Position numbers and translations under genes: made by a program. Shown piece after piece: positions 1-51,826 of a DNA stretch of 51,826 nt; the first letter of the stretch is position 1; every line of letters begins with the position of its first letter. Location of the stretch: NCBI GenBank assembly GCA_018644725.1, contig JABGPZ010000064.1, forward strand, positions 1 through 51,826. The letters are read 5' to 3'. The stretch comes from Phycisphaerales bacterium (GTDB lineage: Bacteria; Planctomycetota; Phycisphaerae; SM23-33). The notes beneath the pieces were generated by a model. It saw only the letters and a list, made by a program, of their open reading frames with translations, had not been told where the DNA came from and ran no database searches.

Positions 1-222
1 CGACGCTCCAAATCCGGCGGCTCCAAATCCAGACCCAGCGGCTCCAAGCCCAGGCCCGGCGGTCCCAAATCCAAACCCAACGGTTCCAAAGCCAAGCCCG
101 ACGAGTCCAAACCGGAATCCGATGCAGCCAAACCGGAACCCGCCGCAGCCGAGACCGAACCCGACGCAGCCAAGGCCAAGCCCGACGCACCCGAGACCGA
201 ACCCGACGCGCCCAAGGCCACG
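1..222 (+). repeat. Imperfect Lys-Pro-Ser/Asp coding minisatellite in the phosphatase sensor region
   Basis: The reading frame repeats short blocks such as SKPKP-G, SKSRPSG and later ETEPDAAKAKPDAP, encoded by degenerate units built on CCC AAA/AAG TCC GGC/GAC. The block stays in frame with the phosphatase and changes from basic Lys/Pro/Ser to alternating acidic and basic residues. It probably forms an extended, disordered linker outside the membrane. It continues past the left edge, so its length is unknown. Confidence 0.6.
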
Positions 223-1914
223 ACAAAACCATCAGAGCTCGGCAAGCTACTGCGTGACCGACTCAAGCGCGTCGACGAAATCTATACCGAAATCAAAACC
301 ATGTACGATGGCGCGATCGTCCGCCAGTTCACCCTGCTGCGCCCAGAGCTGCGCGCCCTCGGCGAGGAGATGCCCAACCCCGACGTGAAACCCAAACCCG
401 ACGAGCCGACGGAAGAATGGTTCGGCCAAACGCTGTCCCGTGGGGAACACTGGCACACCAAGATCGATCCGGAGACCGGCGAGTCGCGCGTGATGGCGAT
501 GCGCGTGGTCCAAAACGACGCGGATAAAATCCTCGGCCTCACCGGCATCGAAGTGAACGTCAACGAAATGATCAAACTGGTGACCGTGCCCGCGCCCTGG
601 CGCGCACACACCTCCACGATCCTGCTGGACCCCAAACCCTGCCTCGAGGGCAAAGCGCCCCGCGTGCTTCATGTCCAACGCCCCAACGAGACACGCACCC
701 TGGCCGGCGAGCCACGCTTCGCCAACCCCGCCGCCGAGACCAAGCATCAGGCGCAAATGATCGCGCGCCTCAAAACCCAAACCCCCGGCGTGTTCGAAAC
801 GCACATCTACGGCGAGCGCATGCTGGTGGGCTATAGCGGCTGGGACGACGATGGCCTCGTGGCGCTGGTTGCGCTGCCGTGGGACATTGTCGCGGCCGAG
901 AGTCTTGCCGCCGCCGAACACATCCGCGACCGCATGGTCACCGGCCTCCACGCCCTGAGCATCATCCTCCTCGTCGTCGCACTTGCGGCCGTGCTCCTCG
1001 CGCGGCGCATCGCCAAACGCATCGCTCATCCCATCGGTCAACTCGCCGACTCCGCACGCTGCCTCGCCGATGGCGACTTTTCGTCCCGCGTCCAAATCCG
1101 CACCCGCGACGAGCTGGAACATCTCGGGGAAGTCTTCAACTCCATCGGCCCGCGCCTCGCCGAACACCGCGACCTCAAGCGCAGCCTCGAAGTCGCCCGC
1201 GAAATCCAGCAGCACCTCCTGCCGCTGAGCCAGCCACGATTCGACACCGTCGAAATCTATGGCATGGCGCACTATTGCGACGAGACCGGCGGAGACTATA
1301 TCGACTACCTCCCGCTCGACGACGACGCGGGGAGCATCGGCATTGCCTGCGGCGACATCACCGGCCACGGCGTGGGCGCGGCACTGCTGATGGCGTCGGC
1401 GCGCGCGATTCTCCGCAGCCACGCGAGACACAACATCCACGACCTGCCGCGGCTGTTCGAATTGCTCAACCGCCAACTGATTCGCGACACGGGGGATGAA
1501 CGATTCCTCACGCTCCTCTATGCCGTGCTCGAGCCCGCGACGCGCGAGATCTCTGTCGTCTCTGGCGGGCACGAAACATTGCTGTGGGTCCACGCGGCGA
1601 CGGGCGAGGTCGAGGAGATCGAATCGACGGGCCCGCTGCTGGGCGTGATCGAAGGCATCACCCACACCGCAGCCGGGCCGTTTACGCTCGCGCCGGGCGA
1701 CGTAATGCTCATCAGTTCCGATGGCCTGCGCGAAGCGGCCAACCCCGAAGGCGAGATGTTCAACACGACGCGCACCATCGACGCACTCAAAGCCGCCGCC
1801 AACGAACCCACCGCCGAAGCGATCCACGACCACATCCTGGCGACCCTCCGCAGATTCTGCCACGAGGCGCCCTTCCTCGACGACGTCGCGCTGATCGTCC
1901 TCAAAGCAAAATAG
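1..1914 (+). CDS. SpoIIE/RsbU-type PP2C serine phosphatase with sensor and HAMP domains (5' partial)
   Basis: The frame is open from base 1, so the true start lies outside the window; the first ATG in view (301) is internal. In order, counting from that ATG: extracytoplasmic sensor-like region to about residue 210, one membrane helix (about 212-234), HAMP linker (about 235-287), and a PP2C/SpoIIE phosphatase domain (about 300-535). Diagnostic motifs are ETGGDY, CGDITGHGVGAALLM, SGGHETLLW, SSDGLREA and DDVALIVL, which supply the acidic metal ligands of the PPM fold. Proteins of this class dephosphorylate anti-anti-sigma (STAS) partners in response to an envelope signal. No partner kinase or STAS gene is visible next to it. 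The first ~75 codons in the window are a Lys/Pro/Ser-rich repeat preceding the sensor part. The function call is strong; the signal and target are unknown. Confidence 0.9.
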   Translation, partial: RRSKSGGSKSRPSGSKPRPGGPKSKPNGSKAKPDESKPESDAAKPEPAAAETEPDAAKAKPDAPETEPDAPKATTKPSELGKLLRDRLKRVDEIYTEIKTMYDGAIVRQFTLLRPELRALGEEMPNPDVKPKPDEPTEEWFGQTLSRGEHWHTKIDPETGESRVMAMRVVQNDADKILGLTGIEVNVNEMIKLVTVPAPWRAHTSTILLDPKPCLEGKAPRVLHVQRPNETRTLAGEPRFANPAAETKHQAQMIARLKTQTPGVFETHIYGERMLVGYSGWDDDGLVALVALPWDIVAAESLAAAEHIRDRMVTGLHALSIILLVVALAAVLLARRIAKRIAHPIGQLADSARCLADGDFSSRVQIRTRDELEHLGEVFNSIGPRLAEHRDLKRSLEVAREIQQHLLPLSQPRFDTVEIYGMAHYCDETGGDYIDYLPLDDDAGSIGIACGDITGHGVGAALLMASARAILRSHARHNIHDLPRLFELLNRQLIRDTGDERFLTLLYAVLEPATREISVVSGGHETLLWVHAATGEVEEIESTGPLLGVIEGITHTAAGPFTLAPGDVMLISSDGLREAANPEGEMFNTTRTIDALKAAANEPTAEAIHDHILATLRRFCHEAPFLDDVALIVLKAK

Positions 1915-1952
1915 GATAACTCCCTTCGCCACAAGAGGATGATGCAAAGGAG

Positions 1953-1982
1953 CCTTCTTGGGCCTTCTTGGGCCTTCTTGGG
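1953..1982. repeat. Three perfect tandem copies of a 10-bp unit (CCTTCTTGGG)
   Basis: Three head-to-tail copies lie 39 bp after the phosphatase stop and run into a T-tract (1983-1990). Because the unit contains CC and GG ends, neighbouring copies can pair weakly, and together with the T-run this could act as a poor terminator. No stronger terminator was seen after the phosphatase gene. Confidence 0.5.
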
Positions 1983-2009
1983 CCTTTTTTGAAAAACCAA
2001 TTTTCCCCC

Positions 2010-2038
2010 TTGTAATTCTTCTTTTGTGGTGATACAGT
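2010..2038 (+). promoter_or_regulatory. Predicted sigma-70 promoter for the PEP-CTERM gene
   Basis: TTGTAA (2010-2015), 17-bp spacer, TACAGT (2033-2038). Transcription would start near 2045, about 275 nt before the predicted start codon, leaving a long leader that is rich in hairpins. Confidence 0.45.
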
Positions 2039-2052
2039 CCTTTTTCAGGGTC

Positions 2053-2301
2053 GCCTCGCCGTCTTTAGGCAGATTGACGAGGCCACACGTTTGGGCAGAA
2101 GATGAACCACGAATCGCGAACCGTTTTGCGAAGTCCGTGTCTCCCTTTTCCGTTCAAACAGACAACGTTTCGCAGGCCCGGGATTCCACTGTGTAGCAGC
2201 AGCGCCCGGAGAAAACAACAGCCGACCAGAGAGACAGGGTCTCTTGACGGCATAGGTAGCCAGGCAGAGATGTCTGGAAAAGCAGGACCGCTTAACGGCG
2301 G
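2053..2301 (+). ncRNA. Candidate structured 5' leader (six hairpins) upstream of the PEP-CTERM gene
   Basis: Six successive inverted repeats can be read by eye: GCCTCG/CGAGGC (2053-2083); TGCGAA plus TGTC pairing with GACA plus TTCGCA (2127-2174); CCGGG/CCCGG (2178-2219); GCCG..AGAGAC/GTCTCT..CGGC (2221-2251); CCAGGCA/TGTCTGG closed by a GAGA (GNRA) loop (2260-2277); and CCGC/GCGG (2288-2301), which ends just before the ribosome-binding region. The stretch has no convincing ORF. It does not match any riboswitch consensus I can recall, including both cyclic-di-GMP classes. The call rests on hairpin density and position; no alignment was possible. Confidence 0.45.
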
Positions 2302-2319
2302 ATGAAAGGTAGACCGATT

Positions 2320-2898
2320 ATGCTCACTCGCAAGCACTTGGGACTCGTCTTGGCACTGTTGATTCTCTTTGTCGCCACCGGCGCACAAGCGGCAAACATC
2401 ACCTACGACCTCACACCATTTTCGGGATCAGATTTTCTTGCGGATCCCATCCGCACACACTCACTCATCAGCGGCACGATTGTCACTGACGGGACAATCG
2501 GCGAGCTGAGCAGTGAAAACATTATTTCAGCATCCGCTATTATTTCCAACGGCTCGACTCCAGTTGCTATAAGTGGCATCAGCCTCAGCGGAAAGGTCAT
2601 TGCCTCCTCAACCAACATTTCTCTCCCAATGCCTTCCGGAACGGATACAGACCTCGAAATTTCATCCGGCGTGGCCGGCGATTTTGCAGTACGATGGCGC
2701 TATCTGGACATGGGCGAGGACTACTACTACCTCCCCATTATCTATTACGACAGCACTGGGCTCACTGGCCCACAAGGCTCGCTACACGCTTCAGGAACAA
2801 AGAGTATCGCCACGGCCGCACCTGTCCCCGAGCCGGCAACGATGAGTCTACTCGCTCTGGGTGGCCTGAGCCTGCTCCGCCGCAAGCGCAAGAAATAA
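2320..2898 (+). CDS. PEP-CTERM sorting-domain protein
   Basis: A secreted protein of 192 residues. The N-terminus from the ATG at 2320 is a clean Sec signal (MLTRKHLGL, hydrophobic core, cleavage after GAQA). The C-terminus is a PEP-CTERM tripartite signal: VPEPA, a hydrophobic segment (MSLLALGGLSLL) and a basic tail (RRKRKK), which exosortase recognises and cleaves. The body is beta-rich, with no catalytic motif. An upstream in-frame ATG at 2302 would add six residues; the GAAAGG at 2304-2309 fits the 2320 start better. No exosortase gene is in the window. A strong terminator follows. Confidence 0.9.
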   Translation: MLTRKHLGLVLALLILFVATGAQAANITYDLTPFSGSDFLADPIRTHSLISGTIVTDGTIGELSSENIISASAIISNGSTPVAISGISLSGKVIASSTNISLPMPSGTDTDLEISSGVAGDFAVRWRYLDMGEDYYYLPIIYYDSTGLTGPQGSLHASGTKSIATAAPVPEPATMSLLALGGLSLLRRKRKK

Positions 2899-2923
2899 GC
2901 GATGCACAAAACGAACACACTGC

Positions 2924-2949
2924 GCTGGTCTTTCGAGGCCAGCATTTTT
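2924..2949 (+). terminator. Rho-independent terminator after the PEP-CTERM gene
   Basis: GCTGGTCT pairs with AGGCCAGC (one G-T wobble) around a TTCG tetraloop (2924-2943), followed by a T-run (2945-2950). Confidence 0.85.
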
Positions 2950-2992
2950 TATTGGGCGGACACCCGCAATCCCGATCGATCAAAAAAAGGGG

Positions 2993-3021
2993 TTGACGCG
3001 AGCGGGCCATTCGGGGAAAAT
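2993..3021 (+). promoter_or_regulatory. purC promoter, predicted leaderless
   Basis: TTGACG (2993-2998), 17-bp spacer, GAAAAT (3016-3021). The expected start site (about 3028) nearly coincides with the purC ATG at 3030, so the mRNA would have little or no leader. A GGGGA just inside the promoter could otherwise be taken for a ribosome-binding site. Confidence 0.6.
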
Positions 3022-3029
3022 GTCTCACT

Positions 3030-3929
3030 ATGAAATCTACCGCATTACTCAACACCAACGTCGAAGGGTTCCCCAAGCGCACCGGCAAGGTCCGCGATAT
3101 CTATGATCTCGGAGATGCCATTCTCCTGATCGCGTCCGACCGCATCAGCGCGTTTGACGTCGTCATGCCCAATGGCATCCCGGACAAAGGGCGCGTCCTG
3201 ACGCAAATCAGCGCGTTCTGGTTCAACCACTTCGCCGACCTCGTCCCCAACCACCTGATCTCGACCGACCTGGCAGACCTGCCCGGCGCGCTCAGCGAGC
3301 AAAAAGAACTTGAGGGGCGCTTCATGCTCTGCAAGAAATGCGAAGTGCTGCCCATCGAGTGCATCGTTCGCGGCTATCTCGCGGGCAGTGGCTGGAAGGA
3401 ATATCAAAAGTCCCAAACGGTGTGCGGCATCAAGCTGCCCGCAGGCCTCAAAAACGGAAGCGAGCTTCCCGAGCCGATCTTCACCCCCTCGACCAAGGCC
3501 GAGCAAGGCCTCCACGACGAGAACATCTCCTTCGCCCAGGCCGTCGAAATCGTCGGGCAGGAGACCGCCGACAAGCTCTCCGAGCTGTCGCTGAAAATCT
3601 ACAAGGCAGGCCGCGCCTATGCCGCCGAACGCGGGATCATCCTCGCGGACACCAAGTTCGAATTTGGCCGCACCGCCGACGGGGACATCATCCTCATCGA
3701 CGAAGTGCTCACGCCCGACAGCTCGCGCTTTTGGCCGGCAGACACCTACAAGCCAGGCCGCAGCCAGCCCAGCTTCGACAAGCAATTCGTGCGCGACTAC
3801 CTCGAAGAAATCAAATTCGACAAGACCCCTCCCGGCCCCCCGCTGCCGGCTGAGGTCATCCAAAAATCCCGCGACAAATACATCGAAGCCTACACGCGCC
3901 TCTCCGAAACCGAATTTCCCTGGGCGTAA
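3030..3929 (+). CDS. purC: Phosphoribosylaminoimidazole-succinocarboxamide synthase (SAICAR synthetase)
   Basis: Joins aspartate to CAIR using ATP, the eighth step of IMP synthesis, in the cytosol. The 299-residue length suits the longer (type 2) SAICAR synthetase form. Visible family signatures are [11 protein letters not shown] (nucleotide loop), [55 protein letters not shown] and [15 protein letters not shown]. It stands alone between two terminators with its own promoter, so it is not in a purine operon here. Confidence 0.97.
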
Positions 3930-3972
3930 CACTCCGCCCGCAAATTGAATCGCGAATTGAATTGACCCTTTG

Positions 3973-3998
3973 GGGCACGGCATGCCGTGCCCTTTTTT
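3973..3998 (+). terminator. purC terminator, perfect 20-bp palindrome
   Basis: GGGCACGGCA and its exact complement form a hairpin (3973-3992) followed by six Ts. The same core (CACGGCATGCCGTG) recurs without the T-run at 4560-4576, so the terminator may derive from, or be copied as, one of the local palindromic repeats. Confidence 0.85.
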
Positions 3999-4121
3999 AT
4001 GTTTTTCTTTTCTCTGTCGTAGAGGCAAATAATCATTTGCCCTTGTTCAGGCGATCCACCAAATTCAAATTGGCCATTCATTGGAAAATCAATTTGTCTT
4101 TGCCCTGAAAGGGCAACAGGA

Positions 4122-4268
4122 TTTAGCCGGGGGCGTAAGCCCCCGGTAGAGGTACCCCAAAGCCAAGCCCTGAAAGGGCGAAAGAGAAATGTAAAAAGGG
4201 CGTTTCTTTCGCCCCTTCGGGGCTCTTTTTGTTTTGCCTCATTCCGGGGGCTTACGCCCCCGGCTAAA
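4122..4268. repeat. Inverted pair of a 25-bp GC palindromic element
   Basis: A 25-bp block starting TTTAGCCGGGGGC (4122-4146) recurs as its exact reverse complement at 4244-4268. Each copy is itself a near-palindrome (CCGGGGGC / GCCCCCGG). The first copy is flanked by CCCTGAAAGGG at 4104-4114 and 4169-4179. The pair would let the RNA or single-stranded DNA between them fold into a long cruciform. Confidence 0.75.
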
Positions 4269-4422
4269 CCCTTTCGCGCCTCCGGCGCTCGATACAACCT
4301 TGTCACATAATCAGTTCACTTAAATCCTTTCGCGCCTTCGGCGCTTAATCTGATTCTTCCCCATTACTTCGTTCGCTCCACAGCCCACGGCACCCTTTCC
4401 ATGACAATTGAAGGATCACCTT

Positions 4423-4446
4423 GGGCGGGGCAAGCCCCGCCCCTAC
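4423..4446 (-). repeat. REP-type hairpin, variant with GC stem
   Basis: 24 bp. Read on the minus strand it is GTAG followed by a hairpin; on the plus strand the arms are GGGCGGGG and CCCCGCCC around CAAG. Same length and layout as the 4643 element, but the last three bases of each arm are changed in a compensating way. Confidence 0.75.
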
Positions 4447-4642
4447 GACACAGGCAAATACACATTCACCGAGACGCGATTGAATCTGCGTGGTTGCGTC
4501 GCGAGTACGCTTCGCAAACCACGGCACCCTTTTTATTGAATTGATGGGATCACCTTGGCCCACGGCATGCCGTGCCCCTGCGAAGGATGACAAACAAACA
4601 CATGCAGGCAAGATGCCTGCATCACAATCAAACAGGCCGAAT

Positions 4643-4666
4643 GGGCGAAAGATTTTTCGCCCCTAC
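4643..4666 (-). repeat. REP-type hairpin (consensus form)
   Basis: 24 bp: plus-strand arms GGGCGAAA and TTTCGCCC, loop GATT, then CTAC; on the minus strand GTAG precedes the hairpin, as in canonical REP sequences. Identical to the elements at 11945, 12069 and 12836. Confidence 0.85.
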
Positions 4667-4702
4667 AACACAAAACACAAAAGAAACAGGACATAAAAAA
4701 GG

Positions 4703-4726
4703 GGCACCCACAAGGGATGCCCCTAC
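4703..4726 (-). repeat. REP-type hairpin, second subtype
   Basis: 24 bp with arms GGCACCC and GGATGCC (one mismatch) around ACAAG, then CCTAC. Its closest relative is the 12151 element, which has perfect arms (GGCATCC/GGATGCC). It follows the 4643 element by 36 bp, so the two subtypes form a cluster, as they do at 12069-12174. Confidence 0.65.
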
Positions 4727-4891
4727 AAATTTCAATGTCCGATTCTTTCCCTGTTCTGCTTCTCTATCCGTGGGGGTGAAAAATGGCCCACCCACTCTTC
4801 TCTCTCTTTTCCAGCAGTCGCGAAGCGGCTGTGACCAAAACAAGAAGCTCCGCGCAGCGGGTTTTCCTGTGTCACTCTTTCCGTCTTCTAT

Positions 4892-6310
4892 TTACTTCTT
4901 GAGGAAGGTGCCCACGGCGTCGGCGCAGAGGCGCCCTTCGTTGATCGCGTGGACCACAAGTGACGCGCCGCGCTGGGCATCGCCGGCGGCGAATACGCCG
5001 TCCACGCTGGTCGCCCAGTCGTCGTTGGTCTGGACATTGCCGCGGCCATCGAGTTCGCACCCGAGGTCGGTGACGATGCCGTCTTGCTGGACGTGGACAA
5101 AGCCCATCGCCAGGAAGATCAAGTCGCAGTCGAGCGTGAACTCGCTGCCGGGGACTTCGACGGGCGTCATGCGGCCATCGACCTCTTGCCAGTCGACCTT
5201 GCAGCCCACGAGCTGCTGAAGTTTGCCTTCGCCGCGGAGTTCCTTGGTCATGATGTTCCAGTCGCGCTCGCAGCCTTCTTCGTGGCTGGTCGAGGTGCGC
5301 AGGAATCGCGGATAGTCCGGCCACTGCTCGACGGTTTCGCCGCGCGCGGGGGGCTTGGGCATGATCTCGAACTGGTAGACTTTGCTCGCGCCCTGACGGT
5401 TCGACGTGCCGACGCAGTCGCTGCCGGTGTCGCCGCCGCCGATGACGATGACGGTTTTGCCGCTCGCGTCGATGCGGTCGGCGGGGTCAATCGTCACGCC
5501 ATGGTTGAGTTGATTCTGCTGGGTGAGGAAGTCCATCGCGAGATAGGTTCCCCGCAAGTCGCGGCCGGGGACGGGCAGGTCGCGCGCAGCGCCCGCGCCC
5601 ATCGTCAACACGACGGCGTCAAAGTCGGCGGTGAGCTGTTCGGCGGTGATGTCCACGCCGACATTCGTGCCCGGGCGGAAGGTCACACCCTCGGCCTGCA
5701 TCTGGTCCATACGGCGATCGATGCAGCTCTTGTCGAGCTTGAAGTCGGGAATCCCGTACCGCAGCAGGCCGCCGATGCGCTCGTCTTTTTCGAAGAGCGT
5801 CACATCGTGCCCCTGGCGGGCGAGTTGTTGTGCGGTGGCCATCCCGGCCGGTCCGCCACCGATGACGGCGACGGCTTTGCCCGTTTTCACGGCGGCGGGT
5901 TTGGGGACGATCCAGCCCTGCTCGAAGCCCTTCTCGATGATCTGCAATTCGATGTGGCAGATCGAGACCGGCTCCTGATCGAGGTTCAGCGTGCACGCCA
6001 TTTCGCACGGCGCGGGGCAGATGCGCCCGGTGAACTCGGGGAAGTTATTGGTCATGTGCAGAATCGCGCACGCTTCTTCCCAGCGGCCATAATAGACCAT
6101 CTCGTTGAACTCGGGGATGCGGTTGGCGAGCGGGCAGCCGAGGTTGTGGCAGAACGGAATCCCGCAGTCCATGCAGCGTTCGGCCTGGGCGGCGATCTGC
6201 TCGGGCGACATCGGTTCGTTGACCTCGCAGTAGTCGTTGAGGCGCTCGGCGACGTCGCGGTGCGGCGTGTCGAGGCGCGGGTGTTCGAGGAATCCAGTGG
6301 GGTTGGACAT
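4892..6310 (-). CDS. gltD: Glutamate synthase (NADPH) small subunit
   Basis: 472 residues, the usual GltD size. It takes electrons from NADPH through FAD to iron-sulfur clusters and passes them to GltB. Cys46, Cys49, Cys54 and Cys59 (CMDCGIPFCHNLGCP) form the N-terminal cluster motif. VIGGGPAGMATAQQLARQG (about 149-167) binds FAD, VIVIGGGDTGSDC binds NADPH, and GDAQRGASLVVHAI is the closing FAD motif. The start has AAGGAG eight bases upstream. It lies 95 bp downstream of gltB in the same direction, so the two form the usual operon. Confidence 0.97.
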   Translation of the reverse strand: MSNPTGFLEHPRLDTPHRDVAERLNDYCEVNEPMSPEQIAAQAERCMDCGIPFCHNLGCPLANRIPEFNEMVYYGRWEEACAILHMTNNFPEFTGRICPAPCEMACTLNLDQEPVSICHIELQIIEKGFEQGWIVPKPAAVKTGKAVAVIGGGPAGMATAQQLARQGHDVTLFEKDERIGGLLRYGIPDFKLDKSCIDRRMDQMQAEGVTFRPGTNVGVDITAEQLTADFDAVVLTMGAGAARDLPVPGRDLRGTYLAMDFLTQQNQLNHGVTIDPADRIDASGKTVIVIGGGDTGSDCVGTSNRQGASKVYQFEIMPKPPARGETVEQWPDYPRFLRTSTSHEEGCERDWNIMTKELRGEGKLQQLVGCKVDWQEVDGRMTPVEVPGSEFTLDCDLIFLAMGFVHVQQDGIVTDLGCELDGRGNVQTNDDWATSVDGVFAAGDAQRGASLVVHAINEGRLCADAVGTFLKK

Positions 6311-6387
6311 GTGTCTATCTCCTTATCGCGCTGTGCGCGGATGGTATTGTCTATTTCTTTTCGCCTGAATTTTCCCTGTGGGGCGTC

Positions 6388-6409
6388 GTAGTGATCCCGA
6401 AGGGACTAC
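6388..6409 (-). promoter_or_regulatory. Intercistronic hairpin at the gltB stop codon
   Basis: GTAGT/ACTAC arms enclose a CCC-TTC-GGG inner stem; the gltB TAG stop sits inside the 5' arm. There is no T-run, so it is more likely an mRNA-stabilising or ratio-setting element between gltB and gltD than a terminator. Confidence 0.4.
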
Positions 6410-9400
6410 TTCTTCTCTCCGGAGAAAACTTCTTCGCCGGGAGATTCGAAATCGTCGGCGCGTTGTGCCTTGTTCTTCATGCGGGCGAGCGCCTTGCGGT
6501 AGTCGACCGGGAAGACCTTGACGAATCGGCCGACCTGGGCGTCCCAATTCTCGAGGATCCACTTGGCCAGCGAGCTGTTCGTGTGCTCATAGTGCTTGGT
6601 GATGGTCTCGAACAGGAAGGCCTTGTCGTCGTCGCTGTGGACGAATTCGAGGTCAACCATATCGAGGTTGCAGCGCGTGTCGAAGAGCTGCTGATCGTCG
6701 AAGACGTATGCCAGGCCGCCGCTCATGCCGGCTGCAAAGTTCACGCCCGTCTTGCCGAGGACAACCACTTTCCCGCCGGTCATGTATTCGCAGCCGTGGT
6801 CACCCACGCCTTCGACGACGGCCGTCGCGCCCGAGTTGCGCACCGCGAAGCGTTCGCCCGCGAGGCCGTTGGCATACAGCTCGCCGCCAGTCGCGCCATA
6901 GAGAAGCGTGTTGCCGACGATGATGTTGCTGCGCCCGGGATAGCTGGCGTTGGCGGGCTTGGAGACGATGATCTTGCCGCCCGAGAGGCCCTTGCCGACA
7001 TAGTCGTTCGCGTCGCCGGTGATCTTGAGCGTCACGCCATGGGCGAGGAACGCGCCGAAGCTCTGCCCGGCCGAACCGGTCAGATTGATCGTGATCGTGT
7101 CGTCCGGCAGGCCCGCCTGGCCATATTTCTTGGCAATCGTGCTCGAAAGAATCGTCCCGAACGTGCGGTCCTGGTTGCGGATTTCGCCGGTGATGCCAAT
7201 GGGCGTTCCGGTGTCAATCGCGTTCTGGACCTGCTCGATGATCGCCCAGTCTTTTTGTGCGGCGAGGCGAGTGTCTTCCTGCGGTGCGGTCAGACGAACA
7301 TTCTCGTCGGTGGCGCAGTCGGGCTTGTGGAAGATCGCGCTGAAGTCGAGGCCCTGAGCCTTGTAGTGCTCGATGGCCTTGGACATCGACAGGCGTTCGA
7401 CGTGCCCGATCATTTCGTTGATGCTGCGGTAGCCCAGCTCGGCCATCAGCTCGCGCGCCTCTTCGGCGATGAAGAGCAGGTAGCGCATGAGGTGCTCGGG
7501 CTGGCCGGCGAATTTTTCGCGAAGTTCCGGCCGTTGCGTTGCGATGCCCACCGGGCATGTACCGTGGTGGCACTTCCGCATGATCAGGCAGCCCAGCGAG
7601 ACGAGCGCGCCCGTGCCGAAGCCGTATTGATCGGCACCCAGCAGCGCGGCGACGACGATGTCGCGCCCGGTCTTGAGCTGGCCGTCGGTCTGGACGCGGA
7701 TGCGGTCACGCAGGCCGTTGAGGACGAGCGTTTGCTGGGTCTCGGCGAGGCCGAGTTCCCACGGCCCGCCACAATGCTTGATGCTCGAGAGCGGGCTTGC
7801 GCCCGTGCCGCCGTCGTGGCCGGAGACGAGCACTTCGGCCGCCTGGCCTTTTGCAACGCCCGCGGCGACCGTGCCCACACCCACTTCGCTCACCAGCTTG
7901 ACGCTGATCTTGGCGGCGGGGTTGGCGCACTTGAGGTCGAAAATCAGCTGCGCGAGGTCTTCAATCGAATAGATGTCGTGGTGCGGCGGCGGCGAGATCA
8001 ACGTTACGCCCGGCGTGGAATAGCGCATCTTGGCGATGGTCTCGGAGACCTTGTGGCCGGGGAGCTGGCCCCCTTCGCCGGGCTTGGCGCCCTGGGCCAT
8101 TTTGATCTGAATTTCCTTGCCCTGCGAGAGGTACTCGATGGTCACGCCGAAGCGGCCAGACGCGACCTGCTTGATCGCGCTGTTGAGCGAGTCGCCCGAT
8201 TCGGTGGGCTGATAGCGAATGGGGTCTTCGCCGCCCTCGCCAGTGTTGCTCATCCCGCCGAGGCGGTTCATCGCGATGCACATCGTCTCGTGCGCTTCCT
8301 TGGAGATCGAGCCATAGCTCATCGCGCCGGTGCAGAACCGTTTGACGATTTCGCTGGCGGGTTCGACCTCGTCGAGCGGAACGCTGTCGCCGGGGACGAA
8401 CTCAAAGAGCCCGCGGAGGGTGTTGTGTTTGCGCGACTGATCGTTGATCGCGGTGGCATAGCGCTTGTACGCGTCATAGTCGTCGCCGCGGACAGCCTGG
8501 TGAATTGCGGCCACTGCTTCAGCGCTCCAAAGGTGGTTTTCGCCGTCTTTGCGGACATGGTACTCGCCGCCGAAATCGATCAGGTCGGCCGAGGTCTCCG
8601 TGTGGAATCCCTTGGCGTGCTTGGTCAGCGAATCGGCAGCAATCTGTCCGAGACCCACGCCGCCGATGCGGCTGGCCGTGCCAGAGAAGTACGCATCGAC
8701 CACGTCACTGTTGAGGCCAATCGCCTCGAACAGTTGCGCGTATTGATAGCTGCGCACCGTCGAGATGCCCATCTTCGACATCGTCTTGAGGATGCCCTTT
8801 TTGAGCGCGGCGATGATCTGGTCGAGCACTTCGCCGCTGGTGAGGTCGTCGCGATTGAGCTTGCCGCGCTGGCGGAAGTCTTCCATCACGTCGAAGAGCA
8901 GATAGGGGTTGATCGCGTTGGCGCCGAAGCCCAGCAAGACGCAGAAGTGGTGTGTTTCGCGCGGCTCGCCCGATTCGATCACCAGGCCCACTTCGCCACG
9001 CAGCTTGCGCTGTTCGAGGCCGTGGTGCATGGCCGAGCAACCCAGCAGCGACGAGATCGGGCAGCGGGTTTCGGAACTGTTGCGGTCGGAGAGAACCAGA
9101 ATGTTCGCGCCGTCGGCGATGGCGGCCTCGGCCGAGGCGAGCATCGCGTCGATCCCTGCCTGCAATGCCGCGGCGGGGTCGGCGGCGGTCGCGTCGAAGG
9201 TCATGTCAATCGTGACGACATTCAGGCCCGGATGCTCGGAATTCTTGAGCGTCGCGATGTCGTTGTTGGTGAGAATCGGGTGCGCGAGCTTGAGCTGCTG
9301 GCAGTGCTCGGGGGTCTCGGTGAGCAAGTTGTGCTGCTTGCCGGTGAAGCTCATCAGGCTCATCACGAGCCCTTCGCGAAGCGGGTCAATCGGCGGGTTG

Positions 9401-10992
9401 GTCACCTGGGCGAACTTCTGCTTGAAATAGTTGAACATCGCCTTGGGCTGGTCACTGAGAACCGCCAGCGGCGCGTCGTTGCCCATCGAGCCAATCGGCT
9501 CTTGGCCGTTGACGGCCATCGGCATCTGAATCATCTTCAGCTCTTCGCGGGTATAGCCGAAGAGGGTGAGGTTCTGCGCGAGGGTCTCCGCGTCGGGGGT
9601 GCTGGCCTTGGAGGGGCCCAGCAGTCCGCGCAGCTCGATCTTGTTCTTGTTGAGCCACCGGCGATACGGTGCCTGGCGGGAGATCTTGCCCTTGATTTCG
9701 TTGTCGTCGATGATGCGGCCTTGCTCGGTGTCCACGAGGAACATCTTGCCCGGCTGGAGTCGGCCACGCTTGACGATCTGGTCGGCGGGGAACTCGATCA
9801 CGCCGGATTCACTGCCGAGGACCACCAAGCCGTCTTTGGTGACGGTGTAGCGGCACGGGCGCAGGCCGTTGCGGTCGAGCGTGCCACCGAGGACCGTGCC
9901 ATCGGTAAACAGCATCGCGGCCGGGCCGTCCCACGGCTCCATGATCGATGCGTGATATTCGTAGAACGCGCGCTTGTAGGTACTCATGTGATACGCGCCG
10001 CCGAAGGCTTCGGGCATCATCATCATCAGCGAGTGCGGCAGGCTGCGGCCGGAGAGCAGCAGCAATTCCAGCGCCTGGTCAAAGCTCGCCGAGTCACTTT
10101 GCTCGTCATACAGCACGGGGATCGCGTCGGCGAGGTCGTCGCCGAACACGTCGCTCGCGAGGAACGGTTCGCGGATCTTCATGCGGTGGCGGTTGCCCGA
10201 CAGCGTATTGATTTCGCCGTTGTGGCAGACCAAGCGGAACGGCTGAGCGAGCTTCCAGTTCGGGAAAGTGTTCGTGCTGTAGCGCTGGTGGACGAGCGCC
10301 ATCGCGGTTTTCATGCGCGGGTCGCTGAGGTCCGGGAAGTACGGGAACAGCTGGTGCGCCATGAACATCCCCTTATAGAGGATCGTCCGGCACGAGAGCG
10401 TATTGATGTAGAAGTCTTCGAGGACCTCGGGCAGCGCGGTGCGGATGTCCAGCTCGGCGCGGCGGCGGATGACGTAGAGCTTGCGTTCGAGCGCCATCGT
10501 CTCCAGGCCATTGCCATCGACGAAGACCTGGCGGATGACGGGCTCGGCCGCGAGAGCGATCTCACCGAGGAGGCTGTTGTCGGTCGGCACGTCACGCCAG
10601 GCGATCACGCCCAGGCCATAGTGCACGGCCGCCTTTTCGATGGCCGATTCGCACTGCGCGCGCAACGCGTCGTCCTGGGGCAGGAACACCACGCCCGCGC
10701 CGTATTGGTGGTCCGGCAGCGTGACGCCCTGTTCGGCGAGCACGGGACGGAAAAAATCGTCGCAGAGCTGGAAGAGAACCCCGCCGCCGTCGCCAGTGAC
10801 GTTGTCGGCCCCGGCCGCGCCGCGGTGGTGGAGGTTCATGATGACTTCGTTGGCTTTGGCCAAAATGTCGTGGCTGGCTTCGCCGTTGATGTTCACCACC
10901 GCACCCACGCCGCACGCGTCGTGCTCGTTGCTGCGGCTGTAAAGGCCTTGGTCCTTGGGACGAAGAGGCGTCGATTGATTTCGCTCGGTCAT
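6406..10992 (-). CDS. gltB: Glutamate synthase large subunit
   Basis: Converts glutamine plus 2-oxoglutarate to two glutamates. From the ATG at 10992 the protein has 1528 residues, normal for GltB. An N-terminal propeptide of 26 residues is followed by Cys27 (DACGVGAV), the catalytic nucleophile of the class II glutaminase once processed. The central and FMN domains follow; a 3Fe-4S cysteine cluster is visible in CLIMRKCHHGTCPVG; the C-terminal GXGXG beta-helix (for example GATGGELYANGLAGERFAVR) closes the protein. An ATG at 11025 is in frame, but AAAGGA nine bases before 10992 favours the shorter form. It leads the gltBD operon. Confidence 0.97.
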   Translation of the reverse strand: MTERNQSTPLRPKDQGLYSRSNEHDACGVGAVVNINGEASHDILAKANEVIMNLHHRGAAGADNVTGDGGGVLFQLCDDFFRPVLAEQGVTLPDHQYGAGVVFLPQDDALRAQCESAIEKAAVHYGLGVIAWRDVPTDNSLLGEIALAAEPVIRQVFVDGNGLETMALERKLYVIRRRAELDIRTALPEVLEDFYINTLSCRTILYKGMFMAHQLFPYFPDLSDPRMKTAMALVHQRYSTNTFPNWKLAQPFRLVCHNGEINTLSGNRHRMKIREPFLASDVFGDDLADAIPVLYDEQSDSASFDQALELLLLSGRSLPHSLMMMMPEAFGGAYHMSTYKRAFYEYHASIMEPWDGPAAMLFTDGTVLGGTLDRNGLRPCRYTVTKDGLVVLGSESGVIEFPADQIVKRGRLQPGKMFLVDTEQGRIIDDNEIKGKISRQAPYRRWLNKNKIELRGLLGPSKASTPDAETLAQNLTLFGYTREELKMIQMPMAVNGQEPIGSMGNDAPLAVLSDQPKAMFNYFKQKFAQVTNPPIDPLREGLVMSLMSFTGKQHNLLTETPEHCQQLKLAHPILTNNDIATLKNSEHPGLNVVTIDMTFDATAADPAAALQAGIDAMLASAEAAIADGANILVLSDRNSSETRCPISSLLGCSAMHHGLEQRKLRGEVGLVIESGEPRETHHFCVLLGFGANAINPYLLFDVMEDFRQRGKLNRDDLTSGEVLDQIIAALKKGILKTMSKMGISTVRSYQYAQLFEAIGLNSDVVDAYFSGTASRIGGVGLGQIAADSLTKHAKGFHTETSADLIDFGGEYHVRKDGENHLWSAEAVAAIHQAVRGDDYDAYKRYATAINDQSRKHNTLRGLFEFVPGDSVPLDEVEPASEIVKRFCTGAMSYGSISKEAHETMCIAMNRLGGMSNTGEGGEDPIRYQPTESGDSLNSAIKQVASGRFGVTIEYLSQGKEIQIKMAQGAKPGEGGQLPGHKVSETIAKMRYSTPGVTLISPPPHHDIYSIEDLAQLIFDLKCANPAAKISVKLVSEVGVGTVAAGVAKGQAAEVLVSGHDGGTGASPLSSIKHCGGPWELGLAETQQTLVLNGLRDRIRVQTDGQLKTGRDIVVAALLGADQYGFGTGALVSLGCLIMRKCHHGTCPVGIATQRPELREKFAGQPEHLMRYLLFIAEEARELMAELGYRSINEMIGHVERLSMSKAIEHYKAQGLDFSAIFHKPDCATDENVRLTAPQEDTRLAAQKDWAIIEQVQNAIDTGTPIGITGEIRNQDRTFGTILSSTIAKKYGQAGLPDDTITINLTGSAGQSFGAFLAHGVTLKITGDANDYVGKGLSGGKIIVSKPANASYPGRSNIIVGNTLLYGATGGELYANGLAGERFAVRNSGATAVVEGVGDHGCEYMTGGKVVVLGKTGVNFAAGMSGGLAYVFDDQQLFDTRCNLDMVDLEFVHSDDDKAFLFETITKHYEHTNSSLAKWILENWDAQVGRFVKVFPVDYRKALARMKNKAQRADDFESPGEEVFSGEKK

Positions 10993-11065
10993 TGGTCTGA
11001 TCCTTTCCAGATTCCCCACGCGCACCCTGCCCGCAGAGACCTGATCATTATGATATAGCTTCGGT

Positions 11066-11093
11066 ATTATAGGGACGATTTCGGATTCGTAAA
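11066..11093 (-). promoter_or_regulatory. Predicted gltBD promoter
   Basis: On the minus strand TTTACG (11088-11093), 16-bp spacer, TATAAT (11066-11071), in a markedly AT-rich 120-bp patch (11041-11160). Start near 11059 would give a leader of about 67 nt. Confidence 0.5.
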
Positions 11094-11278
11094 GTATTTA
11101 CTATTCTTATTTATTTTAATAGCGGTATTAGAGATTCTAATCTAGCTGTTTATTTTCGCCCATAACCACTTGCCACCAAACGAATTAAGCGCATTCACAG
11201 CATAGGGACAGTTCCACGAATCACCCTTTCATTTTCCGCGATTTTGATCCTGTTTCGTGGAAACTTTGCAAAACCCTC

Positions 11279-11306
11279 TTGCTGGAGCCTGTGTTTGGCC
11301 GAAAAT
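11279..11306 (+). promoter_or_regulatory. folK promoter, predicted leaderless
   Basis: TTGCTG (11279-11284), 16-bp spacer, GAAAAT (11301-11306), then six bases to the folK ATG. This explains why the only Shine-Dalgarno-like GGAG (11307-11310) sits too close to the ATG to work. Confidence 0.5.
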
Positions 11307-11312
11307 GGAGAT

Positions 11313-11804
11313 ATGGATCATCTCGCCGCCATTTCGCTTGGATCGAATTTGTCGCCCCGTCGTGAGACGCTTGCGCTCGCGCTGGAGCTGCTTGACGAGC
11401 ATCGTTTTGTCAGGGTCACCGCCGTCAGTGGGTATATCGAGACCGAGCCCGTGCTGGTCGGCAGCGACGACGACGCCGTCGGCCCGGAGGATCAGCCGAA
11501 CTATTACAATGCGGCCGCGCTGATTGAGACCACCCTCGCGCCGCAAGAACTGCTGGCGGTGATGCAAAATATCGAAGGGCGACTTGGCCGATGCCGCGAA
11601 ACCGAAATCCGATTCGGGCCGCGCACCTGCGACCTTGATCTAATCCTCTTCGACGACTGCATCCTCAACACGCCCATCCTCACCCTGCCCCACCCGCGCA
11701 TGGCCGAGCGTGAATTTGTCCTGCGCCCTCTCGCCGAAATCGCGCCCAAACTCCGCGACCCAATCACCGGAAAAACCATCGCGCAACTTCTCAAAGCACT
11801 GTAA
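11313..11804 (+). CDS. folK: 2-amino-4-hydroxy-6-hydroxymethyldihydropteridine pyrophosphokinase (HPPK)
   Basis: Transfers pyrophosphate from ATP to hydroxymethyl-dihydropterin, the step before folP (20926) in folate synthesis. 163 residues, normal for HPPK. Motifs: SLGSNLSPRRE at the N-terminus, YIETEPV, YYNAAALIET, RFGPRTCDLDLILFDD (metal-binding Asp pair) and LPHPRMAEREFVLRPL. The start is set by homology at MDHLAAISLGSN; the open frame extends upstream to 11244, but those residues are not HPPK-like. It diverges from gltB. Confidence 0.95.
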   Translation: MDHLAAISLGSNLSPRRETLALALELLDEHRFVRVTAVSGYIETEPVLVGSDDDAVGPEDQPNYYNAAALIETTLAPQELLAVMQNIEGRLGRCRETEIRFGPRTCDLDLILFDDCILNTPILTLPHPRMAEREFVLRPLAEIAPKLRDPITGKTIAQLLKAL

Positions 11805-11851
11805 CGCCCGGCGGCTTTCCCCATGTCTCTTTTCGTTATTTCTTTTCGCAA

Positions 11852-11934
11852 TCCTTTTCCTTGTCCCTTTCCTTGTCCTTGTCCTTGTCCCTTTCCCTGT
11901 CCTTTTCCTTTTCCCTTTCCTTGTCCTTGTCCTT
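11852..11934. repeat. Polypyrimidine simple repeat (CCTTGTCC / CCTTTCC)
   Basis: About 80 bp of one-sided C/T sequence built from slipped CTTGTC and CTTTCC units directly after folK. Its complement reads as Lys/Asp/Arg/Glu codons and produces a false ORF. It adjoins the REP cluster (11945 onward). Confidence 0.8.
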
Positions 11935-11944
11935 ATCTCTTTTC

Positions 11945-11968
11945 GTAGGGGCGAAAAATCTTTCGCCC
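11945..11968 (+). repeat. REP-type hairpin (consensus form, plus orientation)
   Basis: GTAG followed by GGGCGAAA, a 4-nt loop and TTTCGCCC. It is the exact reverse complement of the copy at 12069-12092, about 100 bp away, so the two make an inverted REP pair, the arrangement known as a BIME. Confidence 0.85.
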
Positions 11969-12068
11969 AATCCGTTTTCGTTGTTCCTTCTTCTGCACCC
12001 TTTTTCTATCCCCCCCTCTGTGCGCTGGATGTGACACCAATTTACACAACACAAACCCAAACACATTT

Positions 12069-12092
12069 GGGCGAAAGATTTTTCGCCCCTAC
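12069..12092 (-). repeat. REP-type hairpin (consensus), left flank of RAYT
   Basis: Identical 24-bp core to 4643 and 12836; GTAG precedes the hairpin on the minus strand. Confidence 0.85.
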
Positions 12093-12150
12093 GACACAGA
12101 CAAAACAAACAAAGAAACCGCAAAACAAAACAAACAAGGGATTCCCCTAC

Positions 12151-12174
12151 GGCATCCACAAGGGATGCCACTAC
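12151..12174 (-). repeat. REP-type hairpin, second subtype with perfect stem
   Basis: 24 bp: arms GGCATCC and GGATGCC around ACAAG, then ACTAC; GTAG lies at the foot on the minus strand. Same subtype as 4703. Confidence 0.7.
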
Positions 12175-12255
12175 AAAACAATGCAAAGATAAAATTACTT
12201 ATGGAAAACCTTTCTGTAGTTATTTTACTGAATTGGTCTTACACTAAATGCCTCC

Positions 12256-12801
12256 ATGGAATTTGACCCTCACATTCATCACCGCCGTTCCATCCGACGC
12301 CGCGGCCAAGACTATGCCCGCGCCGGGGCCTATTTCATCACTCTCTGTGCAGAAAACCGGAAATCGATCTTCGGACAAATCCGGCAGGAAACAATGCAAC
12401 TCTACCCACTCGGCCATGCGGCGGTGCAATGCTGGGAAACAATCCCCTCCCATTTTCCACATGTCAGACTTGATTCATTTGTGGTCATGCCCAATCACTT
12501 GCACGGAATTCTCTTTCTCGATGATTCCTGCCAGGAACCTCCCCTGCCGCCCAATGTTCCGCCGGTTTGGCCACCCGAGACAAAAACCCCGTCGCGGACC
12601 ATCGGTTCCATCGTGCGAGGGTTCAAAATCGGTGTGACAAAATGGGCGAAACAACACACATCAATTCAAGCCATCTGGCAACGCGATTATTTTGACCGCG
12701 TGTTGCGCGACCAGGAAGAACTCGTCAGAGCACGCAACTACATCGCCAACAATCCCCTTCAATGGGCTATCGACAAAGACAACCCGGAATGTCGTCCCTG
12801 A
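12256..12801 (+). CDS. REP-associated tyrosine transposase (RAYT, Y1/HUH family)
   Basis: 181 residues, typical for the family. Single-stranded-DNA endonuclease that recognises a GTAG tetranucleotide next to a REP hairpin. Visible signatures: HRRSIRRRG near the N-terminus, GAYFITLCAENR, the HUH metal motif in VVMPNHLHGILFL, and the C-terminal block YFDRVLRDQEELVRARNYI with the catalytic tyrosine followed by NNPLQWA. The intact frame and motifs suggest an active protein. No good Shine-Dalgarno precedes the ATG; the sequence around it (CATTTAGTG... on the other strand) gives little help. Its probable substrates are the eight GTAG hairpins in this window. Confidence 0.93.
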   Translation: MEFDPHIHHRRSIRRRGQDYARAGAYFITLCAENRKSIFGQIRQETMQLYPLGHAAVQCWETIPSHFPHVRLDSFVVMPNHLHGILFLDDSCQEPPLPPNVPPVWPPETKTPSRTIGSIVRGFKIGVTKWAKQHTSIQAIWQRDYFDRVLRDQEELVRARNYIANNPLQWAIDKDNPECRP

Positions 12802-12835
12802 GGGAGGAAAACAACACAAAGGACACAGAAAGATT

Positions 12836-12859
12836 GGGCGAAAGATTTTTCGCCCCTAC
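12836..12859 (-). repeat. REP-type hairpin (consensus), right flank of RAYT
   Basis: Same 24-bp core and orientation as 12069, beginning 34 bp after the transposase stop. Confidence 0.85.
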
Positions 12860-12928
12860 GACACAGACAAAACAAACAAGGAAACCGAAAAACAAAACAA
12901 ACAAGGGATGCCCCTACAATAATGAACA

Positions 12929-12962
12929 CAAAAAAGCCCGACGCATTTGCATCGGGCTTTTT
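12929..12962 (-). terminator. Bidirectional terminator serving ahcY
   Basis: GCCCGA (12936-12941) pairs with TCGGGC (12952-12957), with runs of A on the left and T on the right, so it works in either direction. It lies 68 bp beyond the ahcY stop on the minus strand and closes off the RAYT region on the plus strand. Confidence 0.8.
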
Positions 12963-13029
12963 CTATTGTCTCTTATCGATGTTCTCATGGCTGTCCGCCG
13001 CTTCGCGACGTGGGGGCCATGGCGCTCGC

Positions 13030-14439
<1,410 letters not shown>

Positions 14440-14510
14440 GAGAGTCCTTTCAGGGGAGTCTTCGGGGAATTGTCTGGGAATCACGCCAAAGCGTGTCTTC
14501 TAGTATAGAA

Positions 14511-14610
14511 AGCGGGCGGCATTTTTCTATGCGGTTTGAAACAATCGATTGTTTCAACGAGCACCCAAATCAGCGGGCGGCATTGTATCCGCACAACCCC
14601 AGTCTGTCAA
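14511..14610 (-). promoter_or_regulatory. ahcY promoter with palindromic operator and duplicated 13-bp box
   Basis: On the minus strand TTGACA (14605-14610), 17-bp spacer, TACAAT (14582-14587), close to consensus. A perfect 22-bp palindrome (half TTGAAACAATC, 14536-14557) lies about 30 bp downstream of the -10. A 13-bp box, AATGCCGCCCGCT on the minus strand, occurs at 14572-14584 (touching the -10) and again at 14511-14523, on either side of the palindrome. The layout suggests repressor binding. I could not fit the leader to the SAH riboswitch consensus. Confidence 0.65.
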
Positions 14611-14619
14611 TGAAAAGCA

Positions 14620-15576
14620 CTACAGATTATCGTCGGCGGCGAGGTAGGCGGCGATGGCGTCGGTGATGGCCTTGGCGGCGGCCAATTTCCCTTGGCTGCT
14701 ACCGAGGCGGGTGGCGTCGGCTTCGTCTCGGCTCGATCCGAGATCGATCAGCGCGGCCGCGGGAGACACCTTCTCGATCAGCGTCCCGTGATAGGTATGC
14801 TGGGCGGGGTCGTTGACGCGCGCGGCGGAGGTATGGCCGAGGCGCTTGGCGAGGTTGGCCGCAAGAAAATAGCTCGGCGAATCGTCATCACAGCGACGGG
14901 GATAGTACACTGCACCCCCGGCCGTGCCCATATTTGTATGCAGCGTCACCACCAGCGCGGGCTGGCGTGCGCGAATCCACTCTCCGCGCGTATTAATCGA
15001 GCGATACACATCGCCATTGCGCGTCAGCAAAACGTCAACCTGTTTCGTACGCAACAACTTGGCCGCCTCCATCGCGATCGCCAAGGTCACCTGCTTCTCC
15101 ATCCACAGCCCGGGCGCGACACTTCCGGCATCGACGCCGCCGTGAGCGGGATCGAGCACGACCAGCGGCTGGGTCGGTTTGTCGCTGATGCTCACCCACG
15201 GATCCGTCATCGCCGATTCCTTCGGCAAGGTCTCGCGAATGGCATCGCTGAGGGCAAACCCAACCGTCAACATCCCGTTGCGGTCTGAGATCGCCCCGGC
15301 AGCGACAACGCGTTGACCGTTGACAAACACCCGCGGAAGCGGAGTGCGACGAATCACGACACGATTGGCCCCGCCGACGAGAACCGCCCGATTCGCATCC
15401 GACTCCGACAGCGTCATCGACAGAAGATTCGCGAGCTGGATCATCGTCATGCCCGTCGACGTAGGAGTCGCAGGCAAATCGGCGACGGGGTCTTCACACC
15501 CGGCCATCCCACCCACAAGGCTCACGCCAATCAGGCACCAGACCAAACAAACTGAAATTCGTGAATAATGCATCAT
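14620..15576 (-). CDS. N-acetylmuramoyl-L-alanine amidase (Amidase_3) lipoprotein
   Basis: 318 residues from ATG 15576 (a second ATG follows directly at 15573). The N-terminus is a lipoprotein signal with lipobox GGMAGC. The C-terminal half, from VVLDPAHGG, is a zinc amidase that cuts the peptide from MurNAc: His in DPAHGGVDAGS, Glu in MEKQVTLAIA, His in VVTLHTN. The last conserved motif, usually an ELGF-type segment with a catalytic Glu, reads ALIDLGSSRDEAD, with Asp in that place. The middle (70-150) resembles an AMIN-like or copper-amine-oxidase-type small domain, but I cannot name it. Starts two bases after the upstream small gene stops. Confidence 0.85.
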   Translation of the reverse strand: MMHYSRISVCLVWCLIGVSLVGGMAGCEDPVADLPATPTSTGMTMIQLANLLSMTLSESDANRAVLVGGANRVVIRRTPLPRVFVNGQRVVAAGAISDRNGMLTVGFALSDAIRETLPKESAMTDPWVSISDKPTQPLVVLDPAHGGVDAGSVAPGLWMEKQVTLAIAMEAAKLLRTKQVDVLLTRNGDVYRSINTRGEWIRARQPALVVTLHTNMGTAGGAVYYPRRCDDDSPSYFLAANLAKRLGHTSAARVNDPAQHTYHGTLIEKVSPAAALIDLGSSRDEADATRLGSSQGKLAAAKAITDAIAAYLAADDNL

Positions 15577-15578
15577 CC

Positions 15579-15764
15579 CTATTTCGGCAATACCGGCGAT
15601 TCTGGTAATCCGCCCAGCAACATGTACGCCAACACGCCGATCCATGCCAGATAGATCCCCACCACTTTGGCGACACGCCATCGGTCGGACGACGCGGCGC
15701 GATCGGGAATCCCGTCCTGAATATCAATCGCCTCAATTGCGGGCGCGGGAGCAGATTTCGTCAT
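15579..15764 (-). CDS. Small single-pass membrane protein
   Basis: 61 residues from ATG 15764 (an in-frame ATG at 15782 is also possible). Acidic, Ala/Pro-rich N-terminal half, then one hydrophobic helix (VVGIYLAWIGVLAYMLLGGL) near the C-terminus. Its TAG stop is two bases before the amidase ATG, so translation is probably coupled. No family recognised; position suggests a partner of the amidase at the cell envelope. Confidence 0.6.
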   Translation of the reverse strand: MTKSAPAPAIEAIDIQDGIPDRAASSDRWRVAKVVGIYLAWIGVLAYMLLGGLPESPVLPK

Positions 15765-15922
15765 AGTCCTGTCTCTCTTCATGGCCTCGCGGCCTTGGTT
15801 CGGTCGTGTCTCAGCGATCCATCGCCAAGCATTGGACCCTGTATACCCCAGCAATCCGATCCTGTCAACCACTAAAAAGAGAAGAACGTCTTCGGGCGGG
15901 GGGCACATTGCGTTGCGCATGG

Positions 15923-15951
15923 AAAAACGCGGCCAGGCAAGCCCAGCCGCG
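15923..15951 (-). terminator. rpmB terminator
   Basis: CGCGGC/GCCGCG outer stem with a second GGG/CC inner pairing (15928-15951), followed on the minus strand by TTTTT. Confidence 0.8.
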
Positions 15952-15976
15952 CTTGAATTTTCAATTCCGCCAACGC

Positions 15977-16237
15977 TTAGGCGTCGGTTTCGGGCGTCCA
16001 GTCCCGTTTGAGGGGCTTGACAACGAGGCCCATCTTGATGGCCTTGGCCGACACGTTAATGCGGCAGACCTGGCCGTCGATGACTGCGCGGACACGCTGC
16101 ATGTTGGCCTTAAAGGTGCGTTTGTTGCGGCTGGTAATACGCTTACCGACACCGCCGAGATATTTGGCACGACCGCGGTAGTTCTTGTTTCCGCCGGCTG
16201 TGGTCTTTTTTCCGGTAAATTGGCATACGCGAGGCAT
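15977..16237 (-). CDS. rpmB: Ribosomal protein bL28
   Basis: 86 residues from ATG 16237 (AAAGGA nine bases upstream). Begins MPRVCQFTGKKTTAGGN, then GGVGKRITSRNKRTFKANMQ and a short C-terminal extension (RDWTPETDA). Structural protein of the 50S subunit. Single Cys in place of the four-Cys zinc form. It is monocistronic here, with its own promoter and terminator. Confidence 0.95.
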   Translation of the reverse strand: MPRVCQFTGKKTTAGGNKNYRGRAKYLGGVGKRITSRNKRTFKANMQRVRAVIDGQVCRINVSAKAIKMGLVVKPLKRDWTPETDA

Positions 16238-16279
16238 AAGTCTGTCCTTTCTGCGTGAGTATTCACGTTGAGGCGAGGA

Positions 16280-16307
16280 ATTATACACGCATCGCATTTG
16301 TTTGCAA
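16280..16307 (-). promoter_or_regulatory. rpmB promoter
   Basis: TTGCAA (16302-16307), 16-bp spacer, TATAAT (16280-16285) on the minus strand; leader of about 37 nt. Confidence 0.65.
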
Positions 16308-16367
16308 GCCTTTTTTTCAGATTTTCATGCCCCCGCAGAGAAAACAAAAATCCCGAAGGACTCTGCC

Positions 16368-16396
16368 TTGCTCCCAGAGTAGCCGAACGGTACAAT
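16368..16396 (+). promoter_or_regulatory. Promoter driving the 57-bp repeat array and GH10-like operon
   Basis: TTGCTC (16368-16373), 17-bp spacer, TACAAT (16391-16396). The transcript would start at about 16403, five bases before the first of four in-register ATGs. Confidence 0.55.
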
Positions 16397-16407
16397 ACAG
16401 ACCATCA

Positions 16408-16449
16408 ATGCTACGCTTTGAAACATTTTCAACGGCCACAATTGCCTGA
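16408..16449 (+). CDS. Mini-ORF 1 of the start-site repeat (13 codons)
   Basis: Encodes MLRFETFSTATIA and stops at TGA. The first seven residues equal the N-terminus of the GH10-like protein encoded from 16579. It is nearly leaderless if the promoter at 16368-16396 is used. Translation is inferred from its conserved start, stop and SD layout. Confidence 0.4.
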   Translation: MLRFETFSTATIA

Positions 16450-16464
16450 GGATACACAATACCA

Positions 16465-16506
16465 ATGCCACGCTTTGAAACATTTTCAACGATCACAATT
16501 GCCTGA
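16465..16506 (+). CDS. Mini-ORF 2 of the start-site repeat (13 codons)
   Basis: Encodes MPRFETFSTITIA and stops at TGA. GAGGA from the preceding copy lies 12 bases upstream of its ATG. A T-to-C change makes codon 2 Pro where the other copies have Leu. Confidence 0.4.
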   Translation: MPRFETFSTITIA

Positions 16507-16521
16507 GGATACACAATACCA

Positions 16522-16563
16522 ATGCTACGCTTTGAAACATTTTCAACGATCACAATTGCCTGA
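16522..16563 (+). CDS. Mini-ORF 3 of the start-site repeat (13 codons)
   Basis: Encodes MLRFETFSTITIA and stops at TGA, 15 bases before the ATG of the downstream gene. Same spacing and SD as mini-ORF 2. Confidence 0.4.
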   Translation: MLRFETFSTITIA

Positions 16564-16578
16564 GGATACACACTACCA

Positions 16579-18147
16579 ATGCTACGCTTCGAAACATTTC
16601 AGGAAGGCGAAAAACGCACCGACTTCAACCTCAACGGCGCGTACCTGTTTGGGTTTGAAAACGTCCCCATCCAGGCCGACATCGTTTCGTGCGGCAAGCA
16701 GCTCTCGTGCATGAAGGCCGCAGCCGGCCCGGCGGGGCTGAAGGTGGTCCACCCCACCGGCAAAAGCGGCACGTTGCTGTTGGGGACCACGCGTCTGCCC
16801 GAATCGCCCAAGCCCTACATTCTCGACGTCGAACTCCTCCGCAACCAGATCGCCCAATTTTTCCGCAAGCGCGAAGAATGGTCCCTGTTCGATCTGGACA
16901 ATCCCCAGGCCGAGGCCATCAACGAAGAATTCCGCATCCTCATGCACTCCTTTGGTGAGGTCCTCGCGCTCACGCTCACCGACCGCCCCGCGGCCGCCAA
17001 GAAAGCCCAGGCGCTTCTGGACACCGCGCTGGAGCTGACCGAAAAAGCGACCCTCCTTCATGCCGACCTGCTCTGGCAAAAACGATGCGCACTGAAACTG
17101 GAAACGCCCCAATTCGGCGTCCGGATCGAACCCAGCATCCGCCCGTCGATGGTGCGCCCGCTGCTGGGCGACGTCGATGCGATCTACATCCCCATGACAT
17201 GGCGCCAGTGCGAACCCAAAGAACGCGTCCACTCCACGGGCGAAACCGACGAGTGGATCAACTATGCCTCCCGCGAAAAAAAGACCGTCATCGCCGGGCC
17301 GCTGATCGGGTTCGCGCCCGAAGACACGCCCAAATGGCTCGAAGTGTGGAAGGGCGACATCGAAACACTCAAGCGATTGTGCTACGCTCACATCCAGCGC
17401 CTCGTCGAACGCTATAGCGAAAAAGTCGACTGGTGGATCATCTCCAGCGGCCTGGAAGTCAACCACTACCAACTCCCCTTCGAAGAGCTGATCGAACTCC
17501 TCCAGCAATCCTGCGCCCTGGTCCACCGCCTCGACCCCGACGCCAAAATTATGCTCAACCTGCCCATCGCCTGGGGAGAATACTCCGCACGCAATGCGCG
17601 AAGCATCCCCGCGCGCCAAATCGTCGATCTCATCGCCCAAGGGGCCGAGCTGAAGGTCGACGGCATCGGCATCGAGCTCGCACTCGGCATGCCCACCGAC
17701 GGGCACTTCATCCGTGACCTCGGCCAAATCGCCTCGCTCTTCGACACGCTTCAGGCGGCCGGAAAACCCATCCACGTCACCGCGTTCGGGATCCCCTCGT
17801 CCAACGAGCCCGACACGTCGGACCTGTGGAAAGGGCGCATGCCCATCACGCCTGCGGGCCAATGGCACCAGCCCCACAGTGCAGCTCGTCAGGCCGACTG
17901 GCTGGCGTCGGTGGTTCGCATCGCGCGCAGCCGCTTCGCCGTCGAGACCCTCACCTGGGGACGGCTGGCCGACGTGTCCCACGGGCGCATTCCCCACGGC
18001 GGACTCACCGACGCGCACCTCCAGACCAAGGCCGCCTACCACGAGTTCCTTGGAATTGCCGAGGCCACCCGCACACATCAAACCATCCCCCTTCCCGCCA
18101 CACCCTCTGCGCCCGACGCGAGTGCGCCGCCTGCCGAGACGTCCTGA
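16579..18147 (+). CDS. GH10-fold (xylanase-like) protein, probably without hydrolase activity
   Basis: 522 residues, no signal peptide. The N-terminal ~170 residues resemble the carbohydrate-binding-like region seen in front of GH10 domains of planctomycete-type proteins; from about 180 on, a TIM-barrel pattern follows (AIYIPMTWRQCEP, YAHIQRLVERYSEKVDWWIISSG, AKIMLNLP, VDGIGIELALG, PIHVTAFGIPSS, HSAARQADWL). In active GH10 enzymes the acid/base is the Glu of WDVVNE and the nucleophile the Glu of a TExD motif. Here these read WWIISSG (285-291) and VTAFGI (400-405, Ala402), so both catalytic positions appear lost; Glu293 might substitute for the acid/base. Pro/Ala-rich tail. It heads an operon with the HhH protein gene (stop and start overlap). 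Confidence 0.65.
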   Translation: MLRFETFQEGEKRTDFNLNGAYLFGFENVPIQADIVSCGKQLSCMKAAAGPAGLKVVHPTGKSGTLLLGTTRLPESPKPYILDVELLRNQIAQFFRKREEWSLFDLDNPQAEAINEEFRILMHSFGEVLALTLTDRPAAAKKAQALLDTALELTEKATLLHADLLWQKRCALKLETPQFGVRIEPSIRPSMVRPLLGDVDAIYIPMTWRQCEPKERVHSTGETDEWINYASREKKTVIAGPLIGFAPEDTPKWLEVWKGDIETLKRLCYAHIQRLVERYSEKVDWWIISSGLEVNHYQLPFEELIELLQQSCALVHRLDPDAKIMLNLPIAWGEYSARNARSIPARQIVDLIAQGAELKVDGIGIELALGMPTDGHFIRDLGQIASLFDTLQAAGKPIHVTAFGIPSSNEPDTSDLWKGRMPITPAGQWHQPHSAARQADWLASVVRIARSRFAVETLTWGRLADVSHGRIPHGGLTDAHLQTKAAYHEFLGIAEATRTHQTIPLPATPSAPDASAPPAETS

Positions 18148-18524
18148 TGCGCGGCTGGAAACTTGACATCACCCTTCGGCCGGTGCAGTTTGTCCTGCTC
18201 GCCCTCCTCGTCGGTGCCGGGATCGCCGCGTCGCAGTGCCTGTGGAATCGCCACATTGAAATCGACCCCGCCGACCCCGCCGCGGACCGCCTTGGCGAGC
18301 TGGATTCGACACTCTCGATCCACACCGCCAGCGCATCGGAACTCGCCGCGCTGCCCACCCTTGGGCGCTCTCTCGCCAATGCCATCCTCCGCTATCGCCA
18401 GGCCCGCGCCGCACAGGGCAACCCCCTCACCTGCGCCGAAGACCTTCTCGCCGTCCGCGGCATCGGCCCCAAGACCCTCCAGCGACTTCGCCCCTACCTT
18501 CGCTTCGAGCCCCTCCTGCCATGA
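18147..18524 (+). CDS. ComEA-like helix-hairpin-helix DNA-binding protein
   Basis: 125 residues. An N-terminal membrane helix (about 9-28) anchors a C-terminal pair of HhH motifs: HTASASELAALPTLGRSLA and LTCAEDLLAVRGIGPKTLQ, the standard ComEA repeat pair that binds DNA without sequence preference. ComEA proteins sit outside the inner membrane and take up DNA; here no other competence gene is adjacent, though pseudopilin genes occur at 21862 and 35395. Its ATG shares a base with the upstream TGA, and its own TGA overlaps the next ATG. Confidence 0.85.
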   Translation: MRGWKLDITLRPVQFVLLALLVGAGIAASQCLWNRHIEIDPADPAADRLGELDSTLSIHTASASELAALPTLGRSLANAILRYRQARAAQGNPLTCAEDLLAVRGIGPKTLQRLRPYLRFEPLLP

Positions 18525-19243
18525 CCCCACATCCCACCCAACACGAAATCCCGCACCAGCCCTACGAGAAGCTCATCCACAACCCCATCCAGCAGCTGCT
18601 CCTGATTGTCCCGCTGCTTCTGATCTATCACATCGGAACGCTGATCTACGCCGACACCCTCGCGGTGCCCTACCACTTCAAACTTCTGTTTGCGAGCTGG
18701 CACGCCCCCATGGCGTTTTTGCCGTCGCTTCTGATTGTCACCACGCTGATCTTCCAGCACGCTCTCCGCAGAGATCGGTTCTGCTATTCCATCGGCATTC
18801 AACTGGGCATGATTCTCGAAGGGGCCACTCTCTGGCTGCCGCTGTTGCCGGTTCTCTGGGTCACGTCCCAATTCACCGCCGCAACCACTCCGCCCACCCC
18901 GGTCTTCATCACCAACTGCATCAACTACATCGGCGCGAGCGTCTATGAAGAATTTCTCTTCCGCGCCGTCCTGATGTCTCTGCTGGGCCTGCTCCTGATC
19001 GACGTCTTGCATGTGAAAAAATTACACGCCCAAGGGACCGCCCTCCTCCTGTCGACCTTCCTGTTTGCCCGCGCCCATTTCGAGCCCTTTTCCACAAAGC
19101 CCTTCGACGAGGTGTACTTCCTGTTTCTCCTCGTTGCGGGAATCTGGTTTGGGGTGATCTACCTCTGGCGGGGCCTGGGCGTCGCCATTGCGACCCATAT
19201 GATCTGGAATCTCGTCGTCGCCCTTGCGGGCCATTCAGGCTAG
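18521..19243 (+). CDS. CPBP-family intramembrane metalloprotease
   Basis: 240 residues with about six to seven hydrophobic segments. The CPBP (Abi/Rce1) motifs are present: EExxxR in VYEEFLFRAVL (about 142-152), FxxxH in FLFARAHF, and the final HMIWN. These provide the Glu and His ligands of the membrane-embedded active site. Family members cut CaaX-like or peptide substrates or act in immunity to bacteriocins; the substrate here is unknown. Overlaps the HhH gene by four bases (ATGA). Confidence 0.85.
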   Translation: MTPHPTQHEIPHQPYEKLIHNPIQQLLLIVPLLLIYHIGTLIYADTLAVPYHFKLLFASWHAPMAFLPSLLIVTTLIFQHALRRDRFCYSIGIQLGMILEGATLWLPLLPVLWVTSQFTAATTPPTPVFITNCINYIGASVYEEFLFRAVLMSLLGLLLIDVLHVKKLHAQGTALLLSTFLFARAHFEPFSTKPFDEVYFLFLLVAGIWFGVIYLWRGLGVAIATHMIWNLVVALAGHSG

Positions 19244-19350
19244 ACCGGCGCGCCCAGAGGACTTTTCAGTTGCGAAAGAGGCCGTTTTCCGGTACAAAAT
19301 AGGATCAATTCACACGCAATTCGACCCGACAGATACCCGAGGAGATTTTC

Positions 19351-20190
19351 TTGTCCGATTTCATCAAACCATGGCATATTCCCCTGATCCTTGGGGTCTT
19401 CCCCATCCTCTGGCTCGTCTTGGGCGGATACCTCTTCCAGCAGGGTCTGGTCAAATTTTCCACCAAACGACGAACCCCCTTCTCCGAAGGCCTCATCGCC
19501 AGTCTGCTCTGCGGCGGCGTGGGCGGAGCGCTGGGTGTGGCACCTCTCCTGTTCCTCGTGACCAAATCCCGCTCTACGGGCATCTTGGTTCTTGTCGCCC
19601 TCCTCGCTCCTATCCTGTTTTATGCCATCGGCGTGATGACCTTTTCGTGCCTCCACCAAAAAGTCAAAATCAATCAGGTCCTCCGCATCTGTACGATTCC
19701 ACTCATCGCCATCGCGCTCTCCGGCGGGCTCATCGCCACCGCGTGTATCGTCCCGACGATCATCAAACACCGCGAGAGCATTGCCAATTTGAAACGCATC
19801 CAACAAGCAGGCAATAAGATGAGCTCCATCTACAATGCGTTCGAGCGAAACTTCAACAACATGCCCGACACCCTCGAAGAGCTCGTCAAGCGCGGATGGA
19901 TCGATGCCGACAGCCTCACCTCGCCCATCCTCGAAGGCAAATCCGTAGGCTACCTCTACGCCAAGCCGGTCGTCACCAACAACTACAGGAAGTTTCACAA
20001 TCAGATTCTCCTGATTGCGCCCAACTGCAAGGCCCTCGGTGAAAACCGGATCCTGATCCTTACCCGCCGCGGCGACCGGACCGATATCTCCTTCGAGCAG
20101 CTCAACAAATATCTCACGGGCGAAGAATCCAAGGATCTCAACGCCCACTGGCTGCCCCTCAAAGACAAACTGTTCCAATCGGCGGACTGA
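19351..20190 (+). CDS. Membrane protein with four helices and a pilin-like C-terminal domain
   Basis: 279 residues starting at TTG (19351), with GAGGAG six bases before it; no ATG start gives a full first helix. Hydrophobic helices at about 9-30, 47-70, 76-98 and 112-134. The part after residue 145 (NLKRIQQAGNKMSSIYNAF, DTLEELVKRGWIDADSLTSP) resembles the soluble half of pseudopilins, where the stem helix leads to a sentence-like SLEELVKxGYI block. There is no class III signal peptide. Function unknown; it precedes kdsB by four bases, which may be coupling only. Confidence 0.6.
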   Translation: MSDFIKPWHIPLILGVFPILWLVLGGYLFQQGLVKFSTKRRTPFSEGLIASLLCGGVGGALGVAPLLFLVTKSRSTGILVLVALLAPILFYAIGVMTFSCLHQKVKINQVLRICTIPLIAIALSGGLIATACIVPTIIKHRESIANLKRIQQAGNKMSSIYNAFERNFNNMPDTLEELVKRGWIDADSLTSPILEGKSVGYLYAKPVVTNNYRKFHNQILLIAPNCKALGENRILILTRRGDRTDISFEQLNKYLTGEESKDLNAHWLPLKDKLFQSAD

Positions 20191-20194
20191 CCCC

Positions 20195-20923
20195 ATGGCT
20201 ACACACATTCTGATCCCTGCGCGGTACGCTTCAAGCCGCCTGCCCGCCAAACCCCTATTGGCCGAAACCGGGCAGTGCCTCATCCTTCACGTCGTCGAGA
20301 ATGTCCTCGCCATTGACGGTGTGGATTCCGTCACCGTCGCCACCGACGATCAACGCATTGCCGACGTCGTCACCGCCGCAGGCTACCAGGCCGTAATGAC
20401 CCGCGTCGACCATGCCTCGGGCACCGACCGCCTCGCCGAGGCCGCCGCCACGCTTGGGTTCGCCGACGACGACATCGTTGTAAACGTCCAGGGCGACGAA
20501 CCCGACATTCCCGCAGAGCTCGTACTGCGATTGATCGACCTGCTTGAAACCACCGACGCGCCGATGGCCACGCTCGCCACCCCGCTCCCCGACGACCAGG
20601 CCGCCGATCCCAACAAAGTCAAAGCCGTGTTCACTCCCGCCCACAAGGCGCTCTATTTTTCGCGCGCGAAAATCCCCCACGACCGCGACGCAACACACCC
20701 CGGCTCGCACTTCCTCCACATCGGCATGTACGGCTACCGCGCGGGCTTCCTGCAGACCTTCACCACCCTCCCGGCCGGAACGCTCGAACAGATCGAATGC
20801 CTCGAACAACTGCGCGTACTCGAAGCGGGCTACGACATCGCCATCGACGTAGTCGACTATGACGGCGGCGGCATCGACACCCCCGAAGACTACGCCGAAT
20901 TCGTCCGCCGCATGAAGGGCTAA
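20195..20923 (+). CDS. kdsB: 3-deoxy-manno-octulosonate cytidylyltransferase (CMP-Kdo synthetase)
   Basis: Activates Kdo with CTP for lipid A core assembly, so the host makes lipopolysaccharide. 242 residues, standard. Signatures: IPARYASSRLPAKPL (nucleotide loop), VATDDQRIADVV, SGTDRLAEAA, VNVQGDEPDIP, HIGMYGYRAGFL and the closing GGGIDTPEDYAEF. No clear Shine-Dalgarno; it starts four bases after the preceding stop. The folP gene follows after two bases. Confidence 0.96.
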   Translation: MATHILIPARYASSRLPAKPLLAETGQCLILHVVENVLAIDGVDSVTVATDDQRIADVVTAAGYQAVMTRVDHASGTDRLAEAAATLGFADDDIVVNVQGDEPDIPAELVLRLIDLLETTDAPMATLATPLPDDQAADPNKVKAVFTPAHKALYFSRAKIPHDRDATHPGSHFLHIGMYGYRAGFLQTFTTLPAGTLEQIECLEQLRVLEAGYDIAIDVVDYDGGGIDTPEDYAEFVRRMKG

Positions 20924-20925
20924 CC

Positions 20926-21762
20926 ATGGGCCTCTCGCTCGACGCCATCCTCCAAAGCCGCCGCACCCGCCAGCCTGTCGTCATGGGTGTCCTCAACGTG
21001 ACCCCCGACAGCTTTTCCGATGGCGGGCAATTTTGTTCCCCCGCCGACGCTCTCGCCCAGGCGAAAGCACTGGTCGAAGCGGGCTGCGACATTCTGGACC
21101 TCGGTGCCGAATCCACCCGCCCGGGCAGCCAGCGCGTCGATGCCGAAACCCAAATCCAGCGCCTCCGCGACATCCTTCCAGCCGTCTGCGAGCTGGGGGT
21201 TGTCATCAGCATCGACACCACCCTTGCGCCCGTGGCCTCGTTCGCCCTCGACGCGGGCGCGCACATTCTCAACGACGTCTCTGCCGGGCGCGACGACCCG
21301 GCCATGCTCCCGCTCGCGGCGAGCCGCAATGCACCGATCTGCCTGATGCACATGCAAGGCCAGCCCGGAACGATGCAGGCCGCGCCGCACTATGACGACG
21401 TCACGGCTGAGGTGGCTGCGTTCTTCACCGAGCGCCTCGCCGCCGCCCATGGCGCCGGCATCCCGCGCGAGCACTGCATTCTTGACCCCGGCATTGGCTT
21501 TGGCAAAACCCTCGAACACAATCTCGCGCTGCTGGCCCGCGTCAACGACTGGGCCCCGCGGGACACCGTCCTCCTGATCGGCCCAAGCCGCAAACGGTTC
21601 ATCGACGACATCGCCCCCGCCCCGGCCCAACAGCGCGTCGGCGGCACTCTCGCTGCGTGCCTTGCGACCTACCGCCAGGGCGCGACGATCTTCCGCGTCC
21701 ACGACCCCCAGCCCATCCGCCAGGGCCTGGAGGTTCAGCGCGCACTGGAAACCGCGAAATAG
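20926..21762 (+). CDS. folP: Dihydropteroate synthase
   Basis: Condenses the HPPK product with p-aminobenzoate. 278 residues. All DHPS signatures are present: MGVLNVTPDSFSDGG, DLGAESTRPGS, INDVSAGRDDP (here LNDVSAG), LMHMQGQPGTMQ, DPGIGFGKT and GPSRKRF. Last gene of the cluster, followed by a strong terminator. folK lies 9 kb away on the same strand, so the folate genes are split. Confidence 0.96.
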   Translation: MGLSLDAILQSRRTRQPVVMGVLNVTPDSFSDGGQFCSPADALAQAKALVEAGCDILDLGAESTRPGSQRVDAETQIQRLRDILPAVCELGVVISIDTTLAPVASFALDAGAHILNDVSAGRDDPAMLPLAASRNAPICLMHMQGQPGTMQAAPHYDDVTAEVAAFFTERLAAAHGAGIPREHCILDPGIGFGKTLEHNLALLARVNDWAPRDTVLLIGPSRKRFIDDIAPAPAQQRVGGTLAACLATYRQGATIFRVHDPQPIRQGLEVQRALETAK

Positions 21763-21803
21763 CCACGCAACTCCTCCACCGGCCATTCACCATCAGACCA
21801 TAA

Positions 21804-21833
21804 AAAAAACCCACTGCATGCAGTGGGTTTTTT
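21804..21833 (+). terminator. Bidirectional terminator between folP and the pseudopilin gene
   Basis: Perfect palindrome CCCACTGCA/TGCAGTGGG (21810-21827) with six As before and six Ts after; it serves both convergent genes. Confidence 0.92.
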
Positions 21834-21861
21834 GTGTATCAAAACTTGATCGTAGCTAGAC

Positions 21862-22743
21862 TCAACGATCGTTGATGTTAGCAGGGATCAACACGCTATC
21901 GCTCTTCTTCAAGATCTTTTCGTTGCCCGTGGGAAACGATACTTCTGTAGTCGTCCTGCTCTCGACAGGAACTTCAACCTTACCGCTGCTATCGATGTCA
22001 CGCGCATAAATGTTGTTGTCCTTCAGACCACAGTAGACCTTCGACTGGGCTTTGACGGTGGCACCCGGATAGAGACAGTTCACAATGTCTTGGCCGTGGT
22101 TGTACCCAGCGCCTTCATTGCCATCGTCCACTTCGGCTTCGGCGACATCACTGTGGCGCACAAATTCTTTCAGGCTCTCGCCGGGCTGGTCAGCGAGGAT
22201 TGGCATAACCTTCATGCCGACACCAAACGACGCGGTGTTGTACTTCCCGTCGCCGCCGTACTTGTAGCCATTGTGCATCGCATAGTCGATATAATATTCG
22301 TCATTGGCCTTGTCGTAGAACCCGTAGGTCTCATCGTCGTCACGGTCCAGAACGTTGCCTGACGTCGACGGGCAACGGAAAATCGACCAGTTGTCCAGGT
22401 ATTCGCGTTGCACCAACAGCAGCAAGTTATCGATAATGTGGACGTTCTTCTCATCCTCTTTCTTGAGGAGCTGCTTGAACTCCGTCTCGCCCATCAGATC
22501 CTGCATTTCTGCAGTGGGGACCATGTCCTTCTTGTTCTGGATGAACGGGTAGCCCTGGTTGCCGCCGCTGGTTGTGTAGACGCCCAAGGCCGAGCCGATG
22601 CCACGAAGATTCGTCGCACACTGCATTTGCCGTGCGCGGCGCTGAGCGGTCCCGATGATGGGAACCAGAATCGTGACAAGCACCAGGATAATCGAGATCA
22701 CAACGAGCAACTCGATCAGGGTAAATGCTTTCCTGCGTTTCAT
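21862..22743 (-). CDS. Type II secretion/DUF1559-like pseudopilin
   Basis: 293 residues with a class III (prepilin) signal: MKRRKAFTLIELLVVISIILVLVTIL, cleaved before Phe7 by prepilin peptidase. Then a stem (GTAQRRARQMQCATNLRGIG) with Cys and a long soluble domain with Cys in FRCPSTSG and VYCGL. This is the architecture of the numerous H/G-like pseudopilins of planctomycetes and their relatives. AAGGAG stands seven bases from the ATG. Monocistronic, with promoter and terminator. Role in the envelope unknown. Confidence 0.88.
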   Translation of the reverse strand: MKRRKAFTLIELLVVISIILVLVTILVPIIGTAQRRARQMQCATNLRGIGSALGVYTTSGGNQGYPFIQNKKDMVPTAEMQDLMGETEFKQLLKKEDEKNVHIIDNLLLLVQREYLDNWSIFRCPSTSGNVLDRDDDETYGFYDKANDEYYIDYAMHNGYKYGGDGKYNTASFGVGMKVMPILADQPGESLKEFVRHSDVAEAEVDDGNEGAGYNHGQDIVNCLYPGATVKAQSKVYCGLKDNNIYARDIDSSGKVEVPVESRTTTEVSFPTGNEKILKKSDSVLIPANINDR

Positions 22744-22883
22744 CGCAAGCTCCTTTCAGGCCCCATGCGTCTCTGCGATGAATCGCGAGATCCTATGGGT
22801 ATGGATCATTGCGGGTACAGCTTTCACTCGCAATGCATCGCATCCTCAAGACAAAGGCCTCAAGTGGATATTGGCTTCCCCAA

Positions 22884-22957
22884 GCGTGACCGTCACGCCG
22901 AGCGAAACCTTTCTATTTCTTCTACCCCATCATATATATAGAAGTTTCACAGGACAA
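22884..22957 (-). promoter_or_regulatory. Promoter and palindrome upstream of the pseudopilin gene
   Basis: On the minus strand TTGTCC (22952-22957), 17-bp spacer, TATGAT (22929-22934); leader about 180 nt. A 15-bp inverted repeat (GCGTGAC-C-GTCACGC, 22884-22898) lies 31 bp downstream of the -10. The remaining upstream stretch to 23066 holds nothing else I can identify. Confidence 0.5.
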
Positions 22958-23066
22958 GTGAAATTCGAGGATCCGGCCGCAATTTTTCGCTTTTTTCTCT
23001 CAATCTTCCTGTTTTATGCTCCCGATCGCCCAAAGCCTGAAAAAAACTACGCTTAAGAGAAGTTCG

Positions 23067-23882
23067 TCACATTTGATTCATCAAATTTCGGCGGCGGACC
23101 CACTTGGCATAGTCCGTGTGCACCGGCAACCACTGCCCGCCATCGATGTCGATGGCTGTGCCCGTGATCTTGCCCGCGAGGTCCGACGCGAGAAACAGCG
23201 CAAGGTTCGCGACGTCTTCGGGCAGTGCAACTTCGCCGAGGGGAATTTCCTTCGCGAGTTTTTCGCCAGCATTCTGGCCGCGGGCAATTTGAATCATTTC
23301 CGTCAGCACCGTGCCGGGGCAAATCGCGACCACGCGGGTGTTCCACTGCGCCGCCTCGGCGGCCGCCTGCATCGTCAGGCCGACCACGCCGTGCTTGCTC
23401 GCGACATAATCGCCCATGCCCGAATTGCTGATCCGCCGGCCCGCCATCGACGCGATGTTCACGATCACGCCGGCGGACTGCTCGCGCATCTGATTCAGCG
23501 CGCCGCGCATCGCGAGGAACACCCCGGTGAGATTCGTATCGAGCGTGGCGCGGAAGGTGGCCGCGTCCATGTCCACGAGAAAGTTGCCGCTACCGCCCGT
23601 GCCGTGAGAATTGATCAGCACGTCCACGCGGCCGGTGCGTTCGACGGCGGTCACAAAAAGATTCGCTACGGCCGACTCGTCCGTCACGTCCGCGGGGATC
23701 GCAATCGCGCACTCCCGGCCGAGTTCGTCGTTAAGCGTCGTCGCAGCATTTTCGAGCACCTCGGCCCGTCGCCCCGCCAGCACCACCGTCGCCCCGGCCG
23801 ACGCGAACGCCCGCGCGCAGGCAAAACCAATGCCGCTTCCGCCGCCCGTGACCACCACCGTCTTGTTGGTAAATTCAATCAT
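23067..23882 (-). CDS. Short-chain dehydrogenase/reductase
   Basis: 271 residues from ATG 23882; the upstream extension to 23921 is not SDR-like. Classical SDR: NAD(P) loop TGGGSGIG (about 12-19), Asn of NSHGTG, Ser of NIASMAG, catalytic YVASK, and the PG of CPGTVLTEM. FabG-like in size and C-terminus (GTAIDIDGGQW). Basic residues GRR at the end of strand 2 favour NADPH. Substrate unknown; ends 183 bp from the pseudopilin promoter. Confidence 0.9.
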   Translation of the reverse strand: MIEFTNKTVVVTGGGSGIGFACARAFASAGATVVLAGRRAEVLENAATTLNDELGRECAIAIPADVTDESAVANLFVTAVERTGRVDVLINSHGTGGSGNFLVDMDAATFRATLDTNLTGVFLAMRGALNQMREQSAGVIVNIASMAGRRISNSGMGDYVASKHGVVGLTMQAAAEAAQWNTRVVAICPGTVLTEMIQIARGQNAGEKLAKEIPLGEVALPEDVANLALFLASDLAGKITGTAIDIDGGQWLPVHTDYAKWVRRRNLMNQM

Positions 23883-23911
23883 CGTGTTTCTCTGTATTCG
23901 TGTTGTGTATT

Positions 23912-23935
23912 GTAGGGGCAAACTATGGTTCGCCC
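23912..23935 (+). repeat. REP-type hairpin, divergent copy
   Basis: 24 bp: GTAG, arms GGGCAAAC and GTTCGCCC (one G-T type wobble when read as RNA), loop TATG. It lies between the SDR start and the DUF3592 gene. Arms differ from consensus but keep pairing. Confidence 0.65.
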
Positions 23936-23954
23936 TTCTTTTGTTCCCTGTTTG

Positions 23955-25004
23955 CTAGAGCAGTCCGAAATGGTGAAGCGCATAGAGGCCGTGGCCGCCG
24001 AGGACCGCCAGCGGCAAAAGCGCCCCGCCGATCTTATAGGATGGCACGCGCAGGCGACCCATTTCATCAAGGCGAATTTTCATCGGCAGCGCGTCGAGCA
24101 GAACCGCTTCATTCGGAAAATACGGATCGTACAGCACGGGCTCAAACGCTTCGTCGCCGAGGGTGTTGGTCCTGTACGTCTTGGCCGTAACGCGGTGAGC
24201 GGTGCCATCGCGAGAGGTGAACTCGAAGGTGTATTTGTAAACCGTGCAGTTGTTGACGCGCGTGCTGGTGGCTTCTTTGGACTTCAGCGTCGCGCTTGCG
24301 GCAATGCCGTCGCGCAGCAGGCGGATGCGTTTGGGGCCGCGCCAGGCCGCACCCAGAATCAGCCCCAGCCCCACGACCGGGAACAGGAAAACAAAGCACA
24401 GCTCCACTCCCATCATCGCCGTGCGCCCGCCCGCAATGCGAATCTCGTCGCCGGAGCGTTCGATCCCCGTCGGAATCGGCTTGGGCGGAACGTACTCGTC
24501 CTTTCCATTTTGGAGCGCCGTGTCATACCCCTTACGCAATTTCGCCGGCGCGCCGGTGCGATAGCTCGCCTGCCGGATCACCTTGCCGGCTGGGGTGGTG
24601 TGCCGAATGACATATTCATACACGGGCGTGCCCTCGCGGTGATCGCCGCCGCCGACGGACATGTTGGTCTTCGACAGCGCAACGATTTCTCCCTTGGCGG
24701 GCGTCCAGGTTTTCGTCCAGCTGGTGTAATCAATATTCGGCGCGAACGCCCAAATGAAAATCATGCTAAAGCCAAAGAAGACCCAGCCGAACATCCCGAG
24801 AGTCCCCCCGCCGAGCCGCATCGTCAGCCGCGCCAAAAGCGGAACGCAGCGCGGCGGCGGTTCGAGTCTCGCAAGACGCTCATGGCCCACGGGCCGAGAC
24901 TCGCTGGGCACATCGCCATTCGGCGCGTCAGGCTTCATTGCGGGACGATATTCATTCTCACTGTCGAGCGGCATGTCCAAATCCAGTAAGTCGTTCTCGG
25001 CCAT
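23955..25004 (-). CDS. DUF3592-type membrane protein
   Basis: 349 residues from ATG 25004; AAAGG is nine bases upstream, while the ATG at 25013 would have none. Acidic cytoplasmic N-terminus (to about 60), one membrane helix (about 70-92), an extracytoplasmic DUF3592-like beta domain (WTPAKGEIVALSKTNM, YEYVIRHTTPAGKVIRQASY), a second helix (about 195-217), another soluble beta domain (YKYTFEFTSRDGTAHRVTA) and a C-terminal helix. Two halves look like repeats of one DUF3592 unit. Function unknown. Diverges from lysS. Confidence 0.7.
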   Translation of the reverse strand: MAENDLLDLDMPLDSENEYRPAMKPDAPNGDVPSESRPVGHERLARLEPPPRCVPLLARLTMRLGGGTLGMFGWVFFGFSMIFIWAFAPNIDYTSWTKTWTPAKGEIVALSKTNMSVGGGDHREGTPVYEYVIRHTTPAGKVIRQASYRTGAPAKLRKGYDTALQNGKDEYVPPKPIPTGIERSGDEIRIAGGRTAMMGVELCFVFLFPVVGLGLILGAAWRGPKRIRLLRDGIAASATLKSKEATSTRVNNCTVYKYTFEFTSRDGTAHRVTAKTYRTNTLGDEAFEPVLYDPYFPNEAVLLDALPMKIRLDEMGRLRVPSYKIGGALLPLAVLGGHGLYALHHFGLL

Positions 25005-25034
25005 GGTCGTCATCCTTTGTTCGCAGGTTCGTGC

Positions 25035-25063
25035 TTGCCCATTGGCGGGGTTTGGGGTATACT
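25035..25063 (+). promoter_or_regulatory. lysS promoter
   Basis: TTGCCC (25035-25040), 17-bp spacer, TATACT (25058-25063); leader of about 68 nt before the ATG at 25138, which has AAGGAA upstream. Confidence 0.55.
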
Positions 25064-25137
25064 TCCCGCCTGCATTTTTCGAAAATTCCGCGCGGGCCCC
25101 ACAAGCCGCCGCGCCCCTATAGAATAAGGAAAATCCC

Positions 25138-26835
25138 ATGCTGAGTAAAGTCCAAGAAGATCGTCAGAAGAAAATGCAAGCCATTGACGAGCTGGGTCTC
25201 GACCCGCGCGGCTGGCGCTATGACAACGTCGAACCTGCGGCCGAGATCAAGGCTGGTTTTATCGAAGACGCCGAAGAAGGCAGCCAGTCGGCCCGTGCGG
25301 CCGGCCGGATCGTCCTCTTCCGCGACATGGGCAAGATGATGTTCGCCACCCTGCGCGACTCATCCGGTCAAATCCAGATCGCACTGCGCAAAAACATCCT
25401 CGACGAAACCACCTGGGCACTCGCGAAGAATCTCGACCTCGGTGACATCGTTGGTGCCGACGGGCCGATCCACCGCACGCGCACCGGCGAGCTGACGATC
25501 TGGGCGACCTCGCTGACGATGCTCAGCAAATCGCTACGGCCGATGCCCGAAAAGTTCCACGGCCTGAGCGACGTCGAAATCCGCTACCGCCAACGCTACC
25601 TCGACCTGATGACGAACCCCGACTCAATGGCGACGTTCAAAAAGCGCATCGAAATCATCGACCTCATCCGCGAAACCCTCCGCGGGCGGCGGTACATGGA
25701 AGTCGAAACGCCGATGATGCAATCGATCTACGGCGGCGCGGCGGCGAGGCCCTTCGTCACCCACCACAACACCTTCGACTGCGACCTGTTCATGCGAATC
25801 AGCCCCGAGCTGTACCTCAAGCGGCTGCTGGTCGGCGGCATGGAGCGCGTGTTCGAGATCAACCGCAACTTCCGCAACGAAGGCGTCGACACCTCGCACA
25901 ATCCCGAGTTCACGATGATGGAACTCTATGAAGCGTACGCGGACTACAACGTGATGATGGAGATCGCCGAAGATCTGTTCTGCGACGCGGCCGAGAAAAT
26001 CTCCAAGCCCGCTCTGATCGCCCAGCGCGACCGCAAACTCACGGAGATCGCGCAGATCGAAACCGATGCACAGCGCGTACTCAACAACAAACGTTCGCCG
26101 CTGAGCGACGAAGAAAAACAGGCGGAACATGACAAGCGCATGGCGCGTCATGCCGAAGAGACGGCCGCGTTCCCCGAGTCGCCGCTCGCCAAGGCTGCCG
26201 CTGCGTGCGAAGCGGGCGGGCTCGTGCTATCCTACGGCGAGATCCTGCTGGACTTCGCAAGGCCGTGGACGCGCGCGAAATATGCCGACCTGCTGCAAGA
26301 GCACGCCGGCGTGTCGATGGACGACGTTCCGGCCGTCCGCGCCAAGGCCCGCGAGCTGCACATCGAAGAAGAAAAACTCGACGACGCCGTCGTCATCAAT
26401 GAAGTGTTCGAGGCCACCGTCGAGGACCACCTCGTCCAGCCGACGTTCGTGTGCGACTATCCCGCGGCGATTTGCCCGCTGACGCGCCGCGACCCCAACA
26501 ACCCCGACATCGCACTGCGCTTCGAGCTGTTCGCTGCGAACATGGAACTCGCCAACGCCTATACCGAACTCAACGACCCCGAGATCCAGCAGGCCAACCT
26601 CGCCGGACAGCTCAAGGGCGAAGAGGACGAGACGATGCGCGTGATGGACGAGGACTTCATCACCGCGCTCGAGCACGGCATGCCCCCCGCCGGCGGCATG
26701 GGCATCGGCATCGACCGCATGGTCATGCTGCTGACCGACAGCCAGTCGATCCGCGACGTGGTGCTCTTCCCGCTGCTGCGCCCAATCACCGACGACGCCC
26801 CAACCGAAGAACCCCAAGACGCACCGGCCGAATAA
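25138..26835 (+). CDS. lysS: Lysyl-tRNA synthetase, class II
   Basis: Charges tRNA-Lys. Anticodon OB domain first (GRIVLFRDMGKMMFATLRD), then the class II core: motif 1 around YLDLMTNPDS, motif 2 ERVFEINRNFRNEGVDTSHNPEF, motif 3 MGIGIDRMVMLLTDSQSIRD. At 565 residues it is about 60 longer than typical (about 500). The excess is an insertion of about 70 residues (290-362), rich in Glu/Lys/Ala and predicted helical, between motif 2 and LSYGEILLDFARPWTR, plus an acidic C-terminal tail (TDDAPTEEPQDAPAE). Confidence 0.96.
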   Translation: MLSKVQEDRQKKMQAIDELGLDPRGWRYDNVEPAAEIKAGFIEDAEEGSQSARAAGRIVLFRDMGKMMFATLRDSSGQIQIALRKNILDETTWALAKNLDLGDIVGADGPIHRTRTGELTIWATSLTMLSKSLRPMPEKFHGLSDVEIRYRQRYLDLMTNPDSMATFKKRIEIIDLIRETLRGRRYMEVETPMMQSIYGGAAARPFVTHHNTFDCDLFMRISPELYLKRLLVGGMERVFEINRNFRNEGVDTSHNPEFTMMELYEAYADYNVMMEIAEDLFCDAAEKISKPALIAQRDRKLTEIAQIETDAQRVLNNKRSPLSDEEKQAEHDKRMARHAEETAAFPESPLAKAAAACEAGGLVLSYGEILLDFARPWTRAKYADLLQEHAGVSMDDVPAVRAKARELHIEEEKLDDAVVINEVFEATVEDHLVQPTFVCDYPAAICPLTRRDPNNPDIALRFELFAANMELANAYTELNDPEIQQANLAGQLKGEEDETMRVMDEDFITALEHGMPPAGGMGIGIDRMVMLLTDSQSIRDVVLFPLLRPITDDAPTEEPQDAPAE

Positions 26836-26854
26836 CACACCGCATCACTTCACA

Positions 26855-26886
26855 AAAAGAGCAACCCATTGGGCTGCTCTTTTTTA
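26855..26886 (+). terminator. lysS terminator
   Basis: AGAGCA/TGCTCT outer stem with CCCA/TGGG-type inner pairs, flanked by A-run and T-run; it can work in both directions for the convergent gene at 26974. Confidence 0.85.
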
Positions 26887-26973
26887 TGTCTTCGCTGATT
26901 GTCCAGAACCTACTCCGTCAGTGTCATCAATGTCATCATTCGGTTCATCGGTTCATGCCTCCAGAATTTCATA

Positions 26974-28215
26974 CTACATGTCCATGCCTATAGCAGACAT
27001 CGCAGCCGCTTCGATCATCCTCTTGGCCGCTTGGGCCGAAACGCCAGGCTGACCAATGAGGGGAAGCTGCTTTTTCAACGCCTCCGTTATCCGCGGAACC
27101 ACCCGGATCATCATGTCCCCCTCCCCGTTCTCGTCGCTAAAGGCCTCATCCACAATCAGCCATTTCCCGTTTTCCCTGACCAGCTCGGTCGGGTCGTCCT
27201 CCCCGGGAATCGTTACCGTTGCCTTGTCGCCCTTGATGACAGCCGTGGCCTTGCCGAGGTTGCGCTCCATCTGCCCCGGGAACCCCCCGTTAAACAATTT
27301 GGGAGCGTCTTTGCCATAGGACGCGACCAGCTTGTCGTCAACTTCCGCCATCACCTTCATCATCGGCGCATACGCTTTGAGGATGCGCTTGCCAGCCTCG
27401 TTGGTCTTGTGACACGCCAAAAGCTCCTCCACGTCGCCCGCGCGGGTGGCATCGATGGAGCGCTGAATCGCGCCAATCGGGCCAGTGTAGACCGGCTTGA
27501 GTCCCGGCGTCGTTGTCGCGCGCTCGGTGACCTCACCGGGTTTGGGGAGGCGAGGTTTGGTGAGCGGCACAGTAGGCGCCGGGGCGGGTTGGGCTTGCTT
27601 GTTTGCGGCGGCTTTGGGCGCGGCCTGAAGTTCCAGCTCATTCCTGGCGAGCAGTCGGGTTTCGATCGTCTTGACCGTCTCGCCGGGCTTGCCAATTCGT
27701 CCCTTCACACTTTGGATCGCTACGCCCATGGCTGAAAACTCCCGTTCCATCTTATCCACGTCGACCTTGGCGGGAGAGAGGACGAGTGGATCCGCCATCT
27801 TCCATGTGCCCTTCTCGCGAACCAGCGTCTTGGCCTCTTGTTTGTCGAGAATGGTCACGGTCGCGGTGTCGCCGTCGATCTCAATCTTCGCCTTGGAGAG
27901 ATTGTCCAGCCATGTTTTGGGATTGTCGCCGACCAGAAACATCTTGGCCGACCCCTTGCCATACGCTGCGTCCATCGCTTCGATGTAGTCGACAATTTGT
28001 TTCGTCACGGGCGTCATGATCGCCAGCGCCCGCGCACCTTGGGCGTTGGTCTTGTAACAGGCCTGGAGCGTTTTGACATCTCCGGCGCGAATCGCCTTTT
28101 CGACCTTGGCGAGCACCGCGCGAACGGCGGCGACGGCCTTGGCATCCTCGGCGGGCTGCGCCAACGCCAATGACGCGCTCAATACGATCAACAGTTGCAA
28201 CACGATCCGTTTCAC
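26974..28215 (-). CDS. Secreted protein with two NTF2-like repeats
   Basis: 413 residues, GTG start at 28215 with AAGGAG eight bases upstream. Sec signal MKRIVLQLLIVLSASLALA. Two copies of one domain (about 30-150 and 247-365): each begins with a helix containing AGDV(K/E)xLxxCxKTNxxGxR, continues with a Tyr-Gly-Lys block (AYGKGSAKMF / SYGKDAPKLF), and ends with GD(T/K)ATVTI...LVRExGxWxxxD. This is the pattern of NTF2-like/DUF4878 domains. A Pro/Ala linker joins them. Function unknown. Paralogue of the next gene upstream. Confidence 0.75.
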   Translation of the reverse strand: MKRIVLQLLIVLSASLALAQPAEDAKAVAAVRAVLAKVEKAIRAGDVKTLQACYKTNAQGARALAIMTPVTKQIVDYIEAMDAAYGKGSAKMFLVGDNPKTWLDNLSKAKIEIDGDTATVTILDKQEAKTLVREKGTWKMADPLVLSPAKVDVDKMEREFSAMGVAIQSVKGRIGKPGETVKTIETRLLARNELELQAAPKAAANKQAQPAPAPTVPLTKPRLPKPGEVTERATTTPGLKPVYTGPIGAIQRSIDATRAGDVEELLACHKTNEAGKRILKAYAPMMKVMAEVDDKLVASYGKDAPKLFNGGFPGQMERNLGKATAVIKGDKATVTIPGEDDPTELVRENGKWLIVDEAFSDENGEGDMMIRVVPRITEALKKQLPLIGQPGVSAQAAKRMIEAAAMSAIGMDM

Positions 28216-28394
28216 TGCGATTCTCCTTCGCTATGGGGCCGAGGCCCGGGCATGTGTCTCAACACGCAGGCCGCAACAGGACAGAAAAATCTCCCTCTGC
28301 AAACCAACGTCTCCAGAGAGAGATTCTACCCCAAAGCCGCCATACACGGCCATTGGAAATTTCAAATTTCTTCACACTCCCAAGCCCCCGCGGC

Positions 28395-29726
28395 CTAGTT
28401 TCCGCCGCGAAGTTCCTGTTGCAGCTTGGTCATGATGCTTGCGATCGTCGAGCCAGGCGCCCCAATTTCTGGGGTCACTTTGGTAATGGCGGTCTGGAGA
28501 AGTTTGAAGTTACTGAGGAGTTTCGTCAGCTCGGCCGCAGAGGTCTTGTCGAGGCCTTGATCCACCACCAGCCATTGGTTGTTTTCCTTCACGAGGACCG
28601 TTGGCGTGCGGTCGCCGGGGATCATCGCAGTGGCGGTGGTCCCGTTGTCCGTAATTGTAACTTGGTCGACATTGGCAACCAGGGCAAACGGCCCATCGGT
28701 CCCGAAGACGTTCCCGCCCTGCGTGCCGTAGGCGCTTTTCATGGCGACCGAAAAATCAATCATCGCTTTCACCCCCGAGGCCATCCCCAAAAGGGCTTTA
28801 CGGCCCTGCTCGTTGGTCTTGTACAATCGGACCAACGCGGGCCCATCTCCCTGTTCGATCGCTGTAGCGAGGCTTTGGATCGTGGCCTTGGGCGTGGAGG
28901 TATCGACGAACGTCGGCCGGGGAACGGAGGGCAGCCGGCCGTGACCTGCGGGGTCCAGCGGCTCGGGCGGCATCGGCGGAAGCTTGACCGTCGACCTTGC
29001 GGGCGGTTTGGGAAGGTCCGGCAAATCCGCGGGAGGCTTGGGCAAGTCCGGCAGACCCACAGGATGCGATGGCGCGGCGGGGTGGTCCACTTCGGTGCGG
29101 TGGTCCGGCTCGGCGGGGTGAGGCGCTGCGGGCGGCGCGGGGGCGGTAAGATTTTCCTTCGTCCTGGCCGCAATGGTTTGGAGAATCGTGTCGTACTCCA
29201 CGCCCTCTTTGCCGATGTCTGGCATGGTCGCCTGAACGGCCGCAAGGTGCGCGGCTGCAGGCTTGGACTTGGCGGCGAACTGCTCTTCGGTCATGGTCTT
29301 GAAATATGGATCATCGATTTCCCACAGCAGCGTCGTGGGGTTTTTCTCCAACGCAATCACGCCCGGCCAGCCGGATACGATCGCGGTGGCCTTGGTGTCG
29401 CCGATGGGAGTAAACGTCGCCTTGGACACATTCTCAATCATCGAGAGAAACTGGTCGCGCTCAAGAACAACCTTATCTCCATAGACGGCCGTCATCTTCG
29501 CGGCATAGCTCTTCATCACCGACGTCGATTCGCCGATCTGGGCGAGCAGTTTTTTGCCAGCGTCGGAGGCCTTGAAGCAATTTGCGACGGCCGCGCCATC
29601 TCCCAGTTCCAATGCCGCGGCGAGATTCGTCAGCGTTTCCTTGGCCGTAGTCCCCGCTCCGGGCATCCCACATCCAGCCACCATCATCAACGCCGCCAAA
29701 CTCAGTATCCATGTTGCACGTTTCAT
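28395..29726 (-). CDS. Lipoprotein with two NTF2-like repeats and Pro-rich linker
   Basis: 443 residues from ATG 29726 (AGGAG seven bases upstream). Lipobox MVAGC, Cys19. Repeat 1 (about 25-150: LGDGAAVANCFKASDAGKKL, AVYGDKV) and repeat 2 (about 285-400: QGDGPALVRLYKTNEQGRKA, AYGTQGGNVFG, LVKENNQWLVVDQ) match the domain in the downstream gene. The linker carries two LPDLPKPPA units and His-Pro-rich text. The pair probably arose by tandem gene duplication after internal duplication. Confidence 0.75.
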   Translation of the reverse strand: MKRATWILSLAALMMVAGCGMPGAGTTAKETLTNLAAALELGDGAAVANCFKASDAGKKLLAQIGESTSVMKSYAAKMTAVYGDKVVLERDQFLSMIENVSKATFTPIGDTKATAIVSGWPGVIALEKNPTTLLWEIDDPYFKTMTEEQFAAKSKPAAAHLAAVQATMPDIGKEGVEYDTILQTIAARTKENLTAPAPPAAPHPAEPDHRTEVDHPAAPSHPVGLPDLPKPPADLPDLPKPPARSTVKLPPMPPEPLDPAGHGRLPSVPRPTFVDTSTPKATIQSLATAIEQGDGPALVRLYKTNEQGRKALLGMASGVKAMIDFSVAMKSAYGTQGGNVFGTDGPFALVANVDQVTITDNGTTATAMIPGDRTPTVLVKENNQWLVVDQGLDKTSAAELTKLLSNFKLLQTAITKVTPEIGAPGSTIASIMTKLQQELRGGN

Positions 29727-29809
29727 GTCCACTCTCCTGTTGCTGCGGGGCATGGCCCCAACGCCAAACGCTCACCATCGCATCCTGCGCAAACAACTCG
29801 CGCCCGATG

Positions 29810-29850
29810 CGCCTTATGACATAATTCTACCACACGCGGCCCATAAGGCG
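29810..29850. promoter_or_regulatory. Inverted repeat around a candidate -10 upstream of the lipoprotein gene
   Basis: CGCCTTAT (29810-29817) and ATAAGGCG (29843-29850) flank a minus-strand TAGAAT (29824-29829). Placement suggests an operator; no good -35 is seen. Confidence 0.4.
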
Positions 29851-29904
29851 ATTGCTTTTTCGGAATTACACCACACTTTCTTTCTCACAAACGAGGAATG
29901 AATT

Positions 29905-29933
29905 TTGCAGTGTCCGCAGGTTTGAGGTATGAT
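29905..29933 (+). promoter_or_regulatory. Glycosyltransferase/flippase promoter, predicted leaderless
   Basis: TTGCAG (29905-29910), 17-bp spacer, TATGAT (29928-29933), six bases, then the ATG at 29940. Confidence 0.6.
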
Positions 29934-29939
29934 TCGCTC

Positions 29940-31148
29940 ATGCGGATTTGTCACATCATCACGCGGCTGATTCTCGGCGGAGCGCAGGAGAACACGATCC
30001 TGAGCTGCGAGGCCCAACACGCCGCCGGCCACGAGGTCACGCTGATTACTGGCCCGGCCCTTGGGCCCGAAGGCGAGCTGCTTTCCCGGGCTCGCGCGGG
30101 GGGCTATCGCGTGATCGAAGTGCCCACGATGCGACGCGAGATTTCGGCATGGCGCGACATGAAAGCTGCGCGCGCGTTGCAGAAACTGCTGCTGGAGTTG
30201 CGGCCTGACATCGTCCACACCCACTCGTCCAAGGCAGGCATACTGGGACGGTTCGTCGCCAGCCGCCTGCGCCGCCGGGCGGAGCTGCGCGGGATGAAAA
30301 TCGTCCACACGATCCACGGGCTGCCATTTTTCCGCTATCAATCCAAATGGAAGAACTACTTATTTACGTCGCTGGAAAAGTCGGCCGCAAAACATTGCGA
30401 CCACATCGTCTGCGTCGCCGACGCCATGAGCGCACAGACCCTCGCCGCAGGCATCGGCCGGGCGGAGCAGTTCTCGACGATCTATAGCGGCATGGAAGTG
30501 GACACCTTCCTCGACGCGCCCACCAACGCCCGAACCCTATTCCGCAGGCACCACAAAATCGCCGCCAACGAAATTCTCGTCACGCAAGTTTCGCGCATCG
30601 CCGAACACAAAGGCCACGACGACCTGCTCGCCGCGCTGGACCACCTTGCCACACTCCCCCCCGCCGAGCGCATCCGCTTCTGCTTCGTCGGCGATGGCCA
30701 TCTGCGCGAAACAATCCAGCAGGCCGCGCGGAAATTGGGCCTTGAACATCGCGTCCTGTTCACGGGCTTGCTCCCGCCGAGCGACATCCCGGCCGTCATG
30801 GCCGGCAGCGACATCCTGGTCCATGCGAGCTACCGCGAAGGCCTCGCGCGCACCCTGCCCCAAGCGATGCTCTCGGGAATTCCGGCCATTAGCTATGACG
30901 TCGATGGCGCGCGCGAAGTGGTGAACGAGAAAACGGGAATCCTGCTCCCCTCGCCGCACACGATGGACCCCCGCAGCCGGAGCATCGCCCTCGCCGAGGC
31001 CATCACCGAACTCGCCGCCGACCCAGTCCGGCGGGCAACACTTGGCGCGGCGGGACGTGAGCTCTGCCGGACCCGCTTCGACTATCACACGATGGCCGCA
31101 CAGCTCGACGCGCTCTACTGCGCCCTTCTCGAAGGGGATGCGTCATGA
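29940..31148 (+). CDS. GT4-family glycosyltransferase
   Basis: 402 residues. GT-B fold: N-terminal LILGGAQENT glycine loop, VHTHSSKAGILGR, and in the C-terminal half VSRIAEHKGHDDLLAA, VGDGHLRE, GLLPPSDIPAVM and the nucleotide-sugar motif SYREGLARTLPQAMLSGIP, a variant of the GT4 E-x7-E. The upstream open frame from 29898 lies before the promoter -10 and is excluded. Overlaps the flippase gene by four bases; together they look like a polysaccharide assembly pair. Acceptor and sugar unknown. Confidence 0.9.
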   Translation: MRICHIITRLILGGAQENTILSCEAQHAAGHEVTLITGPALGPEGELLSRARAGGYRVIEVPTMRREISAWRDMKAARALQKLLLELRPDIVHTHSSKAGILGRFVASRLRRRAELRGMKIVHTIHGLPFFRYQSKWKNYLFTSLEKSAAKHCDHIVCVADAMSAQTLAAGIGRAEQFSTIYSGMEVDTFLDAPTNARTLFRRHHKIAANEILVTQVSRIAEHKGHDDLLAALDHLATLPPAERIRFCFVGDGHLRETIQQAARKLGLEHRVLFTGLLPPSDIPAVMAGSDILVHASYREGLARTLPQAMLSGIPAISYDVDGAREVVNEKTGILLPSPHTMDPRSRSIALAEAITELAADPVRRATLGAAGRELCRTRFDYHTMAAQLDALYCALLEGDAS

Positions 31149-32443
31149 CCGCCGCACCGACACTCAAAGCCAACGCCGCCTGGTGCATGCTGGGGAATTT
31201 CGTCACGCGCGGGAACATTTTCTTCGGGCTGATGATCCTCAAACATTTTCTCTCGCCGGGGGAAGGCGACATCGAGGCCGGGCGCTATACGGTGGCCTGG
31301 GCAACGGCGTCGGCCGTGTTTGCAGCACTCGCCCAACCAGTGACCACACTACACACCATCGACACCCAACAGCGCTACACCATCGCGGACTATCTCGGCC
31401 TGCGCATGGCGTTGTGGGCACCGGCGTGGTGCATCATTCTCGTCGTGGCGGCCATCATGGCCCCGTCCAAGGGCATGGCGATGGCTGGCGTTCTTGTCGC
31501 GGGCGCGGGCGTAAAGTGGAGCGAGTCGCTCAACGAAACATTCTACGGCGGCCTACAACAAATCCACCGCAACGACCTGGTGACGCACAGCCAAATTCTT
31601 CGCGGCGTGGGATCGCTACTGGCGATGCTCACGGCCGGGCTGCTGGGTCAGGGCGCGGCGGTGATGCTCACGGCGATGACGTTGGCAAACCTCGCGGTGT
31701 TTGTCTTCCACGACCGCACGCGGCTCTGGCGGCTGCATCACACCGAGGCGCGCTCCGCTCCGCCCGCACTCACGCCCCGATTCCATCGCAACACGTTCCG
31801 CGAGGTGTTCCTCACCTCTCTCCCGCTGATGGGCGTGGTGGGTTTGGCGATGGCCAACCCCAACATTCCGCGCTACGTTTTGCTCGCCGAGTCCCCCGAT
31901 GGCGAGACCCTCGCGGGCGTATTCGGCATGGTGGTGTTTTTCATCTTCGCCATGGCGCAGATCATCGATGCGATGGGACGCGCGGCGAGTCCCTATCTGG
32001 CCGAGGCATGGCTGGCTGGAGAGCGGCGGCGCTATCTCCTCCTCGGCGCAAAACTTCTGGCGTGGATGATTCCTCTTGGCGCAGCCGGCATACTGGGCGG
32101 ACGGTATCTCGGGGAGTGGGCCTTGGGGATTGCTTTCGGCAGCGATGCGCGCCAGCACGCGGACCTGCTTGGGCTGACCATGTGGGTCGGCGGGATCTAC
32201 TGCTTCGCGAGCATGCTCGGCTATATCGCCACCCCCATGCACCGCTTCAAGAGCCTGCTGCTGGCGACGGTCCTCTCTGGGGGCGTTTCGCTATGGGTTT
32301 CTCTGGCGTGGATTCCCGGCCACCTTCAACGACTCGAACAAGCCCTCTTCGCCGCGGGGGCCTACTGCATCGCCGCCATCGTTTGCCTTTCGGGCGCGAT
32401 TGCCTTTGGTGTATTGACCTCGCCGAGCAGAAAAAACAGTTGA
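31145..32443 (+). CDS. Polysaccharide flippase-like (MOP superfamily) membrane protein
   Basis: 432 residues with about 12 hydrophobic segments and an early N-terminal block (AAWCMLGNFVTRGNIFF) as in Wzx/MATE-like exporters. A long loop with Arg/His at about 190-215 separates the two halves. Presumed to move lipid-linked saccharide across the inner membrane for the glycosyltransferase encoded directly upstream (four-base overlap). Wzx families diverge strongly, so this rests on topology and context. Confidence 0.7.
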   Translation: MTAAPTLKANAAWCMLGNFVTRGNIFFGLMILKHFLSPGEGDIEAGRYTVAWATASAVFAALAQPVTTLHTIDTQQRYTIADYLGLRMALWAPAWCIILVVAAIMAPSKGMAMAGVLVAGAGVKWSESLNETFYGGLQQIHRNDLVTHSQILRGVGSLLAMLTAGLLGQGAAVMLTAMTLANLAVFVFHDRTRLWRLHHTEARSAPPALTPRFHRNTFREVFLTSLPLMGVVGLAMANPNIPRYVLLAESPDGETLAGVFGMVVFFIFAMAQIIDAMGRAASPYLAEAWLAGERRRYLLLGAKLLAWMIPLGAAGILGGRYLGEWALGIAFGSDARQHADLLGLTMWVGGIYCFASMLGYIATPMHRFKSLLLATVLSGGVSLWVSLAWIPGHLQRLEQALFAAGAYCIAAIVCLSGAIAFGVLTSPSRKNS

Positions 32444-32467
32444 AAACAAACGCAACTTCGGTATGCT
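32440..32467 (+). promoter_or_regulatory. Promoter for the thioredoxin-like gene
   Basis: TTGAAA (32440-32445), 16-bp spacer, TATGCT (32462-32467); overlaps the flippase stop, leader about 48 nt. Confidence 0.45.
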
Positions 32468-32521
32468 GAATTTTGCCCAGGTCCCTCTCGCCTTCCTTCC
32501 CACAGCCACAGGAACAATCCC

Positions 32522-32995
32522 ATGTCCGAACCCACCGAACGCAAACCACTCAGCCCCAAAGCAAAACTCGCCTTTGTTGCGATCTTCCTGGTGGCTGGAT
32601 TCTTCATCTATCAAAGCCAGAACAAGAACTTCTCCCTGAAGGGCTGGACCAAGATCACCGACGGCAGCGATCTCCCGGCCGTGTTCGCACAGGCCAAATC
32701 GGAAGGCCGGAAGATTGCCGCATTTTTCCTCAACAGCCCGCCGTCGGAAACCGCCCGCACTGTCGCGCGCCGAATCTGGAAAGCGCAAAACCAAAAGGCG
32801 CTCAAGCGCGGAAACTTCATTCCCGTCTTGGTCTATCTGCGAGGCACGTCCGATTCGCTCGCCAAACGATACGACATCAAAAATCTGCCGACGTTCGTTG
32901 TCTTCCTGCCCGATGGCACCGAGCGGAATCGGGAAGTGGGAAGCCTTGGCGAGGTCCCCTTCCGTGCAAACTTTCTCCAGGCGGTCGAAGAATAA
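32522..32995 (+). CDS. Membrane-anchored thioredoxin-fold protein without CxxC
   Basis: 157 residues, AGGAA six bases upstream. Single N-terminal membrane anchor (about 16-32), then a thioredoxin-like domain: KIAAFFLNSPPSETAR takes the place of the CxxC strand-loop, and NLPTFVVFLPDG keeps the cis-proline. With no cysteines at the active site it cannot be a disulfide oxidoreductase. Its 3' end lies nine bases from the convergent Cys-rich gene. Confidence 0.7.
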   Translation: MSEPTERKPLSPKAKLAFVAIFLVAGFFIYQSQNKNFSLKGWTKITDGSDLPAVFAQAKSEGRKIAAFFLNSPPSETARTVARRIWKAQNQKALKRGNFIPVLVYLRGTSDSLAKRYDIKNLPTFVVFLPDGTERNREVGSLGEVPFRANFLQAVEE

Positions 32996-33004
32996 CGCGC
33001 AACA

Positions 33005-33364
33005 CTAGGCCGGAGTAATCTCACTGCGGTCGACCCACCGGGCCGCACACTCGCTTCCGGCGCGGGCAACCACCTCGGCGACAAACCCTTGGTCGTCACT
33101 GCCGCACTCTGGCGAACATTCGCCGCTGGTACTCTGCCCCGACACGAGAGGACACACGCTGGCCGCTTCGGGATCGAGGGAATAGCCGCACCCGTCACAA
33201 CTCCAGGCGCAAAGACACGCCCGAGGCTGGCCGCCGTAACGAACCCGCCCAATTCCGCGCCGATGGCCCGTGTGCCACGCTTTCTGCGCCAATGCTTCCG
33301 ACACCGCCGCAAGGCCCGCTTCGGCCGAAATTCCCGTCAAAATTACATATCGTTTCCGTTCCAT
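33005..33364 (-). CDS. Cys-rich hypothetical protein
   Basis: 119 residues, no relative recognised. Eight cysteines in the middle and end (C50, C52, C56, C59, C71, C83, C87, C106), including CLCAWSCDGCGY, which could bind a metal. No signal peptide. The start is well supported: AGGAGGTG seven bases upstream, and its ATG shares a base with the TAA of the LamG-like gene, so the two are translationally coupled. Confidence 0.55.
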   Translation of the reverse strand: MERKRYVILTGISAEAGLAAVSEALAQKAWHTGHRRGIGRVRYGGQPRACLCAWSCDGCGYSLDPEAASVCPLVSGQSTSGECSPECGSDDQGFVAEVVARAGSECAARWVDRSEITPA

Positions 33365-35094
33365 TATGCACCTCCTGTCCAGGCAATCGCCTCGGCGCTG
33401 CTCATCGCACGCGAATCGAAGCGAAGCGTTTTGATTTCCAACGCACTCTCCACCGTCGAGGCCGAATACGCGAGTCCATATCCAGCTTTGCCGCCGGATG
33501 AAAATTTCGGAACCGTTCCGGTGAGTGTGATCGCCTCGTTGACAATCTCGACCCCGTCGCGGTACACCCGAACGACTTCACTGCCGAGTGTGTCCACGTC
33601 AATCACGAGGGCATAGCGCGTGAAGCTCGATGGTGCCGCACTGATAATCTCGCTCTGGGAGGCCGAGCCGTTGGAGATCTGCCACTTCAAGGTTTCGTTG
33701 ACAAACACCAGTCCCAGCCATCCCGCGACCCCCGAGCCCCACGAATAGCCAATGACATTTCGCGTCTCCAGAAGGTCCCCCGTTACGCGGATCTCACAGC
33801 ACATCGTCCAGCTTTCGTCATTGACGAAGGGCCTGACCGATGTTCCGACGGGGTCTTCAAAAATCGCCGTCGCGCCCACAAGCGCAGACGACTCCAGGCC
33901 AACGTCTCGGGTAGAGACCACCAGCGCCGTCAGATCGGCCCCGCCCACACTCTCCGCATCATTGCCCGCGCTGCTCTGGTCGTAAATCTCGCCCGTCGTC
34001 GTGTTCAGCGTATTGCGGTGACAGGTAAGCCGTTGCACGGTCGAACCGTCTTCCACCACCATCAGCGTCAGCAGATCCATCTCGGAAAAATTCGCCGCAC
34101 CAGACACGGTCTGAATCGCGCCAATATATCCTTCATAGTCATTGAACGTCCCCGAGGCCCCGGTGATCTGGGCGACCTGTGTGCCATCGATGCTCAACGT
34201 CGCAGAGGTCGTGGTCGAGGTCATCTCCCACACCTGCTCGCTGCCGGTGACCACGGCTGGGCCCGTTGCGATTTGGCCGCAGTAGGCCATCTGCACATTG
34301 CCCGAGGCATTGACCCCAAACGCAAACTCCTCACTTCCGTAATAATATTCCAACGCGCCATTGTGCGCGGGAATCAGGGCCATGGTCACAGTGGTGTTGG
34401 CGGCGGGAATCACGAGCGATTCATAGGCATTGACCGCGCCATCAAACGAAACCGCATTGCGATACACGGTTGCATCGAGGCGCGCACTGCCCTGCGCGAG
34501 GCACTGGCGGTCATTGGCGCGCGAAGAGTCGAACTCAAAATCATGTTGCATGTAGCGACAATCGGCACCGAGGGTCACCCCAATCACGCTTGCACTCTGC
34601 CAGAGATCCAATGCGTCCCGCTCGCCGAGAAGTTCCCCGTCGAGCCAAAGCCGGGCCTGGCCGTCCTCCGCACCATCGGCCGAGTCGCGAACGATCTCGA
34701 CAACGACGCGCGCTTGGCACCCCGCCGCAATGGCCGAAGCCGACGACGAAATCGACGAGAGCGCCAACGTCTCTCCCGCGCGGCCATGAATCACATCCAG
34801 CCGAAGCGAAGCATCCTCCATCAGCCACAGCTCAAAGGCGGCCGATCGCATCACCAGCGATGTGGCCACCGTCGCAGCGCGGAGCGCAACCCCCACGACA
34901 TGCCGCCCGCCAGCGGCCACGGGTGTGGGGGTGTCCTGCGTCGCAACGGCATACTCCAGCGGCGGTGCCTGTGCGCGAAGGCCATACTCGCCCGTGATCG
35001 CGCCGTCCACGTCGCGCGCAATGGTTCCCGCGCTTGATGTCGACAGCGTCAACCCCGATGATTCGGTCTCAAATCCGATTTGTACTACACTCAT
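33364..35094 (-). CDS. LamG/concanavalin-like beta-sandwich protein, no signal peptide
   Basis: 576 residues, AAGGAG six bases from the ATG. Entirely beta-rich, Ser/Thr/Ala/Gly-heavy and lacking a signal peptide or membrane helix. The last ~150 residues (WTMCCEIRVTGD, WLGLVFVNETLKWQISNG, RVYRDGVEIVNEAIT, LEIKTLRFDSRAMS) look like a LamG jelly-roll, and the two earlier thirds seem to be further sandwich domains. Such signal-less multi-sandwich proteins are common among phage tail and virion decoration proteins. No other phage gene is adjacent, so this could be a remnant or a domesticated surface protein exported another way. Confidence 0.6.
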   Translation of the reverse strand: MSVVQIGFETESSGLTLSTSSAGTIARDVDGAITGEYGLRAQAPPLEYAVATQDTPTPVAAGGRHVVGVALRAATVATSLVMRSAAFELWLMEDASLRLDVIHGRAGETLALSSISSSASAIAAGCQARVVVEIVRDSADGAEDGQARLWLDGELLGERDALDLWQSASVIGVTLGADCRYMQHDFEFDSSRANDRQCLAQGSARLDATVYRNAVSFDGAVNAYESLVIPAANTTVTMALIPAHNGALEYYYGSEEFAFGVNASGNVQMAYCGQIATGPAVVTGSEQVWEMTSTTTSATLSIDGTQVAQITGASGTFNDYEGYIGAIQTVSGAANFSEMDLLTLMVVEDGSTVQRLTCHRNTLNTTTGEIYDQSSAGNDAESVGGADLTALVVSTRDVGLESSALVGATAIFEDPVGTSVRPFVNDESWTMCCEIRVTGDLLETRNVIGYSWGSGVAGWLGLVFVNETLKWQISNGSASQSEIISAAPSSFTRYALVIDVDTLGSEVVRVYRDGVEIVNEAITLTGTVPKFSSGGKAGYGLAYSASTVESALEIKTLRFDSRAMSSAEAIAWTGGA

Positions 35095-35339
35095 TGATTC
35101 TCCTTGGTTGCAGGTCGTTGGAACTCGTTGCGCCCTTCACTCTTGGCGCAGTATGAATTCGTTGTGCGCAAATTTCCTGTCATTCGAGATCGTTCGAAGC
35201 CGGATTCCAACCCCCCAGGCCGCTTGCTGTGGGCGGTTTTGCCCGGGCAGAGCGCACGTTTTCCGCTGCGAGAGTCAAACCTTGCCTTCTGGAGAATTCT
35301 GGCGGCAGAATCCTCATTCGCAACATTTCCCAGTTTCTC

Positions 35340-35368
35340 TTGCAGAATTTTTCCCTGATTCGTATAAT
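35340..35368 (+). promoter_or_regulatory. Promoter for the second pseudopilin gene
   Basis: TTGCAG (35340-35345), 17-bp spacer, TATAAT (35363-35368). The remaining 245 bp between the divergent genes (35095-35339) show no other signal. Confidence 0.7.
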
Positions 35369-35394
35369 GAAGTGACAAGAAGGAGACGTATACG

Positions 35395-36147
35395 ATGAAA
35401 CAGCGAATTCAACATCGCGGTGGGTTTACTCTGCTGGAACTGATGCTTGCCATTGGCATTCTCGGCATCGGCATGACTCTGGTGATGGGGGTTTTCCCCG
35501 TGGCCATGCGCAATGCCCGCGCCACGAACGCGACCCAGGTGGGCTCGATCATTTGTAAAAACGGCGTCCAACTTGCCAAGCTACTGCTCAAAGAGGACGA
35601 TGAAAACGTCGAGAACGCCAAGACCACTTTTGATGGAACAACCCAATCTCAAGATGATGTCCTATATGGCACGCAGTGTTTTGCGTTTAACTATCCCATG
35701 GTCAAAGGGGTTGCCAGTGCCAAGGATATCACGGCGCTGTCCGCCAGCCGCGACGGCGAGCCCGCCCCCAAATATGGCGGCATTGTCTTCTATCGCAAGA
35801 TAGCCAATTCACGAGGCTACATGATTGCCGTGATCTCCTATGCCCGCCAGGATGGGGGCGCGATCGTGATCCACGATGCCGAATTCACCGCAACGCCGGG
35901 CGACGGGGTCACCACCCTCACTGGCGTGGCTACGATCATCCCGGACAATTCCCCCGTCATTTTCAGTGCCAGCGGTAAATTCTCTCGCATCCGACGGACA
36001 GACCTCGCTAATGAGAACAGAAAATATCTCTCACACGACGTCAACTACAAAACAACCGATGGCCCACGTGTCATTGGTATCAGCGAGGCGGGCAATGATA
36101 TCTTCAGCCCCGCACTGTCGACGCTAACGGCGATCATCGGCGCATAA
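35395..36147 (+). CDS. Type IV pilin/PilV-like pseudopilin
   Basis: 250 residues with AAGGAG eight bases upstream. Class III signal with an eight-residue leader: MKQRIQHRGG then FTLLELMLAIGILGIGM, with Glu5 of the mature form conserved. Soluble part beta-rich, ending in a Ser/Ile tail. The N-terminus resembles PilV/GspI/GspJ minor pseudopilins. No secretion ATPase or platform gene is near, which is usual for planctomycete-type pseudopilin genes. Confidence 0.82.
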   Translation: MKQRIQHRGGFTLLELMLAIGILGIGMTLVMGVFPVAMRNARATNATQVGSIICKNGVQLAKLLLKEDDENVENAKTTFDGTTQSQDDVLYGTQCFAFNYPMVKGVASAKDITALSASRDGEPAPKYGGIVFYRKIANSRGYMIAVISYARQDGGAIVIHDAEFTATPGDGVTTLTGVATIIPDNSPVIFSASGKFSRIRRTDLANENRKYLSHDVNYKTTDGPRVIGISEAGNDIFSPALSTLTAIIGA

Positions 36148-36214
36148 TCCCCGCAGCATTCGTTCTGAAGGGCGCCCGCTCTTTGTCTGTGGAGCCTCCG
36201 AGGGTGTGCTTGGT

Positions 36215-36242
36215 TGCATTTCCGCCTTGAGGTGCTATAATA
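36215..36242 (+). promoter_or_regulatory. Promoter for the epimerase gene
   Basis: TTGCAT (36215-36220), 16-bp spacer, TATAAT (36237-36242); the leader contains GAGGAG before the ATG at 36276. Confidence 0.7.
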
Positions 36243-36275
36243 CGCCCTGAATTTCACCCCCCTTGAGGAGCATTC

Positions 36276-37217
36276 ATGCCACACTATCTGATCACCGGCG
36301 GCGCGGGCTTTATTGGGTCCAATCTGGCACGGTATCTTCTGGACCGAGGCCAGAAGGTCACCGTTCTTGACAATCTCGCCACAGGCCATCTGCACAATCT
36401 CCAGTCCTTCCGTGACCAGATCGAATTCATCGAGGGGGATATCCGGGACGCGGACACTGTGGCCAAAGCCATGGCCGGCTGCGACGGCATCAGTCACCAG
36501 GCCGCGCTCGGCAGCGTCCCGCGCAGCATCAACGATCCACTGGCCACCCACGACGTCAATGTCAACGGGACAATCACCGTCCTGAACGTCGCCCGGAAGA
36601 TGGGAATCAAGCGGGTTGTTCTGGCGGCATCCTCGAGCGTCTATGGCCGTCAGGAAGTCTCGCCCAAACACGAAGGCCTCGTCACCCAGCCCATCAGTCC
36701 CTACGCCGCCAGCAAGGTGTCCTGCGAGGCCTATGCCCAGGGCTTCGCCGCCGCGTATGGCATGGAAACCGTTTGCCTGCGCTACTTCAATGTCTTCGGG
36801 CCCCAGCAAGATCCCAACGGTGCCTATGCCGCCGCGATTCCCCGATTCGTGTCGGCCCTGCTCGCGGGCGAGCGCCCGACGATTTATGGCGACGGCACCC
36901 AAAGCCGCGACTTTTGCTACATCGAAAATGTCTGCCATGCCAACCTTCTCGCGCTCACCGCGCCCGGGGACAACTGCGATGGCCTGCCCATGAACATCGC
37001 CTGCAACCAAAAAGTCAGTCTCAACGAAATCCTCGTCAAACTCAACGCCCTTCTGGAAACAGACCTGCAGCCGATTTATGACCCCCCGCGCACGGGCGAC
37101 ATCAAACACTCGCTGGCCGCTCTGGACCGGGCCAAGGCCATGATCGGCTATGAGCCGCAAGTCTTTTTCGAAGAAGGACTTGAACGCGCCATCGCCTGGT
37201 ATCGCCAGTCGCAATAA
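36276..37217 (+). CDS. NAD-dependent UDP-sugar C4-epimerase (extended SDR, WbpP-like)
   Basis: 313 residues. NAD loop ITGGAGFIGSNLARYL, then DNLATG, catalytic Ser/Tyr/Lys in ASSSVYG and YAASK, RYFNVFGPQQDPNGAYAA, and FCYIENVCHANLLA. The SVPRSINDPLATHDVNVNGT segment matches the UDP-N-acetylglucosamine 4-epimerase (WbpP/TviC) branch more than GalE. It would supply a nucleotide sugar for surface polysaccharide. Stands alone with its own promoter. Confidence 0.92.
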   Translation: MPHYLITGGAGFIGSNLARYLLDRGQKVTVLDNLATGHLHNLQSFRDQIEFIEGDIRDADTVAKAMAGCDGISHQAALGSVPRSINDPLATHDVNVNGTITVLNVARKMGIKRVVLAASSSVYGRQEVSPKHEGLVTQPISPYAASKVSCEAYAQGFAAAYGMETVCLRYFNVFGPQQDPNGAYAAAIPRFVSALLAGERPTIYGDGTQSRDFCYIENVCHANLLALTAPGDNCDGLPMNIACNQKVSLNEILVKLNALLETDLQPIYDPPRTGDIKHSLAALDRAKAMIGYEPQVFFEEGLERAIAWYRQSQ

Positions 37218-37249
37218 CCCCCACGGGCCCGACACGCGAAGAAACAAGG

Positions 37250-37279
37250 TTGGACAATACCAACATTCTGCCTTACAAT
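37250..37279 (+). promoter_or_regulatory. Promoter for the TPR-like secreted protein
   Basis: TTGGAC (37250-37255), 18-bp spacer, TACAAT (37274-37279); AGGAAGG follows, seven bases before the ATG. Confidence 0.5.
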
Positions 37280-37304
37280 GATGTATCCTTAGGAAGGTAT
37301 TCCA

Positions 37305-38603
37305 ATGATACGAAAACAAATCCTATGCATGCTTCTGGTGTTCTTCGTGGCCAGCTCGTCGTGGGCAGGCCTCTCCACGGGGGTGCGAATCTCTGGGCCG
37401 CGTGGTATCGGAAATTTTTCCAGCTCTGTGTCTAAATTCTCGAATCAATCCTCTGGCCTGGGGAACCTCTCCAGCCGCCCCGGAACCCCCGGCGCGGGGC
37501 CATTGAGCAGCCCCCTGAGTCGCGGCAACGCCCTGCGGTCCAACATGACCTATCGAAAAGGGCGCGGGATGCAGGTCCAGAACAATCAGAGGAGCCACCT
37601 GGGCGGGATCCGCACGCCAAACTACACCCTCAGCCGCCGTTCCACCACAAAGAAAAACCCCTACACCGTCACGCAAACCAAAGGCTTTGGGCGTCGAGAC
37701 TCCCTCAAAAGCATCCCCGCACCCAACCTGTCGATCTCGAACAAAAACCCCGCGTTGCGAAGCGGTAAATCCAAGGGCTTTTCCATCTCCGCCACCCGGC
37801 CACTTTTCGACGCGCCCGATGCCCCCAAATCCAAAGGCGTCTTCGACATTTCCAAAGGCCCCCGATCCGCCGCGCCGGAAACCAGCAACTTCGACACCAA
37901 CATCTACTCCATGCTCAGCCCCGCTCAGCAACACGCCATCACGCTCAACAAAGATGCCATCAAAGAAATTGTGGGCGAGGGCGGCAAGGAAATTACAACC
38001 CTGGTTGCCGAAAGCTCCAACGTCGCGGACTATCTCCGAAAAGGTGAAGCCGCACTGCAAAACCGTGACTACCGCGCCGCATTCTTCCAATACGAACAGG
38101 CAAGAACCCTTTCGGACAGCGCTCCCGAATCCACCCTCTCGCTGGTGCATGCCTATCTTGTCGCCAGCCGAACAAACTATTCCATGGCGAGCTTCTACCT
38201 CCAGAAAACACTCACCATTCTCCCCCAATTGCCCCAACTCAATGTCCCCGTCCGCAGCTTCCTCAACAGCAGTGATTATGCAACGATGGTGCTTCGCCTT
38301 CGCGCCCACACCGAAAAACACCCGCGTGACACCGACGCGCGATTGTGCCTGGCCTATGTGCTTCTGCGCGATGCGCCCGAAAAGAAAGACGCCTACCTCA
38401 AAGAGCTTCGCATTGCCTTCCAATATGCCAAAGAACTTTCCGAAACCGAAGAGGCTGTGCAAATTTTCTGGGACGCGCTCGCCAAGGTTGGGGTTTCCTC
38501 CGAAGAACTTACGCCTCTCCCCCTCGGCGACGACACCCCAAAACAAATCCCCGGCGGAACCATCGAAATAACCAAACCCACCGGGGTAGAACCCTCAAAA
38601 TAG
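37305..38603 (+). CDS. Secreted protein with disordered basic N-terminal half and TPR-like C-terminal half
   Basis: 432 residues. Sec signal MIRKQILCMLLVFFVASSSWA. Residues 23-190 are low complexity (Ser, Gly, Pro, Lys, Arg) without predicted folds, including repeated KGF/KSK blocks. From about 220 on, helical repeat pairs (AALQNRDYRAAFFQYEQA, LVHAYLVASRTNYSMASFYL, RLCLAYVLLRDAPEKKDAY) resemble tetratricopeptide repeats used for protein binding. No enzyme motif. Monocistronic, ending in a perfect terminator. Confidence 0.7.
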   Translation: MIRKQILCMLLVFFVASSSWAGLSTGVRISGPRGIGNFSSSVSKFSNQSSGLGNLSSRPGTPGAGPLSSPLSRGNALRSNMTYRKGRGMQVQNNQRSHLGGIRTPNYTLSRRSTTKKNPYTVTQTKGFGRRDSLKSIPAPNLSISNKNPALRSGKSKGFSISATRPLFDAPDAPKSKGVFDISKGPRSAAPETSNFDTNIYSMLSPAQQHAITLNKDAIKEIVGEGGKEITTLVAESSNVADYLRKGEAALQNRDYRAAFFQYEQARTLSDSAPESTLSLVHAYLVASRTNYSMASFYLQKTLTILPQLPQLNVPVRSFLNSSDYATMVLRLRAHTEKHPRDTDARLCLAYVLLRDAPEKKDAYLKELRIAFQYAKELSETEEAVQIFWDALAKVGVSSEELTPLPLGDDTPKQIPGGTIEITKPTGVEPSK

Positions 38604-38643
38604 ATCCCGCGCCGAACCGTGCGCCAGCCACAATATCGAATAC

Positions 38644-38678
38644 AAAAAAAACGCCACTCCATGGAGTGGCATTTTTTT
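38644..38678 (+). terminator. Bidirectional terminator between the TPR-like gene and the RNase gene
   Basis: GCCACTCCATGGAGTGGC (38653-38670) is a perfect 18-bp palindrome with A-run before and T-run after. Confidence 0.92.
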
Positions 38679-38712
38679 ATGGTCGAACGGAATGGTCTCG
38701 CGATCCGCTCGC

Positions 38713-41115
38713 TTATTTCTTGAACCACCCTGTGATGCGGCCGACCAGAGAGGTCTGCACGGTGGTCATATGGCTTTTGACGTCAACGCCCTCGGCCTTG
38801 GATTTTTCGACGATGTCCTTACTGGTCACGCCCAGCTCGCGCGCCAACTCAAAGACTCGCTGCTTCTTGCCAGGCTCCGGCTTGGGGGCGGGTTTGGCGG
38901 CAGGCTTCTTCGCTCTCTTGACGGGAGCCTTTGCTGTCGTTTTGCGAACGCGCTTGATCGTCTTGACCTTAGTCTCGGTTTCGGCCTGCGGGGCATCGTC
39001 CGCACCGGGCACTTCCCGAGGTGCGTCCTGCTTGGCGACCCTGCGGACTCGCTTGACACGCTTGACCCTTTTCTTCGGCGCGGGAGCGGATTCGTCCTCG
39101 CTGACGCGTTCTGAAGTTTCCACATCGGGCGTATCCTGCGACTCGGTGGCCTCGCTGGTTTCGCCCGCTTCGCCGGTCGCCTTGCGACGACGACGGCCCC
39201 CACGACGGCCGCGACGGCGACGCTTTTTCTTCGGCGCATCGTCTTCACTCGGAACACCGTCCGCACCTTCGCCCGGCACATCGGCCACGACGGTCTGGGA
39301 CGCGCCTTCCTCATCCGCAGCATCGGCGGAGTCTTCCGACGAGGGATTGGCCTCGGCGGCTTGCTCGGCGTTTTGCTCAGAAACTTTCTTCTTGCCGCCA
39401 CGACGGCCTCGGCGGCGCCTTTTTTTCTTGGGCTTGTCTTCGCCATCCTCGGTTTCGGTTTCGATCTCTTCATACATCTCCGGGCGTTCCAGCGCGCTGG
39501 TCGCCTCGGCGGCGGATCCGTCTTTGGGCAGGCTCGCGACATCAACAAACGTGATGTCGGTCTTGCTCTTCTTGCGGCTGGCTTTCGTGTCCCACTGCAC
39601 TTCATTGCCGCGAGGATTGCGGCAGGTGATGCGGAATTCATTCGCGCCGCAATCGTTGTCGGCACTGATGACCACGCGCTTGGCGGTCGTGCGTTCAAGC
39701 TCGCCGATGGTTTCGCGATGATCGTTGAGCAAATGGTGGGCCACAATCGGCGAAACCGCCACGTCCACCGTTGCGATATCGTCGTTGCCGTGGATCGCGC
39801 CCAACCGCCGGATAATCTGCAGGACGAGCGACTCTTCGCTCATCACCAACCCGGTGCCGCCGCAATGCGGACAGCGCGAAAATTCGGACTGGCGCAGCGA
39901 CGGGCGCAGACGCTGGCGCGTCATCTGGATCAGGCCAAACTGGCTCACGCGGAGAATCTTATGCTTGCCGCGGTCATCTTTCATCAACTCTTTGACTTTG
40001 CGTTCAAGTGCGCGGCGATTCTTTTCGTCACGCAGGTCGATGAAGTCGATCACAATCACGCCGCCCATATCGCGCAGGCGCAGTTGACGGGCGATTTCCT
40101 CGGCCGCAATGAAATTCAACTTCAGCGCGTTGGCCTCGGCGTTGCGGTCGCCGCGATAGCCACCCGAGTTGACGTCGATCGCCACGAGTGCTTCGGTCTG
40201 GTCAATCACAATCGAACCACCGCCGCGCAATTCGACCTTGCGCGCGTGAATCTTCGCGAGTTCTTCCTCAATACCGAAATACTCCAGCAGCCCCTGGGAG
40301 CCGTCGAAATATTCCACCTTGCAGCCCTTGCTACGCGGCACGGCGAGGTCGAGAAACTTCCGCACACGACGCGTCGCGTCGGCATTGTCGCAGACGATTC
40401 GCTCGAAGTTGGTATCGTAAATATCGCGCAGGGTCCGCAACACAAGGTCCGACTCCTGGCAGACGCAACTCGGCGCACGCGACGTTTCCGCCGCGGCATA
40501 GACCCCTTTCCAGACGCGCTGGAGATAGGCCATATCCCGCTGGAGGTCGCGCTTGGTTCGGCCAACGCCTGCGGTCCGCACGATCACACCCATGTTCTCG
40601 GGCATCTCGATTTCGTCGAGCATCGCACGGACTTTGCCGCGCGCGTCGGGGTCTTCAATTTTCCGGCTGATCCCGGCCTTGGACATATCTGGCATCATCA
40701 CCATCAGTCGCCCGGGGATCGAGAGATAGCTCGACATCGTCGGGCCCTTGGTGCCGATGCCTTCCTTGGTCATCTGCACGAGCAATTCCTGCCCGCGCTT
40801 GAGGCACTCCTGAATCGGCGGACGGGTGCGGTGCGCGGTGCGTCGGCCGACGGTTTCGGTCTGGTCCTTGGACTTGGGGAAAAATTTCGGGTGCAGATCC
40901 GAGATGTGCAAAAAGCCATTCTTGGTTGCGCCATAGTCCACAAACGCGGCCTGGATGCTCGGCTCAATATTGGTCACCTTGACCTTGTAAATATTGCCGA
41001 CCTGGCTGATGTGGCTCGATCGCTCGGTGTAGAGTTCCTCGAGGCGTCCGTCGCCAACGATGGCGATGCGGCACTCGTGGCCCTCTACGGTATTGATCAA
41101 CATTGTCTTCTTCAT
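38713..41115 (-). CDS. Ribonuclease E/G family protein with C-terminal IF2_N domain
   Basis: 800 residues. Order: S1 RNA-binding domain (about 36-100, GNIYKVKVTNIEPSIQAAFV); catalytic half with the metal-binding Asps in AIDVNSGG (about 312) and VIDFIDLRDEKN (about 355); Zn-link CPHCGGTG (about 416). Residues 520-740 are disordered, with three Arg/Lys clusters (KKKRRRRGRRGG twice, then KRVKRVKRVRR). The end (about 750-797, KQRVFELARELGVTSKDIVE then KSKAEGVDVKSHM) matches the IF2_N module of initiation factor IF2. Single-strand endoribonuclease for mRNA decay and rRNA processing. Its ATG is two bases past the DUF2344 stop. Confidence 0.93.
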   Translation of the reverse strand: MKKTMLINTVEGHECRIAIVGDGRLEELYTERSSHISQVGNIYKVKVTNIEPSIQAAFVDYGATKNGFLHISDLHPKFFPKSKDQTETVGRRTAHRTRPPIQECLKRGQELLVQMTKEGIGTKGPTMSSYLSIPGRLMVMMPDMSKAGISRKIEDPDARGKVRAMLDEIEMPENMGVIVRTAGVGRTKRDLQRDMAYLQRVWKGVYAAAETSRAPSCVCQESDLVLRTLRDIYDTNFERIVCDNADATRRVRKFLDLAVPRSKGCKVEYFDGSQGLLEYFGIEEELAKIHARKVELRGGGSIVIDQTEALVAIDVNSGGYRGDRNAEANALKLNFIAAEEIARQLRLRDMGGVIVIDFIDLRDEKNRRALERKVKELMKDDRGKHKILRVSQFGLIQMTRQRLRPSLRQSEFSRCPHCGGTGLVMSEESLVLQIIRRLGAIHGNDDIATVDVAVSPIVAHHLLNDHRETIGELERTTAKRVVISADNDCGANEFRITCRNPRGNEVQWDTKASRKKSKTDITFVDVASLPKDGSAAEATSALERPEMYEEIETETEDGEDKPKKKRRRRGRRGGKKKVSEQNAEQAAEANPSSEDSADAADEEGASQTVVADVPGEGADGVPSEDDAPKKKRRRRGRRGGRRRRKATGEAGETSEATESQDTPDVETSERVSEDESAPAPKKRVKRVKRVRRVAKQDAPREVPGADDAPQAETETKVKTIKRVRKTTAKAPVKRAKKPAAKPAPKPEPGKKQRVFELARELGVTSKDIVEKSKAEGVDVKSHMTTVQTSLVGRITGWFKK

Positions 41116-41117
41116 GG

Positions 41118-41867
41118 TTACTCCGTAACTGTACTGGATGTACTTGGGATATTGGTTGCTCCCCGCGCGAATTCGCTGGCGGGGAAATCGTCTTCAATGT
41201 GTGTCCGCGTAATGCGGGCGACGGCGGCGGCCTTGTCCTGGCCTAGCAGCGTCGCAATTTCGCCCAGGCGCGCCCACGAGCCGTCCACCGGCGCGAGGGT
41301 CAGCCTCAGCGTTGTGCCCTCCAGGGCAATGTGCTGCACCCGAGGCCGCAGGTCCACGGTCTTGGTGCGTTTTTCGGCGAGGACACGCCGTTTGTTGCGT
41401 TTGGTTTTCATTGCGCGCTCCACCGGCCATTGCTCGCGGGTGTCCAGCTCGGCGAGTGCCGTCGAGACGGCGGAGGCTTCGGCAGAGTCAAATTCCAGCC
41501 GATAGGACACGGCCCGGGGAACGTTGCACTGGCCTTTGGAAATTTCCGCCGCAGCCACAAACGCAATGCCCGCGATGGTCGCGCCGTTCAGTGCCGCCAA
41601 AAGCGCTTCGGGCGTGGCGGGCTCGTCCAGCGCAAGCAACAGCCGCTCGTCTTCACTGGCGATGCCCACACTCCGCGGAACCGGCAGACTCATCACCGGG
41701 TGCGGATTGAACCCCTGGGTATGGCGTAGCGCCAGCTGCCCGCGACGGGCGATACGGACCAGCGTGCGCATCATGTCATGATGCGACAAAAACCGAATGT
41801 CCCCCGCGACGGTCATACGTAATGCCCATCGCTGAGGCGCTCTGGATGGATCTGCAGATGCGCTCAA
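41118..41867 (-). CDS. DUF2344 (TIGR03936) protein
   Basis: 249 residues from a TTG at 41867 with AGGA seven bases upstream. The conserved core RWALRMTVAGDIRFLSHHDM and HTQGFNPHPVMSLPVPRSVG is the family signature; starting at the later ATG (41816) would cut off the first strand. In other bacteria this domain follows, or is fused to, a radical SAM protein beside an RNase E/G gene. Here it precedes the RNase gene, but no radical SAM gene is present. Biochemical role unknown. Confidence 0.8.
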   Translation of the reverse strand: MSASADPSRAPQRWALRMTVAGDIRFLSHHDMMRTLVRIARRGQLALRHTQGFNPHPVMSLPVPRSVGIASEDERLLLALDEPATPEALLAALNGATIAGIAFVAAAEISKGQCNVPRAVSYRLEFDSAEASAVSTALAELDTREQWPVERAMKTKRNKRRVLAEKRTKTVDLRPRVQHIALEGTTLRLTLAPVDGSWARLGEIATLLGQDKAAAVARITRTHIEDDFPASEFARGATNIPSTSSTVTE

Positions 41868-41956
41868 CGAAAAATCCTGTTCTGCATCGCCGCCAGCGAA
41901 TCACGCGGCGCGACGCAATGGTATCTGGCCGGGCGCGGTCGCCTGGCCGGGTGTCG

Positions 41957-42004
41957 TTCCCGCGTCAACGCGGGAATAGTGCTCTGGGGAAGGTCCTTCC
42001 CCAG
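41957..42004 (-). promoter_or_regulatory. Two perfect hairpins between ptsI and the DUF2344 gene
   Basis: TTCCCGCGT/ACGCGGGAA (41957-41976) and CTGGGGAAGG/CCTTCCCCAG (41984-42004) stand eight bases apart in the 143-bp gap. Neither has a T-run in either direction that would make a terminator. They may protect the 3' end of the PTS message or separate expression of the two halves. Confidence 0.6.
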
Positions 42005-42010
42005 CAAGTC

Positions 42011-43753
42011 TCAGCCGCCGAACACCTCGGGCATGATCTTCCGCGCAGTTGCACGGAGATAGTTCGAGATTTCGGCATCGGTATCAAATCGGCTCACCTG
42101 GCGGGCGACTTCCATCGCCTGCTGAATGGTGACCGAGCGAATCATTTTTTTGATTTCGGGAATCATCGGCGGCGCACAGCTGAACCGGCGCAATCCGAGG
42201 CCCAGCAGAATCAGCGTGTACATCGGCGAGCCCGCCATTTCGCCACAGAGGCTCACGGGGATGTTGTGCTGCTGGCCGGTGCGGATGACCTCGCGGATCA
42301 ATCGCAACACGGCCGGGTGGCTGGGGGTGAATAGCGGCGCGACGCGTTCGTTCACGCGGTCCACCGCGAGGGTGTATTGGGTCAGGTCGTTGGTGCCGAT
42401 GGAGAAAAAGTCGACCTCGCGCGCAAACGCATCCGCCTGAAGCGCCACCGAGGGCACCTCGACCATGATTCCGATCGACAGGTCCGGGTTGTGGTCGATG
42501 CCTTCGTCTTCGAGATCTTCGCAGACGTCGCGGACGATCATTTTCGCCTGGCGCAGTTCGGTTAGGTTGGTAATCAGCGGGAAGAGAATTCGCACGTCGC
42601 CCTCGACGCTCGCGCGCAGAATTGCACGCAATTGCTGGCGGAACATCGGCAGGTTCTGGAGGCAATAGCGGATACTGCGGCAGCCGAGAAACGGGTTGCG
42701 CTCGGGGTTGCGGGCGCGTTCCTGCGTATATTTGTCGGCGCCGAGGTCGAGGGTTCGAATCACGACGGGCTTGGAGTTGCACTCGCGGATGACGTGGCAA
42801 TAGGCTTCGTACTGGTCGTCCTCGCTGGGCGCGGTGTCGCGGCCAAGATAGAGGAACTCTGTCCGGTAAAGCCCCACGCCCCCGCCGCCCTTGGTGAGAA
42901 CGGTGGCGACCTCTTCGGGAAATTCGATGTTGCCGAACAGCTCGATCTCGTGGCCATCGCGCGTAATCGCAGGCAGGCGGCAGAGGCTGTCCAGCGAATG
43001 GACGAAATCGCTCTGCTGGCGAGCGATGGTCTTGTATTTCGCGAGAGCGTCTTCGTCGGGATTGAGAATCAGCAGCCCGTTGTTGCCATCGAGAATCGCC
43101 ATGTCGCCCGAAGCGGCGCTGGCGGTAATGTTTTCCAAGCCCACGATGGCGGGAATGCCGAGGGCCTTGGCGACGATGGCGGTGTGGCTGGTCGCCCCGC
43201 CGGCATCAATGGCGATGCCGCGGATGTGGCGGCGGTCGGCCATCGCGGTCTGCGACGGGGTCATGTCGTGGGCGACGACGATGACATCGCGCCCGAGGTC
43301 GCTGAGGGTCTGGGGTTCGCGGCCCGAGAGATTTCGCAGCAGGCGCTCTTCGATATCGTAGACGTCTTTGACACGCTCGGCGAGATACGTGGGCATGTCA
43401 TGGAATTCTTTGGCGTACTCTCCGAGGACTTTGGCGACGGCGCATTCGGCCGCAATGCGTTCCTGATCGATCGTGGAACAAAATCGGTTCAGCAGCAATT
43501 TGTCCAACAGCAGGCCAACATGGAAGTCAAAAATACGCGCGGCCTCGACACCGATTTTCCCGGCGGTGGATTCCTGAAGATCGAAAATCTCTTTCTGGCT
43601 TTTCTTAATCGCGGCCGTCAGGCGGTCCTGCTCATCACGCACCGCTTCCGGGGCGATCTCCTGGTGGGGGACGTCATACTCCTCCCCACCGAGAACGACC
43701 ACTTCGGCGATGGTAATGCCGGGACTGACCCCGATGCCACGATTCTGCTTCAT
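42011..43753 (-). CDS. ptsI: Phosphoenolpyruvate-protein phosphotransferase (PTS enzyme I)
   Basis: 580 residues, standard for EI. Takes phosphate from PEP and passes it to HPr. The phospho-His is in GGATSHTAIVAKALGIPAIV (about 189); PEP-binding motifs are GVGLYRTEFLYLGRD, DLGADK, FSIGTNDLTQYTLAVDR and the active Cys in SLCGEMAG. No N-terminal GAF domain, so it is not a PtsP-type EI. AGGAAATC precedes the ATG. Third gene of the EIIA-HPr-EI order. Confidence 0.96.
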   Translation of the reverse strand: MKQNRGIGVSPGITIAEVVVLGGEEYDVPHQEIAPEAVRDEQDRLTAAIKKSQKEIFDLQESTAGKIGVEAARIFDFHVGLLLDKLLLNRFCSTIDQERIAAECAVAKVLGEYAKEFHDMPTYLAERVKDVYDIEERLLRNLSGREPQTLSDLGRDVIVVAHDMTPSQTAMADRRHIRGIAIDAGGATSHTAIVAKALGIPAIVGLENITASAASGDMAILDGNNGLLILNPDEDALAKYKTIARQQSDFVHSLDSLCRLPAITRDGHEIELFGNIEFPEEVATVLTKGGGGVGLYRTEFLYLGRDTAPSEDDQYEAYCHVIRECNSKPVVIRTLDLGADKYTQERARNPERNPFLGCRSIRYCLQNLPMFRQQLRAILRASVEGDVRILFPLITNLTELRQAKMIVRDVCEDLEDEGIDHNPDLSIGIMVEVPSVALQADAFAREVDFFSIGTNDLTQYTLAVDRVNERVAPLFTPSHPAVLRLIREVIRTGQQHNIPVSLCGEMAGSPMYTLILLGLGLRRFSCAPPMIPEIKKMIRSVTIQQAMEVARQVSRFDTDAEISNYLRATARKIMPEVFGG

Positions 43754-43851
43754 GATTTCCTGTCTCCCTGACGGGTGGTTTGTGTTGGGTTGTCGCGAGG
43801 GCAGCCCTGGGCGGCGGAGGCGCGGGGTTCGCGCGGCACTCCGGCCGAGAC

Positions 43852-44133
43852 TCAGGCCTGATCGAGTTCGCCAAATCCGCTGGCGATCAGTTCGACCAGT
43901 GCCCCTATCGCGTCCGACGCGTCGGCGCCTTCAGCGCGCAACGAAAGGACCGTCCCTTTGGTCGCCGCAAGGCGCATCACAGACATGATGCTCTTGGCGT
44001 CGACCGTCAGGTCGTCCTTGATGATTTCGATTTTGCTCGCAAACTGACCCGCTTGCTGCACCAGCGTCATCGCCGGGCGGGCATGCAGGCCGAATTTGTT
44101 CACAACTTCAACGTCTTGTTCGAGTAATGGCAC
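43852..44133 (-). CDS. ptsH: HPr phosphocarrier protein
   Basis: 93 residues with a GTG start (44133). Active His17 in FGLHARPAM; the second site Ser48 in VDAKSIMSVMRLA matches the context phosphorylated by HPr kinase in other bacteria, so the protein may have both transport and regulatory phosphorylation. No HPr kinase gene is in view. Lies 98 bp before ptsI and 37 bp after the EIIA gene. Confidence 0.95.
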   Translation of the reverse strand: MPLLEQDVEVVNKFGLHARPAMTLVQQAGQFASKIEIIKDDLTVDAKSIMSVMRLAATKGTVLSLRAEGADASDAIGALVELIASGFGELDQA

Positions 44134-44170
44134 GTTCGCTTATCGTATATTGGAATCCGGTTGGATTGGG

Positions 44171-44638
44171 TTAGTTCATGTCGTCCGATTCGCGGAGCAG
44201 CTCCACAATCGAATCGACATCTTTGGCTTGGAAAAGGAATTTGCGGAACATCTCGCGCTGGACGTTTTTGAAAATCGTTTCCATCGCCTGGAGGTGTTCA
44301 TCGGGCGTGTCGGGGTTGCTCAGCAACAAAATCACGCCAAAGACGGGCTGGGTGTCGAGGCTGGAAAAGTCCACCCCGTCGGCCACCAGGCCAATCGTCG
44401 CAATCGGTTTTTTGATGCTGGCGAGCTTGGCGTGCGGAAGCGCAATGCCCTTGCCGATGCCCGTGGTCGCCTGCTTCTCGCGTGCAATGATCGCCTTGAT
44501 CACCGCAGCGGTTTCGTCTTGGGAAATCGCGCCCGCATCCACCATCGCGGCGACGAGTTCTTTGATAACGTCATCGCGCTTGGTCGCCTGGACTTCCGGC
44601 ACCAGTGCCTTCGTAATCATGATCTCAGAAAGTTTCAT
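44171..44638 (-). CDS. PTS EIIA protein (fructose/nitrogen family)
   Basis: 155 residues with AGGAG six bases upstream. Accepts phosphate from HPr on His69 (GKGIALPHAKL). The rest (EKQATTGIG, FGVILLLSNPDTPDEHL) is typical PtsN/FruA-type EIIA. With HPr and EI but no EIIB or EIIC nearby, a regulatory chain similar to PTS-Ntr is more likely than sugar transport. It heads the operon; the promoter is not clear (TATACT at 44731-44736 on the minus strand is a candidate -10 with a poor -35). Confidence 0.93.
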   Translation of the reverse strand: MKLSEIMITKALVPEVQATKRDDVIKELVAAMVDAGAISQDETAAVIKAIIAREKQATTGIGKGIALPHAKLASIKKPIATIGLVADGVDFSSLDTQPVFGVILLLSNPDTPDEHLQAMETIFKNVQREMFRKFLFQAKDVDSIVELLRESDDMN

Positions 44639-44902
44639 CCGGCTCTCCTAAAGGTATGAGAGATATGTGAAGAGAACAACAATGCATTAAGACCGCTTTG
44701 CGGATGTGAATGCAAAGTTTCAACCAAGTTAGTATACCCCATCCCCGATGGAATTTCTACCCCCGAGGAGGGAATAAAGAATTTTTTCTTGAATCAGCCC
44801 ATTCTCTGTGCGTTGCCCTTCAAGGGTTCCCATGGTTTCGCTAGAGCCATAACTTCCTGATCGGAATGAGGTTGGCTCACATATTAGCGTTTTCCCAAAC
44901 GT

Positions 44903-45352
44903 CTATACGCCCGTGTGGCCAAAGCCACCTTCGCCGCGAGCGGTTTCGTCCAGTTCAGTCACGACGGCGATCTCGGCCTGGTGGACCCGTGCGATCACCA
45001 TCTGCGCGATGCGCATGTTGCGGGTAATCGTCACGGGCTCGGACCCGATGTTCCCGAGGATCACGCACACCTCGCCGCGATAGTCCGAGTCAATCGTCCC
45101 CGGCGAATTCGGCAGCGTCAACCCGTGGCGCAGCGCAAGGCCACTGCGCGGGCGGACCTGCGCTTCATAGCCAACCGGCAGCGCCATGTAGAACCCGCAC
45201 GGGATCAACTTGATCTCGCCGGGCGCGACGGACACGTCTTCGGTGATCGCGGCACAGAGGTCCATCCCCGCGGCATGGTCGGACATATACTGCGGCAGCG
45301 AGACATCCTCGCAGCCGTCCTTGCGGCGGAGTTGCAGACGAACTTCGGACAT
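44903..45352 (-). CDS. dut: dUTP diphosphatase (dUTPase)
   Basis: 149 residues. Hydrolyses dUTP to dUMP, keeping uracil out of DNA. The five trimer motifs are present: [38 protein letters not shown] and the C-terminal GEGGFGHTG arm. AAGGA stands six bases before the ATG. Fourteen bases after coaB, so probably cotranscribed. Confidence 0.97.
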
Positions 45353-45366
45353 GAGAATCCTTCTTT

Positions 45367-46014
45367 CTAGTCGGAGAGTTTGTGGTGATGGCGCGTTTCG
45401 AGCTGGTCAACGATGGCGACGGCGAGCTCGGTTTTGCAGCGGTCCGCTCCGGGGAGGACGACGCCCTCGGGCGCGAGAATGCACGCCCACGACGCGCCGG
45501 CGGCCATGGCGGCGGGAGTATTGAGCACGACGAGGTCGGCATGTTTGGCGACCATTTCTTCGCGCGCTTTGGCAATGGCCTGGTCGTGGGGCAAGTCCTC
45601 GACGGCGAACGCGCACACGATCTGGTCGGCGCGTTTATCAACGGCGACACCGGCGATGAGGTCGGGCGTAGGCACGAGCGATATCTCCACGGGGCCCGCA
45701 CGGCGGGACAGCTTTTGGCCCGCGGGCCGCTCGACAGTAAAATCACCGACGGCCGCAGACATCGCCAACGCATCGGCGGCGGGGAACTCTTCGCCGAGGG
45801 CTGCTTGAAGCTCGTCCACGGTCACAAAATCGCGCCGCGTCACGCCGGGCGGCGTGTCGAGATGGACAGGCCCGGTGAGCAAAACGACCTCGTGGCCGCG
45901 CGCTGCAGCCTCGGCCGCGACGACAAACCCCATCTGCCCGCTCGACGCATTGGAAATGAATCGAACGCTGTCGATTGGTTCGCGCGTGGGCCCGGCTGTA
46001 ACGAGAATCTTCAT
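45367..46014 (-). CDS. coaB: Phosphopantothenate-cysteine ligase (CoaB), stand-alone
   Basis: 215 residues. Joins cysteine to phosphopantothenate in CoA synthesis. Signatures: [36 protein letters not shown] and AFAVEDL. Most bacteria fuse CoaC to the N-terminus; here only the CoaB (DFP C-terminal) half is encoded and no flavoprotein CoaC gene is in the window. It has its own leaderless promoter although it follows the fusion gene by 48 bp. Confidence 0.93.
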
Positions 46015-46020
46015 GCGCCT

Positions 46021-46049
46021 ATCATACCCCCTGCCGCGACGAAACGCAA
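46021..46049 (-). promoter_or_regulatory. coaB-dut promoter, predicted leaderless
   Basis: On the minus strand TTGCGT (46044-46049), 17-bp spacer, TATGAT (46021-46026), then six bases to the coaB ATG (46014). Confidence 0.6.
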
Positions 46050-46062
46050 CGCTGGCAGCGGT

Positions 46063-48924
46063 CTACTCGGAAATCACCCACGTCGTATTGTCGCGGGTGG
46101 CAAGTCGCGCCGCGGGGAGTTCCACCGCCGTCGTGCGCACTGCCTCGACCATGGCGCGTTTTTCGTCGCCGGGCGCAAAGAACAAAATATCCCGCGCCGC
46201 TTCGAGCGCTCCAAACGTCATCGTGATGCGCGTGGTGTCCTGCTGGGGCACGTCATTGGCGACGACCAATCGTTCACGCTCGCCGAGCGCGGCCGTGCCG
46301 GGAAACAGGCTCGCCGTGTGCCCGTCCTCACCGAGGCCGAGAATCACAAGGTCCAGCTTGGGAGTTGCGCCGGGAATCACACGCCGCAATTCACGCTCAT
46401 AGGCCGCCGCCGCTTTGGCGGGATCGCCCTCGGCCTGGATGCGGTGAATATGATCGGCCTCGACGCCGGCGGGCGTCAGCAGCGTTTCGGTCGCCATGCG
46501 ATAGTTGCTTTCGGGATCATCGGGCGCGACGGTTCGCTCGTCACCGAAGAAAAAGTGAATCCGCGATACGTCGAGTTTCCCTCGCGAGACCAGCACACGA
46601 TGAAGCTCGCGCGGGCTGTTGCCGCCCGAAAGCGCCACTGTCGCCACACCCCGGCGGGCAATGGCGCGCGCCAGAACGGTTTCGACGTGCTCGGCCGCCA
46701 GGTTTGCACACGACTTCACTCCGCGCGCAGACAGGGTCCGCTCGCGCGAGGGACGCACACGGCGATACACGCCCGCCATCCGTCGAGCCATCGTCGCGTC
46801 ACAGAAATGCGCTTCACAGCGCGCCCGGCCAGCCCGTCCCATGCTGGCGCGAACGGTGTGACTGGCGAGAATGGTTTCCAGAGCATCCGCCAGCGCTTGG
46901 ACATTGCGCGGCTCGACCAGCAGCCCCGTCTCCGGCGCGACGATCTGTTCGACGGCCCCCACGCGCGTAGCCACCACAGGCCGCGCCGCGGCGAACGCTT
47001 CGAGCAGGACCATCGGATAGGCCTCGGAATGACTCGGCAAGACCACCGCCGACGCCTGCTGGAGCGCAACGGTTTTGCGTCGCCCACGGATCATCCCCGG
47101 CAGCGTCACCTGCTTGCGCAAGTCGAGTTCGTCGAGCATCGTCTTGAGAATTTTTCGGTCGTCGGGATTGCGGCTACACCCGGCGAGAGTCATGCGAAAC
47201 GCAATGCCTCGATCGCGCAGAATCGCGGCCGCTTCGATCAGCTCCCGTGTGCCTTTGGATTCGCCGAGATGGCCGAGGAACAGCAGCATCGGCGCCGGGT
47301 CGTCGGGCATCTCCGTCGCGTCGGAAAGCAGCACCCCATTGGGGATCACCTGCGGCATCCGGCGGCAGAACGAACGCACCGTCATCGCCGCGGCATCGCT
47401 GAGGCAGATCACTTCCCGCCCAAGTTGCAGCGCCCGTCCCATCGCCCATCGGCGCAGACGTGAACGGGAATTCGCAAACGCGCCAAACTGTCCGCCGTGA
47501 ATGTGCCACACCCCGCGTGCGCCGCACAGCCGCGCCAACAGCATCGTCGCCGTGTCGCGCCAAAACGTCATCCCGCTGCAGGTGTGAAGATGCACGATCG
47601 GCCGACGCGCGCGCAGGACCGTCCGCATCACTCGTGCTCCAAGGCGAAGCTGGCTGACCACGCCCGCCAACAGCGAGCGCCCCGGCGCGGTCCGTTTTCC
47701 ATTGGGAATCATTTTCATCTGGAACGCGTTGTTCAGCGGCGACTCCGCCAGCACGTCGGCTACCGAGGCCATGCCGCCCGTCTGGGGAAACTGCGGCGCG
47801 AGCTGGATCACCGTATCGCGTGAATCGGGTGCGGCGAGGCGCTGGTACAGGTCGAAATAGTCGCCCGCCATGCGCGTCGCCGAATAGAGTGTTTCGACGG
47901 TTTGTTTCGCACGCGCCGCACGTTGGGCGGCCGCTTGAGGATCGGCGAGGGTGTGATTGATTGCCTCGGCCAGCACGCTCGGCAGCCCGGGGCGCACGAG
48001 CACTCCCGCTCCGCCCGCGAGGACATCGGGCACGTCCCCCACAGCCGTCGCGACGAGGGGCAATCCCGCCGCCGCCGCTTCGAGAACCACCATCGGCAAG
48101 CCTTCGCTGCGGCTCGACAACACCATCCCGTCGGCCGCTGCATAGAGGTCTGCCGTGTCGCTGCGCTGGCCGAGAAGCACCGTGCGCGACTCGACACCCA
48201 GCGCAGCCACCTTCGCAAACAGCGCTTCGAGCTCGCTGCTGTTGCCGCCGCCCGCGATCACCAAACGCGCCTCGGGCGAGTCCACTCGCGCAAACGCATC
48301 AAGCAGATCGTCATACGCTTTTTCCGGTTTGATATTGCCCACTGCCAACAACATCGGCGCGTCGGGGGGAATGTTCATCTCCGCGCGCAACCGCTCGCGC
48401 GCATCGGCCGCAGGAGGCTTGGGCGCAATCCCGTTGGCCACCACGCTCACCTCTCCGCCATAGTGCCACAGCTGGGCATAATCCGCCGCCACATCATCGG
48501 CCACCCCCACCAGCGCGTCCAGCGAGCGCGCCAAGCGCCGCTCCAGCCAGCCCGCCCGAGGGGACGAATCCTGCATCTTCAACAGCCCGTGCGCCGTCAT
48601 CACTCGCCGCGCATGGGGCACGACCTTGGCCGCGAGCAATCCATAGACCACACTACTGCGGTCGTGCAGATGGATCACGTCCGGGTCAAATTTTCGCAAC
48701 AGGCGCGCGAGACGCGCCACGGCCGGGAGGTCTGTCCCACGCCGCGAATCCAACTCACACACCAAACATCCCGCCTCGCACAATTCCGCACCATAGGCAT
48801 CCGCACGCTGGAGCGCAATCACACACACATCCACACCGCGCCTGGCCAGCGCCACGCCAAGCGTAGCGACCACGCGTTCTTTGCCTCCCACGCGAAGCTG
48901 GTCTACGATCAATGCAACCTTCAC
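46063..48924 (-). CDS. Tripartite fusion: GT4 glycosyltransferase + GT4 glycosyltransferase + 6-phosphogluconolactonase
   Basis: One uninterrupted 953-codon frame. Part 1 (1-365) is a GT4 enzyme: IVDQLRVGGKERVV, HLHDRSSVVYGLL, AVGNIKPEKAYDDLL, SRSEGLPMVVLEAAAAGLPL. Part 2 (371-725) is a second GT4 enzyme of a different branch: PQFPQTGGMASVADVL, HIHGGQFG, LGHLGESKGTRELIE, SHSEAYPMVLLEAFAA. Part 3 (about 728-953) is 6-phosphogluconolactonase: ALSGGNSPRELHRVL, FFGDERTVAPDDPESNY, LGLGEDGHTASLFPG. The linker between parts 2 and 3 is very short, and the first strand of the lactonase seems reduced. No internal start with a ribosome site was found for part 3. Overlaps the upstream ligase gene by four bases. 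Confidence 0.88.
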   Translation of the reverse strand: MKVALIVDQLRVGGKERVVATLGVALARRGVDVCVIALQRADAYGAELCEAGCLVCELDSRRGTDLPAVARLARLLRKFDPDVIHLHDRSSVVYGLLAAKVVPHARRVMTAHGLLKMQDSSPRAGWLERRLARSLDALVGVADDVAADYAQLWHYGGEVSVVANGIAPKPPAADARERLRAEMNIPPDAPMLLAVGNIKPEKAYDDLLDAFARVDSPEARLVIAGGGNSSELEALFAKVAALGVESRTVLLGQRSDTADLYAAADGMVLSSRSEGLPMVVLEAAAAGLPLVATAVGDVPDVLAGGAGVLVRPGLPSVLAEAINHTLADPQAAAQRAARAKQTVETLYSATRMAGDYFDLYQRLAAPDSRDTVIQLAPQFPQTGGMASVADVLAESPLNNAFQMKMIPNGKRTAPGRSLLAGVVSQLRLGARVMRTVLRARRPIVHLHTCSGMTFWRDTATMLLARLCGARGVWHIHGGQFGAFANSRSRLRRWAMGRALQLGREVICLSDAAAMTVRSFCRRMPQVIPNGVLLSDATEMPDDPAPMLLFLGHLGESKGTRELIEAAAILRDRGIAFRMTLAGCSRNPDDRKILKTMLDELDLRKQVTLPGMIRGRRKTVALQQASAVVLPSHSEAYPMVLLEAFAAARPVVATRVGAVEQIVAPETGLLVEPRNVQALADALETILASHTVRASMGRAGRARCEAHFCDATMARRMAGVYRRVRPSRERTLSARGVKSCANLAAEHVETVLARAIARRGVATVALSGGNSPRELHRVLVSRGKLDVSRIHFFFGDERTVAPDDPESNYRMATETLLTPAGVEADHIHRIQAEGDPAKAAAAYERELRRVIPGATPKLDLVILGLGEDGHTASLFPGTAALGERERLVVANDVPQQDTTRITMTFGALEAARDILFFAPGDEKRAMVEAVRTTAVELPAARLATRDNTTWVISE

Positions 48925-50303
48925 GCCGTCGTCCTTCCGGGCATCATCCGCCGACGCCGACGTGCGGCCTCTTCATACCCCTCATCAAGTTGACGCAAGC
49001 GTTTTCGGGTTGCGGCAGGCAGGCCTGAAAATTCTGATTCGGGCGATTGTTCCGGACCGGCTTCGAGTTCACGTCGGGCAATTTCCAAAAGCGGCACGCT
49101 CAATAGCACAATGCCGTAGAGATATTCCAAACCCATCTGCGAGAGGAACGTCGCGCCGATGCAAAACGCCGCCAACGACACAAAGATCATCTCGCCATAT
49201 TGGCGCACCCACGCACCGGTTTTGCCCGGGAATTGTTTTGCAAGTTTTCGCGTTCGCCAACACCGTCGCAACGCCGAGAGCATCATTCCAACATAGAGCA
49301 CCAGCCCGATATAACCCATCGATGCCAAGGTCGTAAACCAGACCGAGTGCGCGACGTGAGGCTTGTCTTCAACGTGAGTTTTGTACCGATCATACTCGGC
49401 CATGAACGCCTGGCGCCCGACGCCGAATCCTGTCCAGGGGCGGGCGTTGGCCATATTGGTGGCGGTTTCCCATGCCCACAGGCGCCCCCGCGCCGAAGCG
49501 TCCTCTTCGTGGTTTTGCAGCGTTAAATATCGGTCGTAAGTTTCCTGAGGGACAAACGGAATCACCAGCATCAATCCCATGATCCCCAAAAGAATCCCTT
49601 TGGCCAGTCCAAATTTGCGCCAGAGGATCAACCCCCACGCCGTTGCCAAGGCCAGCATCCCCCCGCGGGATCCGCCGACGACGACGGCCGGGATCGACAT
49701 GAACGCGGCGAAGTAGGTCATCCGCCGGGCCCACACATTTTCAATCTGCGGCGCAAGATACACCAGCAACGGCAAGCCAATCGTAATGAACAGCGCCGTA
49801 TCGTTGTTGTCCAGCCCCATCGGCCCGCCATGGTGCGTCCGCGCGGAGGTCGTCAGGAGATAGAGCCCGAGCTTGATCGCATAGAACCCCGCGCACCAAG
49901 CCATGACCATCAGCAGCGAGCGGAGTTGTTTGCGTGTGCGCACCAGACCCGTAATCAAGATCATCGCCATAGCGATTTTGCTGAACTTGGTCACGAACAC
50001 CATCGCGTAGACTCGGTGCGGCGAAAGCCATGCACTGACGGCCATCCACAGCCAGAACATCAAAAACCACACCGCCGGGCCTTTGATGCGAATCTTCGGG
50101 CCGGCCGTCGCTGCCCAGGCGCGCGCAAGGAGAAAGATCGCAATAAAAAACGTAAAACGCCCTTCTCGCGCCGTTGGACCCCATGCCAAAGACTGAGGTT
50201 TCATAAACGACCAGAGGCAATAGATCAACAGCCCGCGAAACGCGTCCGCGAGGGGCACGGGGATGCAGGCTAGGCCAAACAGGATGATCAGGACATCGCG
50301 CAT
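48921..50303 (-). CDS. O-antigen ligase-like protein (exosortase-associated O-glycosylation ligase type)
   Basis: 460 residues from ATG 50303, where homology starts (MRDVLIILFGLACIPVPLAD); the frame extends to 50363. About ten to eleven hydrophobic segments plus a large loop with GGSRGGMLALA and RPWTGFGVGRQAF, the Wzy/WaaL-type pattern (Wzy_C). The N-terminus, with AFRGLLIYCLWSFMKPQSLAWG, resembles the putative O-glycosylation ligase family linked to exosortase/PEP-CTERM systems. Basic, helical C-terminal tail. Translation starts inside the end of the upstream glycosyltransferase gene (16-bp overlap). Confidence 0.78.
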   Translation of the reverse strand: MRDVLIILFGLACIPVPLADAFRGLLIYCLWSFMKPQSLAWGPTAREGRFTFFIAIFLLARAWAATAGPKIRIKGPAVWFLMFWLWMAVSAWLSPHRVYAMVFVTKFSKIAMAMILITGLVRTRKQLRSLLMVMAWCAGFYAIKLGLYLLTTSARTHHGGPMGLDNNDTALFITIGLPLLVYLAPQIENVWARRMTYFAAFMSIPAVVVGGSRGGMLALATAWGLILWRKFGLAKGILLGIMGLMLVIPFVPQETYDRYLTLQNHEEDASARGRLWAWETATNMANARPWTGFGVGRQAFMAEYDRYKTHVEDKPHVAHSVWFTTLASMGYIGLVLYVGMMLSALRRCWRTRKLAKQFPGKTGAWVRQYGEMIFVSLAAFCIGATFLSQMGLEYLYGIVLLSVPLLEIARRELEAGPEQSPESEFSGLPAATRKRLRQLDEGYEEAARRRRRMMPGRTTA

Positions 50304-51466
50304 TCGTTTCGGTGAGACGGCCCGCACGCGATGCGACGATAACACCTCGCCACCGCCTCCCATGAGTGGTCGCGCATGACAGTCTCATACCCATTATCGG
50401 CCAATTTCGAGGCAAGAATTGAGTTTTGTAAAATTTTTTGCACGGCATCGGCCATTGCCTCGGCCCCATCGGCCACCAACAGGTTCTCCCCCGCCTCGGC
50501 CGCAATGCCCTGGGTCGAGAGTGTCGTCGCGATTACCGGCCGCCGCGCCGCCCACGCCTCGAGAAGCTTATTCTTGACACCCGTGCCAATTCGCATGGGC
50601 AAAATCACCGCATGGGACGCAGCCATCCAATCTCGCATATCATCTACAAACCCAGTGACAATAAGATGTTCTGATTTTATTTTCTCCCACGATTCCGGCG
50701 AATTGGCCCCCAAAAGGACCACGCGAAGATCCGGGACGCTCTTGCGGAGAACCGGTGCGATTTTCGTCGCGAGAAGCTCGGCCGCGTCACGATTGGGCGG
50801 GTGAGCGAAGTTTCCTGGGAAATAAATCGTCGGCTGAGCCTCGGGTGCGGCGACTGGCGTCTGCGAAAAATAATTCACGTCCACGCCGCCGGGAACCGTC
50901 TCGACGCTCACTTTTCGATGGCGCCGGGCAAAACTCACGCGGTCAGTCTCGCTGACCATCACCACCGTATCCACGTCGCGGCAATACCGCCGAGCATCGC
51001 GGTCAAAGCCCCAGCAGAATTTCAGCCGGCGCAAAAACGCACCCGGACGAAGGTCGCCAAAGAGCTTGCGCCGTTCTTCGAGAATCGGATCGTCGCCGAG
51101 ATCGGCAATGACGCGCTTGCACGCGCGCGCCTCGGGGGCATATTGCAGCGCTCCGGGATTCACCAGCACCATCACGTCGGACTGCTTGGCCCACTGCGCG
51201 ACGACCGGGGCAAATTCGCCATCGAACACGCATACCCCCAGCGCATGGCGCGGCCGAATGGGTGGCTCGGGCGTTTCGATGCGGACCACCTCTACACCTG
51301 CGTCGGCATAGGCCGCAAGGCCAGGTGCGTCGTCGCCGCGACTGCGGCAGAGGATACGAACCGAGTCTCCCCCGGCCAAAAGCGCACGGGCCTGGTGAAA
51401 CACACGCAGCCACGTCCCGCTCGTCAGCGGCCAGGGAAACCCACTTGTCACAAAGGTCCATTGCAT
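50288..51466 (-). CDS. GT4-family glycosyltransferase
   Basis: 392 residues from ATG 51466; the frame runs up to 51553 but that part lies upstream of the -10. N-terminal SGFPWPLTSGTWLRVFHQAR is the acceptor-side loop; the donor half has YFPGNFAHPPNRDAAELL, VLLGANSPESW, and LPMRIGTGVKNKLLEAWAAR, the GT4 E-x7-E region in a common variant. First gene of the minus-strand polysaccharide cluster; overlaps the ligase gene. Confidence 0.88.
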   Translation of the reverse strand: MQWTFVTSGFPWPLTSGTWLRVFHQARALLAGGDSVRILCRSRGDDAPGLAAYADAGVEVVRIETPEPPIRPRHALGVCVFDGEFAPVVAQWAKQSDVMVLVNPGALQYAPEARACKRVIADLGDDPILEERRKLFGDLRPGAFLRRLKFCWGFDRDARRYCRDVDTVVMVSETDRVSFARRHRKVSVETVPGGVDVNYFSQTPVAAPEAQPTIYFPGNFAHPPNRDAAELLATKIAPVLRKSVPDLRVVLLGANSPESWEKIKSEHLIVTGFVDDMRDWMAASHAVILPMRIGTGVKNKLLEAWAARRPVIATTLSTQGIAAEAGENLLVADGAEAMADAVQKILQNSILASKLADNGYETVMRDHSWEAVARCYRRIACGPSHRNECAMS

Positions 51467-51472
51467 CCGTCC

Positions 51473-51484
51473 AGTATACCACAT
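51473..51484 (-). promoter_or_regulatory. Extended -10 promoter of the polysaccharide cluster, predicted leaderless
   Basis: On the minus strand TGTGG then TATACT (51473-51478), with TG one base ahead of the hexamer (extended -10), and six bases to the ATG. No good -35, as expected for extended -10 promoters. Confidence 0.5.
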
Positions 51485-51510
51485 TCCCTGCCCGAGACGA
51501 TAGAGCGCGT

Positions 51511-51539
51511 TTGCATTTTCGTGCGTCGGGGAGTACGAT
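51511..51539 (+). promoter_or_regulatory. Promoter of the ECF sigma gene, predicted leaderless
   Basis: TTGCAT (51511-51516), 17-bp spacer, TACGAT (51534-51539), six bases, GTG. Back to back with the extended -10 promoter on the other strand. Confidence 0.55.
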
Positions 51540-51545
51540 ACGCCC

Positions 51546-51826
51546 GTGAACACTCCGCTGGGCCATCTCGAATCGCTCGACGATCTGACGTTGTTGCGCC
51601 ACCATCTCGCGGGCGACCTCGACGCGTTCGAGGTCTTTCTGCGCCGCTACCAAGCGCCGCTCTACGGGTTCCTCGTGCGATTCACCGCGTCGTGCTCTCT
51701 CGCCGACGATGTGTTTCAAGAGACGTTTCTCAAAGTTCACAAGGCCGCTGCAACGCTCCACGATCGCGGCAACATCAAGAGCTGGCTGTTCACCATCGCC
51801 GCCAACACCGCCCGCGACGCCCTGCG
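51546..51826 (+). CDS. ECF-type RNA polymerase sigma factor (3' partial)
   Basis: GTG start at 51546; 93 codons are visible and the frame runs off the window. Region 2 of sigma-70 ECF factors is clear: HLAGDLDAFEVFLRRYQAPL, LADDVFQETFLKVHKAA and IKSWLFTIAANTARDAL. Region 4 lies outside. It diverges from the polysaccharide cluster with about 80 bp between the starts, so it may control that cluster or neighbours to the right; no target can be proven here. Confidence 0.88.
   Translation, partial: MNTPLGHLESLDDLTLLRHHLAGDLDAFEVFLRRYQAPLYGFLVRFTASCSLADDVFQETFLKVHKAAATLHDRGNIKSWLFTIAANTARDAL

Follow-up and report, generated by a model that had tools for sequence, protein, structure and literature searches.

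A putative fusion of a tandem glycosyltransferase with a 6-phosphogluconolactonase, encoded in one open reading frame of a Phycisphaerales bacterium

In the DNA of a Phycisphaerales bacterium, two GT4 glycosyltransferases (GTs) and a 6-phosphogluconolactonase (6PGL) are encoded in one frame. Most likely, this is a real but accidental fusion in which every part works, joining its parts in an unusual way without creating a system of a new kind. Translation as a single chain, activity of the parts, and origin by loss of a stop codon are what we infer from the sequence; taken as a whole, the account of one chain with three working domains, the last being an ordinary and sole 6PGL, joined by in-frame stop loss, seems to us rather probable.

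Results

The fused gene and its surroundings

The analyzed stretch, hereinafter the window, comprises 51,826 nucleotides. The features of the fused gene and of its neighbors are as follows.

46063..48924, minus strand: fused gene, GT4–GT4–6PGL, 953 amino acids (open reading frame and domain searches)
47830..48924, minus strand: first GT4 unit, amino acids 1–365 (Pfam; closest NCBIfam model, TIGR03088)
48105–48079, minus strand: EX7E motif of the first GT4 unit, amino acids 274–282 (sequence)
46750..47814, minus strand: second GT4 unit, amino acids 371–725 (Pfam; relatives)
47025–46999, minus strand: EX7E motif of the second GT4 unit, amino acids 634–642 (sequence)
46741..46764, minus strand: seam, amino acids 721–728, effectively no linker (two models; structure alignment starting at amino acids 724–732)
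46066..46740, minus strand: 6PGL domain, amino acids 729–953 (Pfam, NCBIfam, motifs, structure alignment)
46716..46719, minus strand: GTGA, an in-frame GTG (amino acid 736) overlapping a +1-frame TGA, where two overlapping genes might meet should the assembly contain a one-base error (sequence)
48921..50363, minus strand: O-antigen ligase/polymerase-like gene, exosortase A system-associated, directly upstream of the fused gene (TIGR03097 above the cut-off)
50288..51553, minus strand: GT4 glycosyltransferase of the cassette, upstream (nearest model TIGR03087, below the cut-off; Pfam, NCBIfam, and relatives)
45367..46014, minus strand: stand-alone CoaB-type protein, 215 amino acids, without the CoaC half, the first gene downstream and outside the fusion (Pfam and NCBIfam)

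The preliminary description of this DNA had proposed an in-frame GT4–GT4–6PGL fusion, and the open frame, the Pfam matches, and the TIGR01198 match bear this out. The frame 46063–48924 runs through 953 codons with no internal stop, Pfam assigns two GT4 units and PF01182 to its product, and the catalytic motifs are intact in all three domains. Judging by the sequence, a frame of this length with three complete co-linear domains is not a product of chance. The gene starts with GTG at 48924, overlapping the stop codon of the upstream gene by four nucleotides (GTGA), and GGAAGG lies eight bases 5′ of this start. The G+C content and GC3 are even over the three parts of the gene, and the window contains no N.

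The CoaB-type gene sits between the fused gene and the dUTPase gene; a CoaB-type gene upstream of the conserved pts cluster was not detected in the relatives. The genes for Rne/Rng, a DUF2344-like protein, PtsI, HPr, and EIIA form a block conserved in the family (window positions 38713–44638 and 16 relatives), and no sugar permease gene was seen adjoining its phosphotransferase components. Elsewhere in the window, positions 12256–12801 encode a short protein that, by eye, resembles a REP-associated (RayT-like) transposase from its N-terminus.

The glycosyltransferase pair and its cassette

Both PF13439 and PF00534 match two stretches of the fused protein, corresponding to the N- and C-terminal GT4 domains of each unit. 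The first unit scores 233 bits with TIGR03088 (stp2, PEP-CTERM/XrtA glycosyltransferase), under the cut-off of 409, and is thus classed only as a relative of that family; the other NCBIfam models matching the GT parts also stay under their cut-offs. The ligase gene upstream reaches 226.9 with TIGR03097 (cut-off, 188.1), and the genome has two exosortase matches (PF09721) on another contig (C68), away from the cassette. With a TIGR03097 ligase adjoining and an exosortase in the genome, the cassette is, by sequence, of the PEP-CTERM/exosortase-associated type, in agreement with the polysaccharide cluster proposed earlier.

The GT4–GT4 part by itself is ordinary for the family. Five same-family relatives carry it as one frame, of approximately 750–800 amino acids in four (G007, G009, G024, G025) and running to the contig edge in the fifth (G026); in G016 the halves form two open reading frames, and in G010 they lie at two contig ends. 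The order of an stp1-like GT, the TIGR03097 ligase/polymerase, and GT–GT is common to the window, G007, and G010. The tandem in the relatives thus matches that of the window in its two halves, in their order, and in lying 3′ of the polymerase/ligase gene, but where its 3′ end is readable, other genes follow and 6PGL is absent, whereas in the window 6PGL is attached. In G007, G010, and G016 the gene 3′ of GT–GT is CoA-ligase-like.

On the GT4 tree, which is small and has long branches, N-terminal halves cluster with the relatives' N-terminal halves, and C-terminal halves with C-terminal halves (SH-aLRT 99). Hence, the pair is old in the family and does not stem from a recent tandem duplication. 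This agrees with the preliminary description, which had placed the two domains on different branches and had discounted a simple duplication.

The 6PGL domain

PF01182 matches amino acids 739–949 (E-value 1.1e-65), and the equivalog-domain model TIGR01198 (pgl) scores 192.3 bits against a curated cut-off of 124.45. The motifs SGGNSP (766), GDER (794), SNYRM (806), and GLGEDGHTASLFPG (863), as well as R899 and K922, are kept. All checked conserved positions (the GGxTP loop, DER, GxGxDGHxASLF, and the C-terminal Arg and Lys) are retained save a conservative substitution, T770S, so that the motifs are indeed intact, as initially noted.

The preliminary description also considered the first strand of the domain short, which holds in part. 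Solved 6PGL structures (3TX2, 3ICO, 1VL1, 3E7F) match the 6PGL part end to end in the structural alignment, with Z of about 28–32, and their first residues fall on model residues 724–732, so the fused domain appears to be full length. The sequence of the strand, RTLSA, is atypical in lacking the usual aliphatic pattern, with T730 and S732 where the relatives mostly have Ile or Val, and the models disagree on whether the NagB/RpiA-like fold includes its first strand here: the full-length model has a strand at 729–733, and a second AlphaFold model (amino acids 371–953) has a helix with pLDDT below 50. In the full-length model, the 6PGL part has pLDDT of approximately 84–98, and the GT parts are poor due to the shallow alignment. 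Thus, the fused domain shares with DevB/Pgl-type 6PGLs (TIGR01198) the above-cut-off score, a fold match over the whole length, and the conserved motif positions, and differs from them in sitting behind two GTs, in the atypical first strand, and in zwf not adjoining.

The seam, and the possibility of a sequencing error

The last predicted GT helix (710–720, low confidence) leaves about eight residues before 6PGL, in line with the minimal linker noted earlier. Homology to the GTs of the relatives stops at amino acids 724–729; given that the 6PGL alignment starts at 724–732, the seam spans about eight residues and neither domain appears truncated. In relatives with a readable 3′ end, GT–GT terminates some 5–10 residues beyond the position of amino acid 723.

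These details bear on a competing explanation, namely, that a one-base indel from sequencing or assembly has merged two overlapping genes, with GT–GT ending at the +1-frame TGA at 46716–46718. As this TGA overlaps an in-frame GTG, a single-base error could fuse two such genes, and the arrangement at 46716–46719 mirrors the four-nucleotide overlap at the 5′ end of the fused gene. Overlaps of a few bases are described as common in unidirectional gene pairs (PMC10666635), which fits this explanation, as do the occurrence of the fusion in a single genome and the weak codon-frame signal at the seam: the codon-frame statistic, which picks the right frame for 94% of stretches of 12 codons from known genes, makes no clear call at the seam and is weak in the preceding GT tail. 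On the other hand, a gene starting from the GTG of amino acid 736 would miss the first-strand region present in the relatives, and this GTG has no properly spaced Shine–Dalgarno sequence; the longest base run at the seam is three bases; none of the searches of the genome reported a frameshifted gene; and both domains agree in register, frame, and length. Overall, we regard such an error as unlikely. Reading the seam in another frame revealed no strand-1 sequence in register.

The junction lies exactly between the end of one domain and the start of the next, in the same frame, and a join this precise would rarely arise from a random chimera. A repeat-driven chimera or misassembly finds no support, the 221-bp junction being found once in the genome. 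Neither did the relatives provide the picture that the preliminary description had held against a fusion, that of separate genes at this locus with a frameshift or misassembly at the junction: they have no pgl there, and the junction is unique.

A real fusion might also coexist with free lactonase made from an internal start, e.g., GTG 46770 or 46758. In-frame starts are present at 46791, 46779, 46770, 46758, and 46719. That at 46770 is preceded by GGATGG with a pairing energy equal to that of the fused gene's own start, and 46758 would yield a 6PGL of normal length. Still, at all of them the Shine–Dalgarno sequence is weaker than at the nearby EIIA, PtsI, and Rne genes, and we consider this variant of the fusion improbable.

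pgl, zwf, and gnd in the genome and the family

The suggested search for a separate pgl gene yielded none: in the genome (95% complete), PF01182 matches nothing but the fused domain. Genes zwf (C111) and gnd (C25) are present, both off the window's contig. Replacement by a YbhE-type lactonase was considered and rejected, as PF10282 gives a single match, marginal and partial. Since the sole PF01182 match occurs together with zwf and gnd, the fused domain would most likely be the housekeeping 6PGL of this genome. 6-Phosphogluconolactone also hydrolyses spontaneously.

Within the family, pgl stands alone as a gene encoding approximately 235–260 amino acids, and in 17 of the 25 relatives having zwf it lies directly 3′ of the latter. 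Four genomes of one genus (G024–G027) have gnd and neither zwf nor a strong 6PGL-type match, which fits pgl serving zwf; judging from gene content, they have lost the first oxidative pentose phosphate steps and retained 6PGDH. A 188-residue protein and a conserved one of about 457 residues (74–81% identical between genera) are encoded as a conserved block just 5′ of pgl or zwf–pgl in three relatives (L132 in G032, L133 in G036, L070 in G009).

Twenty PGLs of the family form a branch (support 99) to which the fused 6PGL does not belong; it sits on a long branch amid PGLs of other members of the phylum, with best identities of up to approximately 50%. This position, whose exact place is unsure given the long branch, suggests transfer or an old paralogue.

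Two other origins were considered and rejected. An ancestral pgl site beside the pts/rne cluster was suggested by zwf–pgl–EIIA in G009, and 16 other relatives show no pgl there. The other, a reciprocal exchange involving the CoA-ligase gene downstream, left no sign of a matching join: contig C49 carries the homologue of this gene, and C111 carries zwf.

Discussion

Comparison with other fusions

No second case of the GT4–GT4–6PGL order was found in the genomes of the family and the phylum. Wherever the 3′ end could be read in the family relatives, GT–GT had no 6PGL joined to it, and no other GT–6PGL fusion was seen in about 425 phylum genomes (35 of the family and 392 of the phylum), the weaker matches having been checked in part. 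Long open frames proved, where checked, to be chance read-through of frames overlapping zwf or other genes, with the exception of RuvX–PGL described below. The fusion is thus known from one genome, whose genus has one member in the comparison set; no close relative of the species turned up in a contig scan, and our literature search found no description of a GT–6PGL fusion.

An in-frame fusion of 6PGL to RuvX/YqgF (PF03652) occurs in four phylum genomes of two genera (L130:825–2075 in G194, L151:1248–2594 in G246, L152:1396–2625 in G298, and L153:1669–2856 in G179). As in the window, the N-terminus of 6PGL is joined to an unrelated neighbor by a very short linker, but the partner is RuvX/YqgF and two genera are involved, whereas the window fusion involves a GT pair and is a single case. 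The RuvX case shows that 6PGL persists with an unrelated neighbor at its N-terminus.

G6PD::6PGL fusions are known from Plasmodium, Giardia, Trichomonas, and vertebrate H6PD, with repeated independent origins, and channelling has been proposed for them (PMC3148214). There, 6PGL is likewise one domain of a multifunctional chain, but its partner is the preceding enzyme of the pathway, whereas the GT pair of the window has no pathway link; Pfam finds no G6PD domain in the fused chain.

Is the fusion functional?

The fusion could be functional, with the tethered sole 6PGL, placed or regulated by its partner, coupling surface glycan synthesis to pentose phosphate flux, in the form of NADPH or of pentose precursors, or acting on another sugar lactone. 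The parts are in frame and apparently intact, and phosphorylated or nucleotide-activated sugars serve as substrates on both sides of the join. Against this, the fusion occurs in one genome, the same GT–GT occurs without 6PGL in relatives, 6PGL is also found on RuvX with no metabolic link, and the motifs and fold are those of a standard 6PGL; moreover, being the only copy explains the retention of the domain. We therefore deem a functional fusion very unlikely. Neither of the roles initially offered gained support. Action on a sugar phosphate linked to polysaccharide synthesis and coupling of NADPH supply to export both sit poorly with ordinary 6PGL motifs in the sole copy of a genome having zwf and gnd, with GT–GT lacking 6PGL in relatives, and with 6PGL joined to RuvX elsewhere.

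Proposed origin and implications

Under the preferred explanation, a real but accidental fusion, one polypeptide would carry three independently acting enzyme domains, with no channelling implied. The GT4 pair, as is inferred from its family, would add sugars to a carrier-bound glycan, and the 6PGL domain, as the cell's only such enzyme, would hydrolyse 6-phosphogluconolactone for the oxidative pentose phosphate pathway. Because the fused pgl does not belong to the family's own pgl lineage, a transfer or a rearrangement probably brought it to its place directly 3′ of the GT–GT gene; the stop codon between the two would then have been lost in frame.

What is new is the way in which known enzymes are combined, and the combination comes from a single genome. 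Taken with RuvX–6PGL, the fusion in the window suggests that, more than once in the phylum, 6PGL has become joined to an unrelated gene upstream of it, and such a fusion alone should thus not be taken to show that its partners are linked in function. A real fusion would mean that the single lactonase of this bacterium is produced where, and as fast as, a polysaccharide glycosyltransferase is, providing a natural test of whether the housekeeping lactonase step needs independent expression.
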